Shown: piece after piece, positions 1 to 64,000 of the stretch | Position numbering within the stretch: position 1 is the stretch's first letter | How the letters are laid out: each line of letters begins with the position of its first letter | DNA from: Rhodobiaceae bacterium | GTDB lineage: Bacteria > Pseudomonadota > Alphaproteobacteria > Parvibaculales > Parvibaculaceae | Direction of reading: 5' to 3' | Assembly (NCBI GenBank): GCA_021404525.1 | Contig: JAAWWE010000006.1 | Coordinates: 62,001-126,000 of the forward strand | Length of the DNA: 64,000 nucleotides | Position numbers and translations under genes: made by a program | The notes under the pieces: model-generated | Seen by the model: the letters and a program-made list of their open reading frames with translations, nothing else | Told to the model about the DNA's origin: nothing | Database searches by the model: none

Positions 1-865
1 CGCCAAACTCATTTGGCAGCCCCGCATTAGGGTGCGCCGATACATTGACATCTGTGATGCGGGACAGCGTATCCACATATTGGCGAAGCTGCTCCGCACC
101 AAGCGCACAATTGAGGCCAATGGAGAAGGGCTTAACATGCCGCACAGAATACCAGAAGGCCTCGACCGTCTGCCCGGAAAGCAAACGCCCAGACGCATCA
201 GTGATCGTGCCGGAAATCATGACAGGAAGCTCAATGCCTGTTTCAGCAAAAACATTCTGAATCGCAACCAACGCCGCCTTGGCGTTCAGCGTATCAAAGA
301 TGGTCTCGACCATGATCGTGTCAGAGCCGCCTTCAATCAGGCCACGCGTAGCTTCTGCATAGGCGTCTTCCAGCGCATCAAACGTGATGTTCCGGAAGCC
401 GGGGTCATTCACATCCGGGGAAAGGGATGCGGTGCGGGGAGTCGGCCCGAGCGTCCCCACTACATAGCGGACACGACCATCCTCCTCTTCAGCGATGTCA
501 GCCGCCTCACGCGCAATCTTTGCACTTGCGACATTCATCTCATAGGCGAGATGTTCCAGCTCATAGTCACCCTGAGCAACAGTGTTGGAGCCAAATGTAT
601 TTGTCTCAGCAAAATCAGCACCTGCACGGTAGTAGTTCAGATGAATTTCACGGATCACATCAGGGCGGGTAAGCGACAACAGCTCATTGTCACCTTTCAC
701 ATCCACATGATGATCTTTCAGAATATCACCACGATAGTCGGCTTCCTCTAGTCCATAGCCTTGAATGAGCGATCCCATCGCGCCATCCAACACCAGGATC
801 CGCTTGGACACCTCCCGTTTGAGCTCTGCAATCCGCTCTTCTCGCTCTTTGTTGTCCACAGTCAT
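1..865 (-). CDS. metH: Methionine synthase, homocysteine-binding domain (3' end outside window)
   Basis: Reading the minus strand from ATG at 865 gives an open frame of 288 codons that runs off the window edge. The protein begins [19 protein letters not shown] and contains [39 protein letters not shown] and a late [10 protein letters not shown] segment. These are hallmarks of the N-terminal homocysteine S-methyltransferase barrel of cobalamin-dependent MetH, with the Cys of LNCALG as the first zinc ligand. The gene lies 13 bases after metF, and a perfect AAGGAGGT ribosome site overlaps the metF end, so the two are probably one operon that makes methyl-THF and uses it. Some alphaproteobacteria split MetH into two genes, and this window cannot show whether the B12 and reactivation domains follow. 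Identity is certain; the full domain content is not. Confidence 0.93.
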
Positions 866-878
866 TGGCAGACCTCCT

Positions 879-1766
879 TCAAGAAACCGCAACAGGCTTG
901 TAGCCAAGGATATGGCAGATCGCATAGGTGAGATCTGCCTGGTTGAGTGTGTAGAGATGGAAATCCCGAAAGCCCAGGCTTTCGAGATCATGCACCTGTT
1001 CTGCAGCAACTGTTGCTGCAATCAGCCGACGGGTCGGCAAATCATCGTCGAGACCATCATAATAGTTTGCAAGCCAGCTAGGGATCGTTGCGCCACAGCG
1101 GTCGGCCATACGAACGACACCCTTAAAGTTTGTCGTCGGCATGATGCCAGGAATGATCGGGATATCGATACCGGCTTTCCGAACGCGCTCCAACAGCCGC
1201 TCATAATGTTCCGTCTCGAACGCAAACTGTGCGATGGCACGTGTGGCCCCCTGATCAATCTTTGCTTTTAGCAGATCGATATCATGGTCAAAGCTCGCAC
1301 TCTCTGGATGTCGTTCAGGGTAGATGCTGACAGTAACCTCAAAATCGCCAATGGCTCTGATACCGCGCACGAGGTCCGCCGTGCTCACATAACCTTCATC
1401 ATGCGCCTTGTAGGGACCCTGCATATCCGGCATGTCGCCGCGAATTGCGACAATGTGCCGAACGCCCGCATCCCAATAACCCTGAATAACGCCATCCACT
1501 TCCGACTTTGACGCCCCAACACAGGTGAGGTGCGCCGCGGGCTTCAGATCTGTTTCATTGACCATCCGCTTGACGGTGGAGTGGGTTCGTTCACGCGTGC
1601 TGCCGCCCGCGCCATAGGTCACCGAAACAAACGCTGGTTGCAAAGGCGCGAGACGTTCAATGGCCGTCCAGAGTTTTTCTTCCGCCTCCGACGTCCTTGG
1701 CGGAGAGAACTCGAACGAGACACGCACATCATCTCGCCCTCTGAATCTATCTCCCAGGGAACTCAT
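879..1766 (-). CDS. metF: Methylenetetrahydrofolate reductase
   Basis: A 295-residue FAD-dependent reductase that turns 5,10-methylene-THF into 5-methyl-THF, the methyl donor for the downstream metH. Its length is normal for bacterial MetF. Family motifs are visible: [10 protein letters not shown] near the N terminus, [16 protein letters not shown] (around residues 45-60), HLTCVG, AIRGD and IPIIPGIMP. The start ATG overlaps the stop of the upstream ArsR-methyltransferase gene in an ATGA arrangement (1763-1766), so translation is probably coupled. The order regulator - metF - metH is a methionine-cycle operon that is common in alphaproteobacteria, as I recall. Confidence 0.97.
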
Positions 1767-2737
1767 TCGGCCTCTCCTTTTTTGTCACCACCGGTCTCTG
1801 CCGGTTTCTCTGCCGCCCAAATCAATACTGTGAGCTTTGCCTCATCGCCATCTGGCGGAAGCGCTACTTCTTTCAAAACCTCTAGACCGGCGCTGCGGCA
1901 CCAGTCACTTATCTCAGCCTTGGCAAAGCCAAGTCGCCGATGTGCTTGTTCATCGCGCAGGAAATCCAGATCATGCGGGGCAAAGTCAGCAATCAACAAA
2001 CGTCCGCCCGGTGAAAGCACCCGTGCCGCTTCTTGTATCGACGCTGCAGGATCATCAAGGTAATGGAGCACCTGATGAAGGGTGACGAGATCAAACTCAC
2101 CATCCGTGAAGGTCAGATCAAAGATGTCTCCCTGACGAACATGCGCATGGGCGAGGCCCGCATCGTCTAGCCGCGTGCGCGCAAACGCCAGCATTTCAGG
2201 ACTGAGATCAACTCCTTCGGCCCGATCTGCCTTATCCGCAAAAATCTCAAGCATGCGGCCCGTACCGGTACCCAAATCAAGAATCGCTTTGAGGCGCGGT
2301 GCTGGCACAAGCGCAGACAGCGCCTCCTCTACCTTCACTTCAGGGACATAGAGTGCTCTGATGAGATCCCACTCATCAGCATTTTCCCTGAAAAAGGCAG
2401 CCGCTCGTTCAGCTCTTGCCTCCTTAACCGACTTCAATCTCTCCAAATCGCGGGTAACAACGGGATCGTCTGAAGGCAAAGCCCGAACAAGAAACTGAAC
2501 CAAATCGCCATCGCCAACCTGGTTCGCAAGCCGGTAAAAGACCCAGCTGCCTTCCCTGAAGCGGTCAAGAAGGCCAGCTTCACAAAGCAGTTTCAGATGC
2601 CGGCTTACGCGCGGCTGACTCTGGCGCAATATTTGGGTCAACTCGCTGACTGTGAGTTCGCTGCGCGCAAGCAGCATTAACAAGCGAAGCCGTGTCGGCT
2701 CGCCCGCGGCGCGCAACCCTGTCAGCAGTGTTTCCAC
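1763..2737 (-). CDS. ArsR-family regulator fused to a SAM-dependent methyltransferase
   Basis: About 324 residues in two parts. The first ~90 residues form an ArsR/SmtB winged helix (EPTRLRLLMLLARSELTVSELTQIL, then QPRVSRHLKLLCEAGLL). Residues ~150-290 form a class I methyltransferase with the SAM loop ILDLGTGTGRML, the acidic GVDLSPEML strand and HVRQGDIFDL. No CxC metal site of ArsR type is seen. First gene of the metF-metH operon, so it probably senses SAM or S-adenosylhomocysteine and controls that operon; this is inference from position and fold. Start: a GTG at 2737 has a GAGG site six bases upstream; an in-frame GTG at 2749 is four codons longer but has a poorer site. Whether the methyltransferase half is active or only binds ligand cannot be told. 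Confidence 0.88.
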   Translation of the reverse strand: METLLTGLRAAGEPTRLRLLMLLARSELTVSELTQILRQSQPRVSRHLKLLCEAGLLDRFREGSWVFYRLANQVGDGDLVQFLVRALPSDDPVVTRDLERLKSVKEARAERAAAFFRENADEWDLIRALYVPEVKVEEALSALVPAPRLKAILDLGTGTGRMLEIFADKADRAEGVDLSPEMLAFARTRLDDAGLAHAHVRQGDIFDLTFTDGEFDLVTLHQVLHYLDDPAASIQEAARVLSPGGRLLIADFAPHDLDFLRDEQAHRRLGFAKAEISDWCRSAGLEVLKEVALPPDGDEAKLTVLIWAAEKPAETGGDKKGEAE

Positions 2738-2794
2738 AGACCACCTCACTCCCGACCCCGAACATCGGAGCTACGAAAAACGTCGATCAAAACG

Positions 2795-2814
2795 ATATAT
2801 ACATATCTTTATAT
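2795..2814. promoter_or_regulatory. Candidate operator of the met operon regulator
   Basis: A 20-bp AT-rich imperfect palindrome (ATATATACATATCTTTATAT, 16 of 20 positions symmetric) sits about 60 bases upstream of the ArsR-methyltransferase start in a GC-rich genome. Position and symmetry suit an autoregulatory site for the downstream winged-helix protein. This is sequence observation plus inference. Confidence 0.4.
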
Positions 2815-3150
2815 TCAATTCCAAACAAAAGATGAATCGCGCAATCTAGATCGACATTTAGAAGTCCCCACCGTTTTCAGAGGTATTTTGGCAACATGGT
2901 GCCGATTTCCAACAGCCAGTCGGGCCACAGGCTGGTTAACAGCTCTATGAGCGTGGTAGCAAAGATTTGTTTTCCCTGTAGTGAGTCCCGCCCTATATAG
3001 CCTTAAGTTCGCCGCCAAATCGGCAAAATTCAGCGATATTCACGGCGAGTTAATGTGGTAGGTGCTAGCAACAGCGTACCTGTAGAGAGTGACATTGGGC
3101 GTATTTGAAAACGGTTTCAGATGCGCCGACATTGATGGTGTAGGAACAGC
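2815..3150. other. Intergenic region, divergent promoters expected
   Basis: About 340 bases separate the met operon from mlaA, which is transcribed the other way. I see no convincing gene, repeat or terminator. Promoters for mlaA must lie here but no pair of boxes is clear enough to mark. Confidence 0.5.
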
Positions 3151-3945
3151 ATGAACATCGAATTTGGCCGAAACTCCCTTCGCGCAATGATTGCAGTCTT
3201 CGGGCTCGCCGTCGTTCTTTCTGGATGTGCTACGCGCCCAGATAGTGCTGACACTGCCGCTGTCGCTGCCTATGAAGAGGCGAACGACCCAATTGAGCCG
3301 TTGAACCGCTATTTCTTCGAGCTCAACAACTTCCTCGACATCATCATCCTTCGGCCAGCTGCCGAAATTTACGATGGTGTCCTCCCCACCATTGCAAAGG
3401 ACGGCGTGCGGAACTTCCTCGATAATTTGCGCAGCCCCGTGATCCTCGCAAACGATCTGCTTCAGGGCGAGTGGGACCGTGCAGGCGATACAACCGCGCG
3501 GTTCGGCATCAACACAACTGCAGGTGTTCTTGGACTTGGCGACCCGGCCACAGGCTGGGGCTACGAACGCCATGGGGAAGATTTCGGACAGACCCTGGCA
3601 GTTTATGGCGTTGGTGAAGGCCCCTATTTCTATGCACCGTTGCTTGGACCTGCCCCACCCCGTGATCTTGCGGGCTTTGGTGTCGACCAATTCTTCGATC
3701 CGCTCACCTATATCCTTTGGGATGATGGGTACACAATTCCAGTTACACGCTTCGTCGTAAATGGCATTGACCTGCGCGCTCGCAATCTTGATACGCTCGA
3801 TGAAATTGAACGCACGTCAATTGACTATTATGCCGCCATTCGCTCGCTCTATCGACAGAGCCGCGCCGACGAAATTCAAAACGGCGTGACTGATGTTGAC
3901 GCGCTCCCTGACATCTCCAATATCAATTTCACTTCAGACGAGTAG
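3151..3945 (+). CDS. mlaA: MlaA/VacJ outer-membrane lipoprotein
   Basis: 264 residues with a lipoprotein signal ending in LSGC, so Cys26 is the expected lipidated residue. The family core follows: NDPIEPLNRYFFELNN, then VRNFLDNLRSPVILANDLLQGEWDRA, RFGINTTAGVLGLGDPA, and GEDFGQTLAVYGVGEGPY with LLGPAPPRD. MlaA takes mislocalised phospholipids out of the outer leaflet of the outer membrane and passes them to periplasmic MlaC. The mlaC gene follows after about 48 bases, so this is a two-gene outer-membrane/periplasm unit; the mlaFED transporter is not in the window. Length and all motifs are normal. Confidence 0.95.
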   Translation: MNIEFGRNSLRAMIAVFGLAVVLSGCATRPDSADTAAVAAYEEANDPIEPLNRYFFELNNFLDIIILRPAAEIYDGVLPTIAKDGVRNFLDNLRSPVILANDLLQGEWDRAGDTTARFGINTTAGVLGLGDPATGWGYERHGEDFGQTLAVYGVGEGPYFYAPLLGPAPPRDLAGFGVDQFFDPLTYILWDDGYTIPVTRFVVNGIDLRARNLDTLDEIERTSIDYYAAIRSLYRQSRADEIQNGVTDVDALPDISNINFTSDE

Positions 3946-3993
3946 CGGTTCAATTTGGCCAATATCCGTTTAAGCGGCAGGAGAGTAAACGAC

Positions 3994-4704
3994 ATGACCT
4001 GGCACCTATGGCAAACCCCTTCCTCTGCACGCCGGAGCTTCATCGTCGGCTTGTTCGTACTGGTGAGCCTGGCCCTGACCCCAATACCTGCGTCAGCAGC
4101 GCGCGATGATCAAGCGGAAGCTTTTGTCAGTGACATTGCCTCAGAAGCAATTGAAATCCTTGGACGGGAAGGCTTCACGGAGGAGGAACTTGAAACAAAG
4201 TTCCGCGCGCTATTCGTTGGCAATATGGATGTCCCGCGGATCGGTGTTTTCGCCCTGGGCCAATATGCACGAACACCAACGGCGGAGCAGAAGACAGAAT
4301 ACCTGGCTTTGGTCGAGGAATTCATCGTCAAAGTCTATGCCAGCCGTCTTTCTGACTACACGGATCAACAATTCGCCGTGCTCTCTTCCCAGCCTAAGGG
4401 CAATAGAGGGAAAGAGGTCATTGTTTCAAGCCAGATAGAGTTTACAACCGGTCGCGCCCCAGTCCCTGTCGAATGGTGGCTTCTCAAGACTGACGATGGT
4501 TTCAAAGTCTTCGACGTAAAAGTCTTGGGCATCTGGATGGCGCAGGAACAACGCTCTACTTTTATCTCGGTTATCCGCAACAATGGCGGCAACTTCTCAT
4601 CGCTACTTGAACATATCGAAACGCAGATAGCGCAAGCCAATCAAGACAGAGACGTGAAGGTAACAGAAGCAGACACTGCAGTAGCTTCTGAAGCAACGCA
4701 GTAA
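3994..4704 (+). CDS. mlaC: Periplasmic phospholipid-binding protein MlaC
   Basis: 236 residues from the ATG at 3994, which has AGGAG ten bases upstream; an in-frame TTG 13 codons earlier has no site. A signal peptide covers roughly residues 12-37 (FIVGLFVLVSLALTPIPASAA). The mature part matches the MlaC/Ttg2D family: FREKF-like region LETKFRALFVGNMDVPRIGVFALGQYA, then YLALVEEFIVKVYASRL and a VEWWLLKTDDGFKVFDVKVLGIWMAQEQRSTFISVI stretch typical of the ligand-pocket sheet. It ferries phospholipid between MlaA and the inner-membrane Mla transporter. Downstream of and presumably co-transcribed with mlaA. Confidence 0.93.
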   Translation: MTWHLWQTPSSARRSFIVGLFVLVSLALTPIPASAARDDQAEAFVSDIASEAIEILGREGFTEEELETKFRALFVGNMDVPRIGVFALGQYARTPTAEQKTEYLALVEEFIVKVYASRLSDYTDQQFAVLSSQPKGNRGKEVIVSSQIEFTTGRAPVPVEWWLLKTDDGFKVFDVKVLGIWMAQEQRSTFISVIRNNGGNFSSLLEHIETQIAQANQDRDVKVTEADTAVASEATQ

Positions 4705-4729
4705 GGCTCGGTCTCATTCTAAAACGTTT

Positions 4730-4757
4730 AGGGCGGCCCATTGGACCGCCCTTTTTT
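4730..4757 (+). terminator. Intrinsic terminator after mlaC
   Basis: GGGCGG and CCGCCC arms enclose a short loop and are followed directly by TTTTTTGTT. It ends the mla transcript and separates it from convergent ettA. On the minus strand the tail is weak, so it is mainly a plus-strand terminator. Confidence 0.85.
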
Positions 4758-4762
4758 GTTGT

Positions 4763-6424
4763 CTAATCGTTCCGAGAGAAACGCTTGTATTTGATGCGGT
4801 GAGGGACTTCCGCTTCAGCACCTAACCGTCGTTTTCTGTCTTCCTCATAGTCGGCATAATTGCCTTCAAACCACTCCACATGGCTGTCGCCTTCAAAGGC
4901 AAGCATGTGTGTCGCGATACGGTCCAGAAACCAGCGATCATGGCTAATGACCACAGCGCACCCAGCAAAGTCGATCAGCGCATCCTCAAGTGCTCGCAGC
5001 GTATCAACATCCAAATCATTGGTTGGCTCATCGAGCAGCAATAGATTGGCGCCGGACTTGAGCATCTTCGCCAGATGAACACGGTTACGCTCCCCGCCAG
5101 AGAGCTGCCCGACCTTTTTCTGTTGGTCCCCGCCTTTGAAGTTGAAGGCGCCGACATATGCCCGGCTGGGCATTGTCTGTTTGCCAAGCTCAATCACATC
5201 TGTGCCGCCAGAGATTTCTTCCCAGACATTCTTGTCGGGATCAAGAGCATCGCGACTTTGGTCCACATAACCAAGCGTCACCGTATCCCCGATGCGGATC
5301 GAACCACCGTCAGGTTTTTCGTCGCCTGTGAGCATCTTGAAGAGCGTCGACTTACCGGCACCGTTCGCGCCGATAACACCCACAATGCCACCTGGCGGCA
5401 ATTCAAAGCTCAGATCATCAATCAACAATCGATCCCCGAACCCCTTGTTGAGATGATCAGCCTCGATCACAACACCGCCAAGGCGTTCGGCTACAGGTAT
5501 GATGATCTGCGCTTTCCCGTTCTGCTCCTTACCGGCCGCTTCAAGCAAGTCGTCATAAGCTCGAATACGCGCTTTGCTTTTCGCTTGGCGGGCTTTGGGG
5601 GATTGCCGGATCCACTCCAATTCCCGAGACAATGTACGTTCCCGCGAGGCCTCGTCCCGGCCTTCTTGCTCCAAACGCTTCTGCTTTTGTTCAAGCCAGG
5701 AAGAATAATTCCCTTCATAGGGAATACCTCGACCGCGGTCGATCTCAAGGATCCAACCAGTCACCTGGTCCAGGAAATACCGGTCATGGGTAACCAGAAC
5801 AATCGTGCCAGCGTAATTCACGAGATAGTTCTGCAACCACGCCACGGACTCCGCGTCCAGATGGTTGGTCGGTTCGTCAAGCAGGAGGATATCGGGAGCC
5901 GCAAGCAAAAGCTGACAGAGAGCAACCCGCCGCCGTTCCCCCCCGGAAAGTTTCGTGACATCGGCATCACCTTCCGGACAGCGCAGAGCATCCATCGCCA
6001 TTTCGATTTGACTGTCTAGGTCCCAAAGGTTTTGCGCATCGATAATATCCTGAAGCCGCGCCATTTCCTCTGCGGTTTCATCAGAATAGTTCATGGCAAG
6101 CTCGTTATATTTCTCCAGCATTGCCTTCTGTTCGGCTACACCATTCATCACATTGCCAAGCACGTCCTTATCCGGATCCAACTCTGGCTCTTGCGCAAGA
6201 TACCCAACCTTTGCGCCTTCAGCGGCCCAGGCATCACCCGTAAACTCCTTGTCAACGCCCGCCATGACCCGCAAAAGTGTCGATTTCCCGGCCCCGTTCA
6301 CACCAACAACGCCAATTTTCGCCCCTGGCAGGAAGGACAGGCGGATATCACTGAACACCTGCTTGCCACCTGGGTAGGTCTTGGACAGACCATCCATGAC
6401 ATAGACATATTGGTAAGACGCCAT
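4763..6424 (-). CDS. ettA: Energy-dependent translational throttle protein EttA (ABC-F)
   Basis: 553 residues, the usual EttA length, with two ABC cassettes and no membrane segments. Cassette 1 has GVNGAGKST and [36 protein letters not shown]; cassette 2 has GANGAGKST and [32 protein letters not shown]. The start [23 protein letters not shown] and the long arm segment around residues 90-130 ([23 protein letters not shown]) fit EttA rather than other ABC-F proteins. EttA binds the ribosomal E site and gates early elongation according to ATP/ADP. The start has an AGAGGTGAAGAA ribosome site. Monocistronic and convergent with mlaC. Confidence 0.96.
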
Positions 6425-6565
6425 TTCTTCACCTCTTCAGAGCCAAACTTGCGGCTCACTCATAAACGATTAACCAGATTACGACAACGCGCGTCTGGCA
6501 TCGGCTTGTTAGGTCCTGATTAACAGCCGCTACTTACTCTTGTTCACATCCGGGTGGGGATATAA

Positions 6566-7621
6566 TTGGGTGATGATGTGTTCAACATCATAAAATGGGT
6601 GAAGTCGGGTAACGACCGCTCTCAAACCGTGACAGCGGCAGCAGAGGGCCCGCAGGAGATCTCAAATGCCATTGCGGATGCATTCCAATATGGCATCTAT
6701 GGCGTTGCGATCTGGGATCAGCAATTCAATCTGATCGCCGCCAACCGCCAATATGCCGACCTGCACAAGATACCCACCACCCTGCTAACGCCGGGATCGA
6801 ACCTTCTATCTATCATGCACAATCTGAAAGGACGCGGTGTTCTGTCGCCTGAAACGGATCCAGATGTGCTGATGGAGGTCATCAAGTCGACGCTCGACGA
6901 GACAGGACATCTTGCGTCTTACATACGGTTCTCAGACGCCACCATTTTGGAGATCTCCGCAGAACGCACATCGGAGGGCAATACCGTTGCCTATTTGCGC
7001 AATGCCTCGCGAGACAAAATGCTCACCAACGCTGCCCGTGAGTCCAAAAAAAGAGCCGATGCCTATGCGGAGGCCATCGCCAAATTCCCATTGACGGCAA
7101 CTAAGAGATCAAACGCAGGCTATCCGCAGGAAATCGATGAAATCACAGCAAGCGTGGCATCTCTGCTTCAGGTTGATTGGTGTGTTGTCTGGACAAGAAG
7201 CAATGTTCTAAACGAAGCAACCGCGGCAAGCGCATATCAGAGCGCCACCGCCAAACACATCAACATCGAAAACCTCGTACTGCCAGATCTTGGGGCCTAT
7301 CTCGCAGTTCTAGAAACATCGCGCATAATCGCCATTGGTGACCTCGACAAGCACGCATACGGACAGGTACATGGCAACCGTGCGCCACTGGATGAGTATG
7401 CCTTTGCCTCAATGGACACACCCTTTCGTCAGGATGGAAAGATCATGGGTGTACTGAGCTGTCTTGACACAAAAGCAGCCAGAACCTGGACGGCATCAGA
7501 CAAAATGTTCGTTATGGCGGCAGCTTCGCATATCGGAGATCTCCTGAGCCCCTCAGTTCAAAGCGACCTCTGGGATCTACCATCCAGTGAAATATATGCC
7601 GGTGGCCAGGCCGCCGAGTAA
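6566..7621 (+). CDS. PAS-GAF protein without an output domain
   Basis: 351 residues. Residues ~35-150 resemble a PAS domain (AFQYGIYGVAIWDQQFNLIAANRQYADLHKIP), similar to the PAS-7 type found before histidine kinases in alphaproteobacteria. Residues ~185-335 resemble a GAF domain (EIDEITASVASLLQVDWCVVW ... MDTPFRQDGKIMGVLSCLD). No kinase, GGDEF, EAL or HTH part follows, so it may sense a ligand and signal by protein contact. The start is probably TTG at 6566, seven bases after a GTGGGGAT site; GTG at 6578 is an alternative. Its last 45 bases overlap the convergent DUF389 gene. Specific function unknown. Confidence 0.75.
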   Translation: MGDDVFNIIKWVKSGNDRSQTVTAAAEGPQEISNAIADAFQYGIYGVAIWDQQFNLIAANRQYADLHKIPTTLLTPGSNLLSIMHNLKGRGVLSPETDPDVLMEVIKSTLDETGHLASYIRFSDATILEISAERTSEGNTVAYLRNASRDKMLTNAARESKKRADAYAEAIAKFPLTATKRSNAGYPQEIDEITASVASLLQVDWCVVWTRSNVLNEATAASAYQSATAKHINIENLVLPDLGAYLAVLETSRIIAIGDLDKHAYGQVHGNRAPLDEYAFASMDTPFRQDGKIMGVLSCLDTKAARTWTASDKMFVMAAASHIGDLLSPSVQSDLWDLPSSEIYAGGQAAE

Positions 7622-8575
7622 CACAACCCAGGCGGAAAAATTCGTCCACAGCGCTTTCTGAGACGCCTTTTTCTCACTCCAGGTTCGAGGCGAAATACGT
7701 TTTGCAACAAAGACAATCTGTGCCGCCAGATTGATGCAGACAATGTTGACGGCTAGCAAAATAGCCGCGCCGCCGGCCGATTTCATGTCACCACTGCCAA
7801 GCATCAACCCCATCGTAACGGCAGGCGGCATAATCGCGACCGCAACCATCACACCTACCAGAGCACTCGAAAGCCCGGTTGTAAGAGAAAAGACAGCGGC
7901 CGCGCCTGCCGCAAGCGCCAGCGCGATAGCATCATACCCGGCCAAGGTGCGGGACGTAATCTCAACAGAGTCAAAAGGCCCACCGAGCATATTGCCCAGG
8001 ATCATCGAAAAGAAAATGGCAATCCCCAGACCGGTCACATTGGTCAGCATCGCGCGGCGCATCAAATCCTGATTGCCAAGGGCCACCCCAAACGCAAAGG
8101 CCAAATTGGGTCCAAGGAGCGGCGCGATCACCATAGCGCCAATCAGAGCCGCCACATTGTCACTGATAAGACCGACGGCAGCCACGATGGCGGACAAGAC
8201 AACGAGCACGAGAAAGTCCGTATTGAGCTCCGTCCCTTTTTCAACTGATTGCAGAATTTCCTCGCGCGGGGCAGAGCGTCCGCGAAAGCTGAATGTTTTC
8301 GCCTCTGGATCTCTCTCAGGTTTTCTTTGGTCAGGAGCAACAACCGCTTCAACCGGTAAGATGGTAAGCCGCCAGTGAGCGTCCTTTCCCATCGCCCGGT
8401 GGGTGGCATCAATGATCGTCTGAACGACGCTGGTTTCACAGACAATCCGTACCAGGCAGCGATCCTCTTCGCCGAGCTCTGCATACACATCTTCGCCACC
8501 ATGCTGCTCCCCGAGAGCAGAAAGCGTCGGTGCATATCCGCTCGGCGCAGTGATTTCAACTTGGCGTTTGGGCAC
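7577..8575 (-). CDS. DUF389 family membrane protein
   Basis: 332 residues. The first ~130 are soluble and the rest hold about six membrane helices (TDFLVLVVLSAIVAAVGLI, ALIGAMVIAPLLGPNLAFAFGVALG, GLGIAIFFSMILG and later ones). The segment DNVAALIGAMVIAPLLGPN is characteristic of DUF389. Biochemical function is unknown. The start is GTG at 8575 with GGAGGT five bases upstream. The 3' end overlaps the end of the PAS-GAF gene by 45 bases on the opposite strand, so the two transcripts can pair there. Confidence 0.88.
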   Translation of the reverse strand: MPKRQVEITAPSGYAPTLSALGEQHGGEDVYAELGEEDRCLVRIVCETSVVQTIIDATHRAMGKDAHWRLTILPVEAVVAPDQRKPERDPEAKTFSFRGRSAPREEILQSVEKGTELNTDFLVLVVLSAIVAAVGLISDNVAALIGAMVIAPLLGPNLAFAFGVALGNQDLMRRAMLTNVTGLGIAIFFSMILGNMLGGPFDSVEITSRTLAGYDAIALALAAGAAAVFSLTTGLSSALVGVMVAVAIMPPAVTMGLMLGSGDMKSAGGAAILLAVNIVCINLAAQIVFVAKRISPRTWSEKKASQKALWTNFSAWVVLLGGLATGIYFTGW

Positions 8576-8640
8576 GGGGGACCTCCGATTCTTCCATGCC
8601 TCAGACTATCAGACGATGTTTTGAGCGCCCATAGATCGCC

Positions 8641-9288
8641 TCATTGATGTGAGGCGGGCGCTTGATGCTGCGCTAGCAACTGAGCCCAACCCGTCCGTCC
8701 TGTGTCATAGGAAAAGGTTTCGCCGAAAAGCTGGCTCTGCCAGTTCGCCGCCATCCCGACTGCATTGAGCGCAAAGGCCAGGTGGGCCGGATCCGTATCA
8801 GCCATGATCTCTCCCTCTTCGACCCCGCGCACCACATTGTCTTCAAGAAGGTCGAGCCACTCCCGCATCACAGCAGCAACAGCATCACGCGCGGGCCCAG
8901 GGCGTCCATCCATCTCCAATGAAGCGGACGACAAAACACATCCACCCTCAAATGTCTTTCGTTCCAAATAGGACATCCATCCTTCACCAAGGGCAGACAG
9001 GCGCTGCAAACCAGCGGGGGTTTCAAGTGCCGGGGCGATGACCAGCTCAATTAGAATGTCGCGTGTATGCGCCACTACAGCGACCTGCAGGGCTTCTTTG
9101 GACCCGAAAGGCGCATGCACACTGCTCTTGGCTGTTCCAAGCCGCGCAGCGAGATGCGCAATCGACAATCCTTCAAGCCCTTCCACAGACGCTAGCTGCA
9201 CCGCTTCTGCGAGAACCGCGTCGCGGGTTCGTGCACCTCGGGCGCGCCGCCCATCTGCATTCGCTGACCCCATCTGTTTCGACCTCAT
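8641..9288 (-). CDS. TetR-family regulator of the dienelactone hydrolase gene
   Basis: 215 residues. The DNA-binding part spans ~20-66 (TRDAVLAEAVQLASVEGLEGLSIAHLAARLGTAKSSVHAPFGSKEALQ), matching TetR HTH including the terminal F-x-SKE-x-L. The C-terminal region (WMSYLERKTFEGGCVLSSASLEMDGRPGPARDAV) resembles the YfiR-like/AcrR ligand-binding type. It is divergent from dienelactone hydrolase, and a 36-bp palindrome lies in the 100-base gap, so it probably represses both genes. Inducer unknown. Confidence 0.9.
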   Translation of the reverse strand: MRSKQMGSANADGRRARGARTRDAVLAEAVQLASVEGLEGLSIAHLAARLGTAKSSVHAPFGSKEALQVAVVAHTRDILIELVIAPALETPAGLQRLSALGEGWMSYLERKTFEGGCVLSSASLEMDGRPGPARDAVAAVMREWLDLLEDNVVRGVEEGEIMADTDPAHLAFALNAVGMAANWQSQLFGETFSYDTGRTGWAQLLAQHQAPASHQ

Positions 9289-9338
9289 GGCGCTTTTCCG
9301 AATCTTGCTTGCGGTTCGTCCGCAGAACGGGTTATATC

Positions 9339-9374
9339 TGAAATAAATATAGACGATCGTTCATATATATTTCA
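9339..9374. promoter_or_regulatory. 36-bp palindromic operator
   Basis: The half TGAAATAAATATAGACGA reads almost the same on the other strand, where the other half gives TGAAATATATATGAACGA; 15 of 18 positions agree. The centre is CGATCG. It lies between the divergent TetR and dienelactone hydrolase starts and is the likely binding site of that TetR, long enough for two dimers. Confidence 0.7.
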
Positions 9375-9391
9375 AACAGAAAGAGATGCAC

Positions 9392-10084
9392 ATGCCAAAC
9401 ATCACGATCAACAGCCCCGATGGAGACTTTTCAGCATACCTGGCAGTCCCAAATAGCCAGACGGGTCCTGGAATTCTGGCCATTCAGGAGATTTTCGGGG
9501 TTAATCAGGACATGAGAGACCATTGCGACGCCTGGGCGGATCGGGGCTATTTCGCCCTTTGTCCCGACCTCTATTGGCGCCAGGAACCAGGTATCGAGCT
9601 CACCGACCAAACGGACGAAGAATGGCAGAAGGCGGCATCGCTCTACTACGCGGTCGATGTCGACAAAGCGGTTGAAGACCTGCAGACCTCCCTCATGACC
9701 CTTAGAGCCATGGAGGGCTGCACCGGCAAGGTCGGCACTATGGGCTTTTGCCTGGGCGGGCTCCTCACCTACCTCATGGCAACCCGCTCTACCTCTGACT
9801 GCAATGTGGGTTACTACGGCGTTGGCATTGATGAGAAGCTCGATGAAGCATCCAACATTTCAAAACCCACCCTGCTCCACATCGCAGAAGAAGACCGGTT
9901 TGTGAACAAGGAAGCGCAGGCGAAGATCAAGGCGGGGCTAAACGAAATCTCGCTCGTCACGGTCCATTCCTACGCAGGCCAGGAACATGCGTTTGCCCGC
10001 CATATGGGAACCCACTATGACGCAGAGGCGGCGAAACTCGCCAACGACCGAACAGTAGAGATGTTTGAACAGCATCTAAGGTAA
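9392..10084 (+). CDS. Dienelactone hydrolase family protein
   Basis: About 230 residues, alpha/beta hydrolase fold with a cysteine nucleophile. From the ATG at 9386 the nucleophile is Cys122 in GTMGFCLGG; the conserved Glu of LAIQEIFG (around 35), the Asp in EEDRFV and the His in GQEHAF complete the active site. Classical members open dienelactones in chloroaromatic and protoanemonin breakdown; many genomic paralogues have unknown substrates. The ATG at 9392 has the better spacing from the AAAGAG site and is preferred. Divergent from a TetR gene across a long palindrome, so probably inducible. Confidence 0.92.
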   Translation: MPNITINSPDGDFSAYLAVPNSQTGPGILAIQEIFGVNQDMRDHCDAWADRGYFALCPDLYWRQEPGIELTDQTDEEWQKAASLYYAVDVDKAVEDLQTSLMTLRAMEGCTGKVGTMGFCLGGLLTYLMATRSTSDCNVGYYGVGIDEKLDEASNISKPTLLHIAEEDRFVNKEAQAKIKAGLNEISLVTVHSYAGQEHAFARHMGTHYDAEAAKLANDRTVEMFEQHLR

Positions 10085-10120
10085 CAACAAGAGACGGGGC
10101 GGATAGATGCGGCCCCGTGC

Positions 10121-11719
10121 TCACACCAGGGTCAACTCATCAACCTGCTGAAAACGGCCATCCTCTTCCAATGACTGATCATACCCGCCGCAGCTGATCA
10201 ATCGCGCTGTGACAGAGGCGGACGTGAAGTCAAGCAGGGTCAGACCGTTCAGCTCCCGCGTCGGCAGCAACGCGTCGACGCGCAGCCAGTCTGGCGTGGC
10301 TGCAGCAATGCCCCGCGCAGACGAGGGCCAGGTCGCATCAGATGTGCTTACAGGTCCAACCAGCAGGCTGGCTACAGGCCTCTCTGCCAGGTCGAGCGTA
10401 CCACTCTGCACAATGGACACAGCGCCTTGCGCATGAATGTCACCTGAGAGCATGAAACGGCTGCCTGCACGCGAGGCCAAGGTGCCAAGCAATCGCTGAT
10501 GTTGCTGCCACCAGCCTTCTTGCCACAGGTATTTTTCAGCCTTTGTCGTCAGAGCGCCAACGGTCTCCGCGGCCATATGCTCATTCATCACCACACCGTC
10601 ATACCCTTCAGGAGCGACTACGTCTGGGTACCATTCCCGCCACTTGCCTGCGGTCCACCCCATAGGATGGGAGGGCACATAAACGAAATGGGCCGCATCG
10701 GATTGCGCAGTGCGCTCTGAAATCCACCTCTCGACAGAGGGAGGCACCAATCCAGCTTGATCCCCTAGAGACATTTGCCCGGCACAATCAAACAAAACGC
10801 CTTCGAAGAGACGCCCATATTTAAGCAACCCAAACGATCGAGCCGTCTCCTCAGCAGGGCCGTTGGGCAATGTTGGATAGTAGAGATCAGCCATCGCTTG
10901 ATAGGCCGCAGCACTGAAATCATCCGGTGGGAAAGTGACCAGATCTTCTTCCGCGTCATCATTCTCAAAGTAATCATGATCGTCAGAGATAAAATAGATC
11001 GGTGTAGACCGAAACCGGGTTCCATAAAGATCCGCTATCTGCTCATCGCCTACCGTCGTCAACACCGCTTCATTCTCTGTTCCGATCAGCGGGCGCGTGC
11101 GATCAAAAGCCCCATAACGATATTTCAGATACCAACCCGCCAACAGTTTGATCACTCTGGAGCGTCGCCCAACTGCTGGCATTTCACCGCCCCGCAGATC
11201 CCAATAGATGTGATCGCCGATCGCGACAGCTGCATCTGGTTTTTCCGCCAATGCCTCCTCGAACATTTTTTGCCGAAAGGCATGGGGCTTAAAAAACTGT
11301 CGCCCAGGGACGCCAAAGCCATCTCCGCCGCCAGCACAGGTAAATGCGAGCAGACGGAATGAATCAGGTGTGATTTCGGGATCTGGAAATGTCTTGAGTG
11401 ACCAAGGTGTTCCAAGATCACCTCCGTCGTCCACAAGCTGAAGCGTATGGTCAGTATCAGCCGAAAGATCAGATACCTGAAAAGACCAGAAGCGCCCCAG
11501 CGTATCCTTCTGCTGACCGGCAATTTCCCGCCCATCAACCCGCAGCGCCAGCTCCGCTCGTGGCGCGCCGACCGAAACGGAAAGCCCCATTGAACGGGAC
11601 GTGACCGTCGGCAATATGTGACGAATATCGCCTTCCATGGCCCGCGCTTTTTTTGGCAGCAGACCTGAAAACACAGACGCAAGCATCGTGGCCAGCATGG
11701 ATCGACGTGTGATTTTCAT
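10121..11719 (-). CDS. Secreted PhoD-like phosphatase/phosphodiesterase (Tat substrate)
   Basis: 532 residues. The N terminus MKITRRSMLATMLASVFSGLL is a twin-arginine signal, suiting export of a folded metalloenzyme. PhoD-type metal motifs are seen: FTCAGGG, AVAIGDHIYWD, YFISDDHDYFENDD, VPSHPMGW and FMLSGDIHAQGA. PhoD enzymes hydrolyse phosphodiesters or phosphomonoesters with Fe/Ca. Ribosome site GGGGG sits eight bases before the ATG. Single gene; no pho box is evident upstream. Substrate not predictable from sequence. Confidence 0.86.
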   Translation of the reverse strand: MKITRRSMLATMLASVFSGLLPKKARAMEGDIRHILPTVTSRSMGLSVSVGAPRAELALRVDGREIAGQQKDTLGRFWSFQVSDLSADTDHTLQLVDDGGDLGTPWSLKTFPDPEITPDSFRLLAFTCAGGGDGFGVPGRQFFKPHAFRQKMFEEALAEKPDAAVAIGDHIYWDLRGGEMPAVGRRSRVIKLLAGWYLKYRYGAFDRTRPLIGTENEAVLTTVGDEQIADLYGTRFRSTPIYFISDDHDYFENDDAEEDLVTFPPDDFSAAAYQAMADLYYPTLPNGPAEETARSFGLLKYGRLFEGVLFDCAGQMSLGDQAGLVPPSVERWISERTAQSDAAHFVYVPSHPMGWTAGKWREWYPDVVAPEGYDGVVMNEHMAAETVGALTTKAEKYLWQEGWWQQHQRLLGTLASRAGSRFMLSGDIHAQGAVSIVQSGTLDLAERPVASLLVGPVSTSDATWPSSARGIAAATPDWLRVDALLPTRELNGLTLLDFTSASVTARLISCGGYDQSLEEDGRFQQVDELTLV

Positions 11720-11785
11720 GATTGTTCCCCCACCTCAAGGATAGCATAAGCCTCAGCAGCGGCAGGAAACTTGTGAAGAGGAAAA

Positions 11786-11862
11786 TGGTGGGCCCGGCAG
11801 GACTCGAACCTGCGACCAAACCGTTATGAGCGGTTCGCTCTAACCAACTGAGCTACAGGCCC
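11786..11862 (-). tRNA. tRNA with anticodon CAT, probably tRNA-Ile2
   Basis: A complete 77-base cloverleaf including encoded CCA. The acceptor stem is GGGCCTG/CGGGCCC, D arm GCTC...GAGC, anticodon stem AACCG/CGGTT with loop CTCATAA, T arm GCAGG TTCGAGT CCTGC. The CAT anticodon could read Met or, after lysidine modification, the Ile codon AUA. The acceptor stem GGGCCTG matches what I recall for alphaproteobacterial Ile tRNAs, and the extra region TTGGTCGC matches E. coli ileX, so Ile2 is favoured over elongator Met. It is not initiator Met, which has an unpaired first base. Confidence 0.93.
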
Positions 11863-11981
11863 TCCGGAACTGGGTATATCAGAACCGGGGCGCTTGCCAA
11901 ACTGCCGATCTGCCGCAATTTCGACCTAATCCCCGGCCAGACTATCCTTGCGCATGAAGGACAGGCTCAGGAGCAAGATCA

Positions 11982-12722
11982 ATGCCTCACTCAACTGCAA
12001 AAACACCTGCCACCGAACGGAGCCAATGGCTCGCGATGGGCCTTGGCGCCCTCATGGCACTCGGACTGTTTACCCAGACCGCCAAGGCGGAAGACATTCA
12101 GCGCACGATCACCATCACCGGCCAGGGACAGGTGTCCGTGAAGCCGGACATCGCCATTGTGGAATCAGGTGTCGTGACACAGGCAAAAACCGCCGCCGAG
12201 GCGCTTGCCGCCAACACAGAAGCCATGCAGGCCGTGTTCACCACCCTCAAGGATTTGGGCATTGAGGACAAGGACATGCGCACCTCCCAATTCTCCGTCA
12301 ATGCCATACACACGCGGCCCGAACGCGGCGAAGCCCGTCGCATCAGCGGGTACCAGGTATCCAATCTTGTCTCCGTTACCATCCGGGATTTGGACCGGGT
12401 TGGCGAAGTGCTGGACCGTGTGGTCTCGAATGGCTCAAACGAGCTGCGCGGCATTCGCTTCCAAGTCGAGAATCCTGGCCCTCTGATGGACGGTGCCCGT
12501 GAAGAAGCCGTGAAAGACGCGCTGCGCAAAGCCAAGATTTATGTGGCCGCTGCCGGCGTCGCTCTCGGACCAGTCCTCACCATCAATGAGCACGGCGGTG
12601 GTGGCCGTCCTCAGCCTATGTTTGCCCGCTCCATGGCCATGGAAGGAGCAGCAGACGTACCTATCGCCGCCGGAGAGCAAACACTCTCGACTAGCGTAAC
12701 GCTCGTTATCGGTCTGGAATAA
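11982..12722 (+). CDS. SIMPL/DUF541 domain periplasmic protein
   Basis: 246 residues. A signal or anchor segment lies at ~18-36 (WLAMGLGALMALGLFTQTAKA), then the SIMPL domain: RTITITGQGQVSVKPDIAIVESGVVTQAKTAAEAL, a repeated-looking NAIHTRPERGEARRISGYQVSNLVSVTIRDLDRVGEVLD, and VKDALRKAKIYVAAAGVALGPVLTINE. The family includes the Brucella periplasmic antigen BP26/Omp28, which forms ring oligomers; its biochemical role is unsettled. Start ATG at 11982 has AGGAGCAAGATCA upstream. Confidence 0.9.
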   Translation: MPHSTAKTPATERSQWLAMGLGALMALGLFTQTAKAEDIQRTITITGQGQVSVKPDIAIVESGVVTQAKTAAEALAANTEAMQAVFTTLKDLGIEDKDMRTSQFSVNAIHTRPERGEARRISGYQVSNLVSVTIRDLDRVGEVLDRVVSNGSNELRGIRFQVENPGPLMDGAREEAVKDALRKAKIYVAAAGVALGPVLTINEHGGGGRPQPMFARSMAMEGAADVPIAAGEQTLSTSVTLVIGLE

Positions 12723-12846
12723 ACCACGCCGACACCAAAGCGTTTCCAAGGTGAGGACTGCCGCGCCATTGGTAAGAGCGGCGGTCCGAACGTGTGCGGT
12801 TTTCTGACCGGAAACGCGACCACAAAGGACAAGCTTAAGCGGCCCC

Positions 12847-13230
12847 CTACGCAGCCCGTGGATGGCCGCTTTTGTTTGTTGTAGACGCGACGCTGTTGTC
12901 AGCATTCATCTGCAACACAGTCGGCTCAAACTTTTCAGCCTCTGCCGCATCCATATGACCAAACGCGCAAATGATGACGAGGTCGCCTGGCTCCGCCCGG
13001 CGGGCGGCGGCGCCATTAATGCCGATCATGCGGGAGCCTCGCGGCGCTTCAATCGCATAGGTCGTGAAGCGCTCGCCATTATTGATGTTGAGCACATCCA
13101 CCTGCTCGTGCGGCAAGATACCGGACTGGTCCAGCAGATCGCGATCAATCGAGATGGACCCTTCATAATGCAGATCCGTCATCGTGACGGCTGCCCGGTG
13201 GATTTTGGCCTTCAGCATGGTGAGGTTCAT
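12847..13230 (-). CDS. panD: Aspartate 1-decarboxylase proenzyme
   Basis: 127 residues starting at ATG 13230, which aligns with E. coli PanD ([16 protein letters not shown] against MIRTMLQGKLHRVKVT) and has GGAG seven bases upstream. PanD makes beta-alanine for pantothenate and CoA. The self-cleavage site HYEGSIS is intact; the Gly-Ser bond (Ser25) gives the pyruvoyl group. Conserved [40 protein letters not shown] follows. No other pantothenate genes are near. Confidence 0.96.
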
Positions 13231-13315
13231 CTGCTTACTCCAGATTAGACATGGCAAATTGCTTCCCATCGGCCCCACTTAAGAAGGCCCGGGTCAGTTT
13301 CGCCCAACGGGGGGA

Positions 13316-15304
<1,989 letters not shown>

Positions 15305-15517
15305 TCAAAAACTCTCCGCCTGACCTGCCCAATTGTTCCGAGGCTTGTGTCGAAATGACTTTCAACTCAAGTGTCCCATTAGGAGACTAAAAATTCCGCA
15401 ACATCCCCTCATGCGCGGAACTTCAACTTCCCAATGCAAACGCTGCACCGGCTTACTTGCCAACGAAGCGTCTGGTCTGTCTCGTTTCAATCGTCGGTCG
15501 GTTGGTTTCCTTATTCG

Positions 15518-17404
15518 TCATAGTTTCGAAAGCCCGCCCAACTCCGCATGCAATGCTTTTAGTCGGGTCAGATTTTCGTCAGTCATTTCTTCTGCCAGCG
15601 CTCGTTCTGCTGCCTTGAGCTCCATCTGCAAATCCGCTGCCCTTTGATGCCATTGAAGCAAGTGCAGCCATGCATCTTCTGCTTCCTGTTCGTCGGCGTC
15701 GGCCCATGCAAATGTTTCGCTCCTCAGCGCCGTCCCGCTCTCGAGACGGCGAGCGATGTCCGATAATCCCCTCTTGTCCAAGTGGCCCCTCAGTGCTTCC
15801 CTGTCAAGGGGCGCATGGACGGCGGCTATATCTATGATTTCATTGCGTATTTTGTCAAGCATACGGTCTTTTATTTCGACAGCTGACAGGTCTTCGCAAT
15901 AGGCCTCCAAAAGCCCTGGATGGTTGAGCAGGGTGAGGATGAGCAACTGCTCGCGCCTACCAGCGCCAGGGTCCCCTCCCCGCGCCAAAGAACTCTGTTT
16001 GAGCTGGGGTGTCGACGGTTGCTGAAACGCAGCACCTCCTCTGGCATTGTTCCGAGAGTTCCACGGCTTTTTTGACTGATATCCGCCATTTTGGCGCTCA
16101 TTTCGCCAATTGGCACGGCCTCCTACCTTCTGGTGTGGCCGCAGGAACTTATTGAGACGGTCATTCAAAGCGTCCCGGTAGAAATCCTGAACCGTCGGGT
16201 CGGCAATTTCACGAATAACCGCAGAAATCTTCGATTTTAGCTGGGCTTTTCGCTCCGGCGTGTCCCAGGTGCCGGCCTCAACCTCCTTGTCCCAGACAAT
16301 CTCAGACAGGGGCCGCGCTGCAGTGAGGACATCCTCCATGGCCTCAACACCGCCTGATTTCACCAGATCATCCGGGTCCTGGCCCTCGGGCAACAGTGCA
16401 AATCGCAGGGAATGACCTGGTTTCAACAGCGGAAGAACCCGTTCTACGGCCCGATAAGCCGCACGCAAGCCCGCTTTATCGCCATCAAAACAGAGGATCG
16501 GTTCCGGCGCCAACCGCCAGAGAAGCCCGATCTGGTCCTCGGTTAGCGCCGTGCCCAGGGGCGCCACAGCATTGTGAATGCCCGCCTGCCCCAGGGCCAC
16601 CACATCCATATAGCCCTCAACCGCGATAACGGAGCCCTGATCGTAGGAAGGTTTTCGCGCCCGGGCGAGATTGTAGAGAAGCCGTCCTTTGTGAAAGAGC
16701 GGCGTCTCTGGCGAATTCATATATTTCGCCTTGGCATTCGGATCGAGTGCGCGGCCGCCAAACGCGATCACTCGGCCGCGCGCATCCTCAATCGGGAACA
16801 TCACCCGGTTGCGGAACCTGTCATAGGGCTCACGAATATCCTCCCCGGATATCAGGAGTCCCCCTTCCACCATTTGAGGGATCTTGAAGCCCCGACCCAT
16901 CATGTAGGACTTGAGGCCCGAGCGGTCGTCCGGCGCAAAGCCAATCCCGAAATTTTCGATCGTCTCATCCGACAGGCCGCGTCGCGCGAGGTAGGCGCGG
17001 GCCTCCGCTCCCTTCCCGCGATTGAGGCTCTCACGAAAATAGTCCTGGGCCGCCGACATCACATCAATGAGGCCGGTTCGTTTCTGCTCGCGTTCCGCCT
17101 CCTGAGGGTCCCGGCGCGGCATCTCCATGCCGGCTTCCGCCGCCAATCGTTCGACTGCTTCCAGGAACGACAGGTTTTCCGTCTTTTCCAGAAACTTGAT
17201 CGCGTCTCCATGCTCGCCGGTTGAGAAGCAGTGATAGAACTGCTTATCGTCGTTCACTGTAAAGCTCGGCGTCTTTTCATTGTTGAAGGGAGACAGACCC
17301 ACAAATTCGCGGCCCCTCCGCGTGAGCTTTACCTTCCGACCGACCACATCCGATACCCGCGTGCGGTTTTTCAGCTCTTCAAGGAAAGACTTAGGAAAGC
17401 TCAT
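15518..17404 (-). CDS. dnaG: DNA primase
   Basis: 628 residues. Makes RNA primers at the replication fork. The N-terminal CHC2-type domain is present (SPFNNEKTPSFTVNDDKQFYHCFSTGEHGDAIKFL), but of the four zinc ligands only Cys59 remains; the others are Ser38, Asn41 and Thr62. From memory this is usual in alphaproteobacteria, so it is not a pseudogene sign. The catalytic core has the RNA-polymerase basic motif and TOPRIM acids in VIAVEGYMDVVAL and LCFDGDKAGLRAA. The C-terminal ~150 residues form the DnaB-interacting region. Upstream of rpoD as usual. Confidence 0.96.
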   Translation of the reverse strand: MSFPKSFLEELKNRTRVSDVVGRKVKLTRRGREFVGLSPFNNEKTPSFTVNDDKQFYHCFSTGEHGDAIKFLEKTENLSFLEAVERLAAEAGMEMPRRDPQEAEREQKRTGLIDVMSAAQDYFRESLNRGKGAEARAYLARRGLSDETIENFGIGFAPDDRSGLKSYMMGRGFKIPQMVEGGLLISGEDIREPYDRFRNRVMFPIEDARGRVIAFGGRALDPNAKAKYMNSPETPLFHKGRLLYNLARARKPSYDQGSVIAVEGYMDVVALGQAGIHNAVAPLGTALTEDQIGLLWRLAPEPILCFDGDKAGLRAAYRAVERVLPLLKPGHSLRFALLPEGQDPDDLVKSGGVEAMEDVLTAARPLSEIVWDKEVEAGTWDTPERKAQLKSKISAVIREIADPTVQDFYRDALNDRLNKFLRPHQKVGGRANWRNERQNGGYQSKKPWNSRNNARGGAAFQQPSTPQLKQSSLARGGDPGAGRREQLLILTLLNHPGLLEAYCEDLSAVEIKDRMLDKIRNEIIDIAAVHAPLDREALRGHLDKRGLSDIARRLESGTALRSETFAWADADEQEAEDAWLHLLQWHQRAADLQMELKAAERALAEEMTDENLTRLKALHAELGGLSKL

Positions 17405-17587
17405 CAGGGTTCCAAAAGACGCAAAGGATCAGATAAGGGAGCTTATCCCATCGCTGCCGTCCCCGCATCCAGCAGAAAATGCCTCAAAAGAGCCAATTTG
17501 ACCAAGCGCAATGCTCATCGGCCCAAATCCGCTATTCTGATCATCTAAGCCCCGAAACGGGGTCCCAACTGCAAGGAAGGAAGCCTT

Positions 17588-17980
17588 ATGAGCCCTCTCG
17601 CCCTTGTTCTGGTCATAGTCGGCTTGTTGATCGCGGCGAGCCGCGCGCCTCTCATCATTGCGCCTGAAGGCACCCGATCACTCTATTTGAAGCTCATGGA
17701 GACCGATGGCCGCATGCGCGCCCTCGCCATAATGATCATCGCGCTCGGCGCACTGATGATCTGGGCATCAGCCCCTGAGGCATCAACTGTCGCAAATATT
17801 GTCTATTGGCTTGGGCTTCTCATGCTCGCAATCGCCACCTTCTTTATTCTCCTGCCCGGCCAGGCGCGCCGTCTTGCCACGACAACATGGGGCAGCTTCA
17901 GCACAGGTGTGCTGCGGGGGCTGGGACTGGTGGCACTGGTTTTCGGTCTACTGGTCGCTGCTTACGGCTTGAGCCTTTAG
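17588..17980 (+). CDS. Small membrane protein, unknown
   Basis: 130 residues with about four hydrophobic segments: SPLALVLVIVGLLIAASRA, ALAIMIIALGALMIWAS, IVYWLGLLMLAIATFFILLP and LGLVALVFGLLVAAYGLSL. A strong AAGGAAGGAAGCCTT site supports the ATG at 17588. The last 33 bases overlap the convergent TetR gene. I do not recognise a family. Confidence 0.75.
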   Translation: MSPLALVLVIVGLLIAASRAPLIIAPEGTRSLYLKLMETDGRMRALAIMIIALGALMIWASAPEASTVANIVYWLGLLMLAIATFFILLPGQARRLATTTWGSFSTGVLRGLGLVALVFGLLVAAYGLSL

Positions 17981-18631
17981 CCCATCAAGCTTCTTCAGCA
18001 GCACCGGGCGAAAGACCTCTGTCGCGTCAGACAAGAAGTAAAGATAGACGCCCAGAAGCCCATCATGGCGAAACCGCTCCAGGCTGATACGCCCATAAGT
18101 CCAGGCGCTCGAAGCAACGCGGTAGTTGGCAAAGATCTGCTCACCAAGGATACGGGCGGGTACATCCCCGCGCAGCAATCCCTGCTCTTGGGCAAGACGC
18201 GCCGCATTTTCCTGCATCGATGCAGACCGCGATCCAAGTTGTTTCCAATCTTCAGAGTCGCTTCCTGACCGCTGCAAGTGATCCGCCGCGATCTGAGCCG
18301 AGCGAAAATACTCCTTGTTCTCACCTATCATTCGGGTCGCTTCGACAACCACGGCTTCCGCTTTGTCGAGCGGATGATCTTCATCGATTTTAGTGAGCTC
18401 CTGCTCAATCATCCCAACCCAATCTGCAAACAGCTCTGTGAGGATCTGGTCCTTACCGCCGATCAGATTGTAGATGGTGGGCACCGTGACCTCAGCGGCA
18501 GCAGCAAGCTTCCGAAGGCTCAGTCCTTCGAACCCATGCGCACCGATCAGCCGCCGCGCCTCGGCAATGATCCGGCCTCGGCGATCCAATTTGGCGGCGG
18601 TGCGTGGGTTTTCAAAAGCAATGACAGTCAC
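17948..18631 (-). CDS. TetR-family regulator of the dehalogenase/oxygenase cluster
   Basis: 227 residues from GTG at 18631, which has GGAG five bases upstream; the longer in-frame reading to 18679 would run into an operator-like site and is less likely. The HTH is at ~20-65 (RRGRIIAEARRLIGAHGFEGLSLRKLAAAAEVTVPTIYNLIGGKDQILTELF). The C-terminal part is an ordinary TetR ligand domain. Divergent from the dehalogenase-Rieske-GST genes with two related palindromic sites between them, so it is the probable local repressor. The inducer may be the pathway substrate. Confidence 0.88.
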   Translation of the reverse strand: MTVIAFENPRTAAKLDRRGRIIAEARRLIGAHGFEGLSLRKLAAAAEVTVPTIYNLIGGKDQILTELFADWVGMIEQELTKIDEDHPLDKAEAVVVEATRMIGENKEYFRSAQIAADHLQRSGSDSEDWKQLGSRSASMQENAARLAQEQGLLRGDVPARILGEQIFANYRVASSAWTYGRISLERFRHDGLLGVYLYFLSDATEVFRPVLLKKLDGLKAQAVSSDQ

Positions 18632-18671
18632 AAGCACTCCTTCGATTCGGGCTTTCTTGCCCTTTTTGAAT

Positions 18672-18720
18672 TTTAACACTGTACAAAGTCAAAACACCAC
18701 CCTACTTTAACACTGTTAAA
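18672..18720. promoter_or_regulatory. Two related TetR operator sites
   Basis: A perfect 15-bp palindrome TTTAACACTGTTAAA occupies 18706-18720. A second site at 18672-18684 shares TTTAACACTGT and then diverges (ACAAAG). The two starts are 34 bp apart, between the TetR gene and the dehalogenase gene. A strong and a weak site of one repressor is the simplest reading. Confidence 0.7.
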
Positions 18721-18786
18721 AATGCACGCTGCTATAGCGGGCAGCGTGCACCAAGGTCGGCCCAACCGCTAGCAAACGAGAACGTC

Positions 18787-19749
18787 ATGACGGATTTCCT
18801 GCGCACGCCAGATGAAAACTTTGCCAATTTGAAGGACTTTGATTTCGAGCCCCACTATCACCAGTGGCAGGACCTGCGGATGCATTATCTCGACGAAGGT
18901 CCGAAGGACGGCCCGGTAATGCTGTTGATGCACGGCATGCCCGCGTGGAGCTATCTCTACCGGCATATGATCCCGCCACTGGTCGCTGCAGGATACCGCT
19001 GTATTGCACCGGACCATATGGGCTTCGGGCGATCAGATAAACCGACAGACATTCACTGGTACACCATCGCCCGTCACACTGAGATCCTGACCACACTGAT
19101 CACGGGACTTGGTCTCACAGACGTCACGCTTGTCTGCCAGGACTGGGGAGGCCCCACCGGGCTTGCCCAGGCGGCCACCATGCCGCAACGTTTCTCGCGC
19201 CTCATCATCATGAACACCTGGCTGCATCGTCAGGACTATGAATATTCAGAAGGCATACGGAACTGGAACCAGAACTGGCAGGAGGGAGGCCTCTTCTGCC
19301 GGGAGAAACCAGACATGGGTTTGCTCATGGCCATGACCGCAGGATTGTTGGACCCCAACGAAACCCTCGGCCACATCGCAGCCGGGACCAGACCTGAGCT
19401 TGAAGGTGCCGCTGCGGACATGTGTGCGGCTTATGAAGCGCCAGTCGCAGGTCTGCCGGACGACGCCTATAACGGTTTCCGCCGGTTCCCACTTTCCATC
19501 CCAGTGAGCAGCTATGACAACGGGAACGGCGCTGCCCAGACCCATCACTACAACACCCTGCTCAACTGGTCGAAGCCTGTACACTTCATCTGGGGCTGCA
19601 CGGACAATGTGTTTACAGAAGAACAGGGCCGCGCCTGGGCCGCACAGATGAACGCGAGCTTCGACCCCATCCCGGACGCCGGACATTTTCTGCAAAACAC
19701 CCACGGCAAAGAAACAGCAGCGCACATTCTGCGCCGCATCGCGAGCTGA
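18787..19749 (+). CDS. Haloalkane dehalogenase-like alpha/beta hydrolase
   Basis: 320 residues. The fold and motifs fit haloalkane dehalogenases of the DhlA-like branch: HGMPAWSYLYR (49-59), nucleophile Asp119 in LVCQDWGGPTG with Trp120 next to it, an acidic residue in HFIWGCTDNVF and the catalytic His in DAGHFLQN. Such enzymes replace a carbon-bound halogen with hydroxyl. The oxyanion motif is HG-Met-P where dehalogenases usually have Glu or Asn, so the substrate could differ (other halides or an epoxide-type substrate). First gene of a cluster with a Rieske oxygenase (36 bases on) and a GST-like gene, under a divergent TetR. Confidence 0.82.
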   Translation: MTDFLRTPDENFANLKDFDFEPHYHQWQDLRMHYLDEGPKDGPVMLLMHGMPAWSYLYRHMIPPLVAAGYRCIAPDHMGFGRSDKPTDIHWYTIARHTEILTTLITGLGLTDVTLVCQDWGGPTGLAQAATMPQRFSRLIIMNTWLHRQDYEYSEGIRNWNQNWQEGGLFCREKPDMGLLMAMTAGLLDPNETLGHIAAGTRPELEGAAADMCAAYEAPVAGLPDDAYNGFRRFPLSIPVSSYDNGNGAAQTHHYNTLLNWSKPVHFIWGCTDNVFTEEQGRAWAAQMNASFDPIPDAGHFLQNTHGKETAAHILRRIAS

Positions 19750-19784
19750 TCGAAAAACCCAAGAGCCAGATTGGAGGAAACACC

Positions 19785-21038
19785 ATGGACCATAAACTGC
19801 AGGTGGAAATTCTCAAAGACCTGATGCATCAGCTCGATACGGGAAAAAACATCGATGTGGGTGTTCAGTATAAAATCCCGACCGATAGCTATGCCAACGA
19901 GGAACTGGCCGAAAAAGAATGGGAGACCATGTTTCGAAACCATCCCCAGGCGATTGGCCTGTCGGGTGCTCTGCCTGAGCCTGGAAGCTTCCTCACACTG
20001 GAAGACTTTGGCGCGCCGGTCCTCGCCACCCGCGACAAGAAAGGCACCTTCCGGGCTTTCCTCAACGCCTGCCGCCATCGCGCCACACGTGTCGCAACAG
20101 AGGCCCGCGGCAAACGAACTCTCTTCACCTGCCCTTTCCACGCCTGGTCCTATTCAAACGAAGGCGACCTGGTGGCCATCCCCGACAATGATCACTTTGG
20201 CGACGTGGACAAATCCTGTCGCGGCTTGATCGAGTTACCTGCCCTTGAACATGGCGGTCTGCTTTGGGTGCATCCGCAGCCAGAGGGCAAACTGGATATT
20301 GAGGGTCTGCTGGGTCCACTCGCCAATGAGATCGCGTCCAATGGTTTTGAAGACCTGGTCTATGTCGGCAGCAAAACCATTGACCGGAAGCTCAATTGGA
20401 AATTCGCCAACGACACATTTGGCGAAACCTATCATTTCCAGAAGCTGCATAAGGACACGTTGGGCCATATCTTCTATGGCAACAACACCCACTATGAAGA
20501 GTTTGGTCGCAATCACAGATTCACGACGGCCAATATCGGCATAGACAAATTCCGAGAACTGCCGGAGTCCGAATGGCAAATCAACCAGGGGACCTTTGTC
20601 GACTACCACCTCTTCCCCAACATTCAATGCATCTGGAGCGGCGACAATGTCTCCTTTATCCGCATCTATCCGGACCCGGAAAATGTCGGCCGCTCAATCA
20701 CCCAGGTCGACTTCTACTTCTCGCAAACCGCTGTTGACGCCGCAAATGCGGCGGACGCAGAAACAAAAGCGAAATCAGTTGAGAATGTCTACGAGCGAAC
20801 AGAAGACAGCGTGTCGACGCTGGAAAGCATCATGGAAGTCTTCAACAGCACCATTGAACAGGAAGACTATGTGATGGGCGAATACCAGCAGATCGCTGCC
20901 GCCAGCGGGATCGCGGGCGATGCCCTGATTGGCCGCAACGAGCCGGTCATCCACCACTATCATCGCTCTTACCGGGAAGCGTTGGGCCTTCCGCCACTTG
21001 AAACGATTGAGCCACCAATCCAGACTGCGGCGGAATAG
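19785..21038 (+). CDS. Rieske non-heme iron oxygenase, alpha subunit
   Basis: 417 residues. The Rieske 2Fe-2S motif is intact: Cys96-x-His98 (NACRHRATRV) and Cys116-x2-His119 (FTCPFHAWSY). The catalytic domain has the 2-His iron site in NDTFGETYHFQKLH (His217 and His222). Such proteins hydroxylate aromatic or aliphatic rings with electrons from a ferredoxin/reductase, neither of which is encoded nearby. No beta subunit follows, so it is probably an alpha-only oxygenase. GGAGG lies seven bases before the ATG. Likely co-transcribed with the dehalogenase-like gene. Confidence 0.92.
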   Translation: MDHKLQVEILKDLMHQLDTGKNIDVGVQYKIPTDSYANEELAEKEWETMFRNHPQAIGLSGALPEPGSFLTLEDFGAPVLATRDKKGTFRAFLNACRHRATRVATEARGKRTLFTCPFHAWSYSNEGDLVAIPDNDHFGDVDKSCRGLIELPALEHGGLLWVHPQPEGKLDIEGLLGPLANEIASNGFEDLVYVGSKTIDRKLNWKFANDTFGETYHFQKLHKDTLGHIFYGNNTHYEEFGRNHRFTTANIGIDKFRELPESEWQINQGTFVDYHLFPNIQCIWSGDNVSFIRIYPDPENVGRSITQVDFYFSQTAVDAANAADAETKAKSVENVYERTEDSVSTLESIMEVFNSTIEQEDYVMGEYQQIAAASGIAGDALIGRNEPVIHHYHRSYREALGLPPLETIEPPIQTAAE

Positions 21039-21047
21039 AGCTCACCA

Positions 21048-21082
21048 GAGAGCCCCACATCAAAGTTGGGGCTCTCCCTTTC
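21048..21082 (+). terminator. Terminator-like hairpin after the Rieske gene
   Basis: GAGAGCCCCA (21048-21057) and TGGGGCTCTC (21067-21076) form a perfect 10-bp stem with a 9-base loop, followed by CCTTTCT. The tail is short on T, so part of the transcription may run into the GST-like gene 12 bases further on. Confidence 0.7.
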
Positions 21083-21093
21083 TGGACCCAGTC

Positions 21094-21921
21094 ATGGAAC
21101 ATGTCGACATTTACGGCACCGATCATTCACCCTGGGTACAAGCCGTCCTGCTTGGTCTCTATGAAGCAAAGATTGATCATCGCCTGAGGTCCGTGCCACC
21201 GCTTCAGACATTCCTGAAAGCTGGCATCATGATGCCGGCAGCAAAGATTGACGACGGCGCATGGCATCTAGAATCCACCGACATTCTCGTAAGTCTGGGC
21301 TTTGATGCAGTGCCCAAAGAGCACCAAAGGCTTGTCATGAGCAGCTGGCGCGGGCTCATCCATCGTGTTGATAGCTCCGCTCTGTTCTGGAGCAATTTCA
21401 GCCTGGCAGGTGACCGCCACCCGTCCTACCTGCGCCGGCAAATCAGCAACCTGTTGCGACCGTTCATGCCGCTAACTTTTTTCCTGTTGATCCATTTCCT
21501 GCGACTGACAGGGCGATCATCCATTCCAAAAAACTTCGGCGATCAGTTTGTGCCCTTTGAAGACATGCTGAAAAGCTCCGGCACCCCCTACCTGTGTGGC
21601 GACAAACCCAACTCACTCGACTTTCTTCTGTTCGGCATGATCCAGTCTCATTGCACCACCTACGTGCCGCCGGTCCATGCACTACAAACTGACAAACGCC
21701 TACCACTTCTCCGCGCCTGGCTTGCAACCATGCAGGAACGGTTCAAAGGCTATGGTCACCTGTATTCAGGTGTCTATTTCCCACCGCACACCCTGCGTCA
21801 AGAAATCGCGACAGGCTCGGAACGACTGGTTTTCTGGATTGGCGCGACACTCATGGTCGTGGCCTTCCCGATCACAGTACCGCTCATCATCTTCTTCTCT
21901 GTTCGCAATCGCATTCGATAA
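21094..21921 (+). CDS. Glutathione S-transferase-like protein with a C-terminal membrane helix
   Basis: 275 residues from ATG at 21094. The first ~75 residues look like a thioredoxin-like GST N domain (VDIYGTDHSPWVQAVLLGLYEAKIDHRLRSVPP ... ESTDILVSLG). The middle part is helical with a GST C-like ending (GDKPNSLDFLLFGMIQSHCTTYVPP ... LPLLRAWLATMQERFKGYGHLYSG). The last ~30 residues form a hydrophobic helix followed by a basic tail (VFWIGATLMVVAFPITVPLIIFFSVRNRIR), so it is probably tail-anchored in the inner membrane. It follows the Rieske gene and may act on a reactive product of that pathway. Confidence 0.75.
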   Translation: MEHVDIYGTDHSPWVQAVLLGLYEAKIDHRLRSVPPLQTFLKAGIMMPAAKIDDGAWHLESTDILVSLGFDAVPKEHQRLVMSSWRGLIHRVDSSALFWSNFSLAGDRHPSYLRRQISNLLRPFMPLTFFLLIHFLRLTGRSSIPKNFGDQFVPFEDMLKSSGTPYLCGDKPNSLDFLLFGMIQSHCTTYVPPVHALQTDKRLPLLRAWLATMQERFKGYGHLYSGVYFPPHTLRQEIATGSERLVFWIGATLMVVAFPITVPLIIFFSVRNRIR

Positions 21922-21994
21922 AAATGAGGATCACATGTGGTCGACTTGCGGCACTGAGACTGCTTGGAATTTCGTCACGATTGGATGTTCTTTC

Positions 21995-22531
21995 CTAAAC
22001 ATTCAGAGCGATTGCCTGGTTGATCTTTTGACCGGCGTTTACCGCATGGTAGGTCGGAAAAGGAGAGCGATGAGAAACATCTATCTCGCGCTTGAGCCAG
22101 GCCCGTTCCTCCAGCACAAACAATGACTGGGACAGGGCACGGTCCGAGATTCCCCCCAGTTCTGATTTGATGTGCGAAAACCGCGCAGGTACATCCGTCA
22201 CCGCGAGAATGGGAACCGCCCAACTTCGCCGGATGACGACGAATGCATCTTCATCAAGCACATTCTCCATGACCCTCCCGGCAATCACTGCAGCCCTCTT
22301 TCCAGACGGGGTCAATCGAAACTCAGGCCGCAACGGGTGGCCATGGCCTGGATTTCTCTCAAGCAGTCCCAGCTGAACCAAATGCTCCATGCTCGATGCA
22401 AACGAACTGCGACTGGCCTTCGTTGCGGCCAGCAAAGGCGCCTGTCTGCCCGGAGTGCCGGATTGCAACAGCGACAGGATCTTTAATGACCAGGCTTTAG
22501 ACGTGATGTTGACAAGCAGCTCGATATCCAT
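21995..22531 (-). CDS. Tandem winged-helix regulator (HxlR-like)
   Basis: 178 residues that read as two winged-helix units. Unit 1 (~1-80): ITSKAWSLKILSLLQSG ... SRSSFASSMEHLVQLGLLERNPG ... PEFRLTPSGKRAA. Unit 2 (~95-178): VIRRSWAVPILAVTDVPARFSHIKSELGGISDRALSQSLFVLEERAWLKREID ... PTYHAVNAGQKI, close to HxlR. A single chain carrying two HxlR-like units could bind DNA as a pseudo-dimer. Divergent from the VOC gene, with an inverted repeat directly upstream of its start, so it is a probable local regulator. Confidence 0.7.
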   Translation of the reverse strand: MDIELLVNITSKAWSLKILSLLQSGTPGRQAPLLAATKASRSSFASSMEHLVQLGLLERNPGHGHPLRPEFRLTPSGKRAAVIAGRVMENVLDEDAFVVIRRSWAVPILAVTDVPARFSHIKSELGGISDRALSQSLFVLEERAWLKREIDVSHRSPFPTYHAVNAGQKINQAIALNV

Positions 22532-22532
22532 G

Positions 22533-22551
22533 AAATATATATACTATATTT
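22533..22551. promoter_or_regulatory. Inverted repeat between HxlR-like and VOC genes
   Basis: AAATATA and TATATTT arms separated by 5 bases lie directly upstream of the regulator start codon and 20 bases before the VOC gene. It is AT-rich, so it may be promoter as well as operator. Confidence 0.45.
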
Positions 22552-22571
22552 TTAGGACATAGGAAACCATC

Positions 22572-22943
22572 ATGTCGGTAGTCACATTGGACAATACGAT
22601 CACGCTCGCCCTGTCAGTACGCGACAGACACACAAGCGCAGAATGGTATGAGCAGCACCTTGGCTTCGCCACGCTCTACCATGCCGACGAGGCTGGTTGG
22701 AGTGAGCTACAGACCAACACTGACGGTGTGACTCTGGGCTTGGGTGAACAATCAGAACCTGCGCCGGGAAACACCGTTCCAGTCTTTGGCGTTGCAGACA
22801 TCGCAATCGCGCGGGCCGCGTTGGAAAAAGCGGGCGTAAGGTTTGATGGAGAAACCGAGACCATTGAAGGCATGGTCAGCACGGCCACATTCTATGATCC
22901 AGATGACAATGCCCTCATGCTGGCCCAAGACCTCTCAAAATAG
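22572..22943 (+). CDS. VOC-family (glyoxalase/bleomycin-resistance fold) protein
   Basis: 123 residues, one VOC module pair. ITLALSVRDRHTSAEWYEQHLGF begins the first beta-alpha-beta unit and VFGVADIAIARAALEKAGVRF ... TATFYDPDDNALMLAQD the second. FYDPDDN carries the usual C-terminal acidic signature. Members bind a metal and act on dicarbonyls, dioxygenate rings or bind drugs; the role here is unknown. AGGAAACCATC precedes the ATG. Confidence 0.85.
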   Translation: MSVVTLDNTITLALSVRDRHTSAEWYEQHLGFATLYHADEAGWSELQTNTDGVTLGLGEQSEPAPGNTVPVFGVADIAIARAALEKAGVRFDGETETIEGMVSTATFYDPDDNALMLAQDLSK

Positions 22944-22991
22944 AAAGCGTCCAAGCCAGCATCGCCACGCCTGGCGAAGCCAGCCACTATG

Positions 22992-23828
22992 CTAGTCAGG
23001 TAACTGATCGAGAAACACACGAAAGGCTTTGGCGAACTTCTTAGGTGTTTCAAGTGCCGGCATATGCCCCGCTCTAAAGGTCACCAATTCATGGTGAGGC
23101 GTCGCTTCAACAGCAGCCCGGCTCTTCTTTAAGGGCACGATCTGGTCCTTGCTTGCCCAGGCATAAAGGACAGGCATCGGAAGACGGGCTGCGACAGCGC
23201 GAATATCAGCCTTCGGCGAGATAAAGCTCCGCCAGGCATCAACCAAGGGCTGCGCAATTTCAAACCGGGCATCAATGATCCGTTTGCGCTGCGCCTTCGC
23301 TGCACGCCTTGGCAGCACGCGGCCGTAATAGAGTTTGAACGCCGGAGTGAACCACCGCTTGCGGTCCACACCCGCCTGAAAAAACGCCACCATGCGACCA
23401 ATGGCAAACCGGGCAAATCCAGTCACCGGAGCGAGCCCCCCTGGATTCGACAGGACAAGCCCGCGCACTTTTTCTGGATGCCGGTCCGCGTAAAGAAGGG
23501 CCGTCGCACCCCCAATAGAATTGCCATAGAGCACAAATCGCTCGAGCCCTAAGGTGGTCACAAAACCCTCCAACAACGCGCAATAGCGCTCGGCTGAGGC
23601 CGGTTCTGTGTCGGAGCCAGAGCGCCCCTGCCCCGGCCAGTCAATCGCGATGATCTCAACCTGATCACTGACCAGCTCCGCAAATTTTTCAAAGTCCCGC
23701 GCCCCATGGCCAATGGCGTGGAGACAGAGAACCACGGGCCCCGTTCCGCATCGCTGATAGGCAATATCAACATCGTCTATCTCAATCCTTGGCGACCCTT
23801 CAGCGGCGCCCGTTTCAAATCTTTTCAT
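22992..23828 (-). CDS. Alpha/beta hydrolase
   Basis: 278 residues from ATG at 23828. Oxyanion/HG region LCLHAIGHGARDF, nucleophile Ser in LYGNSIGGATALLYADRHPEKV, acid in LYAWASKDQIVP and His in FRAGHMPALETP. This is the serine-nucleophile MhpC-like pattern. Divergent from a TetR gene with a 28-bp palindrome between them, so it is probably inducible by its substrate. Substrate unknown. Confidence 0.87.
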   Translation of the reverse strand: MKRFETGAAEGSPRIEIDDVDIAYQRCGTGPVVLCLHAIGHGARDFEKFAELVSDQVEIIAIDWPGQGRSGSDTEPASAERYCALLEGFVTTLGLERFVLYGNSIGGATALLYADRHPEKVRGLVLSNPGGLAPVTGFARFAIGRMVAFFQAGVDRKRWFTPAFKLYYGRVLPRRAAKAQRKRIIDARFEIAQPLVDAWRSFISPKADIRAVAARLPMPVLYAWASKDQIVPLKKSRAAVEATPHHELVTFRAGHMPALETPKKFAKAFRVFLDQLPD

Positions 23829-23837
23829 GCGTTTTTC

Positions 23838-23865
23838 CAAAAAGAGATATTTATATCACTTTTTG
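23838..23865. promoter_or_regulatory. 28-bp palindromic operator
   Basis: CAAAAAG-A-GATAT-TT-ATATC-A-CTTTTTG, symmetric at 24 of 28 positions, starts ten bases upstream of the hydrolase ATG and lies 36 bases from the divergent TetR. It is the probable binding site of that TetR. Confidence 0.75.
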
Positions 23866-23901
23866 AATATGGGACACTTGCACCAGTGATTCAACACGAG
23901 A

Positions 23902-24480
23902 ATGCTTATGGCCTTAGCTCCCCCTTCAAAACAGCGCGCGAAATCCCAAGCCACCCGGCAAAAACTGATTGATGCGGCGGCTGATGAATTTCGCACCTCC
24001 GGCTATTTCAACACCGATACAAACAAAATCGCCACGCGGGCAGGCTATGCGCCAGCGACCTTCTACAAACACTTCAAAAACAAGCTGGGCATCTTTCTCG
24101 CGGCCTATGAGGCTTGGGTCGCCGAAGAATGGCGAGCGCTGGAGGCAGCGGACGAGGACACAGAAACCCTGATCCGTACCGTGCTTGCCCATCACAAAAA
24201 GCACCTGCTGTTCAGAACCGATCTGCGCGGGCTCGCGGCGACAGAGCCGGAGGTGAAGCGCTACCAGAACAAATTGCGTAGAGAACAGGTGAAACGTCTG
24301 GCAGAGCTCGCGCCGGATCTGGCACCGAAAGACGATGATTGGTCCAATCCCGTGTTTCTCTTGCTCACAATGGAGCGCGTGTCAGATGCGATCGCTGACG
24401 GATCGGCCAAAGCAAGCCATGCCACTGAAGCAAAGCTCATCGCCAACCTGGTAGAACTGATCAATAGTCTAAGACGCTAA
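23902..24480 (+). CDS. TetR-family regulator
   Basis: 192 residues. HTH at ~18-62 (TRQKLIDAAADEFRTSGYFNTDTNKIATRAGYAPATFYKHFKNKLGIFLAAYE). The ligand-binding half has no family I can name. The ATG at 23902 or the one at 23908 may be used; the second is better spaced from the CACGAG upstream. Divergent from the alpha/beta hydrolase across a strong palindrome. The stop overlaps the end of the convergent membrane protein by 4 bases. Confidence 0.88.
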   Translation: MLMALAPPSKQRAKSQATRQKLIDAAADEFRTSGYFNTDTNKIATRAGYAPATFYKHFKNKLGIFLAAYEAWVAEEWRALEAADEDTETLIRTVLAHHKKHLLFRTDLRGLAATEPEVKRYQNKLRREQVKRLAELAPDLAPKDDDWSNPVFLLLTMERVSDAIADGSAKASHATEAKLIANLVELINSLRR

Positions 24481-25619
24481 CCAATCGCCGCATCCACAGC
24501 CCGCTCCATCAAGGCGCCACCGATCCAGGAGACCAGGGGGATAGCGAGATAGAAGGCAAGCCGCCCGAGGGTGGAAAAATCAATCGGCCATTCGCGCGCA
24601 GCCTGTATCCGGGCTTCCAGCGCGAGCAAGCCACCGATTTTGGCGAGCGCCACATCATCCTCTTCAGCGGACTTAAGACGCGTCCAGCAGCGATCAATCA
24701 CCTTCCTTACGTCTTTTAATTGTCGCTCTTTTTCCGCCAGCAGCACACGGTGCCAACCGACAAGTGGCGCGACCAGATAGATGATCGCAACGCCGCCAAT
24801 CCCAATGAAGAAAGGGAGCAGCGTGCTGGTATCGATTTCACTGCTCAGGAAAAAGAGCGTGCCAATCGTGGCGCCCATCACCCAGGAGAAGGAGCCGCGC
24901 AGGGCTGCCTTGGAGACAGGCCTTAGCTTCGCTGGATCAAAAATGTCAGGCGCCGCAACCTTTGTTCGGAAACCGGACCACAACTGCCCCTCGCGAAACG
25001 CGATATAGACTGCCTTGGCGATGAGGGAAAATATCAAGGGAACAACAGCGAAGAACCAGACCGCGGCAAACTGCACCGAGTCAGGCGGCAGAAAATTGTA
25101 GCTTCCTTGCAACCCGATCAACTCCATCATGCCCGGCAAGGATGGAAAGAGCGTGATCACACCGGCCACATAGCCAACGATGCCAGCGACACGCGCGCCA
25201 ATCCTGTTGTCCCGATAATGCTTGTCCCAATAGCCGAGCAGGTCTTCCTCTGAAAGACCGAGCATGTTTGCTGCCTCACCTGCTTCATTGTGCTGAGCCA
25301 CCAGATTGTAGGAAGCGACCGTCCCGGCAAACCCACCAAGCAGACAAAAGACCATGGCAGCCCATCCATAAGGACCAAGACCAAAAAGAAGCTGCGTAGC
25401 GTCAGCCTCGTCTTCCACAAAATTATTGCGGGTGCCGAGTTCGTTGACCCCGACCTCAGAATAGATGCCAAACGAAAAGGCGAAAACCCAATAGCTCGCA
25501 ATCAGGATGCCCGCAATCAGGAAGGACGCAGGCCACGGCCGCCGCCCCAGATACCAAACCACCCATTGGTCCCAGGCATATAGCTGCTCGCGTTTGAGCG
25601 ATGGATCCCGTAGTGCCAA
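24477..25619 (-). CDS. Multi-pass membrane protein, unknown
   Basis: 380 residues from TTG at 25619, chosen because GGGGAGG lies five bases upstream; an in-frame TTG at 25697 would add 26 residues but has no site. Hydrophobic segments include WPASFLIAGILIASYWVFAFSFGIY, GWAAMVFCLLGGFAGTVASY, VAGIVGYVAGVITLFPSL, FAAVWFFAVVPLIFSLIAKAVYIAF, WVMGATIGTLFFLSS, LLPFFIGIGGVAIIYLVAPLVGW and a final LAFYLAIPLVSWIGGALM. A charged cytoplasmic stretch (EKERQLKDVRKVIDRCWTRLKSAEEDD) precedes the last helix. No family recognised. Divergent from the phosphotransferase gene. Confidence 0.75.
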   Translation of the reverse strand: MALRDPSLKREQLYAWDQWVVWYLGRRPWPASFLIAGILIASYWVFAFSFGIYSEVGVNELGTRNNFVEDEADATQLLFGLGPYGWAAMVFCLLGGFAGTVASYNLVAQHNEAGEAANMLGLSEEDLLGYWDKHYRDNRIGARVAGIVGYVAGVITLFPSLPGMMELIGLQGSYNFLPPDSVQFAAVWFFAVVPLIFSLIAKAVYIAFREGQLWSGFRTKVAAPDIFDPAKLRPVSKAALRGSFSWVMGATIGTLFFLSSEIDTSTLLPFFIGIGGVAIIYLVAPLVGWHRVLLAEKERQLKDVRKVIDRCWTRLKSAEEDDVALAKIGGLLALEARIQAAREWPIDFSTLGRLAFYLAIPLVSWIGGALMERAVDAAIG

Positions 25620-25729
25620 AGCCGCCTCCCCTTTTCCTCGTCCCAGATTGTTGTCTGCCCCTGCGGCAAGGTCAAACCCATTGCTCCCTATACGCAAGTC
25701 TCGCTAGGCTGGATGCCGGGGAGACACAT

Positions 25730-26800
25730 ATGACATCCATACCAACAGAAAAAAGCATCGATAACACCTGGCTCACTGACCAGCTCAACAGGGCCGGTCA
25801 TAAGGTCGAGGTGACGGGCTTCACCGCGAAACGCATCGGCACCGGCCAGATTGGCAAATGCATTAGATATGAGCTTCAACTGACCGGGGATACTAACGGT
25901 ACACCCACAAGCCTGGTTGGCAAGTTTCCCTCCGACGATGAAACAAGCCGGGCAACTGGGGTCATGCTCAAGAATTTCATCAAGGAAGTCTCCTTCTACC
26001 AGCAGCTGCAGGATCGCCTGACAATCGCGACACCTAAGTGCTATTTCGCGGCCATTGACGGTGAAGGACCGGACTTTGCCCTGCTTCTTGAAGACTTGGA
26101 GCCCGCCGTTCAGGGCGACCAGTTGGCAGGCTGCTCCGTGGAAGTCGCCCGCGCGGCAGTTCTGGAATTGGTGGGTCTGCATGCGCCCAGCTGGAATGAT
26201 CAGAGCCTGCGCGGCAAAGACTGGCTCGGCGAACCAGATGCCGAGAGCACCGAACTCAACCGAGCGCTCTACCAGGGCAACATTGACGGCTTTGCAGAAC
26301 GCTATGGACCCAAGCTGAAGGCAGACGAGCTGGAGATCATCAAAAAAGTAGCGGGTACCGCTCCGCCAACAGGGGAGACATTGCCCGACCCCTTTGCGCT
26401 TGTGCATATCGACTACCGTCTCGACAATCTGCTCATCAATGAAAGCGTCACGCCACCCAAGATCACGGCTGTGGATTGGCAGAGCATTTCGCTCGGCAGT
26501 CCCCTTGCTGACGTCGCCTATTTCCTTGGCGCGGGCCTACGCTCCGAAACCCGCAAACAAGCCGAAGAAGAGATTGTCCGCGCCTATCACGCGGCTCTGC
26601 TCAACACCGGCATCAAAGACTATGGCTGGGACGCGTGCTGGACCGACTATCGCAAAGGCGTTTTTGCGGGCTTCTTCGTCACCGTCATCGCCTCCATGAT
26701 CGTGGAACGCACCGAGCGCGGCGATGAAATGTTCCTCACCATGGCCAGACGCCACGCACGACACGCCCTCGACCTAGGGTCAGACGAGTTTTTGACCTGA
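25730..26800 (+). CDS. APH/ChoK-family phosphotransferase
   Basis: 356 residues from ATG at 25730, with GGGGAG six bases upstream. Kinase-like fold: TGEIGKC-like loop GTGQIGKCIRYEL near residue 35, catalytic ALVHIDYRLDNLLI (H-x-D-x4-N) and metal-binding ITAVDWQSISLGSPLADVAYFLGAG. Resembles the EcKL/DUF1679-like and acyl-CoA-dehydrogenase-associated APH proteins that phosphorylate hydroxylated small molecules. Substrate unknown; ordinary catabolic enzyme is more likely than drug resistance. Confidence 0.87.
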   Translation: MTSIPTEKSIDNTWLTDQLNRAGHKVEVTGFTAKRIGTGQIGKCIRYELQLTGDTNGTPTSLVGKFPSDDETSRATGVMLKNFIKEVSFYQQLQDRLTIATPKCYFAAIDGEGPDFALLLEDLEPAVQGDQLAGCSVEVARAAVLELVGLHAPSWNDQSLRGKDWLGEPDAESTELNRALYQGNIDGFAERYGPKLKADELEIIKKVAGTAPPTGETLPDPFALVHIDYRLDNLLINESVTPPKITAVDWQSISLGSPLADVAYFLGAGLRSETRKQAEEEIVRAYHAALLNTGIKDYGWDACWTDYRKGVFAGFFVTVIASMIVERTERGDEMFLTMARRHARHALDLGSDEFLT

Positions 26801-26877
26801 GGTAAAAAAATCGATCAGCCCCCGTATCTTTTTCGGGTCCTCATCCGTTTAAGCTAGACAAAGACGGGAGAGACATC

Positions 26878-27873
26878 ATGTCGAACAAAACCGATGAGAT
26901 CAGCGCTGGCGAAGAAGAGAGACGGAAAGACGGCCAGGCCCATATGCGCCAGGCCTGGTTTTTATATCTGAACGATATCGAGCCAACCAGACCACGGTTG
27001 TTTCGCTATTGCCGCAAACTCACCGGCAATGTCTGGGATGCGGAGGACCTCGTTCAGGACACCCTACTCCGGGGCTTCAGCAATCTGGCTCTAGAAGACA
27101 ATCGGGACATAGCTTGGGGTGCCTATCTCGCCCGAACCGCGAGCAATCTCTTCATTGACCAGACCCGCCGTCAGAGTCACGCGTCGTTGGAGGAAGCAGA
27201 GGAGCCATCAGAACCATCGGTCGCCGAGACAGCCGCAGCCATTCGTGATGGAGGACGTAAACTGATGACCGTGCTGTCCCCCCAGGAACGCTGCGCCATC
27301 GTCCTGAAAGACGTTTTTGAATACACGCTCACGGAGACAGCGAGCCTGCTTGAAACAACCGAAGGAGCCGTAAAGGCGGCTCTCCATCGCGGTCGGGAGA
27401 AACTCGCCGACCCAACCCCCAGCACCCGCCCTGCGCCGTCTGAGGCCCTGGTTCAGCGTTTTGTCGATGCGTTTAACGCTGCTGATGTAAACGCCATGCG
27501 AGACACCATGCTACAGACCGTCACAGCAGAAGTCTTTGCACTTGGCACAGGACGTGGCCTCGACAATATCGACAAACCAGACCGATGGATCGGCGCCTGT
27601 CTCAACGGGCACTCACCAGATCCAACCCGCCAGCAGCGCGCCGAATGCGCCATATTTGAAGGCATGCCCATTGTTATCCTGTGGCGGCGTTTTGGCGAAG
27701 GCCCGGAGAACATGGAAGAGATCTGGCGCTTCCACCCGCAGGACGGAAAAATCGCCCATATCTGGGATTATTGCGCCTGCCCAGAAACACTGGAAGAAGT
27801 GGGACAGGCACTCGGCTATCCAGTGGTGACCAGGTCCTACAGCACCTATCAGGGTGAATTGGGAGAGGAGTGA
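26878..27873 (+). CDS. ECF sigma factor with C-terminal SnoaL-like extension
   Basis: 331 residues. Region 2 (RPRLFRYCRKLTGNVWDAEDLVQDTLLRGFSNL ... WGAYLARTASNLFIDQTRR) and region 4 (LSPQERCAIVLKDVFEYTLTETASLLETTEGAVKAALHRGREKL) are complete by residue ~185. The remaining ~140 residues (SEALVQRFVDAFNAADVNAMRDTM ... PIVILWRRFGEGPENMEEIWRFHPQDGKIAHIWDYCACPETLEEV) look like a SnoaL-like domain, the arrangement of ECF groups that carry a fused regulatory domain instead of a separate anti-sigma factor. No anti-sigma gene adjoins. Target promoters unknown. Confidence 0.88.
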   Translation: MSNKTDEISAGEEERRKDGQAHMRQAWFLYLNDIEPTRPRLFRYCRKLTGNVWDAEDLVQDTLLRGFSNLALEDNRDIAWGAYLARTASNLFIDQTRRQSHASLEEAEEPSEPSVAETAAAIRDGGRKLMTVLSPQERCAIVLKDVFEYTLTETASLLETTEGAVKAALHRGREKLADPTPSTRPAPSEALVQRFVDAFNAADVNAMRDTMLQTVTAEVFALGTGRGLDNIDKPDRWIGACLNGHSPDPTRQQRAECAIFEGMPIVILWRRFGEGPENMEEIWRFHPQDGKIAHIWDYCACPETLEEVGQALGYPVVTRSYSTYQGELGEE

Positions 27874-27903
27874 GCCAAACGACGCAGCAAAGGCAGTTTG
27901 GCT
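27873..27903. terminator. Hairpin between convergent ECF sigma and yqeY genes
   Basis: AGCCAAAC (27873-27880) and GTTTGGCT (27896-27903) form a perfect 8-bp stem with a 15-base loop exactly between the two stop codons. There is no T tract on either side, so termination is possible but unproven. Confidence 0.4.
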
Positions 27904-28358
27904 TAAGCGCCAAGCTTGCCTTTAATGACAGCGCCCGCCTTGCCGAAATCCATCCGGCCCGCATAGCGCTTTTTGAGCTCGCCCATGCAGCGGCCCATAT
28001 CTTTGAGGCTTTCCGCACCAAGTTCCGCCACAACCTCAGCCGCGGCAGCCTCAACTTCTTCGTCGGTCAGCTGAGTGGGCATAAAGCTTTTAATGACGTC
28101 GATCTCTTCGCGCTCTTGAGTCGCAAGTTCCGCCCGTCCGGCATTCTCATAGGTGACGGCTGATTCTTCGCGCTGTTTGATCATCTTGGCGAGGATCGCG
28201 AGGATATCATCGTCCGAGACCAGCGTGTCGGCCCCTTCGGTCCGCGCGGCAATATCACGATCCTTGATCGCGGCCTGCATCAGGCGAATGGTGCCCATGC
28301 GGCGCTTATCCTGGGCTTTCAGAGCCTCTTTTAAAGCGGCTTTGATTTCTTCGCGCAT
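27903..28358 (-). CDS. yqeY: GatB/YqeY-domain protein
   Basis: 151 residues, the normal length. MREEIKAALKEALKAQDKRRMGTIRLMQAAIKDRDIAAR, KMIKQREESAVTYENAGRAELATQEREEIDVIKSFMPTQLTDEEVEAAAAEVVAELGAESLKDMGRCMGELKKRYAGRMDFGKAGAVIKGKL covers the whole family. It resembles the tRNA-contacting tail of GatB and its cellular role is still unclear. It sits just ahead of the carAB-greA block, on the opposite strand. Confidence 0.94.
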   Translation of the reverse strand: MREEIKAALKEALKAQDKRRMGTIRLMQAAIKDRDIAARTEGADTLVSDDDILAILAKMIKQREESAVTYENAGRAELATQEREEIDVIKSFMPTQLTDEEVEAAAAEVVAELGAESLKDMGRCMGELKKRYAGRMDFGKAGAVIKGKLGA

Positions 28359-28556
28359 CTGTCTTCTGCCTCATAGACATGTGATCGGGACGCGGGGAGG
28401 TAGCACGAGGCACCCCCTCAGGCCAGCCCTAAGCGGTGAGGCTGGCGGAAAGCGAGAACGCTACTCCAAACACTTACCTGGTGCAACGCTCCCACACCCG
28501 TCATAACCCATTGTTTTTTAATGGATTTTTTTATGTGTGACTTCTGTGCGACTCGC
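28359..28556. other. Intergenic region with one strong hairpin
   Basis: Between yqeY and the carA promoter. A perfect 7-bp stem GCCAGCC/GGCTGGC at 28422-28446 with an 11-base loop is the only structure seen; neither strand has a T tract after it. No gene is visible. Confidence 0.4.
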
Positions 28557-28585
28557 TTGACGTGAAGCAGCCCTTCCCTTAGTTT
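28557..28585 (+). promoter_or_regulatory. Candidate sigma-70 promoter of carAB
   Basis: TTGACG at 28557-28562 and TAGTTT at 28580-28585 are 17 bases apart. The -35 box is preceded by C, giving the CTTGAC favoured in alphaproteobacteria. The start site would be near 28592, leaving a leader of about 175 bases before carA. Confidence 0.5.
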
Positions 28586-28639
28586 CCGCGCAATTTAGCG
28601 GGTCTCTGCGGCCCTGCGCCCTCCCCAAGGAGTGAAGAA

Positions 28640-28771
28640 ATGAGTGTGTCGACACTGTCCGCCACGGAACCAAGCTTGTCTGGTTCCGGGAGGGAGTCGG
28701 CCCCGTTCTGGTGCGCCCAATTCTCGCTGAAACCGATCGATAGCCATTTGATACCAGGAGCAGCCTTATGA
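28640..28771 (+). CDS. Possible 43-residue leader peptide upstream of carA
   Basis: ATG at 28640 has AAGGAG seven bases upstream, an excellent ribosome site. The frame runs 43 codons and its TGA overlaps the carA ATG (28768-28771), the usual form of translational coupling. The peptide starts MSVSTLSATEPSLSGSGR and includes FWCAQF. A perfect hairpin GGAACCA/TGGTTCC (28666-28687, 8-base loop) lies inside the frame. Late codons ATA and TTA and one AGG are rare in neighbouring genes. It could be a regulatory leader or a chance frame; carA also has its own AGGAG. Confidence 0.4.
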   Translation: MSVSTLSATEPSLSGSGRESAPFWCAQFSLKPIDSHLIPGAAL

Positions 28772-29928
28772 GCGCGCGTAAGCCAACAGCCCTTCTCGTC
28801 TTAAAAGACGGCACCGTGCTGGAAGGTATCGGCCTTGGCGCCACCGGCGAAGCCCAGGGCGAGGTCTGCTTCAACACCTCAATCACCGGCTATCAGGAAA
28901 TCCTGACCGACCCGTCTTACGCCGGCCAGATCATCACCTTCACTTTCCCTCATATCGGAAATGTGGGCGCGAATGAGGAAGACCTGGAAACCACCAATCT
29001 CGCCGCCAACTCCGGCGTGCGCGGCGCGGTGCTTCGGGCAAACATCACAAGCCCCTCCAACTATCGCTCAGCCCAGCATTTTGATGCCTGGCTGAAGGCC
29101 CGCGGCATCATCGCCATTGGGGGCATCGACACAAGGGCGCTCACCGCACGCATTCGCGATGAAGGCATGATTGATGCCACCATCGTGCACAATCCCGACG
29201 GCACGTTTGACCGCGACGCCCTGCTCGCCAAAGCACAAGCCTTTCCAGGCCTTGAAGGCGCGGATCTGGCCAAAGAAGTCACCACCGGCCAGACCTACAC
29301 CTGGGACGAGACACGCTGGGAATGGGATGAAGGCTTCGGCACCAATGACAAGCCAAAGCACCATGTGGTCGCCCTCGACTTTGGCGTGAAGCGCAATATT
29401 CTGCGCTGCCTGGCCAGCACTGACTGCAAAGTGACCGTCGTACCCGCCTCCACATCGGCGGAAGACGTGCTCGCCATGAACCCGGACGGGGTTTTCCTCT
29501 CCAACGGCCCTGGCGACCCGGCAGCAACCGGCACCTACGCCGTGCCAGAAATCAAAAAGCTCGTGGACAGCGGCAAGCCGGTCTTTGGTATTTGTTTGGG
29601 CCACCAGATGCTTGCCATCGCGCTTGGCGCAAAAACGGAAAAAATGCTGCAGGGCCATCACGGCGCCAATCACCCGGTGAAAGATCACACCACCGACAAG
29701 GTGGAAATCACCAGCATGAACCATGGCTTCACCGTTGACCGCGACAGCCTGCCTCCAGAAGTGGAAGAGACTCATGTCTCCCTCTTTGACGGCACCAATT
29801 GTGGCATCCGCCTGAAAGACAAGCCCGTCTTCTCTGTCCAGTATCACCCGGAAGCAAGCCCCGGCCCGCAGGACAGCCACTATCTCTTCGACCGCTTTGT
29901 AAAGCTCATCGCCGAGGCGAAACGCTAA
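28768..29928 (+). CDS. carA: Carbamoyl-phosphate synthase small (glutaminase) subunit
   Basis: 386 residues. N-terminal CPSase small-chain domain ([58 protein letters not shown]) and a C-terminal class I glutamine amidotransferase with the Cys nucleophile in [12 protein letters not shown] and the His-Glu pair in [11 protein letters not shown]. It releases ammonia from glutamine and channels it to CarB for pyrimidine and arginine synthesis. The stop overlaps the carB start (TAATG). Confidence 0.97.
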
Positions 29929-32900
29929 TGCCCAAACGTACTGACATTGAATCCATCCTGATCATCGGCGCCGGTCCCATCGTGATCGGTCAGGCCTGCG
30001 AGTTTGACTATTCAGGCACACAAGCCTGCAAGGCGCTGAAAGACGAGGGATACCGGATCATTCTGGTGAACTCGAACCCGGCGACCATCATGACCGACCC
30101 GGATCTGGCGGACGCAACATACGTCGAGCCCATCACCCCGGAAGTGGTGGCCAAGATCATTGAGAAAGAGCGTCCGGACGCCCTGCTGCCCACCATGGGT
30201 GGTCAGACGGCGCTCAACACCGCGCTCTCGCTCGCGGACAATGGCACGCTCAACAAGTTCGGCGTGGAACTGATTGGCGCAAACCGCGAAGCCATTTCCA
30301 AGGCAGAAGACCGCAAGCTCTTCCGCGAAGCCATGGACCGTATCGGCCTTGAAAACCCCCGCGCGACCATCGTCGCCGCGCCGGAAATCAAGAACGACAA
30401 GGGCGAAGTTGTTGGCTATGACCGTGCCATGGGCGTGGCCCAGGCCATGAAAGTGCTGGACGAGATTGGCCTGCCCGCCATCATCCGCCCTGCCTTTACC
30501 CTCGGTGGCACCGGCGGCGGCGTGGCGTATAACCGCGAAGAATATGAAAACATCATCCGCACCGGCCTCGATGCCTCCCCCGTGGGGCAGGTGCTGGTGG
30601 ATGAGAGCCTCCTCGGCTGGAAAGAATATGAGATGGAAGTGGTTCGCGACACCGCGGACAATTGCATCATCATTTGTTCCATCGAGAACGTAGACCCCAT
30701 GGGCATCCATACTGGTGACTCGATGACCGTCGCTCCGGCGCTGACGCTGACCGACAAAGAATATCAGGTGATGCGGAATGCGAGCATCGCGGTGCTCCGT
30801 GAGATCGGCGTTGAAACAGGCGGCTCCAATGTCCAGTTTGCGGTGAACCCGAAAGACGGACGTCTCGTCGTCATTGAGATGAACCCGCGCGTGTCCCGTT
30901 CGTCGGCCCTCGCCTCAAAAGCAACCGGCTTCCCGATTGCGAAGGTCGCCGCGCGCTTGGCCGTCGGCTACACCCTTGATGAGCTCATGAACGATATTAC
31001 CGGCGTCACCCCCGCCGCGTTCGAGCCCACCATCGACTATGTGGTCACCAAGATCCCACGCTTTGCCTTTGAAAAATTCCCGGGCGCAGAGCCCCTTCTC
31101 ACCACCGCCATGAAATCGGTGGGCGAAGCCATGTCTATTGGCCGGACCTTTGCCGAAAGCCTGCAAAAGGCGCTGCGCTCCATGGAGACGGGCCTCAACG
31201 GCCTCGACCCGGTGGAGTTTGAAGGATTGGGCGAAGGCGACGATAAGAACGCCATCCGCAAGGCGCTCGGCACACCGACACCGTTCCGTATCCTCTACAT
31301 TGCGCAAGCCATGCGCCTCGGCATGGATCATGATCAGATCCAGGCAGCTTGTGCCTTCGATCCCTGGTTCCTGGAACAGGTGCAGGCGATTGTGGATGCA
31401 GAAAAACAGGTGGAAGCAAACGGACTGCCGTCAGACCCGCATGACCTGCGCGATCTGAAAGCGCTCGGCTTCTCTGATGTGCGTCTGGCAGAGCTCACAA
31501 ACAGCACAGAAGCAGACGTGCGCAAAGCACGGCTCGGCCTTGGCGTGAAACCGGTCTTCAAGCGCATTGACACCTGCGCGGCGGAATTCAAATCGCAAAC
31601 GCCGTACATGTATTCCACCTATGAGACCGATTTTGCTGGCAACGCTGCCTGTGAGGCGGAAGTCTCTTCCCGCAAGAAAGCCATCATCCTTGGCGGCGGT
31701 CCAAACCGGATCGGCCAGGGCATTGAGTTTGACTATTGCTGCTGTCACGCCGCTTTCGCGCTAGCGGACGCCGGCATTGAAAGCATCATGGTGAACTGCA
31801 ATCCGGAGACGGTTTCGACCGACCCGGACACGTCCGACCGGCTCTATTTTGAGCCGCTTACCAAAGAAGACGTGCTCACCATCATCGAAAAAGAACAGGA
31901 AGACGGTGAGCTGCTGGGTGTGATCGTTCAGTTTGGCGGGCAGACACCGCTGAAACTCGCCAACGATCTGGAAGCCGCCGGCATTCCGATCCTCGGCACC
32001 TCACCGGACGCCATAGACCTTGCAGAAGACCGGGACCGTTTCAAAGCCCTGCTCGATGAACTGGGTCTCAAACAGCCGCCAAACGGCATCGCCCGGACGG
32101 CAGAAGAAGCCCAAGCAATTGCAGAGCGTATCGGGTATCCGGTCGTTATTCGCCCGTCATATGTTCTCGGTGGCCGCGGCATGGAGATTGTCCGCGATAC
32201 CGCCCACCTCAATCGCTACATCAACGAAGCTGTGGTGGTCTCCGGCGACAGCCCTGTCCTTATTGACTGGTATCTGAAAGACGCCATTGAAGTAGATGTG
32301 GACGCGCTTTGTGACGGCACAGACGTCTTTGTCTGCGGCATCATGGAACATATCGAAGAAGCAGGTGTGCATTCGGGCGACAGCGCCTGCTCGCTCCCAC
32401 CCTACTCACTCCCAGCGGAAACGATTGCGGAGATCGAACGCCAGACCAAAGCCATGGCTTTGGCGCTCAATGTCGGCGGCTTGATGAACGTGCAATATGC
32501 GGTTCAGGACGGCACCATCTTTGTACTGGAAGTAAACCCGCGTGCATCGCGCACCGTGCCTTTCGTGGCCAAGGTCGTCGGCGAGCCAATCGCTAAAATC
32601 GCGGTCCGGCTGATGGCGGGTGAAAAGCTCTCTACCTTCGGGCTGAAAGCCAACAGCTTTGACCATATCGCGGTGAAAGAAGCCGTCTTCCCCTTCGCTC
32701 GATTCCCAGGCGTGGACACGGTGCTTGGGCCAGAAATGCGCTCTACCGGCGAAGTCATCGGCCTCGACAAAAGCTTCGGTGTTGCCTTTGCCAAAAGCCA
32801 AATCGGTGGCGGTACCACCGTCCCGACAGAAGGCACCGTCTTCATCTCGGTCAAAGAATCTGACAAAGAGAAAATCATCGATGCCGCCCGAAAAATGGCG

Positions 32901-33242
32901 TCCATGGGCTTTAAGATTATCGCCACCAGCGGCACAGCGCGTGTGCTGTCAGCGGCAGGCCTTGAGGTCGAGATGGTAAACAAGGTTCTCGAAGGCCGTC
33001 CTCATATTGTCGACGCCCTGAAAAATGGCGATGTAGACCTTGTCTTCAACACGACCGAAGGCGCCCAGGCGCTCGAAGACAGTAAATCAATCCGCCAAAC
33101 GGCGCTCATGGGCAAGGTGCCTTACTACACCACCGTCGCCGGCGCCCGCGCTGCCGCAGAGGGCATTGAAGCCATCCGCAGCGGACAACTGGAGGTCGCC
33201 CCACTCCAGTCCTACCAGGAGACTCCCATCGCTGCAGAATAG
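29928..33242 (+). CDS. carB: Carbamoyl-phosphate synthase large subunit
   Basis: 1104 residues from ATG at 29928, overlapping the carA stop by one base; longer in-frame readings would run into carA and are rejected. Two ATP-grasp halves are seen: the first with [26 protein letters not shown] and [28 protein letters not shown], the second with [26 protein letters not shown] and [29 protein letters not shown]-terminal MGS-like allosteric domain follows ([37 protein letters not shown]). Normal length and order. Confidence 0.98.
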
Positions 33243-33349
33243 AGTGCAGAATTCGCAATTGACGTGAGCGGCTTGCCCGTCCGAAGATATGAATCGGGTC
33301 GCCTCCGTTCTGGCGCCGCGCCCTTCGATCAAGAAAGATTATCTGAAAT

Positions 33350-33823
33350 ATGGAAAAAGTGCCGATGACTTCCGGCAGCCATGAGGTTCTGGAAGCTGAG
33401 TTAAAGAGACGAAAAAGCACGGATCGCCCGCAAATTGTTGCAGCGATTGCAGAAGCGCGTGCCCATGGCGACCTTTCTGAAAACGCGGAATATCACGCGG
33501 CGAAAGAGGCGCAGGGTCACAATGAAGCCCGCATCAATGAGCTGGAAGACAAGCTCGCCCGTGCAGAAGTAATCGACCCCGCCACCCTCTCAGGTGACAC
33601 GGTGAAGTTCGGGGCCACCGTGGGCGTGGTTGACGAAGACACAGATGAGGAAAAGACCTACCAGATCGTTGGCGACGATGAATCTGATGTGTCGCTCGGC
33701 AAAATCTCCATCTCCTCCCCCATCGCCCGCGCGATGATCAGCAAGGAAGTGGGCGACAGCGTGGAAGTAAACACACCAGGCGGCGGAAAGTCCTACGAAA
33801 TTCTGTCTATCGACTACAAATAA
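33350..33823 (+). CDS. greA: Transcription elongation factor GreA
   Basis: 157 residues. The N-terminal coiled coil carries the acidic tip ([40 protein letters not shown]), with the Asp-Leu-Ser-Glu-Asn residues that reach into the RNA polymerase channel and trigger cleavage of backtracked RNA. The C-terminal FKBP-like domain ends [32 protein letters not shown]. It starts MEKVPMT like other alphaproteobacterial GreA. It lies 108 bases after carB on the same strand. Confidence 0.97.
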
Positions 33824-33846
33824 AACCAATCAGTCTTATGTATCTG

Positions 33847-33882
33847 CAAGAGCCGTGGGATCTCACCTGCGGCTCTTGTTCT
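33847..33882 (+). terminator. Hairpin after greA
   Basis: CAAGAGCCG (33847-33855) and CGGCTCTTG (33870-33878) form a perfect 9-bp stem followed by TTCT. It likely ends or attenuates the greA transcript ahead of the thioesterase gene, whose ribosome site lies immediately after it. Confidence 0.6.
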
Positions 33883-33894
33883 ATGGAGTTTCAA

Positions 33895-34341
33895 ATGTCC
33901 GACACAAGCGCACCTACTTTGGAAGAAGCTTTCCCTATCCCCGGCAGCGACGAAGAGCCAAACTCTCTGCGCATGCTTGGATGGAAGCTCCTGGATTGGG
34001 ACGCAGAAGCTCAAAAGATCAAAGTCGGGTTCGAGACCCGCAAAGAGTTCCGCAATCCTGGCGGCGTCATTCAAGGCGGGATCATCGCTGCCATGATCGA
34101 CGATGCCTTTGGCCCCATGTGCATTCTGGCCTCCGGTCGAACAAAGAGACCCCTCACCCTGGATCTCACTGTGAGCTATCTGGCTGCCGGCAACCACGGA
34201 AAATTCACCTGCGAAGCGCGCATCATTCGCCAGGGCAAATCCATCTCCTTCGTCGAAGGCGAACTGTTTGATGCGACCGGCGAGCTGGTTGCCCGAGCCA
34301 CCTCAACCGTGCGCCTTGTTCCTATGCAGCCGCGTGGGTAG
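33895..34341 (+). CDS. PaaI-type hotdog thioesterase
   Basis: 148 residues from ATG at 33895, with GGAG six bases upstream; an earlier in-frame ATG at 33838 precedes the greA terminator hairpin and is unlikely. Hotdog core: FRNPGGVIQGGIIAAMIDDAFGPMCILASG with the GG...D catalytic pattern, then PLTLDLTVSYLAAGNHGKFTCEARIIRQGKSISFVEGELFDATGELVARATST. Members hydrolyse acyl-CoA, often phenylacetyl- or other aromatic thioesters. Confidence 0.88.
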   Translation: MSDTSAPTLEEAFPIPGSDEEPNSLRMLGWKLLDWDAEAQKIKVGFETRKEFRNPGGVIQGGIIAAMIDDAFGPMCILASGRTKRPLTLDLTVSYLAAGNHGKFTCEARIIRQGKSISFVEGELFDATGELVARATSTVRLVPMQPRG

Positions 34342-34406
34342 CGCACAAGCCCTCCAACTCAACACCGCTGATTGAAATCTCTCTGGATAGTGCGGCATGC
34401 TGGCTC

Positions 34407-35108
34407 ATGTCCAAAACATCTGATCTCGGCCTGCTCTTCCTCCATGCCCTCCCACTTGACGGCTCCATGTGGGCAAACCAGATGGACATCCTGCCGGGCC
34501 ATTCCCACGCGCCGACCCTCTATCCCTTTGGGGCAACGCTGACGGACTGGGCGGTCAAAGCACTCGCCTTGGTAGAAGAACAAAGACTGATTGTCGTCGG
34601 CTGCTCAGTCGGCGGGTCCTGCGCTTTAGAAGTCGCACAGCTAGCACCCGACAGGGTTGCTGCTTTGGTCCTCATCGGCACCAAGCCCAAACACCGACCG
34701 GAGCCTGCCCTTCGCGACGAAGCGTTCGCCCTGATCGCCAACGAAGGTCTCTACGCAACATGGGACAAATACTGGGCACCGCTATTCTCTGAGGACACAG
34801 ACACATCAACAGTGCAGAGCGCAAGGGACATCATGCTTAGCCTCTCTGAAGACGATATCTCCAGCGGCGTTTCGGTCTTCCACAGCCGCGAGAGCCGCGA
34901 CCGGTTTGCGGCAAAGTCCGACATTCCCATCACCGTGGTGACCGGAGAGCACGACGTGGCTCCCGGCGTCGCTGTGAGCAGAGAGCTAGCAACAGCGGCA
35001 CGGTTCGGAACACTGCACGTCATCCCTCACTGCGGTCACTATGTCTCATTGGAACAACCGCAAAGACTTCGAGAAATTCTAAGTGAGGTAGTGGCAATCC
35101 ATGCCTGA
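34407..35108 (+). CDS. Alpha/beta hydrolase
   Basis: 233 residues. LLFLHALPLDGSMW is the oxyanion segment, the nucleophile is Ser in VVGCSVGGSCALEVAQLAPDRV, the acid is in VVTGEHDVAPG and the His in IPHCGHYVSLEQP. This pattern is close to the enol-lactone hydrolase/esterase group. Substrate unknown. Convergent with a TetR gene. Confidence 0.87.
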   Translation: MSKTSDLGLLFLHALPLDGSMWANQMDILPGHSHAPTLYPFGATLTDWAVKALALVEEQRLIVVGCSVGGSCALEVAQLAPDRVAALVLIGTKPKHRPEPALRDEAFALIANEGLYATWDKYWAPLFSEDTDTSTVQSARDIMLSLSEDDISSGVSVFHSRESRDRFAAKSDIPITVVTGEHDVAPGVAVSRELATAARFGTLHVIPHCGHYVSLEQPQRLREILSEVVAIHA

Positions 35109-35123
35109 CGCCCGGATCACTCC

Positions 35124-35672
35124 CTAAAGGTCGTCAAGCAACTCGACCAGCTTCGCAACGGCCGCATCGCCCTTCGTGAGATCGGTTGGAAACAACATTG
35201 CCTGTCCATCAATTGCGCTCATGATAAGCACCGCAAGTGGGCGCTTCTCTGCATCCGGCACAGCGAGCATGCCAGACAGCCAGACGACCCACCCCTCTGC
35301 CATTTGTTCGACAATCGCCCCAAAGAAGGGATCACCGCGGCTCGCGCGGCTCGACAGATCCAGCCAGAGACGCAATTGCCCGGCAGCGGCCTCATCGCTC
35401 ACCATCGCCCAGATCTTCTCCACAGCATCAGCTGGCTTCAATGGCTCTGTGCCGAAGACAGCATCCAGGACATCGGTAAAACCACCGCCGATCTCACCCA
35501 GAACCGCGGCCAGAATCTCTTCCTTATTCTCAAAATAATAGAGCAGCATCCGATCGCTGGTGTCCGCGACCGCCGCCAAACGGCGCACGCCCGTGTCCCC
35601 CAGCCCCGCCTCAAGAAAGTGAGCTGCCAGTTTCCCCACGATTTCTGCGCGTTTTTGTTCTTTTTTGCCCAA
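35124..35672 (-). CDS. TetR-family regulator of the small membrane-protein cassette
   Basis: 182 residues from TTG at 35672, which has GGAGG eight bases upstream; an in-frame GTG at 35702 lies inside an operator and has no site. HTH at ~8-55 (RAEIVGKLAAHFLEAGLGDTGVRRLAAVADTSDRMLLYYFENKEEILAAVL). Divergent from four small membrane-protein genes, with two matching palindromes between, so it is their likely repressor. Inducer unknown. Confidence 0.87.
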   Translation of the reverse strand: MGKKEQKRAEIVGKLAAHFLEAGLGDTGVRRLAAVADTSDRMLLYYFENKEEILAAVLGEIGGGFTDVLDAVFGTEPLKPADAVEKIWAMVSDEAAAGQLRLWLDLSSRASRGDPFFGAIVEQMAEGWVVWLSGMLAVPDAEKRPLAVLIMSAIDGQAMLFPTDLTKGDAAVAKLVELLDDL

Positions 35673-35690
35673 ATCAATGGCCTCCGAACT

Positions 35691-35738
35691 TTTTTGTAGC
35701 ACTTACTACAAAAACTTGCTATGTAGCAGATGCTACAT
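35691..35738. promoter_or_regulatory. Two palindromic TetR operators
   Basis: Site 1 (35691-35714) is TTTTTGTAG-6 bases-CTACAAAAA, perfect. Site 2 (35721-35738) is ATGTAGCA-GA-TGCTACAT, perfect. Both share the core GTAGCA..T.CTAC and their centres are 27 bp apart. Two such sites between a TetR gene and its divergent neighbours are strong evidence for cooperative repression. Confidence 0.85.
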
Positions 35739-35772
35739 TTTTTAACCACTCCGAACCCATTCGAGGTGATAG

Positions 35773-36198
35773 ATGACCCCCTTCTGGCAAATATGGATCA
35801 AAGCAACCTGTGCCAGCTTAGGCCTACTCGGTCTCCTGCTCGCTGGCGGCGCCATGGACGCGACCTCCGGTCCGGCAAAGCTCTATTTCCAATTCATGGG
35901 TGATTCTAGCCAGCTCGATCTTAATCCACATATGCAGGTCACGCTCGGCGTCCTGGGCGCAGTCTGCATTGGCTGGAGCATCACCTTCTTCGCCACCTTC
36001 CAGGCCGCCAACATGCTACATGGTGAGGCCGCCACCAGCGTCTGGCGCACCACCCTGCTGGGTTTAACAACCTGGTACATCATCGACAGCACCTTATCTG
36101 TCGTCACCGGCTTCTGGCAGAACGCTCTGGTCAACACGCTGTTTTTTGCCTCACTCGTCTTCCCCATCATCCGCACCGGCGTCCTAAAGCCCGCATAG
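35773..36198 (+). CDS. Small membrane protein of the TetR cassette
   Basis: 141 residues with about four helices: IKATCASLGLLGLLLAGGAM, VTLGVLGAVCIGWSITFFATFQAANML, TTLLGLTTWYIIDSTLSVVTGFW and ALVNTLFFASLVFPIIRTGVL. A TM1-TM2 loop (SGPAKLYFQFMGDSSQLDLNPHMQ) may be periplasmic. GAGGTGATAG precedes the ATG. First gene after the two operators and probably in one transcript with the next three. Family not recognised. Confidence 0.75.
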   Translation: MTPFWQIWIKATCASLGLLGLLLAGGAMDATSGPAKLYFQFMGDSSQLDLNPHMQVTLGVLGAVCIGWSITFFATFQAANMLHGEAATSVWRTTLLGLTTWYIIDSTLSVVTGFWQNALVNTLFFASLVFPIIRTGVLKPA

Positions 36199-36236
36199 CT
36201 CACCCAGTTGCAACCAGGTTTATGAAAGGAACTCCC

Positions 36237-36674
36237 ATGTCCTCCCTCAGCATTCAAACTTTTCGAAAACAGACTTTGCTGATGATGCTCATCTCCGTCA
36301 TCGCATGGATTGCCTTCGCTCTCTTCTACAGAACCTTCTGGCCAGGCGGATCCGCGCCAGGGGACAATTTTCTCTTGTTCTGGATCTGGTTTGTGCTGGG
36401 CGCCGCCACCTTTGTCGGCTTACTGTTTGCCTGCTTCCGCCTCTTCAAAACGCCGCCGGCCCTGAGAGCCACCGCAGCGCTCGCGCTTACTGCCCCGGCA
36501 CTCTGTTGCGATGTGTTCACCGTGACTTTCTTTGAAAGCTGGTTTGCAAATGGTGGCGGCGCGGACGATCGCATCTACGCAGCCATGATCTTAGGCGGCG
36601 TTGGCATTTTCCAACTGGTCGGGCTCTTCACCACAGACCCGCAGGATACCAATCCAGTTGCCTCACGTGTGTAA
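36237..36674 (+). CDS. Small membrane protein of the TetR cassette
   Basis: 145 residues from ATG at 36237, with AAGGA six bases upstream. Helices: TLLMMLISVIAWIAFALFYRTFW, NFLLFWIWFVLGAATFVGLLFACFRLF, ALALTAPALCCDVFTVTFFESWF and IYAAMILGGVGIFQLVGLF. The third helix has a Cys-Cys pair followed by Asp, and the arrangement looks like a four-helix membrane protein of unknown class. Second gene of the cassette. Confidence 0.75.
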   Translation: MSSLSIQTFRKQTLLMMLISVIAWIAFALFYRTFWPGGSAPGDNFLLFWIWFVLGAATFVGLLFACFRLFKTPPALRATAALALTAPALCCDVFTVTFFESWFANGGGADDRIYAAMILGGVGIFQLVGLFTTDPQDTNPVASRV

Positions 36675-36704
36675 CACCAAACCACATTCCAAGGACCTTC
36701 TGAT

Positions 36705-37049
36705 ATGACTGCTTTTCGTATTTTTCTCGGCGCTTACTTGATCGTCTTAGTTGTTTACACGCTCATTGTGGGCATGAACCACGGCTGGAACCTGGGCGCG
36801 GTCTTCTTTGGCGATATGGTCGCAATAAATTGGCCAGGCCAGTTCAACCTCGACTTTATGGGCTTCCTCTGCCTCTCTGCCCTGTGGGTGTCCTGGCGTC
36901 ATGAATACAAACCAGCTGGCCTCGCACTCTCGGTCGTCGCCTTCTTTGGCGGGGTCGTCTTTCTGGCAACCTATCTGCTCTTCGCAATCAGCCAGGCCGA
37001 TGGAGACATGAAAACGCTGCTGCTTGGACCAGGACGAGCGAACGCCTAG
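36705..37049 (+). CDS. Small membrane protein, tandem paralogue 1
   Basis: 114 residues, three helices. It shares with the next gene the pattern YTLIVGMNHGWNLGAVFFGDM, INWPGQFNLDF, LSALWVSWRHEYKPAGLALSVVAFFGGVVFLATYLLFAISQADGDMKTLLLG. The conserved H-G-W-N-L and W-P-G-Q-F motifs sit between helices 1 and 2. Third gene of the cassette. Function unknown. Confidence 0.8.
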   Translation: MTAFRIFLGAYLIVLVVYTLIVGMNHGWNLGAVFFGDMVAINWPGQFNLDFMGFLCLSALWVSWRHEYKPAGLALSVVAFFGGVVFLATYLLFAISQADGDMKTLLLGPGRANA

Positions 37050-37099
37050 CCCTCTATGCCGAATATCTCGAACACACCCAACCACCACAGGAGAACACC

Positions 37100-37444
37100 A
37101 TGATTGGTCTGCGCATATACCTCATCGCGTTTTTTGTTATGTTCGCGATCTACACCCTATTCGTCGGATCAGACCACGGCTGGAACCTCGCGCCCTTCGC
37201 TGTAGAGGAGATCGCCGGGCTCACTTGGCCGGGTCAGTTCACATTGGACTTCTCCGCCTACCTGGTCCTGTCAGCCCTTTGGGTGGCATGGCGTCATAAG
37301 TTTACGCCTGTTGGAATCGCCCTGGGGCTCGTCGCCTCGGTAGGGGGGATTCTGTTCCTGGCACCTTATCTGCTCTACGCCATCTCTCAGGCAGACGGCG
37401 AGGTCAAAGCGCTGCTTCTTGGAGACCAGAAAACCAGCGCCTAG
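37100..37444 (+). CDS. Small membrane protein, tandem paralogue 2
   Basis: 114 residues, the same length as the gene before it and plainly a duplicate: YTLFVGSDHGWNLAPFAVEEI, LTWPGQFTLDF, LSALWVAWRHKFTPVGIALGLVASVGGILFLAPYLLYAISQADGEVKALLLG. AGGAGAACACC precedes the ATG. Its end overlaps the convergent Lrp gene by 4 bases. Divergence between the two copies shows the duplication is not recent. Confidence 0.82.
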   Translation: MIGLRIYLIAFFVMFAIYTLFVGSDHGWNLAPFAVEEIAGLTWPGQFTLDFSAYLVLSALWVAWRHKFTPVGIALGLVASVGGILFLAPYLLYAISQADGEVKALLLGDQKTSA

Positions 37445-37935
37445 GCCTCAGGCCTGGCAACCAATTCATCCAGCGGCACGCCGGGCGCGTGCTTGGATCG
37501 ACGAATGGTAAGAGAGGTGCGGACGCTCGCCACATTCGGGGCGGGCGTCAGCTTTTCAGTGAGGAAGCTCTGAAAGCTTGCGAGATCCGGCGCCACGCAT
37601 TTCAGGATGAAGTCAATCTCACCATTGAGCATGTGACACTCACGCACCTGCGGCCAGGCGCCCACAAGCTGCTCAAATGCTTGCAGGTCTGCTTCGGCCT
37701 GCGAATGAAGCCCCACCATGGCGAACACCGTGACATCGAAGCCGAGACCCGGGCCGTCTAGCTCTGCATGATATCCGGTAATATATCCGGCCTTTTCAAG
37801 CGCCCTGACCCGACGCAAACAGGGCGGCGGAGAAATCCCCACCCTCTTTGCCAGCTCAACATTGGTGATCCGACCATTTTCCTGAAGCTCGTTCAGGATC
37901 TGCAGGTCGATATCGTCAAGCTTCGCGCGCTTCAT
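37441..37935 (-). CDS. Lrp/AsnC-family regulator
   Basis: 164 residues from ATG at 37935, with GGAG five bases upstream. HTH: KLDDIDLQILNELQENGRITNVELAKRVGISPPPCLRRVRALEKAGYITGYHAEL. The RAM/AsnC ligand domain follows (VTVFAMVGLHSQAEADLQAFEQLVGAWPQVRECHMLNGEIDFILKCVAPDLASFQSFLTEKL). It senses amino acids in most members. Divergent from the ELM1-like gene with 151 bases between, which it may control. Confidence 0.92.
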   Translation of the reverse strand: MKRAKLDDIDLQILNELQENGRITNVELAKRVGISPPPCLRRVRALEKAGYITGYHAELDGPGLGFDVTVFAMVGLHSQAEADLQAFEQLVGAWPQVRECHMLNGEIDFILKCVAPDLASFQSFLTEKLTPAPNVASVRTSLTIRRSKHAPGVPLDELVARPEA

Positions 37936-38086
37936 AACCACTCCGTCTTCAATAACTCTGTCAGGGCCAACCGTCAGAATCTCATGGATCGCTGGCAGAA
38001 ATGCAGCAAGACAGCTGGCTGAACATGTTCTATTACTCCTTTTAGGCACTCTTTTCAGTAACAAAATTACCCAAACGCGCACGATC

Positions 38087-39082
38087 ATGACCGAATCTCA
38101 GCCCTCGCAGACCCATTTGCTGCCGTCTGGCACCTCTTGCTGGATCGTCACCAACGGCATGGCAGGTTTTGAAATGCAGGCAGTCGGCGTAGCTGAAGCA
38201 CTGGGCCTGTCGCCGGAGATAAAGCGTGTCACCCCGCCTGCTCCACACAGATGGATGGCGCCCTGGGGACCAGCGGCAGCCAATGAGAGCGTTGCTCCGC
38301 CTTGGCCAGATATCGTGATTGCCAGCGGCCGCCAATCGATTCCCTATGCCCGGAAAATCAAAAAGGCGTCAGGCGGCAAAACCTTCGTCACTATTCTGCA
38401 GAACCCAAAGGTCTCCCCTTCCCAATTCGACCTTGTCTGGGCACCTGAGCACGATCAATTGACTGGCCCCAATGTGATGAGCACGCTCACCGCGCCCAAC
38501 CGGATCACGCCTGAGACGCTTGTAAACGCAGCGCGAGAGCTGAGCGAGCGCTATGCCTCTTTGCCTGAGAACAAAATCGCCGTTGTTTTGGGGGGACCCA
38601 ACAAAGTCTATGAGTTCTCGTCAGAAGATATGCGCGCCCTTGCCAGGTCACTGAAGGCACTGGCAGACCGCGAGAAAATCGGCCTCATGGTCACCACCTC
38701 CAGGCGCACCAGTGCAGAGGCAACGGCTGTTCTGCGCGCAGAACTGCGAGCGGTGCCGCATGACATTTATGATGCTTTGACAGACGCGCCGGAAGACAAC
38801 CCCTATCCAGGCCTTTTAGGGCTAGCAGACGCGGTGATTGTCACCTGTGACAGTCACAATATGGTGGGCGAAGCGACAGTTACCGGAAAGCCCGTATATG
38901 TTGTAGAACTAGAAGGCGGATCGGCCAAGTTCCGCCGTTTTCTGGATGCGCTCTACGTTAACAATGTCGCGCGACAATTTGACGGCTTGCTTGAAACGTG
39001 GTCCTACGCACCCTTAAATGCTACGCAGGAAATCGCGGCAGCCATTGCCGCAGCGTTTAGTAGAAAACCAAAAAGTGATTAA
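38087..39082 (+). CDS. ELM1-family protein (DUF1022, GT-B-like fold)
   Basis: 331 residues. Matches the bacterial relatives of plant mitochondrial fission protein ELM1: CWIVTNGMAGFEMQAVGVAEALGL, PDIVIASGRQSIPYARKIKKASGGKTFVTILQNPKVSPSQFDLVWAPEHDQLTGPNVMSTLTAPNRI, IAVVLGGPNKVYEFSSED, GLMVTTSRRTS and IVTCDSHNMVGEATVTGKPVYVVELEGGSAKFRRFLDAL. The fold resembles nucleotide-sugar epimerases/transferases, but the bacterial function is unknown. First of three close same-strand genes with a 2OG oxygenase and a large unknown protein. Confidence 0.9.
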   Translation: MTESQPSQTHLLPSGTSCWIVTNGMAGFEMQAVGVAEALGLSPEIKRVTPPAPHRWMAPWGPAAANESVAPPWPDIVIASGRQSIPYARKIKKASGGKTFVTILQNPKVSPSQFDLVWAPEHDQLTGPNVMSTLTAPNRITPETLVNAARELSERYASLPENKIAVVLGGPNKVYEFSSEDMRALARSLKALADREKIGLMVTTSRRTSAEATAVLRAELRAVPHDIYDALTDAPEDNPYPGLLGLADAVIVTCDSHNMVGEATVTGKPVYVVELEGGSAKFRRFLDALYVNNVARQFDGLLETWSYAPLNATQEIAAAIAAAFSRKPKSD

Positions 39083-39087
39083 CGCCA

Positions 39088-39723
39088 ATGAGCTTGATCG
39101 ATCTTGAAGCGCTCCGCGCAACGCCACTGAAAACCGACCCGTATGATTTTCTTGTCGTTCCAAATTTCGTGACAGGCGAAAATTTGGATCGCGTCATCCG
39201 CGACTATCCAAATGTCACAACGCCGGGTTCCGTTCCCCCTTCAGAACTCGACATTACCGGTGACTTCGACGCGTTGATGAAAGAAATGAACGGCCCAGAA
39301 TTTGAAGCGGTCATTGAAGAGAAATTTGATTTGGATCTGTCTGACCGCCCGACCATGTTCACTGTGCGGGGGCATTGTCGCGAGACAGATGGAAAAATCC
39401 ATCCCGACAGTGAAACGAAGATCATCACGGTCCTGCTCTATCTCAACAAACCTGACGAGTGGAGCCATGAAGGCGGCAAACTGCGCATCCTCCGCAGCCC
39501 CACAGATCTTGAAGACTATGTTGATGAAGTTCCGCCCTATGGCGGCACGCTGTTGGTTTTCCGTCGGGCAGACAATTCCTGGCATGGCCACGAGCCCTTC
39601 AAAGGACCACGCCGTGCTGTACAAATGAACTGGGTCACAGACCAACGTGTCGTTATGGCCGAACAGCGCCGACACAAATTGTCGTCCACAGTTAAAAAGC
39701 TGAACCCATTCTCATCAGCTTGA
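39088..39723 (+). CDS. 2-oxoglutarate/Fe(II) oxygenase
   Basis: 211 residues. The iron triad is His105-x-Asp107 (GKIHPDSETK), distal His166 or His168 (NSWHGHEPF), with Arg175/176 (GPRRAVQMNW) to bind 2-oxoglutarate. This is the prolyl-4-hydroxylase-like branch. It lies 5 bases after the ELM1-like gene and has no clear ribosome site, so it is probably translated by coupling. It may hydroxylate a sugar, lipid or protein made by the neighbouring genes; this is inference. Confidence 0.87.
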   Translation: MSLIDLEALRATPLKTDPYDFLVVPNFVTGENLDRVIRDYPNVTTPGSVPPSELDITGDFDALMKEMNGPEFEAVIEEKFDLDLSDRPTMFTVRGHCRETDGKIHPDSETKIITVLLYLNKPDEWSHEGGKLRILRSPTDLEDYVDEVPPYGGTLLVFRRADNSWHGHEPFKGPRRAVQMNWVTDQRVVMAEQRRHKLSSTVKKLNPFSSA

Positions 39724-39799
39724 ACCAGATCAACGCAGCGGTCCCTGCGAACCGCTACTTCACCAACCAACGAAACGCAGACGAGATCGAAAGACTGTC

Positions 39800-41779
39800 A
39801 TGACCCTCAATATCGAGACCTTCACGAACGCGGATCTTTCACAAGGATGGCGCCCTGGAAACAATGCCGGCGGCGCTTCGCTCTTCAAAGCACTCGGCCA
39901 TCCGCTGGCGGCCCCAAAGGGTCACGCCATTATTGAGCGTCTGAAGGGGCTGGGCCCCGTCGCGATTTACGATCCGACCGGTGTCATTGGCAACTTCCAC
40001 TCTTACTACGATCTCTCCAATGTAGACATTGAAGGCTACTACGTTCAGCGGATCGAAGATCTGGGACAACCCTTCCTCGGACATGACGCAAAACCTGTCT
40101 CCACCTGCGCAAACAGCAAAGCCGGCGCCGTTCTGGTTCTTTTGTTCGACGCGGAAAAGGTTCTCGGTCCTATCTCGCATTGCTTCCCGGATGACGCGGC
40201 GATTGTCACTCTTGACGACATGCGCATCCCGGACGAGATGCTGACCAACCAACGCAACTATCTGGACCCGATGAACTTCGCAACCAATTTTGCGTTCCTG
40301 AGAGACCACAAAGGGGCGAACGGCTCTGACGGTCTTCATACAACGGTTGCGAGCGCAAACTATTGGGCCACCCATGGGGCGAAAGATCCGAAACTCTGGC
40401 TCTGCCTGTTTGACGAAGAAGGCAATGAGCTTGCCGCTTGGGAAGAAGGCCTTCCGGCTGCCGGATGTCCCTATGCGATAAACAGTGAGACCGTTCGAGA
40501 AAAATTCAACCTGGACGATTTCCAAGGCTCTCTCTTCATTCACGCCATCCGTATTGCCGGTCATGACGTGGTGAAATATGCCATGGATGTCTATGGCGAC
40601 AATGGCAAGGGCCTGACTTGCACCCATGACGCCAATGCCTGGCCAGCAGACTTTTACGCTGGCATGCCCGCGGGCGAAGAGGATGAAGAGCTCACCCTAA
40701 TTGTGCAGAACTCACATCCCATGCCCATCCCACCAAAATCTGTCGGCTTCAACATTGTGGGGGCGCAGGACATTGCCTGGCATGAAGAGGAAATCCCTCC
40801 CTTTGGCACCAAGACCCTGAATGTGAGTGAAATGCTCCCACAGGCAAAGTTCCCGGATCAGATAGAAACGGTCGCCGGACGCTATTTCGTGCGTCCTCGC
40901 TACGAAGTGGTTCGGAAAAAATCAGGCCAACGTCGTATGGCTCACGGCAATGTGGAACGTACGGACCTCGAGCCCAACCCGGAAATTCCAGGTCTCGAAG
41001 CGACCATGGGCAAAGGCTACATCATGCCGCTGCCGGTATTGCCCACCGACCTGTTCAATTCCACGCTCCTGCCCACGCCAATGGCGCGCTCAGAACAGGA
41101 AATGCCTCTACGGATCGAACTCATGGACGCCGACGGGTCGACGGTCGCGTCAAAATATCTCGGCCGCATCCAGCGCCGCGATCACATGGCCATCGACATT
41201 GATGCCTGGCTCAAAGAGGAAAGTGCAAAACTTCCGTCAGGCCACGGCCATGCCGAGTTCCTCTATGATTTCCGCGACGGCGGCGAAGCCAACGGATGGC
41301 TTCATGCCCTGGGCCGTTATGAACAAAAATCCTCGGGTCATCGCGCAGAAACAATCTTCGGCGCGCACATCTACAACACAGCCGTCATCTATAAAGACGA
41401 GCCACAATCCTACATCGGGAAACCGCCAGGCCTCACCACACGCCTCTTCCTGCGCCTTGGCGACGGCCCAAAGGATACGCTCTGTCACCTGGTCTATCCG
41501 GCATCCACGCCCTGGCATGAAAAGTCGGACACGCGCCTTATTCTGCACAATGCCGATGGCGAACCGGTGGCCGAAAAACGCATTCAGATCAATTGTGGTG
41601 GCTCACGTTTCTGGCGCTACCATGAACTCTTTGATGCAGAAGAGCGCTCCCGTGTCTCTGTAAAAGGCAATGATCTGGGCTACATCATCGTCCGCGACAC
41701 GACCTGTCGTCTTTTCGGCTTCCACGGTCTCATCAACGGCGACACTAGCTTCTGTCTGGACCATATGTTCGGCTTCTAG
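39800..41779 (+). CDS. Large unknown protein of the ELM1/2OG cluster
   Basis: 659 residues, no signal peptide and no membrane helix. I do not recognise a family. The composition (short strands, many Gly/Pro/aromatics) suggests a beta-rich protein. Two stretches with similar layout are LTLIVQNSHPMPIPPKSVGFNIVGAQDIAWHEEEIPPFGTKTLNVSEML (~295-345) and TRLILHNADGEPVAEKRIQINCGGSRFWRYHELFDAEERSRVSV (~580-625), possibly a repeated Ig-like module. Conserved-looking His and Cys residues (HCFPDD, CANSKAG, CTHDANAW) could bind metal. Follows the 2OG oxygenase after 76 bases, same strand, so one operon is likely. Confidence 0.75.
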   Translation: MTLNIETFTNADLSQGWRPGNNAGGASLFKALGHPLAAPKGHAIIERLKGLGPVAIYDPTGVIGNFHSYYDLSNVDIEGYYVQRIEDLGQPFLGHDAKPVSTCANSKAGAVLVLLFDAEKVLGPISHCFPDDAAIVTLDDMRIPDEMLTNQRNYLDPMNFATNFAFLRDHKGANGSDGLHTTVASANYWATHGAKDPKLWLCLFDEEGNELAAWEEGLPAAGCPYAINSETVREKFNLDDFQGSLFIHAIRIAGHDVVKYAMDVYGDNGKGLTCTHDANAWPADFYAGMPAGEEDEELTLIVQNSHPMPIPPKSVGFNIVGAQDIAWHEEEIPPFGTKTLNVSEMLPQAKFPDQIETVAGRYFVRPRYEVVRKKSGQRRMAHGNVERTDLEPNPEIPGLEATMGKGYIMPLPVLPTDLFNSTLLPTPMARSEQEMPLRIELMDADGSTVASKYLGRIQRRDHMAIDIDAWLKEESAKLPSGHGHAEFLYDFRDGGEANGWLHALGRYEQKSSGHRAETIFGAHIYNTAVIYKDEPQSYIGKPPGLTTRLFLRLGDGPKDTLCHLVYPASTPWHEKSDTRLILHNADGEPVAEKRIQINCGGSRFWRYHELFDAEERSRVSVKGNDLGYIIVRDTTCRLFGFHGLINGDTSFCLDHMFGF

Positions 41780-41869
41780 GGCCCTGGCCATCGGCCAAAA
41801 ACTTGATTGATTGACTCCACCGACCCCAATGGCGAGGGTACCGCTCTCACAGTTGGTCGGAAGTCAGTT

Positions 41870-42772
41870 ATGCGCATATTCATCAGAATCATTCTCGGCA
41901 TTGTCAGTTTGGCCGTTCTCGCCCTGGGGATTTTTCTCGTACCGCCTCACCTTCAGACTCAGGGCATTGAGCCCGACCTACCCAATGAGCAAGCGCTGCG
42001 CGACCTGATGGCTGAGGAAGATGGCCCCATCGCCGTCCGCTATGTCCTCAGCGCCAGCCAGGATGTCCGCGGACGCCAACTGGCGCACACAACCTTCCTT
42101 GTCGAATGGGCCAATGGAAATCTGTTTGCCATTGACGCCGGCATGGACGAAAACGGCGCTGCAGAGTTTGCAGATCTGATGCGCGGCATCAGTGGCGGAG
42201 GCGACGCGCAGTTCTTCGGCACGCTCGGCAAGCAACTGGGGCCAGAGCTTCAGCGTGTCAAAGGCATCGGCTTTACCCACCTCCATATTGATCACACGCA
42301 AGGCATCACAGCCTTTTGTGCCGATCGTGGTACAGGCACAGATCTTCTACAATCCAACGACCAACGCGATGAGCACAACTTCAATACTGTTGAAGGTGCC
42401 GAACTGGTGGCAAAATCCTGTCTGTCGCGGGGCGCACTCGGCGGCAGGGAAATTCTGACAAATGATGCCTTCCCAGGCCTTGGCCTCATTCCTCTGGGGG
42501 GACACACGCCGGGCTCCACGCTCTTCGCAGTCGGCCTCAAAGATCATCTATGGCTCTTCTCTGGCGACACAACCAACACGAAAACCGACCTGGTGAACAA
42601 TAGAGGCAAAGGCTTTCTCTATTCCGGCGTGTTCGTGCCAGAAAACACCGGCCGCACCGAAGATCTGCGCCTTTGGCTCACCGGGCTCGACACCAACGCC
42701 GATGTCGACGTTGTGGTCTCTCACGACCTTGAGGCCCTGCTGGCGACGGGCATGCCGAAGTTCGGCGAGTAG
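41870..42772 (+). CDS. MBL-fold metallohydrolase with N-terminal membrane anchor
   Basis: 300 residues from ATG at 41870, with GGAAG six bases upstream. A hydrophobic anchor covers residues 5-27 (IRIILGIVSLAVLALGIFLVPP). The metallo-beta-lactamase metal motif is H137-L-H-I-D-H142, with later LIPLGGHTPGSTLF and LWLFSGDTTN and a final VVVSHDLEALL. Probably an extracytoplasmic lactonase or esterase. Same strand as the ELM1 cluster, 91 bases on, so it may be the fourth member. Confidence 0.85.
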   Translation: MRIFIRIILGIVSLAVLALGIFLVPPHLQTQGIEPDLPNEQALRDLMAEEDGPIAVRYVLSASQDVRGRQLAHTTFLVEWANGNLFAIDAGMDENGAAEFADLMRGISGGGDAQFFGTLGKQLGPELQRVKGIGFTHLHIDHTQGITAFCADRGTGTDLLQSNDQRDEHNFNTVEGAELVAKSCLSRGALGGREILTNDAFPGLGLIPLGGHTPGSTLFAVGLKDHLWLFSGDTTNTKTDLVNNRGKGFLYSGVFVPENTGRTEDLRLWLTGLDTNADVDVVVSHDLEALLATGMPKFGE

Positions 42773-42789
42773 CACGCTGTCTGTCGACC

Positions 42790-43740
42790 TCAAAGATCAT
42801 CCAGAAAGCGCACGAGGGCATGATTTGTTTCGTCGGGCTCTTCTTGCTGCACCCAGTGTCCTGCGCGGGGAATAAGTGTTGTCCCTCGGAAATCAGTACA
42901 TCCAGCTCCTGGGTCCGCATAAAAATCCATTTCCGGAATATAGTTCCGGATTGGATCCCGCTCCCCACCGATAAAGCAGGCAGGCACATCAATGGGGCGA
43001 TCACGAAGCTCGACAAGATCTTCATGGTCAAGATCCATCGCCCGATATCGGTTGATCGGACCTCGAAAACCGCCCTTCTCAAATGAGTCCACATATACTT
43101 TGAGATCTGAGTCCGACAGCCAATCCGGAAACGGGCGCGGGTCAACCAACTCATCCAGCAACCCAGCCGTCAGGGGCTTTTCTTTAAGCCAATCATTCAA
43201 TGGCGCATCGCCGGACAGCGAATAGTAGATCTTCCTCAGCGCCGCTCCGACATCAGCAGCGACTTCTGCCTCGACGACATCCGGCGTTTGGAAATAGGTC
43301 ATGTAGAAGAAGCGGTCGGCATAAACCTGCCTCAACATATCCAGCATGGAGACCTCTCCCGCTGGTAGAAAGGGCACACTCAGACCTGCGACAGCTCGGA
43401 CGTGCTCCGGGTGGAGGAGTGTCGTCGTGTAGACGATAGGCGCTCCCCAATCATGACCGAACAAAATCACCGGATCATCGCTAAGGGACTTCGCAACAGT
43501 GGCAACATCACCGGCAAGCTTGCGCAGGGAATATTCATCGATGGCGGTCGGCTTTGTGCTTTCCCCATATCCACGAACATCCATTGCGGCGATTTGATAA
43601 CCACGCTCAGCAAAAAATCTGATCTGATGCCGCCAAGACCAGGAATGTTCCGGCCATCCATGCACACATAAAATGACCGGGCCGTCGCCGCTCACATGAA
43701 CAGCGATCTCGCCGCCATCCGTCTTCACCATTTTCTTCAT
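42790..43740 (-). CDS. Epoxide-hydrolase-like alpha/beta hydrolase
   Basis: 316 residues from ATG at 43740. HGWPE (27-31) is the epoxide-hydrolase oxyanion motif and the nucleophile is Asp97 in ILFGHDWGAPIVY. An acid in FIGGERDPIRNYIPE and His in IPRAGHWVQQEEPDETN complete the triad. The long lid (KIYYSLSGDAPLNDWLKEKP ... VDSFEKGGFRGPINRYRAMDLD) has Tyr residues as in soluble epoxide hydrolases. Longer upstream readings lack a ribosome site. Confidence 0.87.
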   Translation of the reverse strand: MKKMVKTDGGEIAVHVSGDGPVILCVHGWPEHSWSWRHQIRFFAERGYQIAAMDVRGYGESTKPTAIDEYSLRKLAGDVATVAKSLSDDPVILFGHDWGAPIVYTTTLLHPEHVRAVAGLSVPFLPAGEVSMLDMLRQVYADRFFYMTYFQTPDVVEAEVAADVGAALRKIYYSLSGDAPLNDWLKEKPLTAGLLDELVDPRPFPDWLSDSDLKVYVDSFEKGGFRGPINRYRAMDLDHEDLVELRDRPIDVPACFIGGERDPIRNYIPEMDFYADPGAGCTDFRGTTLIPRAGHWVQQEEPDETNHALVRFLDDL

Positions 43741-43830
43741 GAAACGAAACTCACTTCTACCGAGCACAATCGACGCGCTCGAAGCCGCCCGGCATCCGTT
43801 CAGACCTGAGACCACGGGAAGCCATCTGCG

Positions 43831-44067
43831 TTAAACGGCTTCACCCCGCTGGTATCGATCCAGTTCGTCCGGATCAAAACCCCGGTCATTGTCGACAAAC
43901 TCGTCCCGCATAAAATCCTTGGCGGGATCGACCATCGTCGCCTTGGTGATCATCTTTCGGCACATCCTGTCGAGAAATGTCTTGTTTCGCGAACTCCGCG
44001 CCGCCATCCAGATGGCAAGGCGCGCGGAGCGCTCCTTCTTGCGAACGTTCTTCTGCTCAGCACTCAT
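43831..44067 (-). CDS. Small charged protein linked to the molybdoenzyme
   Basis: 78 residues, basic in its first half (SAEQKNVRKKERSARLAIWMAARSSRNKTFLDRMCRKMITKATMV) and acidic in the second (DFMRDEFVDNDRGFDPDELDRYQRGE). Its ATG overlaps the end of the molybdoenzyme gene (44064-44067), so the two are coupled. No family recognised; a chaperone or accessory protein for the oxidoreductase is plausible by position only. Confidence 0.7.
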   Translation of the reverse strand: MSAEQKNVRKKERSARLAIWMAARSSRNKTFLDRMCRKMITKATMVDPAKDFMRDEFVDNDRGFDPDELDRYQRGEAV

Positions 44068-46352
44068 TCTGCGGGCTCCATATGCTGAGCCTTGGACACA
44101 GCCTCAACGGGCGCGTCTGGTGTGAACGGCACCACGCGACAGGGAATGCCCTTAAGGTGTGGAATACCTTGCTCCAGATCCAGATAGTCTGGATCATCGC
44201 GGCAAAGCTGGGCGTCACTATAGTCCCAGGCTCCGCTGAGCGATCCATTCCCCTGCTCCATCTCTGGCTTCCACCAACCATGGGGCACCCGCACCAGATC
44301 ATCCGGCATGGCATCCTTGATGGCGAGAAGGGCTTTAACGCTGCCAAGCTGGTTTTCAACCGTTACCCAGTCACCCTCAGTCAAACCTGCCGCCTTGGCA
44401 GTTTTTTCATTCAGATAGATTTGCGGTTCCGGACACCGGGCCCGCATTTCAGGGATATGACGGTGACCTGTTTGGAAGAACGGGTCTTCCCGCACACCGG
44501 TGAACATCATCAGCGGATAGTCTTTATCGTGGGGCGGGTCTTCCCGGAAATAGGGCAGCGGATCAAAGCCAAGCTCTTCAAGAAGCGAAGATTTGAGTTC
44601 CACTTTCCCGCTTGGTGTCGCAAAGCCGGTCTTCTCGTAAGTCTTGAAAGCCGGTTTTTTGAAGTAGACCTCTGTGTCCGAAATCAGCTCAGCGAAACTC
44701 TTGCCCGTCGCCTCAACACGATAGTCATAAAAGTCTTCAATTGTGTCCCACGGGACAACCTCCGGCATATCCATGGCACCCGCGATCTGCTTCCAGAACT
44801 CAAACGTGCTCTTGCATTCACCGGGAGGGTCCATGGCCTTTTCTGAGAAGCGGATTGTCGACATCCACCCGAACATGTCGTGGATCCAGGGCCGCTCAAG
44901 CCAGCTATCGGCCGGCAGAATATAATCAGCCAGCTGCGCCGACGGTGTCATGAACTGCTCATGGGACACAATCAGGTCCTGGTTCATCATTGCCTTATGA
45001 ATGAGTGGCATGTTGGCGTAGCTCATGAGCGGATTGTTGCCGAGGAAGAAGAAGGCTTTGACGGGATACTCACCCTCCCCGGCCATCGCCTTAAAGGTCT
45101 CCGATGGCGTCGCCATATGACAGCCCGTTACCAGGTTCGCATATTCCTGCCCATAGACACGCTTGGTCGGCTCCCGGAAGGCCAGCTGACCCCGATAGGT
45201 AAAGGCCGGATGGTCTTTCGAACCAAGCTGTTTCATCTTCTGTTCGTCAGAGAGCACATGGTGCATCTCAATCGTAGACTCATTCACAATGCCCGGATTG
45301 AACCCTTGCAGCAGCTCACCACCCGGCACGTCCACATAGCCACAGATCGAGCGCAGGATCGTCTGAAGACGAATGCCCGACGTGCTGTTCCGCTGCATGT
45401 CTGTGATGGGTGTCCACGGAATAATCGACGGGCCGCTGGTTGCATAAACCCGCGCAGCCTCCGCGATCATTTCCGGATCACACCCGGTGAGCTCAGCAAC
45501 ACGGTCCAGCGGATACTCATTGACCCGCTCTTTCAGCTCTTCAAATCCAATGGTCCAGTTGGCGACAAACTCTTTGTCATAAAGCTCTTCATCAATAATG
45601 ACCTTGAGCCAGCCAAACATCATGGCCGCATCGCTGCCTGCTTTGAGTGGCAACCAAATGTCTGCTCGTTCAGCACTTGAGCTGCGCCGTGGGTCCATAA
45701 CAATGAGCTTCGCGCCGCGCGCCTGCGCCGAGCGGATGCTGTTGTAAAGCGGCGTCCAGCTATGACGTCTTGGATTGTGCCCCATGAGCACAATGCAATT
45801 CGTGCTGCTGAAATCACCAAACGGGAACCAGCCATAGGTGAAACGATTAATCGCCGCCGTGTTCCCTGCACACAAAGCCACACCGCTGATCCAGTTGGGC
45901 GAGCCCACATGGTTCATGACGCGGCGGCCAAGCCCATGGTCGGTAGACGTATTCCATTGGCTGGTCGACACAGCCCAGGCCTCTGGCCCATGCTCCGCAA
46001 CAATCTTTTTGAGGCGAGAGCCAATATCGCTCATCGCCTCTTCCCAGGTCACCTGCTCAAACTTGCCGGACCCACGTTCCCCAACCCGCTTCAACGGATG
46101 CAGGATACGGTTTGGATGCGCCAGGCCTTTCGGCGCCACGATCCCCTTCATGCAGATATTGTCTTTGAAGATGGGATTGTCCGACGAACGGATTTTCGTC
46201 ACCCGCCCTTTTTGAACTTCGCCGACAACGCTGCAGGCAATATCGCAGGCCGCGCAAATCATCCGCTTGGTGGTGACGCCCTCGCGCGTTGGACGCTCGT
46301 CATATTTGGCATCGACAATCTCTTGGGGGTCAAAGGGGACCGGTGCTGGCAT
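44064..46352 (-). CDS. Molybdopterin (bis-MGD) oxidoreductase with one 4Fe-4S cluster
   Basis: 762 residues from ATG at 46352, which has GGAGG five bases upstream. N-terminal cluster ligands are Cys33, Cys36, Cys40 and Cys67 (ICAACDIACSVVG, DNICMKG). Cys161 (VALCAGNTAAINR) sits where formate dehydrogenase and nitrate reductase have the Mo ligand Cys/Sec. Later FLGNNPLMSYANMP, LPADSWLERPWIHDMFGW and a C-terminal MopB binding barrel (MRARCPEPQIYLNEKTAKAAGLTEGDWVTVEN) complete a DMSO-reductase-family fold. No Tat signal, so cytoplasmic. Substrate unknown; no partner electron-transfer subunit adjoins. The unit shares a TetR and mobA/mobB on the other side. Confidence 0.9.
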   Translation of the reverse strand: MPAPVPFDPQEIVDAKYDERPTREGVTTKRMICAACDIACSVVGEVQKGRVTKIRSSDNPIFKDNICMKGIVAPKGLAHPNRILHPLKRVGERGSGKFEQVTWEEAMSDIGSRLKKIVAEHGPEAWAVSTSQWNTSTDHGLGRRVMNHVGSPNWISGVALCAGNTAAINRFTYGWFPFGDFSSTNCIVLMGHNPRRHSWTPLYNSIRSAQARGAKLIVMDPRRSSSAERADIWLPLKAGSDAAMMFGWLKVIIDEELYDKEFVANWTIGFEELKERVNEYPLDRVAELTGCDPEMIAEAARVYATSGPSIIPWTPITDMQRNSTSGIRLQTILRSICGYVDVPGGELLQGFNPGIVNESTIEMHHVLSDEQKMKQLGSKDHPAFTYRGQLAFREPTKRVYGQEYANLVTGCHMATPSETFKAMAGEGEYPVKAFFFLGNNPLMSYANMPLIHKAMMNQDLIVSHEQFMTPSAQLADYILPADSWLERPWIHDMFGWMSTIRFSEKAMDPPGECKSTFEFWKQIAGAMDMPEVVPWDTIEDFYDYRVEATGKSFAELISDTEVYFKKPAFKTYEKTGFATPSGKVELKSSLLEELGFDPLPYFREDPPHDKDYPLMMFTGVREDPFFQTGHRHIPEMRARCPEPQIYLNEKTAKAAGLTEGDWVTVENQLGSVKALLAIKDAMPDDLVRVPHGWWKPEMEQGNGSLSGAWDYSDAQLCRDDPDYLDLEQGIPHLKGIPCRVVPFTPDAPVEAVSKAQHMEPAE

Positions 46353-46380
46353 TTTTTCCTCCCTGGCTCGGAAACGCCAT

Positions 46381-46406
46381 TTACATACATACGTGAATGT
46401 ATGTAA
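46381..46406. promoter_or_regulatory. Perfect palindromic operator between molybdoenzyme and TetR
   Basis: TTACATACAT and ATGTATGTAA arms, perfect over 10 bp each, with a 6-base spacer. Only 28 bases upstream of the molybdoenzyme ATG and 40 before the TetR ATG. It is the likely operator of that TetR. Confidence 0.82.
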
Positions 46407-46446
46407 GGTACGATAAACAACCGTCGCACAGAGTTCAAGACCGAAA

Positions 46447-47052
46447 ATGCCAGCAACATCCACACGGGCACGTACCCAGTCAGACCGTTCCAGCGAAATG
46501 CGCGAGAAACTGATCGCTGCGACGATCCAATCCCTGATCGACAAAGGATACGCGCGCACAACCGCCGTTGAGGTCTGCGCCAGGGCGGGCGTCACCCGAG
46601 GAGCCCTGTTCCACCACTTCGAGAGCCTGCCAGCCCTGATCGCGGTCGCCTTGAGCGACACCTATGACCGGCTGCTGCTAGATGATCAGCCAGATGAAAC
46701 CGCGACAACCATTGAAGATTGGGTCGTCTGGGGCTGGTCGCGAGTAAGCCAAAGGGAGTTCAAAGCTGTCATCGAGATCTGGCTCGCCTCGCGCAATGAC
46801 CCGGAGTCGACCGCAGCTATTCGACCTGCCATGGAGCGCTACAAAGAGATCTTCACGCCGTCTGAAGACAATCGGCTCTTCAAGCGTTTTGGGACGGACA
46901 AGAAGGCAGCCGCCTTTTACCGGCTGGCGATCGAGACCATGTTTGGCTTGGCGCTCGGACGCGCCGCCAACCCGGACGGCGCCGCCCTTGACCATGAGGG
47001 CGTCGTGCTCGACCAGCTCCGCGCGTATGCCCGCGAGATCGACAGGCAATGA
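46447..47052 (+). CDS. TetR-family regulator of the molybdoenzyme unit
   Basis: 201 residues. HTH at ~17-62 (MREKLIAATIQSLIDKGYARTTAVEVCARAGVTRGALFHHFESLPALIAVAL). Divergent from the molybdoenzyme and in an ATGA overlap (47049-47052) with mobA, so it is co-transcribed with cofactor genes and probably controls both sides through the palindrome. Confidence 0.9.
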   Translation: MPATSTRARTQSDRSSEMREKLIAATIQSLIDKGYARTTAVEVCARAGVTRGALFHHFESLPALIAVALSDTYDRLLLDDQPDETATTIEDWVVWGWSRVSQREFKAVIEIWLASRNDPESTAAIRPAMERYKEIFTPSEDNRLFKRFGTDKKAAAFYRLAIETMFGLALGRAANPDGAALDHEGVVLDQLRAYAREIDRQ

Positions 47053-47639
47053 CTGCCATTGCCGGGTTGATTTATGCAGGCGGCAAAAGCAGCCGCTTCG
47101 GTGCTGACAAGGCGACGGCTCTGCTTCAGGACAAGCGCTTGATTGATCACGTCGCAGTCCGGCTTGACCCGCAGGTCAGCGCACTTGCCATTGCCGGCTC
47201 CATAGACCGAACTGGTCTCCCCTGCCTTGATGATGGAGCACATACAGACAAGGGCCCGTTGGCGGGGTTGCTGGCTGGTCTCACATGGGCCGCAAGCCTT
47301 CCCGATATTGCCTGTCTCGTCACCGCCCCTTGCGATGTCCCTCTCCTGCCAAAAAACCTTGTCGGCCTTCTCACCCCAAATTCGACGAACAGACCCACAG
47401 TGCTGAACGTTGAAGGACGCTGGCAGACCGGCTGCGCGCTCTGGCCGACATCAGGTCTTCCCGTCATCGCAGAGACACTCGCGACCGGACAGGACCTGTC
47501 GCTGCATTCAGCGCTCCGGGCGCTAAATGTGGAAGTCATTGAGTGCGACCCCGCACTACTCGACGGCTCCTTCGCTAACATCAACACGCAGGATGACCTG
47601 GCCCACCTCGAACGAAGGCTTTCACAATCCCATGGCTGA
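47049..47639 (+). CDS. mobA: Molybdenum cofactor guanylyltransferase
   Basis: 196 residues. The nucleotide-binding motif is IYAGGKSSRFGADKA (usually L-A-G-G-x-S-S-R-M-G). GPLAGLLAGL and ACLVTAPCDVPLLP follow, as in MobA. It joins GMP to Mo-molybdopterin to make the MGD used by DMSO-reductase-family enzymes such as the one next door. Starts on the TetR stop; a MobB gene overlaps its end by 8 bases. Confidence 0.92.
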   Translation: MTAIAGLIYAGGKSSRFGADKATALLQDKRLIDHVAVRLDPQVSALAIAGSIDRTGLPCLDDGAHTDKGPLAGLLAGLTWAASLPDIACLVTAPCDVPLLPKNLVGLLTPNSTNRPTVLNVEGRWQTGCALWPTSGLPVIAETLATGQDLSLHSALRALNVEVIECDPALLDGSFANINTQDDLAHLERRLSQSHG

Positions 47640-48171
47640 GATGAACAAAGTCGTCGGCATCATCGGCTGGCAGAACAGCGGCAAAACCACCCTGGTCGTG
47701 GAGCTGGTGAAACATTTGGTGGCGAAGGGATTGAACGTATCGACGGTGAAACATGCCCACCACGCCTTCGACATCGATAAGCCCGGGAAAGACAGTTTCA
47801 AACATCGCGAAGCTGGTGCCCGCGAAGTGATGGTCGCCTCTGACACCAGATGGGCGCTCATGCGAGAACTGGAATCGGAGATGCAACCGTCATTGCCGGA
47901 CCTGGTGAGCCGGATGGCCGACGCCGACATCATTCTGGCAGAAGGATTCAAGTCCGGGCACCATCCAAAGATCGAAGTCTGGCGCGACCCTGAGACAGAG
48001 CTCCTGGCAAGGACCGACCCTAACATCATCGCCGTGATCGCCCCGTCGGGAGTGCTCCTCCACGATTGTCCCTGCCCAGTTCTTGCGCGAGATGATCTGA
48101 CACTCATCGCAGATCTCGTTCACAAGACCTGCGGCGTCCAACTAGAGACCCAGGGAACCGCGGCCCGGTAG
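47632..48171 (+). CDS. mobB: Molybdopterin-guanine dinucleotide biosynthesis protein B
   Basis: 179 residues from ATG at 47632; a second ATG at 47641 also follows the mobA stop closely. P-loop GIIGWQNSGKTTLVVELV, then STVKHAHHAFDIDKPGKDSFKHREAGAREVMVAS and ILAEGFKSGHHPKIEVWR, all typical of MobB. It helps MobA supply GTP-derived cofactor. Last gene of the TetR-mobA-mobB unit. Confidence 0.93.
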   Translation: MAEMNKVVGIIGWQNSGKTTLVVELVKHLVAKGLNVSTVKHAHHAFDIDKPGKDSFKHREAGAREVMVASDTRWALMRELESEMQPSLPDLVSRMADADIILAEGFKSGHHPKIEVWRDPETELLARTDPNIIAVIAPSGVLLHDCPCPVLARDDLTLIADLVHKTCGVQLETQGTAAR

Positions 48172-48178
48172 ACCAAGC

Positions 48179-48208
48179 CCCCATAGACCGAGACCCCATA
48201 GACCGAGA
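48179..48208. repeat. 15-bp direct tandem repeat
   Basis: CCCCATAGACCGAGA occurs twice in a row (48179-48193 and 48194-48208), with a degenerate partial unit just before it. Short and non-coding, between mobB and the peroxiredoxin promoter. Confidence 0.7.
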
Positions 48209-48256
48209 CATAGTGACACGGTCGCCGAAAAAGGAAGGAATTCCGCCCGACTCATC

Positions 48257-48316
48257 TTGAAATCAGTTTGGAATAAGTCTAACTAGCACCACAGAAGTTA
48301 GATTAATTCCAAACTG
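48257..48316 (+). promoter_or_regulatory. Peroxiredoxin promoter inside a 53-bp inverted repeat of ICE-like boxes
   Basis: TTGAAA (48257-48262) and TAACTA (48280-48285) form a promoter with 17-base spacing. It overlaps a long inverted repeat, 48264-48284 against 48296-48316, with 19 of 21 positions paired and an 11-base spacer. Each arm also reads as an imperfect iron-control box: TTGGAATAAGTCTAA and TTAGATTAATTCCAA against TTAGAA-N3-TTCTAA (10 of 12 each). Because the start site would fall in the spacer, a DNA operator is more likely than an RNA hairpin. Confidence 0.6.
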
Positions 48317-48328
48317 GGAGTTCCCCTT

Positions 48329-48934
48329 ATGAGCGTATTGGTCGGCAAAGCCGCCCCTGATTTCACCGCAGCTGCTGTTCTCGCCGATGGCGATATCGTT
48401 GATGATTTCAACCTCACCGAGCACCTGAAGGGCCACTACGGCGTCATCTTCTTCTATCCGCTCGACTTCACCTTTGTTTGCCCGTCCGAGATCCTCGCGT
48501 TCTCAAACCGGGTTCCGGCCTTTGAAGAGCGCAACACCAAGGTGATTGCCGTGTCTGTCGACAGCCAATACAGCCACTTTGCCTGGCGGAATACGGCGCC
48601 AAACGAAGGTGGCCTCGGCCCGGTTCAGTTCCCCATGGTGGCTGACATCACCAAGCAGATCGCCCGCGACTATGACGTCCTGATCCAGGAAGACGGCGTG
48701 GCGCTGCGCGGCACCTTCCTGATCGACAAAAACGGCATTGTCCGCCATCAGCTCGTCAACGACCTGCCGATCGGCCGGAACGTGGACGAAGCCATCCGGA
48801 CCCTCGACGCCCTCCAGTTCCACGAAGAGCATGGCGATGTCTGCCCTGCAGGCTGGAACAAAGGCGACGAAGGCATGACAGCAGACGCCGACGGTGTCGC
48901 TAAGTATCTGGGAGAGCACGCAGAAGCGCTCTAA
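48329..48934 (+). CDS. Typical 2-Cys peroxiredoxin (AhpC/TSA)
   Basis: 201 residues. Peroxidatic Cys51 in FYPLDFTFVCPSEI and resolving Cys172 in HGDVCPAGW; the Gly-Gly-Leu-Gly and C-terminal helix of sensitive 2-Cys Prx are partly visible (NEGGLGPVQFP). It reduces H2O2 and organic peroxides with thioredoxin, and trxB follows 167 bases on. Controlled by an unusual inverted repeat upstream. A GGGAG site precedes the ATG. Confidence 0.95.
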   Translation: MSVLVGKAAPDFTAAAVLADGDIVDDFNLTEHLKGHYGVIFFYPLDFTFVCPSEILAFSNRVPAFEERNTKVIAVSVDSQYSHFAWRNTAPNEGGLGPVQFPMVADITKQIARDYDVLIQEDGVALRGTFLIDKNGIVRHQLVNDLPIGRNVDEAIRTLDALQFHEEHGDVCPAGWNKGDEGMTADADGVAKYLGEHAEAL

Positions 48935-48947
48935 ACCTGAACTTTCA

Positions 48948-48984
48948 GGCCCGCCGCGATCACACCTTCGCGACGGGCCGTTTG
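48948..48984 (+). terminator. Terminator after the peroxiredoxin gene
   Basis: GGCCCGCCGCG (48948-48958) and CGCGACGGGCC (48969-48979) pair over 10 of 11 positions and are followed by GTTTG. The T tract is short. Confidence 0.65.
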
Positions 48985-49101
48985 ATCCCTTTGCCCCCCT
49001 TTTGACCCGCGTCAGGAGTCCCTATATTGAGGCCCTGCCCTGGGAGTAAACTGGCTCCAACGCCGATTCTCCGGCGAAAAAAATCAACCGAGTAGATACA
49101 A

Positions 49102-50067
49102 ATGTCGAACCAGCATCATTCCAAAGTGACCATTATTGGCTCAGGCCCCGCAGGCTACACGGCCGCCATCTATGCCGCCCGCGCGATGCTGGAACCGACA
49201 ATCATTCAGGGCATCCAGCCTGGCGGTCAGCTCACCATCACCACAGAGGTGGAGAACTATCCAGGTTTCGCTGAAGAGATTCAGGGCCCATGGCTGATGG
49301 AGCAGATGGAAGGTCAGGCCCGCAATGTCGGCACCAACATCGTGTCCGACACCATCACCGAAGTAGATCTGAAAGCGACGCCCATCCGCATGGTCGGCGA
49401 CAGCGGTGACATTTACACGACCGACGCGCTCATCATCTCCACCGGCGCGCAAGCCAAATGGCTGGGCCTGCCGTCAGAAGAAAAGTTCCAGGGCTTTGGC
49501 GTCTCAGCCTGCGCAACCTGCGACGGCTTTTTCTATCGCGGCAAAGAAGTGATCGTTGTTGGTGGCGGCAACACCGCTGTGGAAGAGGCACTCTTCCTCA
49601 CCAATTTCGCAAGCAAGGTGACCGTCGTGCACCGCCGGAACGAGTTCCGCTGCGAAAAAATTCTGGCGGATCGCCTGTCCAAGAACGACAAGATCGAAGT
49701 TGTCTGGGATACGGTTATTGACGAAATCGTTGGCGACGAAGATCCGCTCGGCGTCACTGGCGCAAAAGTGCGCAATGTCAAAACCGGGGAGACAAGCACC
49801 ATCAACGCAGACGGTGTCTTCATTGCGATTGGCCATGCGCCATCAACTGAATTGTTTGTTGATCAGCTCGAAACCAAACAGGGTGGCTACCTGATTACCG
49901 CACCGGACAGCACAGCGACCTCCATTCCCGGCGTCTATGCAGCGGGCGACGTTACCGACGACATTTACCGTCAGGCTGTGACAGCTGCTGGCATGGGCTG
50001 CATGGCCGCTCTGGAAGCAGAAAAATTCCTGGCTGCAAAAGAAACCGTCGCTGAAGCGGCAGAATAA
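49102..50067 (+). CDS. trxB: Thioredoxin-disulfide reductase
   Basis: 321 residues. FAD site IIGSGPAGYTAAIYAARA, redox pair Cys137-Ala-Thr-Cys140 (SACATCDGFFYRGKEV), NADPH site VVGGGNTAVEEALFL and the C-terminal GVYAAGDVTDDIYRQAVTAAGMGCMAALEAEKFL. It passes electrons from NADPH to thioredoxin, which can feed the peroxiredoxin encoded just upstream. A possible TTGACC/TATATT promoter with a short 15-base spacer lies at 49002-49028. Confidence 0.97.
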   Translation: MSNQHHSKVTIIGSGPAGYTAAIYAARAMLEPTIIQGIQPGGQLTITTEVENYPGFAEEIQGPWLMEQMEGQARNVGTNIVSDTITEVDLKATPIRMVGDSGDIYTTDALIISTGAQAKWLGLPSEEKFQGFGVSACATCDGFFYRGKEVIVVGGGNTAVEEALFLTNFASKVTVVHRRNEFRCEKILADRLSKNDKIEVVWDTVIDEIVGDEDPLGVTGAKVRNVKTGETSTINADGVFIAIGHAPSTELFVDQLETKQGGYLITAPDSTATSIPGVYAAGDVTDDIYRQAVTAAGMGCMAALEAEKFLAAKETVAEAAE

Positions 50068-50079
50068 ACTCCCTGCAAA

Positions 50080-51084
50080 TTAGTGCACTCGGTTTTCTGA
50101 GCGCATACGGTCTGGCGTGCTGCCAGTCCATCCGTTAAACGCGCGGATAAACGAATTGGGATCGTCATACCCGAGCAGGAAGGCGATTTCTGCATTCGTG
50201 TAGGCGGACCGCGTGAGGTAATGTGCCGCAAGCTCTTCGCGCAATTGGGTAATTTCTTTTTGAAAGCTGGTGCCCTCCTCCGCCAGACGACGTTGCAATG
50301 TGCGATCGCTCACAGCCAATTGCCGCGCAACTTCTGACATGGTGCATTGCCCACCTGCGAGACTCTCTGTCAGACAGGCACGAACCCGCGCCCGAAATCC
50401 TGCTTCAGGCGCAAGGTCCTGCATGCGGGTGCGAAGTTCTGGCTCAAATATGGACCACATGGACTCATTCGCCGTCAAAAAGGGGCGCTCAGCATCAGCC
50501 TGGGAAAAGGTGACTTTGCAAGCAGTGGACGTTGATAAACGGCAGCCGAAAAACGCTTCATATCCATCCTCGTCACTGGCCAATTCCGGCAGCATGATCT
50601 GCAGCGGAACGACATTGCTTCGCGTGGCAGACCGCGCCATATGCACCAGAAACACTTGCTCCATAAGGAAATAGCTCAAGGGAACTTCCAACGTCGTTGG
50701 ATCTGGCTCGATGGTGACATCAGTCTGGTCCTGGGTGCGGTCAATCTTGAGCCGCAGCGGACCAACGAGAGGTTTGTACTGCGCCAGACGATCAAGCGCA
50801 GTGTTGAGATTCCGGCTACAGAAACACGCAAACAGCGGTGGGCTGAAGGTCTCTGCAGAAAACGCCTGCGCGACTTTCAGCGGAAACAAGGGATCGCCAG
50901 AAACCTTCATGATTGCACCCCACAGGCGAAAATATTCAGGGGTCGAAAGCGTCGGCGTCTCGCGGGTGAATAGGTCGAGAGGCAGGCTCGCCATGCGCAG
51001 AACATCCTGGGCGGAAACACCCAAATCGCCCAACAGAGCCTGCCAGCCGAAATCCACCACAAATTGCGGCCCCGCATTCGTCAT
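50080..51084 (-). CDS. AraC-family regulator
   Basis: 334 residues. N-terminal arabinose-binding-like domain of the OruR/ArgR-type group (LSTPEYFRLWGAIMKVSGDPLFPLKVAQAF ... FACFCSRNLNTALDRLAQYKPLVGPLRLKI) and a C-terminal double HTH (MSEVARQLAVSDRTLQRRLAEEGTSFQKEITQLREELAAHYLTRSAYTNAEIAFLLGYDDPNSFIRAFNGWTGSTPDRMR). Its ATG overlaps the stop of the SDR gene (51081-51084), so the two are one transcript and the regulator probably controls the pathway of that dehydrogenase. Confidence 0.92.
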   Translation of the reverse strand: MTNAGPQFVVDFGWQALLGDLGVSAQDVLRMASLPLDLFTRETPTLSTPEYFRLWGAIMKVSGDPLFPLKVAQAFSAETFSPPLFACFCSRNLNTALDRLAQYKPLVGPLRLKIDRTQDQTDVTIEPDPTTLEVPLSYFLMEQVFLVHMARSATRSNVVPLQIMLPELASDEDGYEAFFGCRLSTSTACKVTFSQADAERPFLTANESMWSIFEPELRTRMQDLAPEAGFRARVRACLTESLAGGQCTMSEVARQLAVSDRTLQRRLAEEGTSFQKEITQLREELAAHYLTRSAYTNAEIAFLLGYDDPNSFIRAFNGWTGSTPDRMRSENRVH

Positions 51085-51911
51085 TTAGCAGCACTCAAGA
51101 TGGCCCGATCGAAAACCCGATCCCCGAACCACTTCCGAATAAAAATGAGAGGACGTGCCAGCTGGCCGGCGGCATATCGCGTTTTTGGTCGCCTGGATTT
51201 CACCGCCCGCGAGACCACTTTTGCAATCAGCGACGCTGGCGAGGCTTTGCCATTGGCATAGGAGTCAGAAATTGCCCCGGCAACATTCTGCGCCATGGGT
51301 GCATAGGGTCCCTCGCCTGAATATCTGATCAACGGTCCCTCCGCCACATCGCCGAACTCAGTCTGAATAACGCCTGGTTCCACCACAACCACATCGATCT
51401 TGAAGGGAGCCAGTTCAAGCCTCAGACAATCAGCCATTCCCTCCAGCGCGTGCTTGGAAGCATGATACCACGCCCCCATTGGCGTATAAATTTTTCCGCC
51501 CATGGACGTGATAAAGACGATTTTTCCGGCCTTCTTCTCACGCATATGCGGGAGAACAAGCTGCACGAGCCGCGCGCCGCCAAAGACATTCACTTCAAAC
51601 TGATAGCGAGCATCATCCGCTGGAATATCTTCCAAGGCACCCAGAAGGCCAAAGCCTGCATTATTGATAAGCACATCAACGCCGCCATGGGTGCTGGCAA
51701 TGTGAGCGATACCGGCGGACATGCTCTCCTCTTTGGTAACGTCCATCTCTATGACGTCCGCGCCCAGGGCCTTGAGATCTTCCATCTCCCCAACCCGCCG
51801 CGCGGCGGCTACCACAATGAGCCCGTCTTTCAACAGTTTTTGCGCAATGGCCTTGCCCATGCCTGACGACGCACCTGTTACCAGCGCAACTTTTTTCCGA
51901 CGCTTTGCCAT
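51081..51911 (-). CDS. Short-chain dehydrogenase/reductase
   Basis: 276 residues. Classical SDR: cofactor motif VTGASSGMGKAIA, NNAGFG, Ser of ITSMGG and the catalytic YHASKHALEGM. The C-terminal membrane-like stretch is short. NAD(P) oxidoreductase of unknown alcohol or ketone. Upstream gene of an SDR-AraC pair. Confidence 0.93.
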   Translation of the reverse strand: MAKRRKKVALVTGASSGMGKAIAQKLLKDGLIVVAAARRVGEMEDLKALGADVIEMDVTKEESMSAGIAHIASTHGGVDVLINNAGFGLLGALEDIPADDARYQFEVNVFGGARLVQLVLPHMREKKAGKIVFITSMGGKIYTPMGAWYHASKHALEGMADCLRLELAPFKIDVVVVEPGVIQTEFGDVAEGPLIRYSGEGPYAPMAQNVAGAISDSYANGKASPASLIAKVVSRAVKSRRPKTRYAAGQLARPLIFIRKWFGDRVFDRAILSAAK

Positions 51912-52044
51912 ATCCGTCTTCCCGTTCTCCGTTCACGATCACAGAAAAATAGGAAGGGCATGGTCGCGCTTCACTCGCCAAAGGCGCCAACAAACTGGCA
52001 AACCCCGCCAAAACGCACAGACGACAACAAGAGGCAACAGCGTA

Positions 52045-53004
52045 TCAGATGATATCCACGGAATAGATCCACGCGGTGTAGAGCACATAGAGCGAAAGAA
52101 AAACAAATCCCTCTGCGCGTCCAATAGAAGGACGCCGCCACACGAGCGGGGCAAGCAGCAAGGCCACTCCGAGAACGATCCACACATCAATGTCCGCGAT
52201 ACGGCCCGCGATGGGCATCGGCGTCACAATCGCCGTCGTACCGAGAATACCAAGCACATTGAACAGATTGCTGCCCAGAACATTGCCCATCACCACATCG
52301 GCATGGCGCCGGTAGGCTGCCACAATCACCGTGGCAAGTTCTGGCAGTGACGTGCCGATCGCAACAAGCGTCAGACCGATAATCGCGTCAGAGACACCCA
52401 GCTGCCGGGCAATTGCTGTCGCTCCCTCAACAAGGGCATAGGCGCCTCCGGCAAGAAACGCGAGACCTGCCAAGCAAAACATGATGGCTGTCCAAAGACC
52501 GATACGCGGCGCGCTGATGTCACGCTCGACCCGTTGTATGATCTCCTTCCCATTCTTGCCATTCCGGCGCTCAACAAGAAACGCAAAGGTGAGATAGGTA
52601 ACAAGCGCTGCCACCATGACAGCCCCGGCCGCACGGTCGACGACACCATTAAAAGAAAGACCCACCAGCACAATGCTTGCGAGCACGACCGCAAGCGCGT
52701 CGCGCTTTACCTCCCGACCACTGCAGGCAACGGGCGCTAGGATTGCGGCAAAACCGAGAATAAGAAGGATATTGGCAATATTGGACCCGGCGACATTGCC
52801 AAGTGCGATATCAGGCACCCCTCCCATGGCAGCCGTCAATGAGACCATGAGCTCCGGAAGCGACGTACCGAAGCCGACAATCACCATGCTGACGAACAAA
52901 GTTGAAAGATGGAATCTGTGTGCAACAGCGATGCTTCCGCGAAGGATCGCTTCACCGCCCAGGAACAACAGCACTAAACCAACAACAAGAAGTATAATAT
53001 CCAT
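52045..53004 (-). CDS. Calcium/sodium antiporter (CaCA family)
   Basis: 319 residues, about ten membrane helices. Both alpha repeats are intact: VIVGFGTSLPELMVSLTAAMGG...ALGNVAGSNIANILLILG and TLVAIGTSLPELATVIVAAYRRHADVVMGNVLGSNLFNVLGILG. These carry the ion-binding G-T-S-L-P-E-L and G-N-x-x-G-S-N motifs. Exports Ca2+ in exchange for Na+ or H+. YrbG-like; single gene. Confidence 0.95.
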   Translation of the reverse strand: MDIILLVVGLVLLFLGGEAILRGSIAVAHRFHLSTLFVSMVIVGFGTSLPELMVSLTAAMGGVPDIALGNVAGSNIANILLILGFAAILAPVACSGREVKRDALAVVLASIVLVGLSFNGVVDRAAGAVMVAALVTYLTFAFLVERRNGKNGKEIIQRVERDISAPRIGLWTAIMFCLAGLAFLAGGAYALVEGATAIARQLGVSDAIIGLTLVAIGTSLPELATVIVAAYRRHADVVMGNVLGSNLFNVLGILGTTAIVTPMPIAGRIADIDVWIVLGVALLLAPLVWRRPSIGRAEGFVFLSLYVLYTAWIYSVDII

Positions 53005-53095
53005 TCACGCTACCTTTCCTCAGAAGGTAGGGCGAAAGATTGGTGACGACAATGAACAAAATGCTCAACGGCATGGTTTGTCGCCAAATCTCGAT

Positions 53096-54073
53096 TCAGT
53101 CAAAATCCCAACTTGACCCACCCGGCCCAGTCCAATCAGCCAGCACATGAGTATTGCGATTGATAGGATAGGCCCGCGGCCAGAATCCGGCACCAGCAAG
53201 CCGCCCATCGCGCATTGCTCGAAGACCGTCGCGGAGATCAAAGAGGTTCTGCATACCCACGCTGGGCGCCGCTTTGGTGTCAGCGCCACCATGGGCGGCG
53301 AATAGAAGCGTCTGAGGCGGCAGATCCGACAGCAGACGTTCTGTTGTTTCCAGGTAAGCGCCCAGGCTTGAATTAGGCAGGAACGCGTAAATCTCCCCGT
53401 CTCCTGCATAATCGCCCATAAACAGACGGTTGGTGGTTTTGTCCCAGATGGAAATCGAGTCTGGCGTATGGCCCGGCGTGGAAAGCAACGTCAAAGATCG
53501 ACCGCCGAGATCAAACTCTGCACCTACTGCCCACCACCCTCCCACATCCCAACCGGGAATTGCATAGCCTTCCACCCGGCCAAGATGCTCGAGCGCGTCA
53601 GGCACGAACTTACCTTCGTATGTCCGTGCCCGAAGGGAGGAAAGATCCGGCATCAAAACCTTCGCAAACCGGGTGTGATTACCGACATGATCAAAGTGAA
53701 GATGAGTTGCAATGACGCTCACCGGCTTGTCGGTCAGCTTGGCAAGAACTGGACTGATGTCTCGAAGCGGCGAACCGCTATCGATGAGCAGTGCTTCTTC
53801 TTCGCCGACGACCAGATAGGAATAGACATCACGAAAATAGCGCGGCTCGCTGATCGCAAACGTCTGAGCATCCAGGCGTTCGACAGAATAGAAGTCATCC
53901 GCCCAGGTCTCTTCTTCGCCAAGCACCACTGCCTCTTGCGCTTCGAGCGGCGGTGCACCTGCGAGCTCAAGGGCTTTGAGAAGCAGGGGTGTTCGAAACA
54001 CATAGAATGCACCCACCAGCACGATCAAAACCGCGCCGGTCACAATTCCGATTCGTAGAATGCGTCTCATCAC
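53096..54073 (-). CDS. MBL-fold hydrolase, paralogue A
   Basis: 325 residues. A membrane anchor covers residues ~7-25 (RIGIVTGAVLIVLVGAFYVF). The metal motif is THLHFDHVGNH, followed by LLSTPGHTPDSISIWDKTTNRLFMGDYAGDG and a shared YAFLPNSSLGAYLETTERLL segment. It clearly resembles the gene at 54683-55624, so the two are duplicates flanking the AhpD-like gene. Probably exported or periplasmic; substrate unknown. Confidence 0.86.
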   Translation of the reverse strand: MMRRILRIGIVTGAVLIVLVGAFYVFRTPLLLKALELAGAPPLEAQEAVVLGEEETWADDFYSVERLDAQTFAISEPRYFRDVYSYLVVGEEEALLIDSGSPLRDISPVLAKLTDKPVSVIATHLHFDHVGNHTRFAKVLMPDLSSLRARTYEGKFVPDALEHLGRVEGYAIPGWDVGGWWAVGAEFDLGGRSLTLLSTPGHTPDSISIWDKTTNRLFMGDYAGDGEIYAFLPNSSLGAYLETTERLLSDLPPQTLLFAAHGGADTKAAPSVGMQNLFDLRDGLRAMRDGRLAGAGFWPRAYPINRNTHVLADWTGPGGSSWDFD

Positions 54074-54088
54074 CCCTGCTCCTGCTAC

Positions 54089-54532
54089 TTAGAACGTCGC
54101 ATTGTGGTTAGATACCTGCAGCCGGTTCCAGGTATTGATCATCACAATGATAAGCGTCAGATAGTCAATCTGTTCCTGGGAGAAATGCTCCAACAGGTTC
54201 GCATGCAGCTGCGTGAGATCAGCACCGCTGCCTTGAACCGTCAAGGCCTCACTCCAGGCAAGCGCCGCTTTTTCTCCGGCTGTAAAGAGATCCGTATTCC
54301 GCCAGACCACCAGGTGATCCAATCGCGCTTCCGTCTCGTTGTCATCCCGGGCTTCGCCCGTATGCATGTTCACACAATAGGCACAGCCATTGATCTGCGA
54401 GACACGCAGTTTCACAAGATGGCGCAACTGGGGATCAACGGGGCAGCTCTCAAACATCGTCTCAACGCTGCCAAAGGCACCGAGCGCATCGGGAACTGTT
54501 TTCACAAGTGTAACTCTATCCGTTCCAGACAT
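54089..54532 (-). CDS. AhpD/carboxymuconolactone-decarboxylase-like protein
   Basis: 147 residues from ATG at 54532 with GGAG seven bases upstream. Alkylhydroperoxidase core LRHLVKLRVSQINGCAYCVNMHTGEARDDNETEARLDHLVVWRNTDLFTAGEKAALAWSEALT, with the redox Cys-Ala-Tyr-Cys and the nearby His. Such proteins reduce peroxides or just share the fold. Same strand as paralogue A, 15 bases from its start, so one transcript is likely. Confidence 0.92.
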   Translation of the reverse strand: MSGTDRVTLVKTVPDALGAFGSVETMFESCPVDPQLRHLVKLRVSQINGCAYCVNMHTGEARDDNETEARLDHLVVWRNTDLFTAGEKAALAWSEALTVQGSGADLTQLHANLLEHFSQEQIDYLTLIIVMINTWNRLQVSNHNATF

Positions 54533-54682
54533 GTGTTTTCTCCATTTTACAAAACAGGTCATTGCATGTTTGACGAGGGAGGACGGAGCTTTGTGACAGC
54601 AAGAAGCCAGATTTCTGCGACACGTGGCAGACACAGCCAGCCAATGATAGGGTGACAGGCTTAATGGTCGGGGGACATTGCC

Positions 54683-55624
54683 ATGCTGCGCGTTTTTCTC
54701 ATTTCCATCCTTGCACTCGTGGTCATTGCCTCGGGCGTGCTGCATTTTCGATTTGATCTTGCTGTAGCAGCGCTTTCGTCAGACAGCCCGCCGCCGCTCC
54801 TCGACAAACGAGAACTCTCCGCCTCTGAACGGTGGTTTGATGACTATTACACGATCGACACCATTGATGAGCGTACCCATGTCATCGGTGAGCCTCGTGC
54901 CAGCGGTCCCGTATTTTCCTATCTCATCGAAGGACGCGACAAAGCCATTCTGTTTGATGTTGGATATCCGTCGGCCAACATTTTGCCCGTCATCGAAAGC
55001 CTGACCGACAAGCCGGTTCTCGCCGTGCCCTCTCACCTCCATTACGATCATGTCGGTAATCTGGAACGGTTTGATGAAATCGCCCTCCTGGATACGCCAC
55101 AGCGCAGAGCACAGATGGACGGCGACATTTTTTCGCCAACACACACGCAATATCTGGGTTCCGCCGAAGGGCACCCCATCCCAAGCTGGAAGATCACCAG
55201 ATGGCTCTCAGAGGGCGAAACAATCGACCTTGGTGATCGAACCATAAAAATTGTGTTCACACCGGGTCATACAGACGAATCCATTTCGGTGTGGGACGAA
55301 GCAAACGGCCAGTTCTTCACCGGCGATTATATTTATGAAGGACCGCTCTACGCATTCCTGCCCAACTCATCCCTCACCGACTATTTGAAGGTTGCAGAAA
55401 ACCTGCTCCTCACTCTGCCCCGCGAGACCAAACTCTATACTGCGCACCGTATGAACATCACGGGCACACCTATCTTGGAAATGAGAGATATTGTGGAACT
55501 GCGCGACACCCTGGAAGCGGTTCGCGACGGCGAAATCTCTGGTTCTGGCTTTTTCCCGACACGCTATCCGGTGAACGAACGGATCGATCTCGACGCAGAT
55601 ATTCCCTGGTTTCAGGACTGGTAG
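54683..55624 (+). CDS. MBL-fold hydrolase, paralogue B
   Basis: 313 residues. A hydrophobic N-terminal segment (VFLISILALVVIASGVLHF) anchors or exports it. Metal motif SHLHYDHVGN, then VFTPGHTDESISVWDEANGQFFTGDYIYEGPLYAFLPNSSLTDYLKVAENLL. It matches paralogue A throughout, including FLPNSSL and the RDGEISGSGFFPTRYPVN end. GGGGGA precedes the ATG. Divergent from the AhpD-like gene. Confidence 0.88.
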   Translation: MLRVFLISILALVVIASGVLHFRFDLAVAALSSDSPPPLLDKRELSASERWFDDYYTIDTIDERTHVIGEPRASGPVFSYLIEGRDKAILFDVGYPSANILPVIESLTDKPVLAVPSHLHYDHVGNLERFDEIALLDTPQRRAQMDGDIFSPTHTQYLGSAEGHPIPSWKITRWLSEGETIDLGDRTIKIVFTPGHTDESISVWDEANGQFFTGDYIYEGPLYAFLPNSSLTDYLKVAENLLLTLPRETKLYTAHRMNITGTPILEMRDIVELRDTLEAVRDGEISGSGFFPTRYPVNERIDLDADIPWFQDW

Positions 55625-55634
55625 GCCCGCGCCG

Positions 55635-56291
55635 TTAGAGCGCCAACAGATCAGGCAACTGCTGCATGCTGTCAAAGGTGGTTGCACCTGCAGCCTTGAG
55701 AGCCGCCTTGTCTGAGAGCGGGTCACCTGTATATCCAAGCACCTGCATGCCCGCTGCAATGCCAGCCTCAACACCCGGACGGCTGTCCTCAATCACCACA
55801 CAAGTTTCCGGCGCATGGCCCATCTGTTCAGCCGCATGGAGAAAAAGGTCCGGCGCCGGCTTACCACGCGCCACCATGTCTGCATTAAACAGAACATCTT
55901 CAACGAGGGACAAAAGCCCGGAACTTCCGAGCGTTGCGTGCATCTTTTCCATCTGGCCCGACGAAGCGACACAGTAGGGCACGCCTTGCTCTCGCAATCG
56001 CTCGATCTGGCCTTTCACGTGAGGAACAGCCTCGATCCCGTCCGCAAACAGCTTGATCGATTCATCGCGCACCATCTGATGCCAGTTCCCTGGTAGAGAC
56101 CGCCCGGCAAGCGCTTCCACTTCCGCCTGAACCGTCTTCATGGATTTACCCAGAAAGCGTTTCCGGCATTGCTCATAGGTAAGGGGCGCACCTGCCTCGG
56201 TCACAAGACGGGAAAGCAACTGATTGGCCACATGCTCTGTATCCACCAGCACGCCATCGCAATCAAAAATAACAAGAGAGGTCTTATTCAT
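55635..56291 (-). CDS. HAD-superfamily phosphatase (beta-phosphoglucomutase-like)
   Basis: 218 residues from ATG at 56291. HAD motif I VIFDCDGVLVDTE, motif II VASSGQMEKM, motif III Lys in ARGKPAPDLFLHAAEQMG and motif IV VVIEDSRPGVEAGIAAGM. A C1 cap between I and II gives the beta-phosphoglucomutase/phosphoglycolate group. Substrate not set by sequence. Convergent with MBL paralogue B, 10 bases apart. Confidence 0.92.
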   Translation of the reverse strand: MNKTSLVIFDCDGVLVDTEHVANQLLSRLVTEAGAPLTYEQCRKRFLGKSMKTVQAEVEALAGRSLPGNWHQMVRDESIKLFADGIEAVPHVKGQIERLREQGVPYCVASSGQMEKMHATLGSSGLLSLVEDVLFNADMVARGKPAPDLFLHAAEQMGHAPETCVVIEDSRPGVEAGIAAGMQVLGYTGDPLSDKAALKAAGATTFDSMQQLPDLLAL

Positions 56292-56358
56292 GCGCCGCAG
56301 CATAGGCATACAGGCGCGTGCGGCCAGTCACTTTCTATGACGAACTTTTACCAGCAGC

Positions 56359-56553
56359 TCACGCCTGCCAGCTTGGTTCACGGGTCGCATGTTCATTGAT
56401 GAAAGCCTCCAGGTCTTTCACGGCCACACGAAATTCCCGACCGATTTTCACTGCCCGCAACTCCTCCTGCCGGATCCAGGACCGCACCGTCGGCTCGCGG
56501 ACCTTGAGCAACTCCGCAATGTCCTGCGTTGTTAAAAATGGCTTGCTCAGCAT
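56359..56553 (-). CDS. Excisionase-type helix-turn-helix protein
   Basis: 64 residues from ATG at 56553, with GAGAGG five bases upstream. LTTQDIAELLKVREPTVRSWIRQEELRAVKIGREFRVAVKDLEAFINEH is the MerR/excisionase-like winged helix of the HTH_17 group, a single DNA-binding module. No integrase, phage or attachment site is near, so it is probably a chromosomal regulator rather than a mobile-element factor. Confidence 0.85.
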   Translation of the reverse strand: MLSKPFLTTQDIAELLKVREPTVRSWIRQEELRAVKIGREFRVAVKDLEAFINEHATREPSWQA

Positions 56554-56708
56554 TAACCCCTCTCCCCATCCGGACAAGTACGCCTAAGTATGTAAACGAC
56601 TTTGAGAGTAGGTCAACCACTCTCAGAATCGTTGAAACAACATGTTTTGCGCCCTATTTGTAGAGAAGGTGAAAACCGCCCCTTCAGCATTGAACAGACA
56701 GGTAGCAA

Positions 56709-57611
56709 ATGCCCCCAAGCGCCCAAACAGACGACCGCACCGCCGCAGCGACGCTTAAAGCACCCAAGACCATATTGATGGCGACGGATCTGTCGGCCCG
56801 ATCAGACAGAGCGCTTGAACGTGCGGTCACTCTCGCGAAACAGCACCAGGCGCGCCTGGTCATTCTCAACATCATTGATGAAGACCTGCCCTCGTCCGTA
56901 CAGGACCGCGTGCGCGACGCGACACTGACGGAGATTCAAAACAGCCTCGACAGAGTGGATGGCGCAGAGGCGCTTGACCCGTCAGTAGAAGCCATTGCAG
57001 GCAAGGATTATCGAGACATTCTGGACCATGCAGACGCCATCGCCGCCGACCTGATCGTGCTGGGCATCCATCGCAATGAAGCCGGCAACAAGCCCATCGC
57101 CGGCACCACCATGGAGCGGGTTATTCGCAAAGGGCAGAAGCCCGTGCTCGTCGTCCCGAACAGAACAGAAGGCACCTACAACAAAGTCGCCGTCGCGGTC
57201 GATTTCTCAGCCTACTCCCGCATCGCCATTCGTCAGGCGCTGACATTGGCACCGGGCGCTGAATTCAACGCCATCCATTCCTACCATGTGCCCTTTGGCG
57301 GCTTTCAACGCGGCCGCGAAACCCGCAACGCCTATAGAGATGAACATGAGCGCACCCTGACCCAGCTGATTGAGGAAGAGTTAGAGACCCTCATCGGTTC
57401 CGCATCGCAACCAGACATCCCCTTTCACAAGGTGATCAAACAGGGGGAAACCCAGTCTGTCATCCGGTCAGAGGTGGAACGGCTGCAGCCAGACCTTCTG
57501 GTGCTCGGCACCCATGGGCGCGTTGGGCTGACCCACGCATTGCTGGGCAGCATTGCCGAGAGTTTCCTCAACAATCCACCCTGTGACGTGCTCGTGGTGA
57601 AAGCCTGGTAG
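56709..57611 (+). CDS. Tandem universal stress protein
   Basis: 300 residues containing two UspA domains. Domain 1 (~20-148): TILMATDLSARSDRALERAVTLA ... IVLGIHRNEAGNKPIAGTTMERVIRKGQKPVLVV. Domain 2 (~158-300): VAVAVDFSAYSRIAIRQALTL ... LLVLGTHGRVGLTHALLGSIAESFLNNPPCDVLVVKAW. Each has the G-x2-G-x9-G(S/T) nucleotide pattern to some extent. Binds ATP in many members and supports stress survival. AGGTAGCAA precedes the ATG. Confidence 0.93.
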   Translation: MPPSAQTDDRTAAATLKAPKTILMATDLSARSDRALERAVTLAKQHQARLVILNIIDEDLPSSVQDRVRDATLTEIQNSLDRVDGAEALDPSVEAIAGKDYRDILDHADAIAADLIVLGIHRNEAGNKPIAGTTMERVIRKGQKPVLVVPNRTEGTYNKVAVAVDFSAYSRIAIRQALTLAPGAEFNAIHSYHVPFGGFQRGRETRNAYRDEHERTLTQLIEEELETLIGSASQPDIPFHKVIKQGETQSVIRSEVERLQPDLLVLGTHGRVGLTHALLGSIAESFLNNPPCDVLVVKAW

Positions 57612-57626
57612 AGGGCCAGACAGCAC

Positions 57627-58613
57627 TTATCGATAGAGAGGCTGGTTATTGCCCGCATAAAGGTGGGCGACTTGCTCGGAATAGCCATTGAAGAGCTGGG
57701 TTGGCACCCGCGTGCCGGTGCCGAGCAGCTCCTCGGTGGCCTGGCTCCAGCGCGGATGTGCCACTTCCGGGTTCACATTCGCCCAGAAGCCATATTCTTT
57801 CGGATTGATCTCTTCCCAGAAACTCACCGGGCGCTTTGCCGTAAACGTAAACCGCACAATCGACTTGATGGACTTAAAGCCATATTTCCACGGCACCGCC
57901 AAACGCAGCGGCGCGCCAAACTGTTTGGGCAAAGGCTTGCCATAAACGCCCGTCACCAGGAACGCGAGATCATTGGTGGCCTCATCAAGGGTGAGTCCTT
58001 CCACATACGGCCAGGGATACCAGAACTGATTCTGTCCCGTCGCCACATCCGGGTTCATAAAGGTTTCCATGCGCACATAGCGCACGCCTGATTTGATGTT
58101 GGCGAGTTTCACCAGTTCTGAGAAAGGGAACCCGGTCCAGGGAACCGCCATCGCCCAGGCTTCCACACACCGGTGACGGTAGAGACGCTCTTCCAGCGGC
58201 ATAGCCTTGATCAGCTCATCGCAATCCAGGGTGAGCGGCTCGGCCACATCTCCATCAATCACAACCTGCCAGGGGCGAATCTCCAGCGCTTGTGCCGCAC
58301 TGGAAATACGCTTGTGGCTGCCAAACTCGTAGAAATTATTGTACCGCGAGGACACCTCTTCCCGGGTGATGTCCCGCGTCAGCGTGAAGTCCGGATTGCG
58401 CGGGGCTGGATATTTGGACGCGTTGGGATCAAGGGAAATGGCACTGCCCGTATCTGCTTCTGCCCCATCCTCGCATGCAGCAAGGAGGCCGGACCCGACA
58501 CCCGCAGCAAGCAGACCACTGGTTTTCAGAAACTTTCGCCGGTTGAAGAATATATGCTCAGACGTGGCCTGGTTTTCAGAGATCTCCCAAGGGCGGGTCT
58601 TTTTGATGAGCAT
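57627..58613 (-). CDS. msrP: Protein-methionine-sulfoxide reductase catalytic subunit MsrP
   Basis: 328 residues from ATG at 58613, with AGGAG six bases upstream. A twin-arginine signal (FFNRRKFLKTSGLLAAGVGSGLLAACEDG) exports the folded Mo enzyme. The oxidoreductase Mo-binding domain has the Mo ligand Cys149 in LYRHRCVEAWAMAVPW, and DLAFLVTGVYGKPLPKQFGAPLRLAVPWKYGFKSIKSIVRF follows. It repairs oxidised methionine in periplasmic proteins. The heme partner msrQ usually adjoins it but is not beside it here. Confidence 0.94.
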   Translation of the reverse strand: MLIKKTRPWEISENQATSEHIFFNRRKFLKTSGLLAAGVGSGLLAACEDGAEADTGSAISLDPNASKYPAPRNPDFTLTRDITREEVSSRYNNFYEFGSHKRISSAAQALEIRPWQVVIDGDVAEPLTLDCDELIKAMPLEERLYRHRCVEAWAMAVPWTGFPFSELVKLANIKSGVRYVRMETFMNPDVATGQNQFWYPWPYVEGLTLDEATNDLAFLVTGVYGKPLPKQFGAPLRLAVPWKYGFKSIKSIVRFTFTAKRPVSFWEEINPKEYGFWANVNPEVAHPRWSQATEELLGTGTRVPTQLFNGYSEQVAHLYAGNNQPLYR

Positions 58614-58650
58614 CTTTCTCTCCTGAATAGATGAGACCAGAATTAGCCCA

Positions 58651-58690
58651 AAACACAAAAGGGGCAAGTCACCTTAAAGCGACCTGCCCC
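58651..58690 (-). terminator. Terminator of dps
   Basis: On the minus strand GGGGCAGGTC and GACTTGCCCC arms pair across a 10-base interior and are followed by TTTTGTGTTTT. It ends the dps transcript and separates it from msrP on the same strand. Confidence 0.8.
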
Positions 58691-58735
58691 CAATTCTGCT
58701 CGCGTTTTCGTGAACCAGTTTAGCCCAAATGGCTC

Positions 58736-59206
58736 TTAGCTCTCCAGCATAGAGCGCAGCATCCACGCGGTTTTCTCTGATGCCTGCATACGCTGGGTCA
58801 AAAGGTCTGCAGTTGGTTCATCACTTGCGTCTTCGGCCAGCGGAAACACTTCGCGCGCTGTCCGCGCCACGGCTTCATGACCCTTTACAAGGTTGGCCAG
58901 CATGGCCTCCGCCTTTGGCACGCCACTATCTTCTTCAATAGAGGTAAGATCAGCATAGGCCGCGTAGCTACCCGGCGCATATTCGCCCAATGATCGAATG
59001 CGCTCTGCAATCTCGTCGACCGCCATCCAGAGCTCATTATATTGAACCTCAAACATGGTGTGCAGCGTATTGAACATCGGACCCGTCACGTTCCAGTGGT
59101 AATTATGGGTCTTGAGATAGAGCGTATAGGTGTCCGCCAGAACACGGGTCAGCCCTTCCGCGATCTTCGCGCGCTCAGCTTCGGGAATTCCAATATCAAT
59201 TTGCAT
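58736..59206 (-). CDS. dps: Dps-like ferritin (DNA-binding protein from starved cells)
   Basis: 156 residues. The dimer-interface ferroxidase residues are visible in [48 protein letters not shown] (His, Asp and Glu). Dps cages oxidise Fe2+ with H2O2 and protect DNA. No long basic N-terminal tail, so DNA binding may be weak. AAGGAGGT lies five bases before the ATG. An ICE-like box lies upstream, which fits iron control. Confidence 0.94.
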
Positions 59207-59229
59207 GGGTCACCTCCTTGATTGAGCCA

Positions 59230-59280
59230 AATATAGGCGATCTCTCATCCCCATACAAGGTAGTTTAGAATTATTTTAAA
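59230..59280 (-). promoter_or_regulatory. dps promoter with ICE (Irr) box
   Basis: On the minus strand TTGTAT (59253-59258) and TATATT (59230-59235) are 17 bases apart. Just upstream, 59264-59280 reads TTTAGAATTATTTTAAA, matching the ICE/Irr consensus TTTAGAA-N3-TTCTAAA at 13 of 14 fixed positions. In alphaproteobacteria Irr controls iron storage and heme genes through such boxes. Confidence 0.65.
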
Positions 59281-59371
59281 GAAGAAAATGTGACAGGCCG
59301 CTTGGGCTCGCGAAAGGCTTTAGGTAGAGTAAACAAGAGCTTCTAGGGGTGCGTCACATAGGGGAAGTAGA

Positions 59372-60172
59372 ATGACCATTAAGTTTCTTGATCAGGACCC
59401 AATCGTCATCAGCCGACGCAAGCTGGTTCAGGGCCTGGCGGCTGGTTCCATCGTGGCAGTCGCAGGCTGTGCCCGCAATCAGGCGATTGGCCGCGACCAG
59501 CTCCTGCTTGTTTCGGAAGGCCAGATTGCGCAGATGGCCGCATCCTCCTGGACCCAACTCAAGCGCCAGACAAAGGTCTCCAAAGACCGCAATCTCAATC
59601 GCCGTCTCAATGAAGTCGGGAACCGGATTGTGCAGACGGCAGGCCTTCAGCGCCAGCCATGGGAATTCACGGTCTTTGACGATGATCAGGCGAACGCCTT
59701 CGTGCTACCCGGTGGCAAGGTCGGTTTTTACAAAGGCATCTTCAAACGCATGAAGAATGACCATCATCTCGCAACCGTTATGGGTCATGAGGTGGGACAT
59801 GTCACCGGCAAACACGCCGCCGAGCGCTACAGCCAACAGGTGGCGGCTGGCGTTGTCACGACAGCAGCTGCTGTGGCGCTTGAAGCAGGCGATGTAAGAG
59901 GTGGCGCGCAAATCGCGGGCATTCTGGGTTTGGGCGTCCAGTTTGGGATCCTGCTGCCCTATTCCCGCCGCCATGAATTGGAAGCAGACCGGCTAGGTGT
60001 GCAATATATGCACCGCGCGGGCTATGACGCGCGCCAGGCCGTCGCCTTCTGGGACAACATGTCAGCGCAGCGCCGAGGCTCGCCACCGCCAGAATTCATG
60101 TCGACCCACCCGTCTGATGCGACCCGCAAAAACGCGATCCGTCAGGAGCTACAGCGCTTGGGTCTGGCGTAG
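59372..60172 (+). CDS. M48-family metalloprotease lipoprotein
   Basis: 266 residues. The N terminus has RR (SRRKLVQGL) and a lipobox VAVAGC with Cys33 as the expected lipidation site. The zinc site is His139-Glu140-x2-His143 (VMGHEVGHVTGKHAAERYS), with the third ligand Glu in RRHELEADRLGVQYM. Similar to periplasmic LoiP/BepA-type proteases that survey outer-membrane proteins. Single gene; repeat copy A follows 33 bases after its stop. Confidence 0.92.
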   Translation: MTIKFLDQDPIVISRRKLVQGLAAGSIVAVAGCARNQAIGRDQLLLVSEGQIAQMAASSWTQLKRQTKVSKDRNLNRRLNEVGNRIVQTAGLQRQPWEFTVFDDDQANAFVLPGGKVGFYKGIFKRMKNDHHLATVMGHEVGHVTGKHAAERYSQQVAAGVVTTAAAVALEAGDVRGGAQIAGILGLGVQFGILLPYSRRHELEADRLGVQYMHRAGYDARQAVAFWDNMSAQRRGSPPPEFMSTHPSDATRKNAIRQELQRLGLA

Positions 60173-60204
60173 GACTTCACGAAAACGACGGATAAGTTCA
60201 ATCC

Positions 60205-60279
60205 AAGGCCACGATCGTGGCCCGGCGCTCCTGCGCCGTTCCCGCGAAGGCCGACGCGAGTGCGTACGGCCGTGAGCGA
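60205..60279 (+). repeat. Three-hairpin intergenic repeat, copy A
   Basis: Hairpin 1 is the perfect palindrome GGCCACGATCGTGGCC (60207-60222). Hairpin 2 is CGGCGC-TCCT-GCGCCG (60223-60238). Hairpin 3 pairs GGCCGACGC with GCGTACGGCC (60249-60271, one bulged A). The unit ends GTGAGCG. It begins CCAAG and lies 33 bases after the M48 protease stop codon. Three more copies (B, C, D) share this layout. Confidence 0.8.
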
Positions 60280-60431
60280 TAAAAAAGCATTTTGCGCGTA
60301 AGCAGGAGGAGCCCCCACCCTTCCTCCTCCCCCCAAAACGGGAGGAGAAGGAAGGTCCGGCGCAAGGGGGGATGCGGGGGAACACATGCACCGGTGGGGT
60401 TGGCAGAGTTCTTCAGAGCAGCGACGGAGCA
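60280..60431. repeat. Spacer with a purine/pyrimidine-strand hairpin
   Basis: Between repeat copies A and B. CCTTCCTCCTCCC (60319-60331) is complementary to most of GGGAGGAGAAGGAAGG (60340-60355), giving a hairpin with one pyrimidine and one purine arm. No gene seen. Confidence 0.5.
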
Positions 60432-60508
60432 CCAAGGCCACGACCTTGGCCCGGCGCCCCTGCGCCGCTCCCGTGAAGGTGGTGAGCACAGCGAACTCAC
60501 CGTGAACG
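60432..60508 (+). repeat. Three-hairpin intergenic repeat, copy B
   Basis: Hairpin 1 GGCCA-CGACCT-TGGCC (60436-60451), hairpin 2 CGGCGC-CCCT-GCGCCG (60452-60467), hairpin 3 GGTGAG with CTCACC (60481-60486 and 60496-60501), then GTGAACG. It starts CCAAG like the other copies and ends 9 bases from the stop codon of the minus-strand membrane protein. Confidence 0.8.
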
Positions 60509-60516
60509 CAATCAAG

Positions 60517-60873
60517 CTACATCATGGGCATATAGACAGCCGGTCCACCGAGCCTGACATAGGCATCAATGGTCGACGCAATGAAGAGCGCAGCGGACCA
60601 GTTGAGCGCCACGACAAAGCCGAACCACCGAAGGGCTGATATCAGGCCGGACCAGTGGTCAACCGGATCGTCATAATCCCCCAGCGCCGCAAACAACCAG
60701 GCGACACCTGAAATTTCCAGCGCTGGGACCACCACCACCAGCCATTCAAGTAGATCCTCAGCCGGGTCAAGCCCCAACCGATGGATGAGGAACAGGAACA
60801 ATGCCGCGCCTACGGCAACGGTCCGGGCATGCGCCAGATTGAACAAAGTTTCTCTCTCTAGTTCGATATTCAT
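60517..60873 (-). CDS. Small membrane protein, unknown
   Basis: 118 residues with about three helices: TVAVGAALFLFLIHRLGL, LLEWLVVVVPALEISGVAWLFAALG and LRWFGFVVALNWSAALFIASTI. GGAGG lies eight bases before the ATG at 60873. I do not recognise a family. Repeat copy B lies against its 3' end. Confidence 0.8.
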   Translation of the reverse strand: MNIELERETLFNLAHARTVAVGAALFLFLIHRLGLDPAEDLLEWLVVVVPALEISGVAWLFAALGDYDDPVDHWSGLISALRWFGFVVALNWSAALFIASTIDAYVRLGGPAVYMPMM

Positions 60874-61204
60874 TTTTTCGTCCTCCGCGCATGAGGCCGA
60901 GCGAAACCACTCGCTCCCGACACGCGGAAACTCCTTGTACTGATATTTTGATCGAGCCGACCACAGGCGTGCGCTCGCCGGACAGGCGAACCAAAGCCCC
61001 CACCGCGATACAAAATCGCAGAGCCGGTGCGCGAAATTTCGCGCGTTACATCACTGAAATGCCGAAGCGGAAAACGTGAGGCAGGACGTTAAGCGTACGA
61101 ACCGACAGACACGTCAATCGCAGGGTTTTTCAGTGTTTTGGTATGGAAACAAACCATCTGACTTTCCTTCGATTGTTATCGGGACACCGTTTGGGGCCAA
61201 ACAT
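60874..61204. other. Intergenic region, no gene seen
   Basis: About 330 bases between the small membrane protein and the RNA candidate. A GTTTGG-CC-CCAAAC palindrome near 61190-61204 follows the RNA terminator on the minus strand. Otherwise I see no gene, terminator or repeat. Confidence 0.45.
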
Positions 61205-61237
61205 ACAAAAAGCCCCATCCGGATATGGTGGGGCTTT
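61205..61237 (-). terminator. Intrinsic terminator of the RNA candidate
   Basis: AAAGCCCCA and TGGGGCTTT arms (61209-61217 and 61229-61237) with the minus-strand tail TTTTTGTATG. The T tract is on the minus side, so it ends a minus-strand transcript, although no protein gene precedes it on that strand. Confidence 0.8.
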
Positions 61238-61346
61238 GAAAGTGACTTCGGATAAGCGTAGGTACGCTTAGTCGCAAAGGAGCCCGCCCCAGGGCTCCGA
61301 TTGCCAGCCCATAAATGGGCGCCGATATTTTGTGGTCACTGTCATG
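61205..61346 (-). ncRNA. Candidate small RNA of stacked hairpins
   Basis: On the minus strand, TTGACG (61376-61381) and TACTCA (61353-61358) give a 17-base-spaced promoter. The predicted RNA then folds into GCCCAT-TT-ATGGGC (61307-61320), GGAGCCC-6-GGGCTCC (61279-61298), TAAGCGTA-CC-TACGCTTA (61253-61270) and a final AAAGCCCCA...TGGGGCTTT stem followed by TTTGT (61207-61237). All stems are perfect or nearly so and the last is a strong terminator. A 61-codon frame covers it but looks accidental. No known RNA family recognised. Confidence 0.55.
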
Positions 61347-61480
61347 GGCGTTTGAGTACACCCGCCATCACGCAACGTCAACAACACTTCTGCATGTTTT
61401 TTTGTTTCATCCGCTTAAAGACAAAATTGGTGGTGCATGTGTGATGCAAGAGTCACAGAGTGTGAAGAGAGACTGAAGAA

Positions 61481-61593
61481 CACGACCGTGGCCCGGCGCT
61501 TGATCAGAACACCCAAGCTTGCGACTGCAAGCCGGGCGTCAGCCCGCGCCCGCGCCCGTGCAGTGGAATGCTGAAAGCATCCGCGCGTGAGCG
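61481..61593 (+). repeat. Three-hairpin intergenic repeat, copy C, with a truncated extra copy before it
   Basis: 61481-61500 (CACGACCGTGGCCCGGCGCT) matches the beginning of copy A and looks like a truncated copy. The full copy then has hairpin 1 GCTTGC-GACT-GCAAGC (61517-61532), hairpin 2 CGGGC-GTCA-GCCCG (61533-61546), hairpin 3 GGATGCT-like stem with one bulged A (61565-61582) and ends GTGAGCG (61587-61593). Stem letters differ from A and B but pair correctly. Confidence 0.7.
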
Positions 61594-61674
61594 GAAAAAG
61601 AGTCCTATTGCATCACACCGCGCAACACGCGAACCTCTTCATAAAGAAACAAAAGACCACCGGAGGAAACAAAC

Positions 61675-62472
61675 ATGGCAACGAATGCAAACTGTTGGGG
61701 CGATGAAACGGAATATGATTTCAACGACCTCACAGCAAAGCTCAACCAATACTTACGGCTGAGAACCAATCCCGTCGCCATGAAACGCTTTGCGACAGAA
61801 GCGGATCTTGATGCCATCCCGAAACTGCGCCGCCCGCGCGACGGTGAGCTGATGGCTACTGACCAGATTGTAGGTCAGTCCCGCTGGATCGGGTACACGA
61901 TCGGCGTCACCATGAAAAACCTGATGGGTCAGCAATGCGGTGCCGTGGTGGGTCTCACCGCACGCGACGAAGAGTTTCTCGACGGCAAGCGTTTCCACGG
62001 TGTCTGGTATGGCGACCTGGAAGGAAGTGCGGAACACCAGCGAGAAATGTCCTGCGCGCCCCATGGCGATTATGAAGCGCTCGTGACCTCGCCGCTCATT
62101 TCGGGTCGCATCGACAACCCGGACATCTGCCTCATCTACGGCACACCCGGTCAGATGATTACGCTCATGAACGGCCTGCAATATAAGAACTACAAGAAGT
62201 ACACCTTCACCTGTGTCGGCGAGAGTTCTTGCTCGGACAGTTGGGGCAATGCGCTGAAGACCGGCGAGCCCTCCATGTCCATCCCTTGCTATGCGGAACG
62301 CAAGTTTGGCGGCGTGCAGGATGACGAAATGCTGATCGCCCTGCCACCTTCTTATCTGCCCCAGATTGTCGACGGCCTCGCCGCCCTCTCAAAGAATGGC
62401 CTGCGCTATCCGATCCCCAACCACGGCATCGACAAATCGCCGATGGCCAGCATCAACCAGAGCTATGGGTGA
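61675..62472 (+). CDS. DUF169 family protein
   Basis: 265 residues. Matches the DUF169 family (LNQYLRLRTNPVAMKRFATEADLDAI, then a Cys-rich middle: LMGQQCGAVVGL, REMSCAPHGDYEAL, DNPDICLIYGTPGQMITLMNGLQYKNYKKYTFTCVGESSCSDSWG). The several Cys could bind a metal or cofactor, but no function is established. GGAGGAAACAAAC precedes the ATG. Repeat copy C lies 80 bases upstream. Confidence 0.88.
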   Translation: MATNANCWGDETEYDFNDLTAKLNQYLRLRTNPVAMKRFATEADLDAIPKLRRPRDGELMATDQIVGQSRWIGYTIGVTMKNLMGQQCGAVVGLTARDEEFLDGKRFHGVWYGDLEGSAEHQREMSCAPHGDYEALVTSPLISGRIDNPDICLIYGTPGQMITLMNGLQYKNYKKYTFTCVGESSCSDSWGNALKTGEPSMSIPCYAERKFGGVQDDEMLIALPPSYLPQIVDGLAALSKNGLRYPIPNHGIDKSPMASINQSYG

Positions 62473-62505
62473 GGAGGCTGAGCCCATTTTGTCGACGTGA
62501 TAGGT

Positions 62506-62772
62506 TCAGTACAAAGAGGCGCCAATCAGCATCGTGGCTGCAGTACCAGTAAGAATGAAACCTGTTCGCCATCGACGCAGAAAGACTTTCCCCTCTTCAG
62601 ATAAGTATTCTCTGTTTAGTTTGTGAGAAAGAGGCAGCCAGACAAACCGATGTCTTTTCAGTTTTGCCTCTTCTTTCAGAAAGAAAATCAAGAAAAGGTC
62701 GAACAACCACGCTGAGCAAAAAATTCCAACAGTCGCCACAATAAACAAATACAGCATTGCTTCATTGTTCAT
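62506..62772 (-). CDS. Small two-helix membrane protein
   Basis: 88 residues: helix 1 MLYLFIVATVGIFCSAWLFDLFLIFFL, a basic middle (KEEAKLKRHRFVWLPLSHKLNREYLSEEGKVFLRRWR) and helix 2 TGFILTGTAATMLIGASLY. Lower GC and more Phe/Lys than its neighbours. No family recognised. Ribosome site is unclear. Confidence 0.65.
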   Translation of the reverse strand: MNNEAMLYLFIVATVGIFCSAWLFDLFLIFFLKEEAKLKRHRFVWLPLSHKLNREYLSEEGKVFLRRWRTGFILTGTAATMLIGASLY

Positions 62773-62980
62773 GGAATTTACTCACACGTTTCATAAGCGC
62801 CAGTGGTGTGGAGTGCGTCGGAACGCAAGATCCCACTCCACCGAAAGCTCTCTTGCGCCAGCAATACCCGTTCATCTGCTCGCCTGCTGTCGCGCAAGCA
62901 CCGTAGCTGGGTGAAGTGTCAGCGCACCTTGACCCTCGGGTCAAGCTCGGGGGTGCCAGCAAAGTGCTCATCACACACCC
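62773..62980. repeat. Intergenic region with a strong hairpin
   Basis: CTTGACCC-TC-GGGTCAAG (62928-62945) is a perfect 8-bp stem, nested in an outer GCACC (62924-62928) and GGTGC (62952-62956) pair. It stands just before repeat copy D. No gene visible. Confidence 0.55.
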
Positions 62981-63055
62981 AAGCTCGCGACCGCGAGTCG
63001 GTGCCACTGCACCGCCCCCGCGGAGGCAGTGAGCAAAGCGAACTCGCCGTGAGCG
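62981..63055 (+). repeat. Three-hairpin intergenic repeat, copy D
   Basis: Hairpin 1 CTCGCG-AC-CGCGAG (62984-62997), hairpin 2 CGGTGC-CACT-GCACCG (62999-63014), hairpin 3 GGC...GAG with CTCGCC (63025-63048), then GTGAGCG (63049-63055). In hairpin 2 the fourth pair is T-A where A and B have C-G, and in hairpin 3 GGC/GCC replaces GGT/ACC of copy B. It ends 5 bases from the aminotransferase stop codon. Confidence 0.8.
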
Positions 63056-63059
63056 AGAA

Positions 63060-64000
<941 letters not shown>

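Follow-up and report, generated by a model that had tools for sequence, protein, structure and literature searches.

The window, that is, the whole 64,000-nucleotide stretch of DNA analysed, carries four copies of an element that keeps its folded structure while its letters vary, and this element is read here, with somewhat more confidence than doubt, as belonging to a family of short mobile repeats of the Alphaproteobacteria that are non-coding, non-autonomous, and recognised by their structure. The element points its GTGAGCG end at the 3' end of a gene or tRNA on the opposite strand, often at 15 nt or less and beside an A-rich stretch, and the family is distributed patchily across many alphaproteobacterial families. 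A sequence-only reading had drawn attention to the four copies; the polarity, a constant internal loop, the exchange of segments between positions, and copies in the rRNA operons of relatives go beyond it.

Copies in the window and covariation of the fold

The unit of the family is about 77 nt long and consists of hairpin 1 (H1), hairpin 2 (H2), and a 3-bp stem (P3) that closes hairpin 3 (H3) through the internal loop GNA/GNGA. The loop lies between two stems (P3-[GNA/GNGA]-P4) and forms a nearly invariant core: of 124 high-scoring rows, all have GNA and 123 have GNGA. Hairpin 3 is strongly variable across copies. As the sequence-only reading had described, the window holds four three-hairpin copies in the same orientation, all on the + strand, in which H1 keeps CGA, H2 is readable with a 4-nt loop, and the ends are GTGAGCG or GTGAACG. 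The start it gave was exact for copy B; those of A, C, and D are 2 nt earlier.

Copy A (60203..60279, + strand) has the architecture CCAAG-H1-H2-linker-P3-GAA-H3-GTGA-P3' and sits 30 nt past the stop of an M48 peptidase ORF. On its 3' side, an apparent 3' end of an older copy was noticed by eye. Copy B (60432..60508, + strand) shares the architecture of copy A with an outer stem of CGT/ACG in place of CGC/GCG, and 8 nt separate its 3' end from the stop of the minus-strand ORF 60517-60873. Copy C (61513..61593, + strand) is divergent, and adjoining it upstream is a truncated copy (61481..61500, + strand; match C18:123481-123500, family D3) that retains the greater part of H1 and the beginning of H2. 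The 3' end of copy D (62979..63055, + strand) and the stop of a minus-strand aminotransferase ORF ending at 63060 are 4 nt apart, and a homologous ORF has adjoining copies in genomes G001, G002, G003, and G004. Closeness to stop codons, which had been claimed for the copies generally, thus holds for A, B, and D and fails for C, which lies 81 nt upstream of a start codon. A fifth copy of this genome, E, is located on contig C44.

Covariation was assessed in copies A, B, D, and E, aligned with MAFFT, using shuffle and slide controls. Standard pairs filled 98.6% of 72 pair cells versus 87.6% in shuffles, and slid controls were 24-44% paired. Both sides were changed in 7 of 18 pairs, which none of 500 shuffles equalled; on the count of further pair types, 10 of 500 did as well. 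In a larger alignment of 81 distinct rows, 96.6% of 1424 cells were paired (76.2% when shuffled) and the covariation score was 0.506 (0.156 when shuffled), neither value being reached in 500 shuffles, and 15 of 18 pairs were changed on both sides, a measure on which 12 of 500 shuffles were as good. Compensatory changes beyond the shuffle and slide controls mark a structure-conserved nucleic acid element. The earlier proposal that structure, not letters, is conserved was thereby upheld, and pairing no better than chance, the result named as capable of overturning it, did not occur.

Among the single strands, the three-hairpin fold was the minimum-energy structure in A and E only; copy B prefers another fold (z -1.12, with 25 of 200 shuffles equally stable), as does copy D, and copy C folds as a variant. 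Stem wobbles over 173 rows were G.T in 69 cases and A.C in 21, a count by which the folded + strand is favoured, the rows having been gathered with our own model, whose bias bears on the strand question. A structure-light descriptor, designed from the copies themselves, matched A, B, and D in the window, missed C, and matched nothing else; 60 shuffles gave a mean of 0.017 matches and a maximum of 1.

Distribution and polarity of the copies

Covariance model R1 was built without copy C, and R2 with it. R1 recovered copy C at 40.5 bits and, at 49.1 bits, a sixth copy, F; R2 scored copy C, a member of its training set, at 63.2 bits. A covariance-model search of the genome gave six copies, and the sequence-only reading escaped its second stated refutation, a genome search returning the original copies only. 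Six congeners have 0-8 copies each, with none in G005 and one weak match in G006. Matches were found in 30 of the 385 genomes of the class sample, under 17 family labels, and in 17 of the 398 genomes of the phylum sample, all 17 being Alphaproteobacteria. Four rich genomes have 27, 30, 62 (G322), and 18 matches.

A blastn search with copy E against phages and plasmids gave no match, nor did a second pattern search for carriage on them; blastn searches with a rhizobial copy and with Phyllobacterium zundukense copies returned rRNA-operon copies on large replicons. A pattern match of 31.5 bits on an apparent phage contig, within a 1162-aa ORF and without hairpin 3, was judged to be chance, as was an Actinocatenispora match of 13.4 bits. 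No Rfam family reached its gathering score on the element; below threshold were mir-207 over copy B on the minus strand (24.2 bits versus a threshold of 88) and sX4 across a tRNA and the element in loci L073 and L075 (27.3 and 26.4 bits versus a threshold of 70). Among the papers listed from the literature searched, which consisted of open-licence full texts, with most subscription papers outside it, none was recognised as describing the element.

Positions A, B, D, and E are common to congeners, so that most copies in this genome look old. Behind the tRNA-Met gene of the window (11786..11862, minus strand) there is no element; in G001 a copy lies 4 nt from this tRNA-Met, and the weak match of G006 (29.6 bits) lies beside it. 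The A-run at this site is present without the element. Locus F is filled in this genome (G000) and G001 and not in G002 and G003. The tRNA-Met site and locus F can be aligned on the 3' side only and are therefore one-sided comparisons, not clean empty sites. Where the element starts on its 5' side is not fixed, and inspection by eye showed no target-site duplication. The family includes tandem arrays of 2-4 copies as well as truncated ones, and positions have exchanged segments with one another.

The 3' (GTGAGCG) end lies no more than 15 nt from the facing gene or tRNA end in 48 of 119 intergenic loci, with 13.6 expected; the 5' end lies as close to a facing gene end in 7 of the 119, again with 13.6 expected. 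Many copies in relatives, concentrated at gene ends, had been predicted, and this was found. In 43 of 62 convergent pairs the 3' end lies closer than the 5' end (p 0.003), and orientations are about equal in codirectional intergenic regions (28 versus 22, p 0.48). An A-rich stretch, not a U-rich one, adjoins the GTGAGCG end. Overlap with a crude ORF call by at least 30 nt was recorded for 53 of 156 copies. Because the neighbouring genes are diverse, with no gene common to the copies, no autonomous parent copy was recognised. Selection, rather than insertion, could be the source of the polarity.

In the genus of the window, the C-rich strand carries nearly all copies (6 of 6 in G001 and 6 of 7 in G002, G003 being outside the sample), and the skew of the window is negative; the seventh G002 copy is weak and lies in the other skew half. 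Replication-strand bias as a general rule was dropped, since G322 mixes orientations within single contigs.

Copies in rRNA operons and candidate mobilisers

In ten named replicon stretches surveyed, copies were located in the 16S-tRNA, tRNA-tRNA, and 23S-5S spacers of rRNA operons and behind 5S. All 15 rRNA-operon copies outside 23S are antisense to the operon; seven of them are 182-215 nt away from 16S and four are 36-57 nt away from 23S or 5S, distances at which they do not directly follow an RNA end. The helix-9 intervening sequence (IVS) of alphaproteobacterial 23S rRNA contains the element in two strains, Phyllobacterium sp. 628 and P. zundukense Tri-48, in the latter as an inverted pair. 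Phyllobacterium A18/5-2 has no element in helix 9, its 23S matching that of strain 628 on both sides, and the model did not match the insert of roughly 80 nt in Phyllobacterium T1293. How the intervening sequences of 23S rRNA arose is said to be unclear (PMC4990558); a dispersed element that occurs behind ordinary genes and also inside helix 9 makes a mobile origin testable.

The suggested link to a RAYT transposase was not supported. This genome, its congeners G001 and G003, and G322, the genome with 62 matches to the element, all lack a Y1_Tnp match over the cut-off. Such a gene is present in 10 of 27 carriers, and ten Y1 loci of about 3 kb each, from 24 over-cut-off matches, gave one element match, at E 0.46. 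The reverse transcriptase model RVT_1 had matches in 5 of 20 genomes, including carriers G003, G272, and G774, and none in G000, G001, G002, G322, G254, G391, G314, or G342; a poly(A)-primed (SINE-like) retroelement is not supported, RVT_1 being without a match in several carriers. Integron attC sites have the core sites RYYYAAC/GTTRRRY. Both core sites were found in 0 of 191 copies and the integrase IntI exceeded its cut-off in 0 of 20 genomes (weaker matches occurred in all 20), so an attC identity is likewise unsupported. Terminal inverted repeats of the MITE kind were not seen, 190 of 191 copies matching at no more than 3 of 7 terminal letters and one at 4. By eye, an outer TAGAGCG...CGCTCTA frame was observed around G322 copies.

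If the element is mobile, an enzyme acting in trans would use the constant core to recognise the folded single strand, whether of DNA or of RNA, and would join the 3' end to a T-tract on the strand of the gene, just past the stop codon or CCA. Copies would persist where hairpins are tolerated, as in 3' flanks, rRNA spacers, and the helix-9 loop of 23S rRNA. After settling, they may multiply nearby through tandem duplication and recombination, a process that would account for clusters like that of the window. A tentative extension, which we hold to be possible and short of probable, is that one such element, moved as a folded single strand, targets T-tracts directly behind mRNA and tRNA 3' ends throughout the Alphaproteobacteria, has become established in the spacers of rRNA operons, and gave rise to at least a part of the helix-9 IVS that fragment 23S rRNA.

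Alternative explanations and known systems

A cis-acting RNA element of gene 3' ends, kept by selection, whose hairpins block exonucleases, direct RNase III or RNase E processing, or affect translation termination, is the rather unlikely explanation to be weighed most seriously. It would account for the 51 of 113 facing genes that end within 15 nt of a copy, the nine tRNAs that end 4-9 nt from one, the positions in rRNA-operon spacers and behind 5S, and the near absence of copies from divergent gene pairs (5 of 119 loci); since both strands can fold, convergent genes could share one copy. Two papers report ribosome stalling by E. coli REPs that lie no more than 15 nt from a stop codon (PMC12306157, PMC5082802). 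However, the strand favoured by the wobble bias is antisense to the adjacent gene, both neighbours are on the opposite strand in 28 of 119 loci, and related genomes carry the element patchily, G005 and G006 being almost without it. A multi-copy family of small RNA genes, each with its own promoter, would fit the defined ends, the + strand favoured by wobbles, and the low copy number in the genus, but is very improbable given up to 62 matches per genome, the A-rich rather than U-rich stretch that follows, the variable hairpin 3, and the tandem arrays. That B and D do not take the shared fold as their minimum-energy structure would suit unrelated GC-rich palindromes alike by chance, an explanation we practically dismiss: the genome searches refute it, and independent match, covariation, and rarity in shuffles speak against it.

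The preferred reading, a structure-recognised mobile repeat, describes an element that is REP-like in habit yet falls outside REP/RAYT by the tests for membership. Palindromic form, dispersal outside genes, and position at gene ends agree with the REP-like repeat that had been suggested, and GGAG is present in 148 of 191 copies, mostly where GGA meets hairpin 3. A GTAG or GTGG head before the palindrome is not supported: counted at any position in the copy, GTAG occurs in 7 and GTGG in 46 of the 191 copies. Nor is a cognate Y1 transposase flanked by repeats supported. A true REP/RAYT member whose Y1 transposase is lost or acts from elsewhere could draw on these likenesses and on the carriers with Y1_Tnp; it is improbable in view of the genomes without Y1 over the cut-off, the ten Y1 loci without a convincing element, and three hairpins instead of one.

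Like the REP/BIME and RAYT (Y1) system, the family comprises short, dispersed extragenic palindromes, some within 15 nt of a stop codon, in clusters and in 3'-UTR position. Unlike that system, it has three hairpins with an internal-loop core, keeps its fold while letters vary across genomes, and has several carriers without a Y1 gene over the cut-off. Excerpts of the 2010 RAYT paper place RAYTs, by its criteria, in gammaproteobacteria only (PMC2817692). The family offers an alphaproteobacterial parallel to the REPs of E. coli that lacks a known mobiliser; the covariance model can be used for its annotation, and the constant internal loop as bait for a recognising protein. Br-REP1 and Br-REP2 of Bradyrhizobium are likewise alphaproteobacterial, and Br-REP1 is described as a unit with three palindromes, located where the 3'-UTRs of convergent genes overlap (PMC5082802). 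The central stem of Br-REP1, CCGGAATCTCGAGATTCCGG, was absent from the window at up to 3 mismatches, and its best match in the 191 copies has 6 mismatches; the comparison was made on this central palindrome, and the element may still be distantly related to Br-REP1. Rhizobial RIME-type and TAGAGC-type palindromic repeats are also intergenic palindromes of Alphaproteobacteria. In some genomes the element is flanked by TAGAGC/TAGACC hairpins, and these repeats and the element look like separate sequence units.

Copies, fold and folded strand

The four copies claimed by the sequence-only reading were all found on the plus strand, at 60203-60279 (A), 60432-60508 (B), 61513-61593 (C) and 62979-63055 (D), with the orientation and order described there. 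Another copy, E, on contig C44 of the same genome, was picked up by DNA similarity, and a covariance model (R1) built from A, B, D and E recovered copy C, which had been withheld from it, and yielded a new copy, F, approximately 17 kb beyond D. The genome holds six copies; five of these lie inside 20 kb. A search of the 64 kb with a descriptor designed from the copies themselves matched A, B and D and nothing further (shuffles, 0.017 per run). The paired stem changes that had been read by eye were confirmed in a MAFFT alignment of A, B, D and E, where 98.6% of 72 pair cells held standard pairs and both sides were changed in 7 of 18 pairs, equalled by 0 of 500 shuffles. The three-hairpin fold was the minimum-energy structure for A and E, partly for C, and not for B or D.

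Across the family, the element begins with CCAAG, followed by hairpin H1 (6 bp; loop mostly GACN) and, with no gap or almost none, by H2 (5-6 bp; loop of 3-5 nt). About 4 nt after H2 come the closing stem P3 (3 bp), GNA, hairpin H3, which varies in both letters and length, GNGA, P3' and an A-rich stretch. P3 occurs as CGC/GCG, CAC/GTG, CGT/ACG, GTC/GAC, ATC/GAT, CCC/GGG and GGC/GCC, while among the high-scoring rows counted the loop is constant (GNA in 124/124, GNGA in 123/124). In 81 distinct model-aligned rows, an alignment fitted to the structure and hence leaning towards it, paired cells, both-side-changed cells, pair types and covariation score all exceeded 500 of 500 shuffles; both sides were changed in 15 of its 18 pairs, a number that 12 of 500 shuffles also attained. 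One copy (L070:580-753) carries an insert of tens of nucleotides in hairpin 2, which holds a 36-nt direct repeat.

Stem mismatches comprised 69 G.T, 21 A.C and 100 others in 173 rows, and 44 G.T against 4 A.C in 124 rows (top 66 of alignment A7 and top 60 of A8), the rows being not independent. This excess favors folding of the strand drawn in the sequence-only reading, with the ratio inflated because the model scores G.T above A.C, the best loci were taken first and a score cut was applied in the 124-row count. The C-rich strand of the negative-skew half carries nearly all copies in the window's own genome and the congeners G001 and G002.

Distribution among genomes and in rRNA operons

The element was patchily distributed. 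At E <= 0.01, congeners G001-G006 gave 6, 7, 8, 4, 0 and 1 matches. With the best 12 candidates scored per genome, it was present in at least 30 of 385 genomes of the class sample, including the window's own and two congeners, and at E 1e-4 in at least 17 of 398 genomes of the phylum sample, all labelled as the same class, the number of sampled genomes outside that class not being given. When the best 150 candidates were rescored in four rich genomes, at least 27, 30, 62 and 18 matched at E <= 0.01, the third count including many short, weaker matches of about 50 nt. No Rfam family matched the element at threshold; a sub-threshold whalefall-1 match (26 bits, gathering 37) was seen near a tandem array at L083:494-545.

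Two genomes (G664, G475) carry a copy in the 23S-5S spacer (L238, L239). A further 18 matches (weakest E 0.0024) came from ten named plasmid or chromid stretches of Phyllobacterium, Neorhizobium, Rhizobium, Agrobacterium salinitolerans and Roseibium porphyridii. These stretches were found through similarity to a few rRNA-operon copies and are mutually related, thus not independent. Fifteen of the matches lay outside the 23S gene, all antisense to the operon. Four of them followed a tRNA at 10-13 nt, the 16S-tRNA spacer held seven, at 182-215 nt from 16S, three followed 23S at 43-57 nt and one followed 5S at 36 nt. The other three were each at an insert within 23S, named helix 9 because of its position about 150 nt into the gene and published positions of intervening sequences (among others PMC4990558). 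In P. zundukense Tri-48 this insert contains two of the matches as an inverted pair, in Phyllobacterium sp. 628 a single complete copy in sense orientation; Phyllobacterium A18/5-2 is without the element at the site.

Placement at gene ends and locus histories

Neighbors of 156 unique copies were surveyed using crude ORF calls and ARAGORN; called ORFs (>=90 aa) overlapped by at least 30 nt, which concerned 53 copies, were disregarded wholesale, not one by one. For 113 of the 156 the 3'-side neighbor was on the opposite strand; 51 of these neighbors ended at most 15 nt away and 24 at 30-50 nt, the latter in several genomes with a second hairpin repeat between. When one copy was kept per intergenic region, 119 loci remained: 64 between convergent genes, 5 between divergent genes, and 28 and 22 in the two codirectional orientations. 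The element's 3' end lay within 15 nt of the facing end at 48 loci and its 5' end at 7, against 13.6 expected for each under uniform placement; outside the window's genus the counts were 41 and 4 against 12.5. The 3' end was the nearer one in 43 of 62 convergent pairs, and codirectional loci showed no orientation bias (28 vs 22). A tRNA was found 4-9 nt from the end of 9 of the 156 copies and 9-25 nt behind the element at another five loci. Adjoining genes were diverse, and the 3' flank was A-rich (83, 45, 79, 66, 57 and 63% A at +1 to +6; 155 flanks).

Locus histories were read by eye from alignments. Behind copy A the 3' end of an older copy seems to survive; at this site G001 has a truncated copy and G003 a whole copy of a different type. 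At locus F, H3 and the 3' flank are common to the window's genome and G001 while H1 and H2 differ, and the element was not seen in G002 and G003, the locus being alignable on its 3' side only. Behind the window's tRNA-Met (11786-11862), G001 has a copy and the own genome none, the other side not being alignable; both genomes have AAAATGG at the tRNA end. Seven arrays, each of 2-4 copies with a period of ~83-94 nt, were found; in five, the last copy ends 2-3 nt from the facing gene.

Several other features were observed beside copies. Tandem units at L069 (G131:C15) consist of the element plus apparently the last 17 nt of tRNA-Ser, and have a decayed stretch resembling tRNA-Ser and an intact tRNA-Ser beside them. 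A second, long palindromic repeat (GTCACCCCCGGACTTGTTCCGGGGGTCCAGG ... CCCTGGATTGCCGGAATAAATCGGGCAATGACA type) occurs near copies in congeners (L120, L122, L123), around loci C, D and G002:2007302; at locus C, G001 and G003 have a CCCAAGCTCGCGACA start followed by this repeat. Hairpins of TAGAGCG or TAGACC type flank the element in G322, G391 and G272 (e.g., L096, L106, L101); in G322 they form an outer frame TAGAGCG...CGCTCTA, and gene ends cluster 27 nt off the 5' side and 38-40 nt off the 3' side.

Proposed mobility and known repeat systems

The favored interpretation is a mobile repeat recognized as a folded strand. An enzyme would recognize this strand, as ssDNA or RNA, and the element's 3' end would be inserted at an A/T tract behind genes; the polar placement, patchy occurrence, arrays and exchange of parts are observed, and the enzyme, its substrate and the direction of cause are inferred. 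The main rival is that the element acts in RNA 3'-end formation or stability, which could coexist with mobility. A RAYT-type transposase (Y1), a reverse transcriptase (RVT_1) and an integron integrase are each a poor fit as universal partner of the proposed mobile repeat.

The element was checked for two features that define the REP/RAYT system, and neither was found. The closest described alphaproteobacterial repeats that were found are the Bradyrhizobium repeats Br-REP1 and Br-REP2 (PMC5082802), the former with a core that differs in sequence. In where its copies sit, the element is REP-like.
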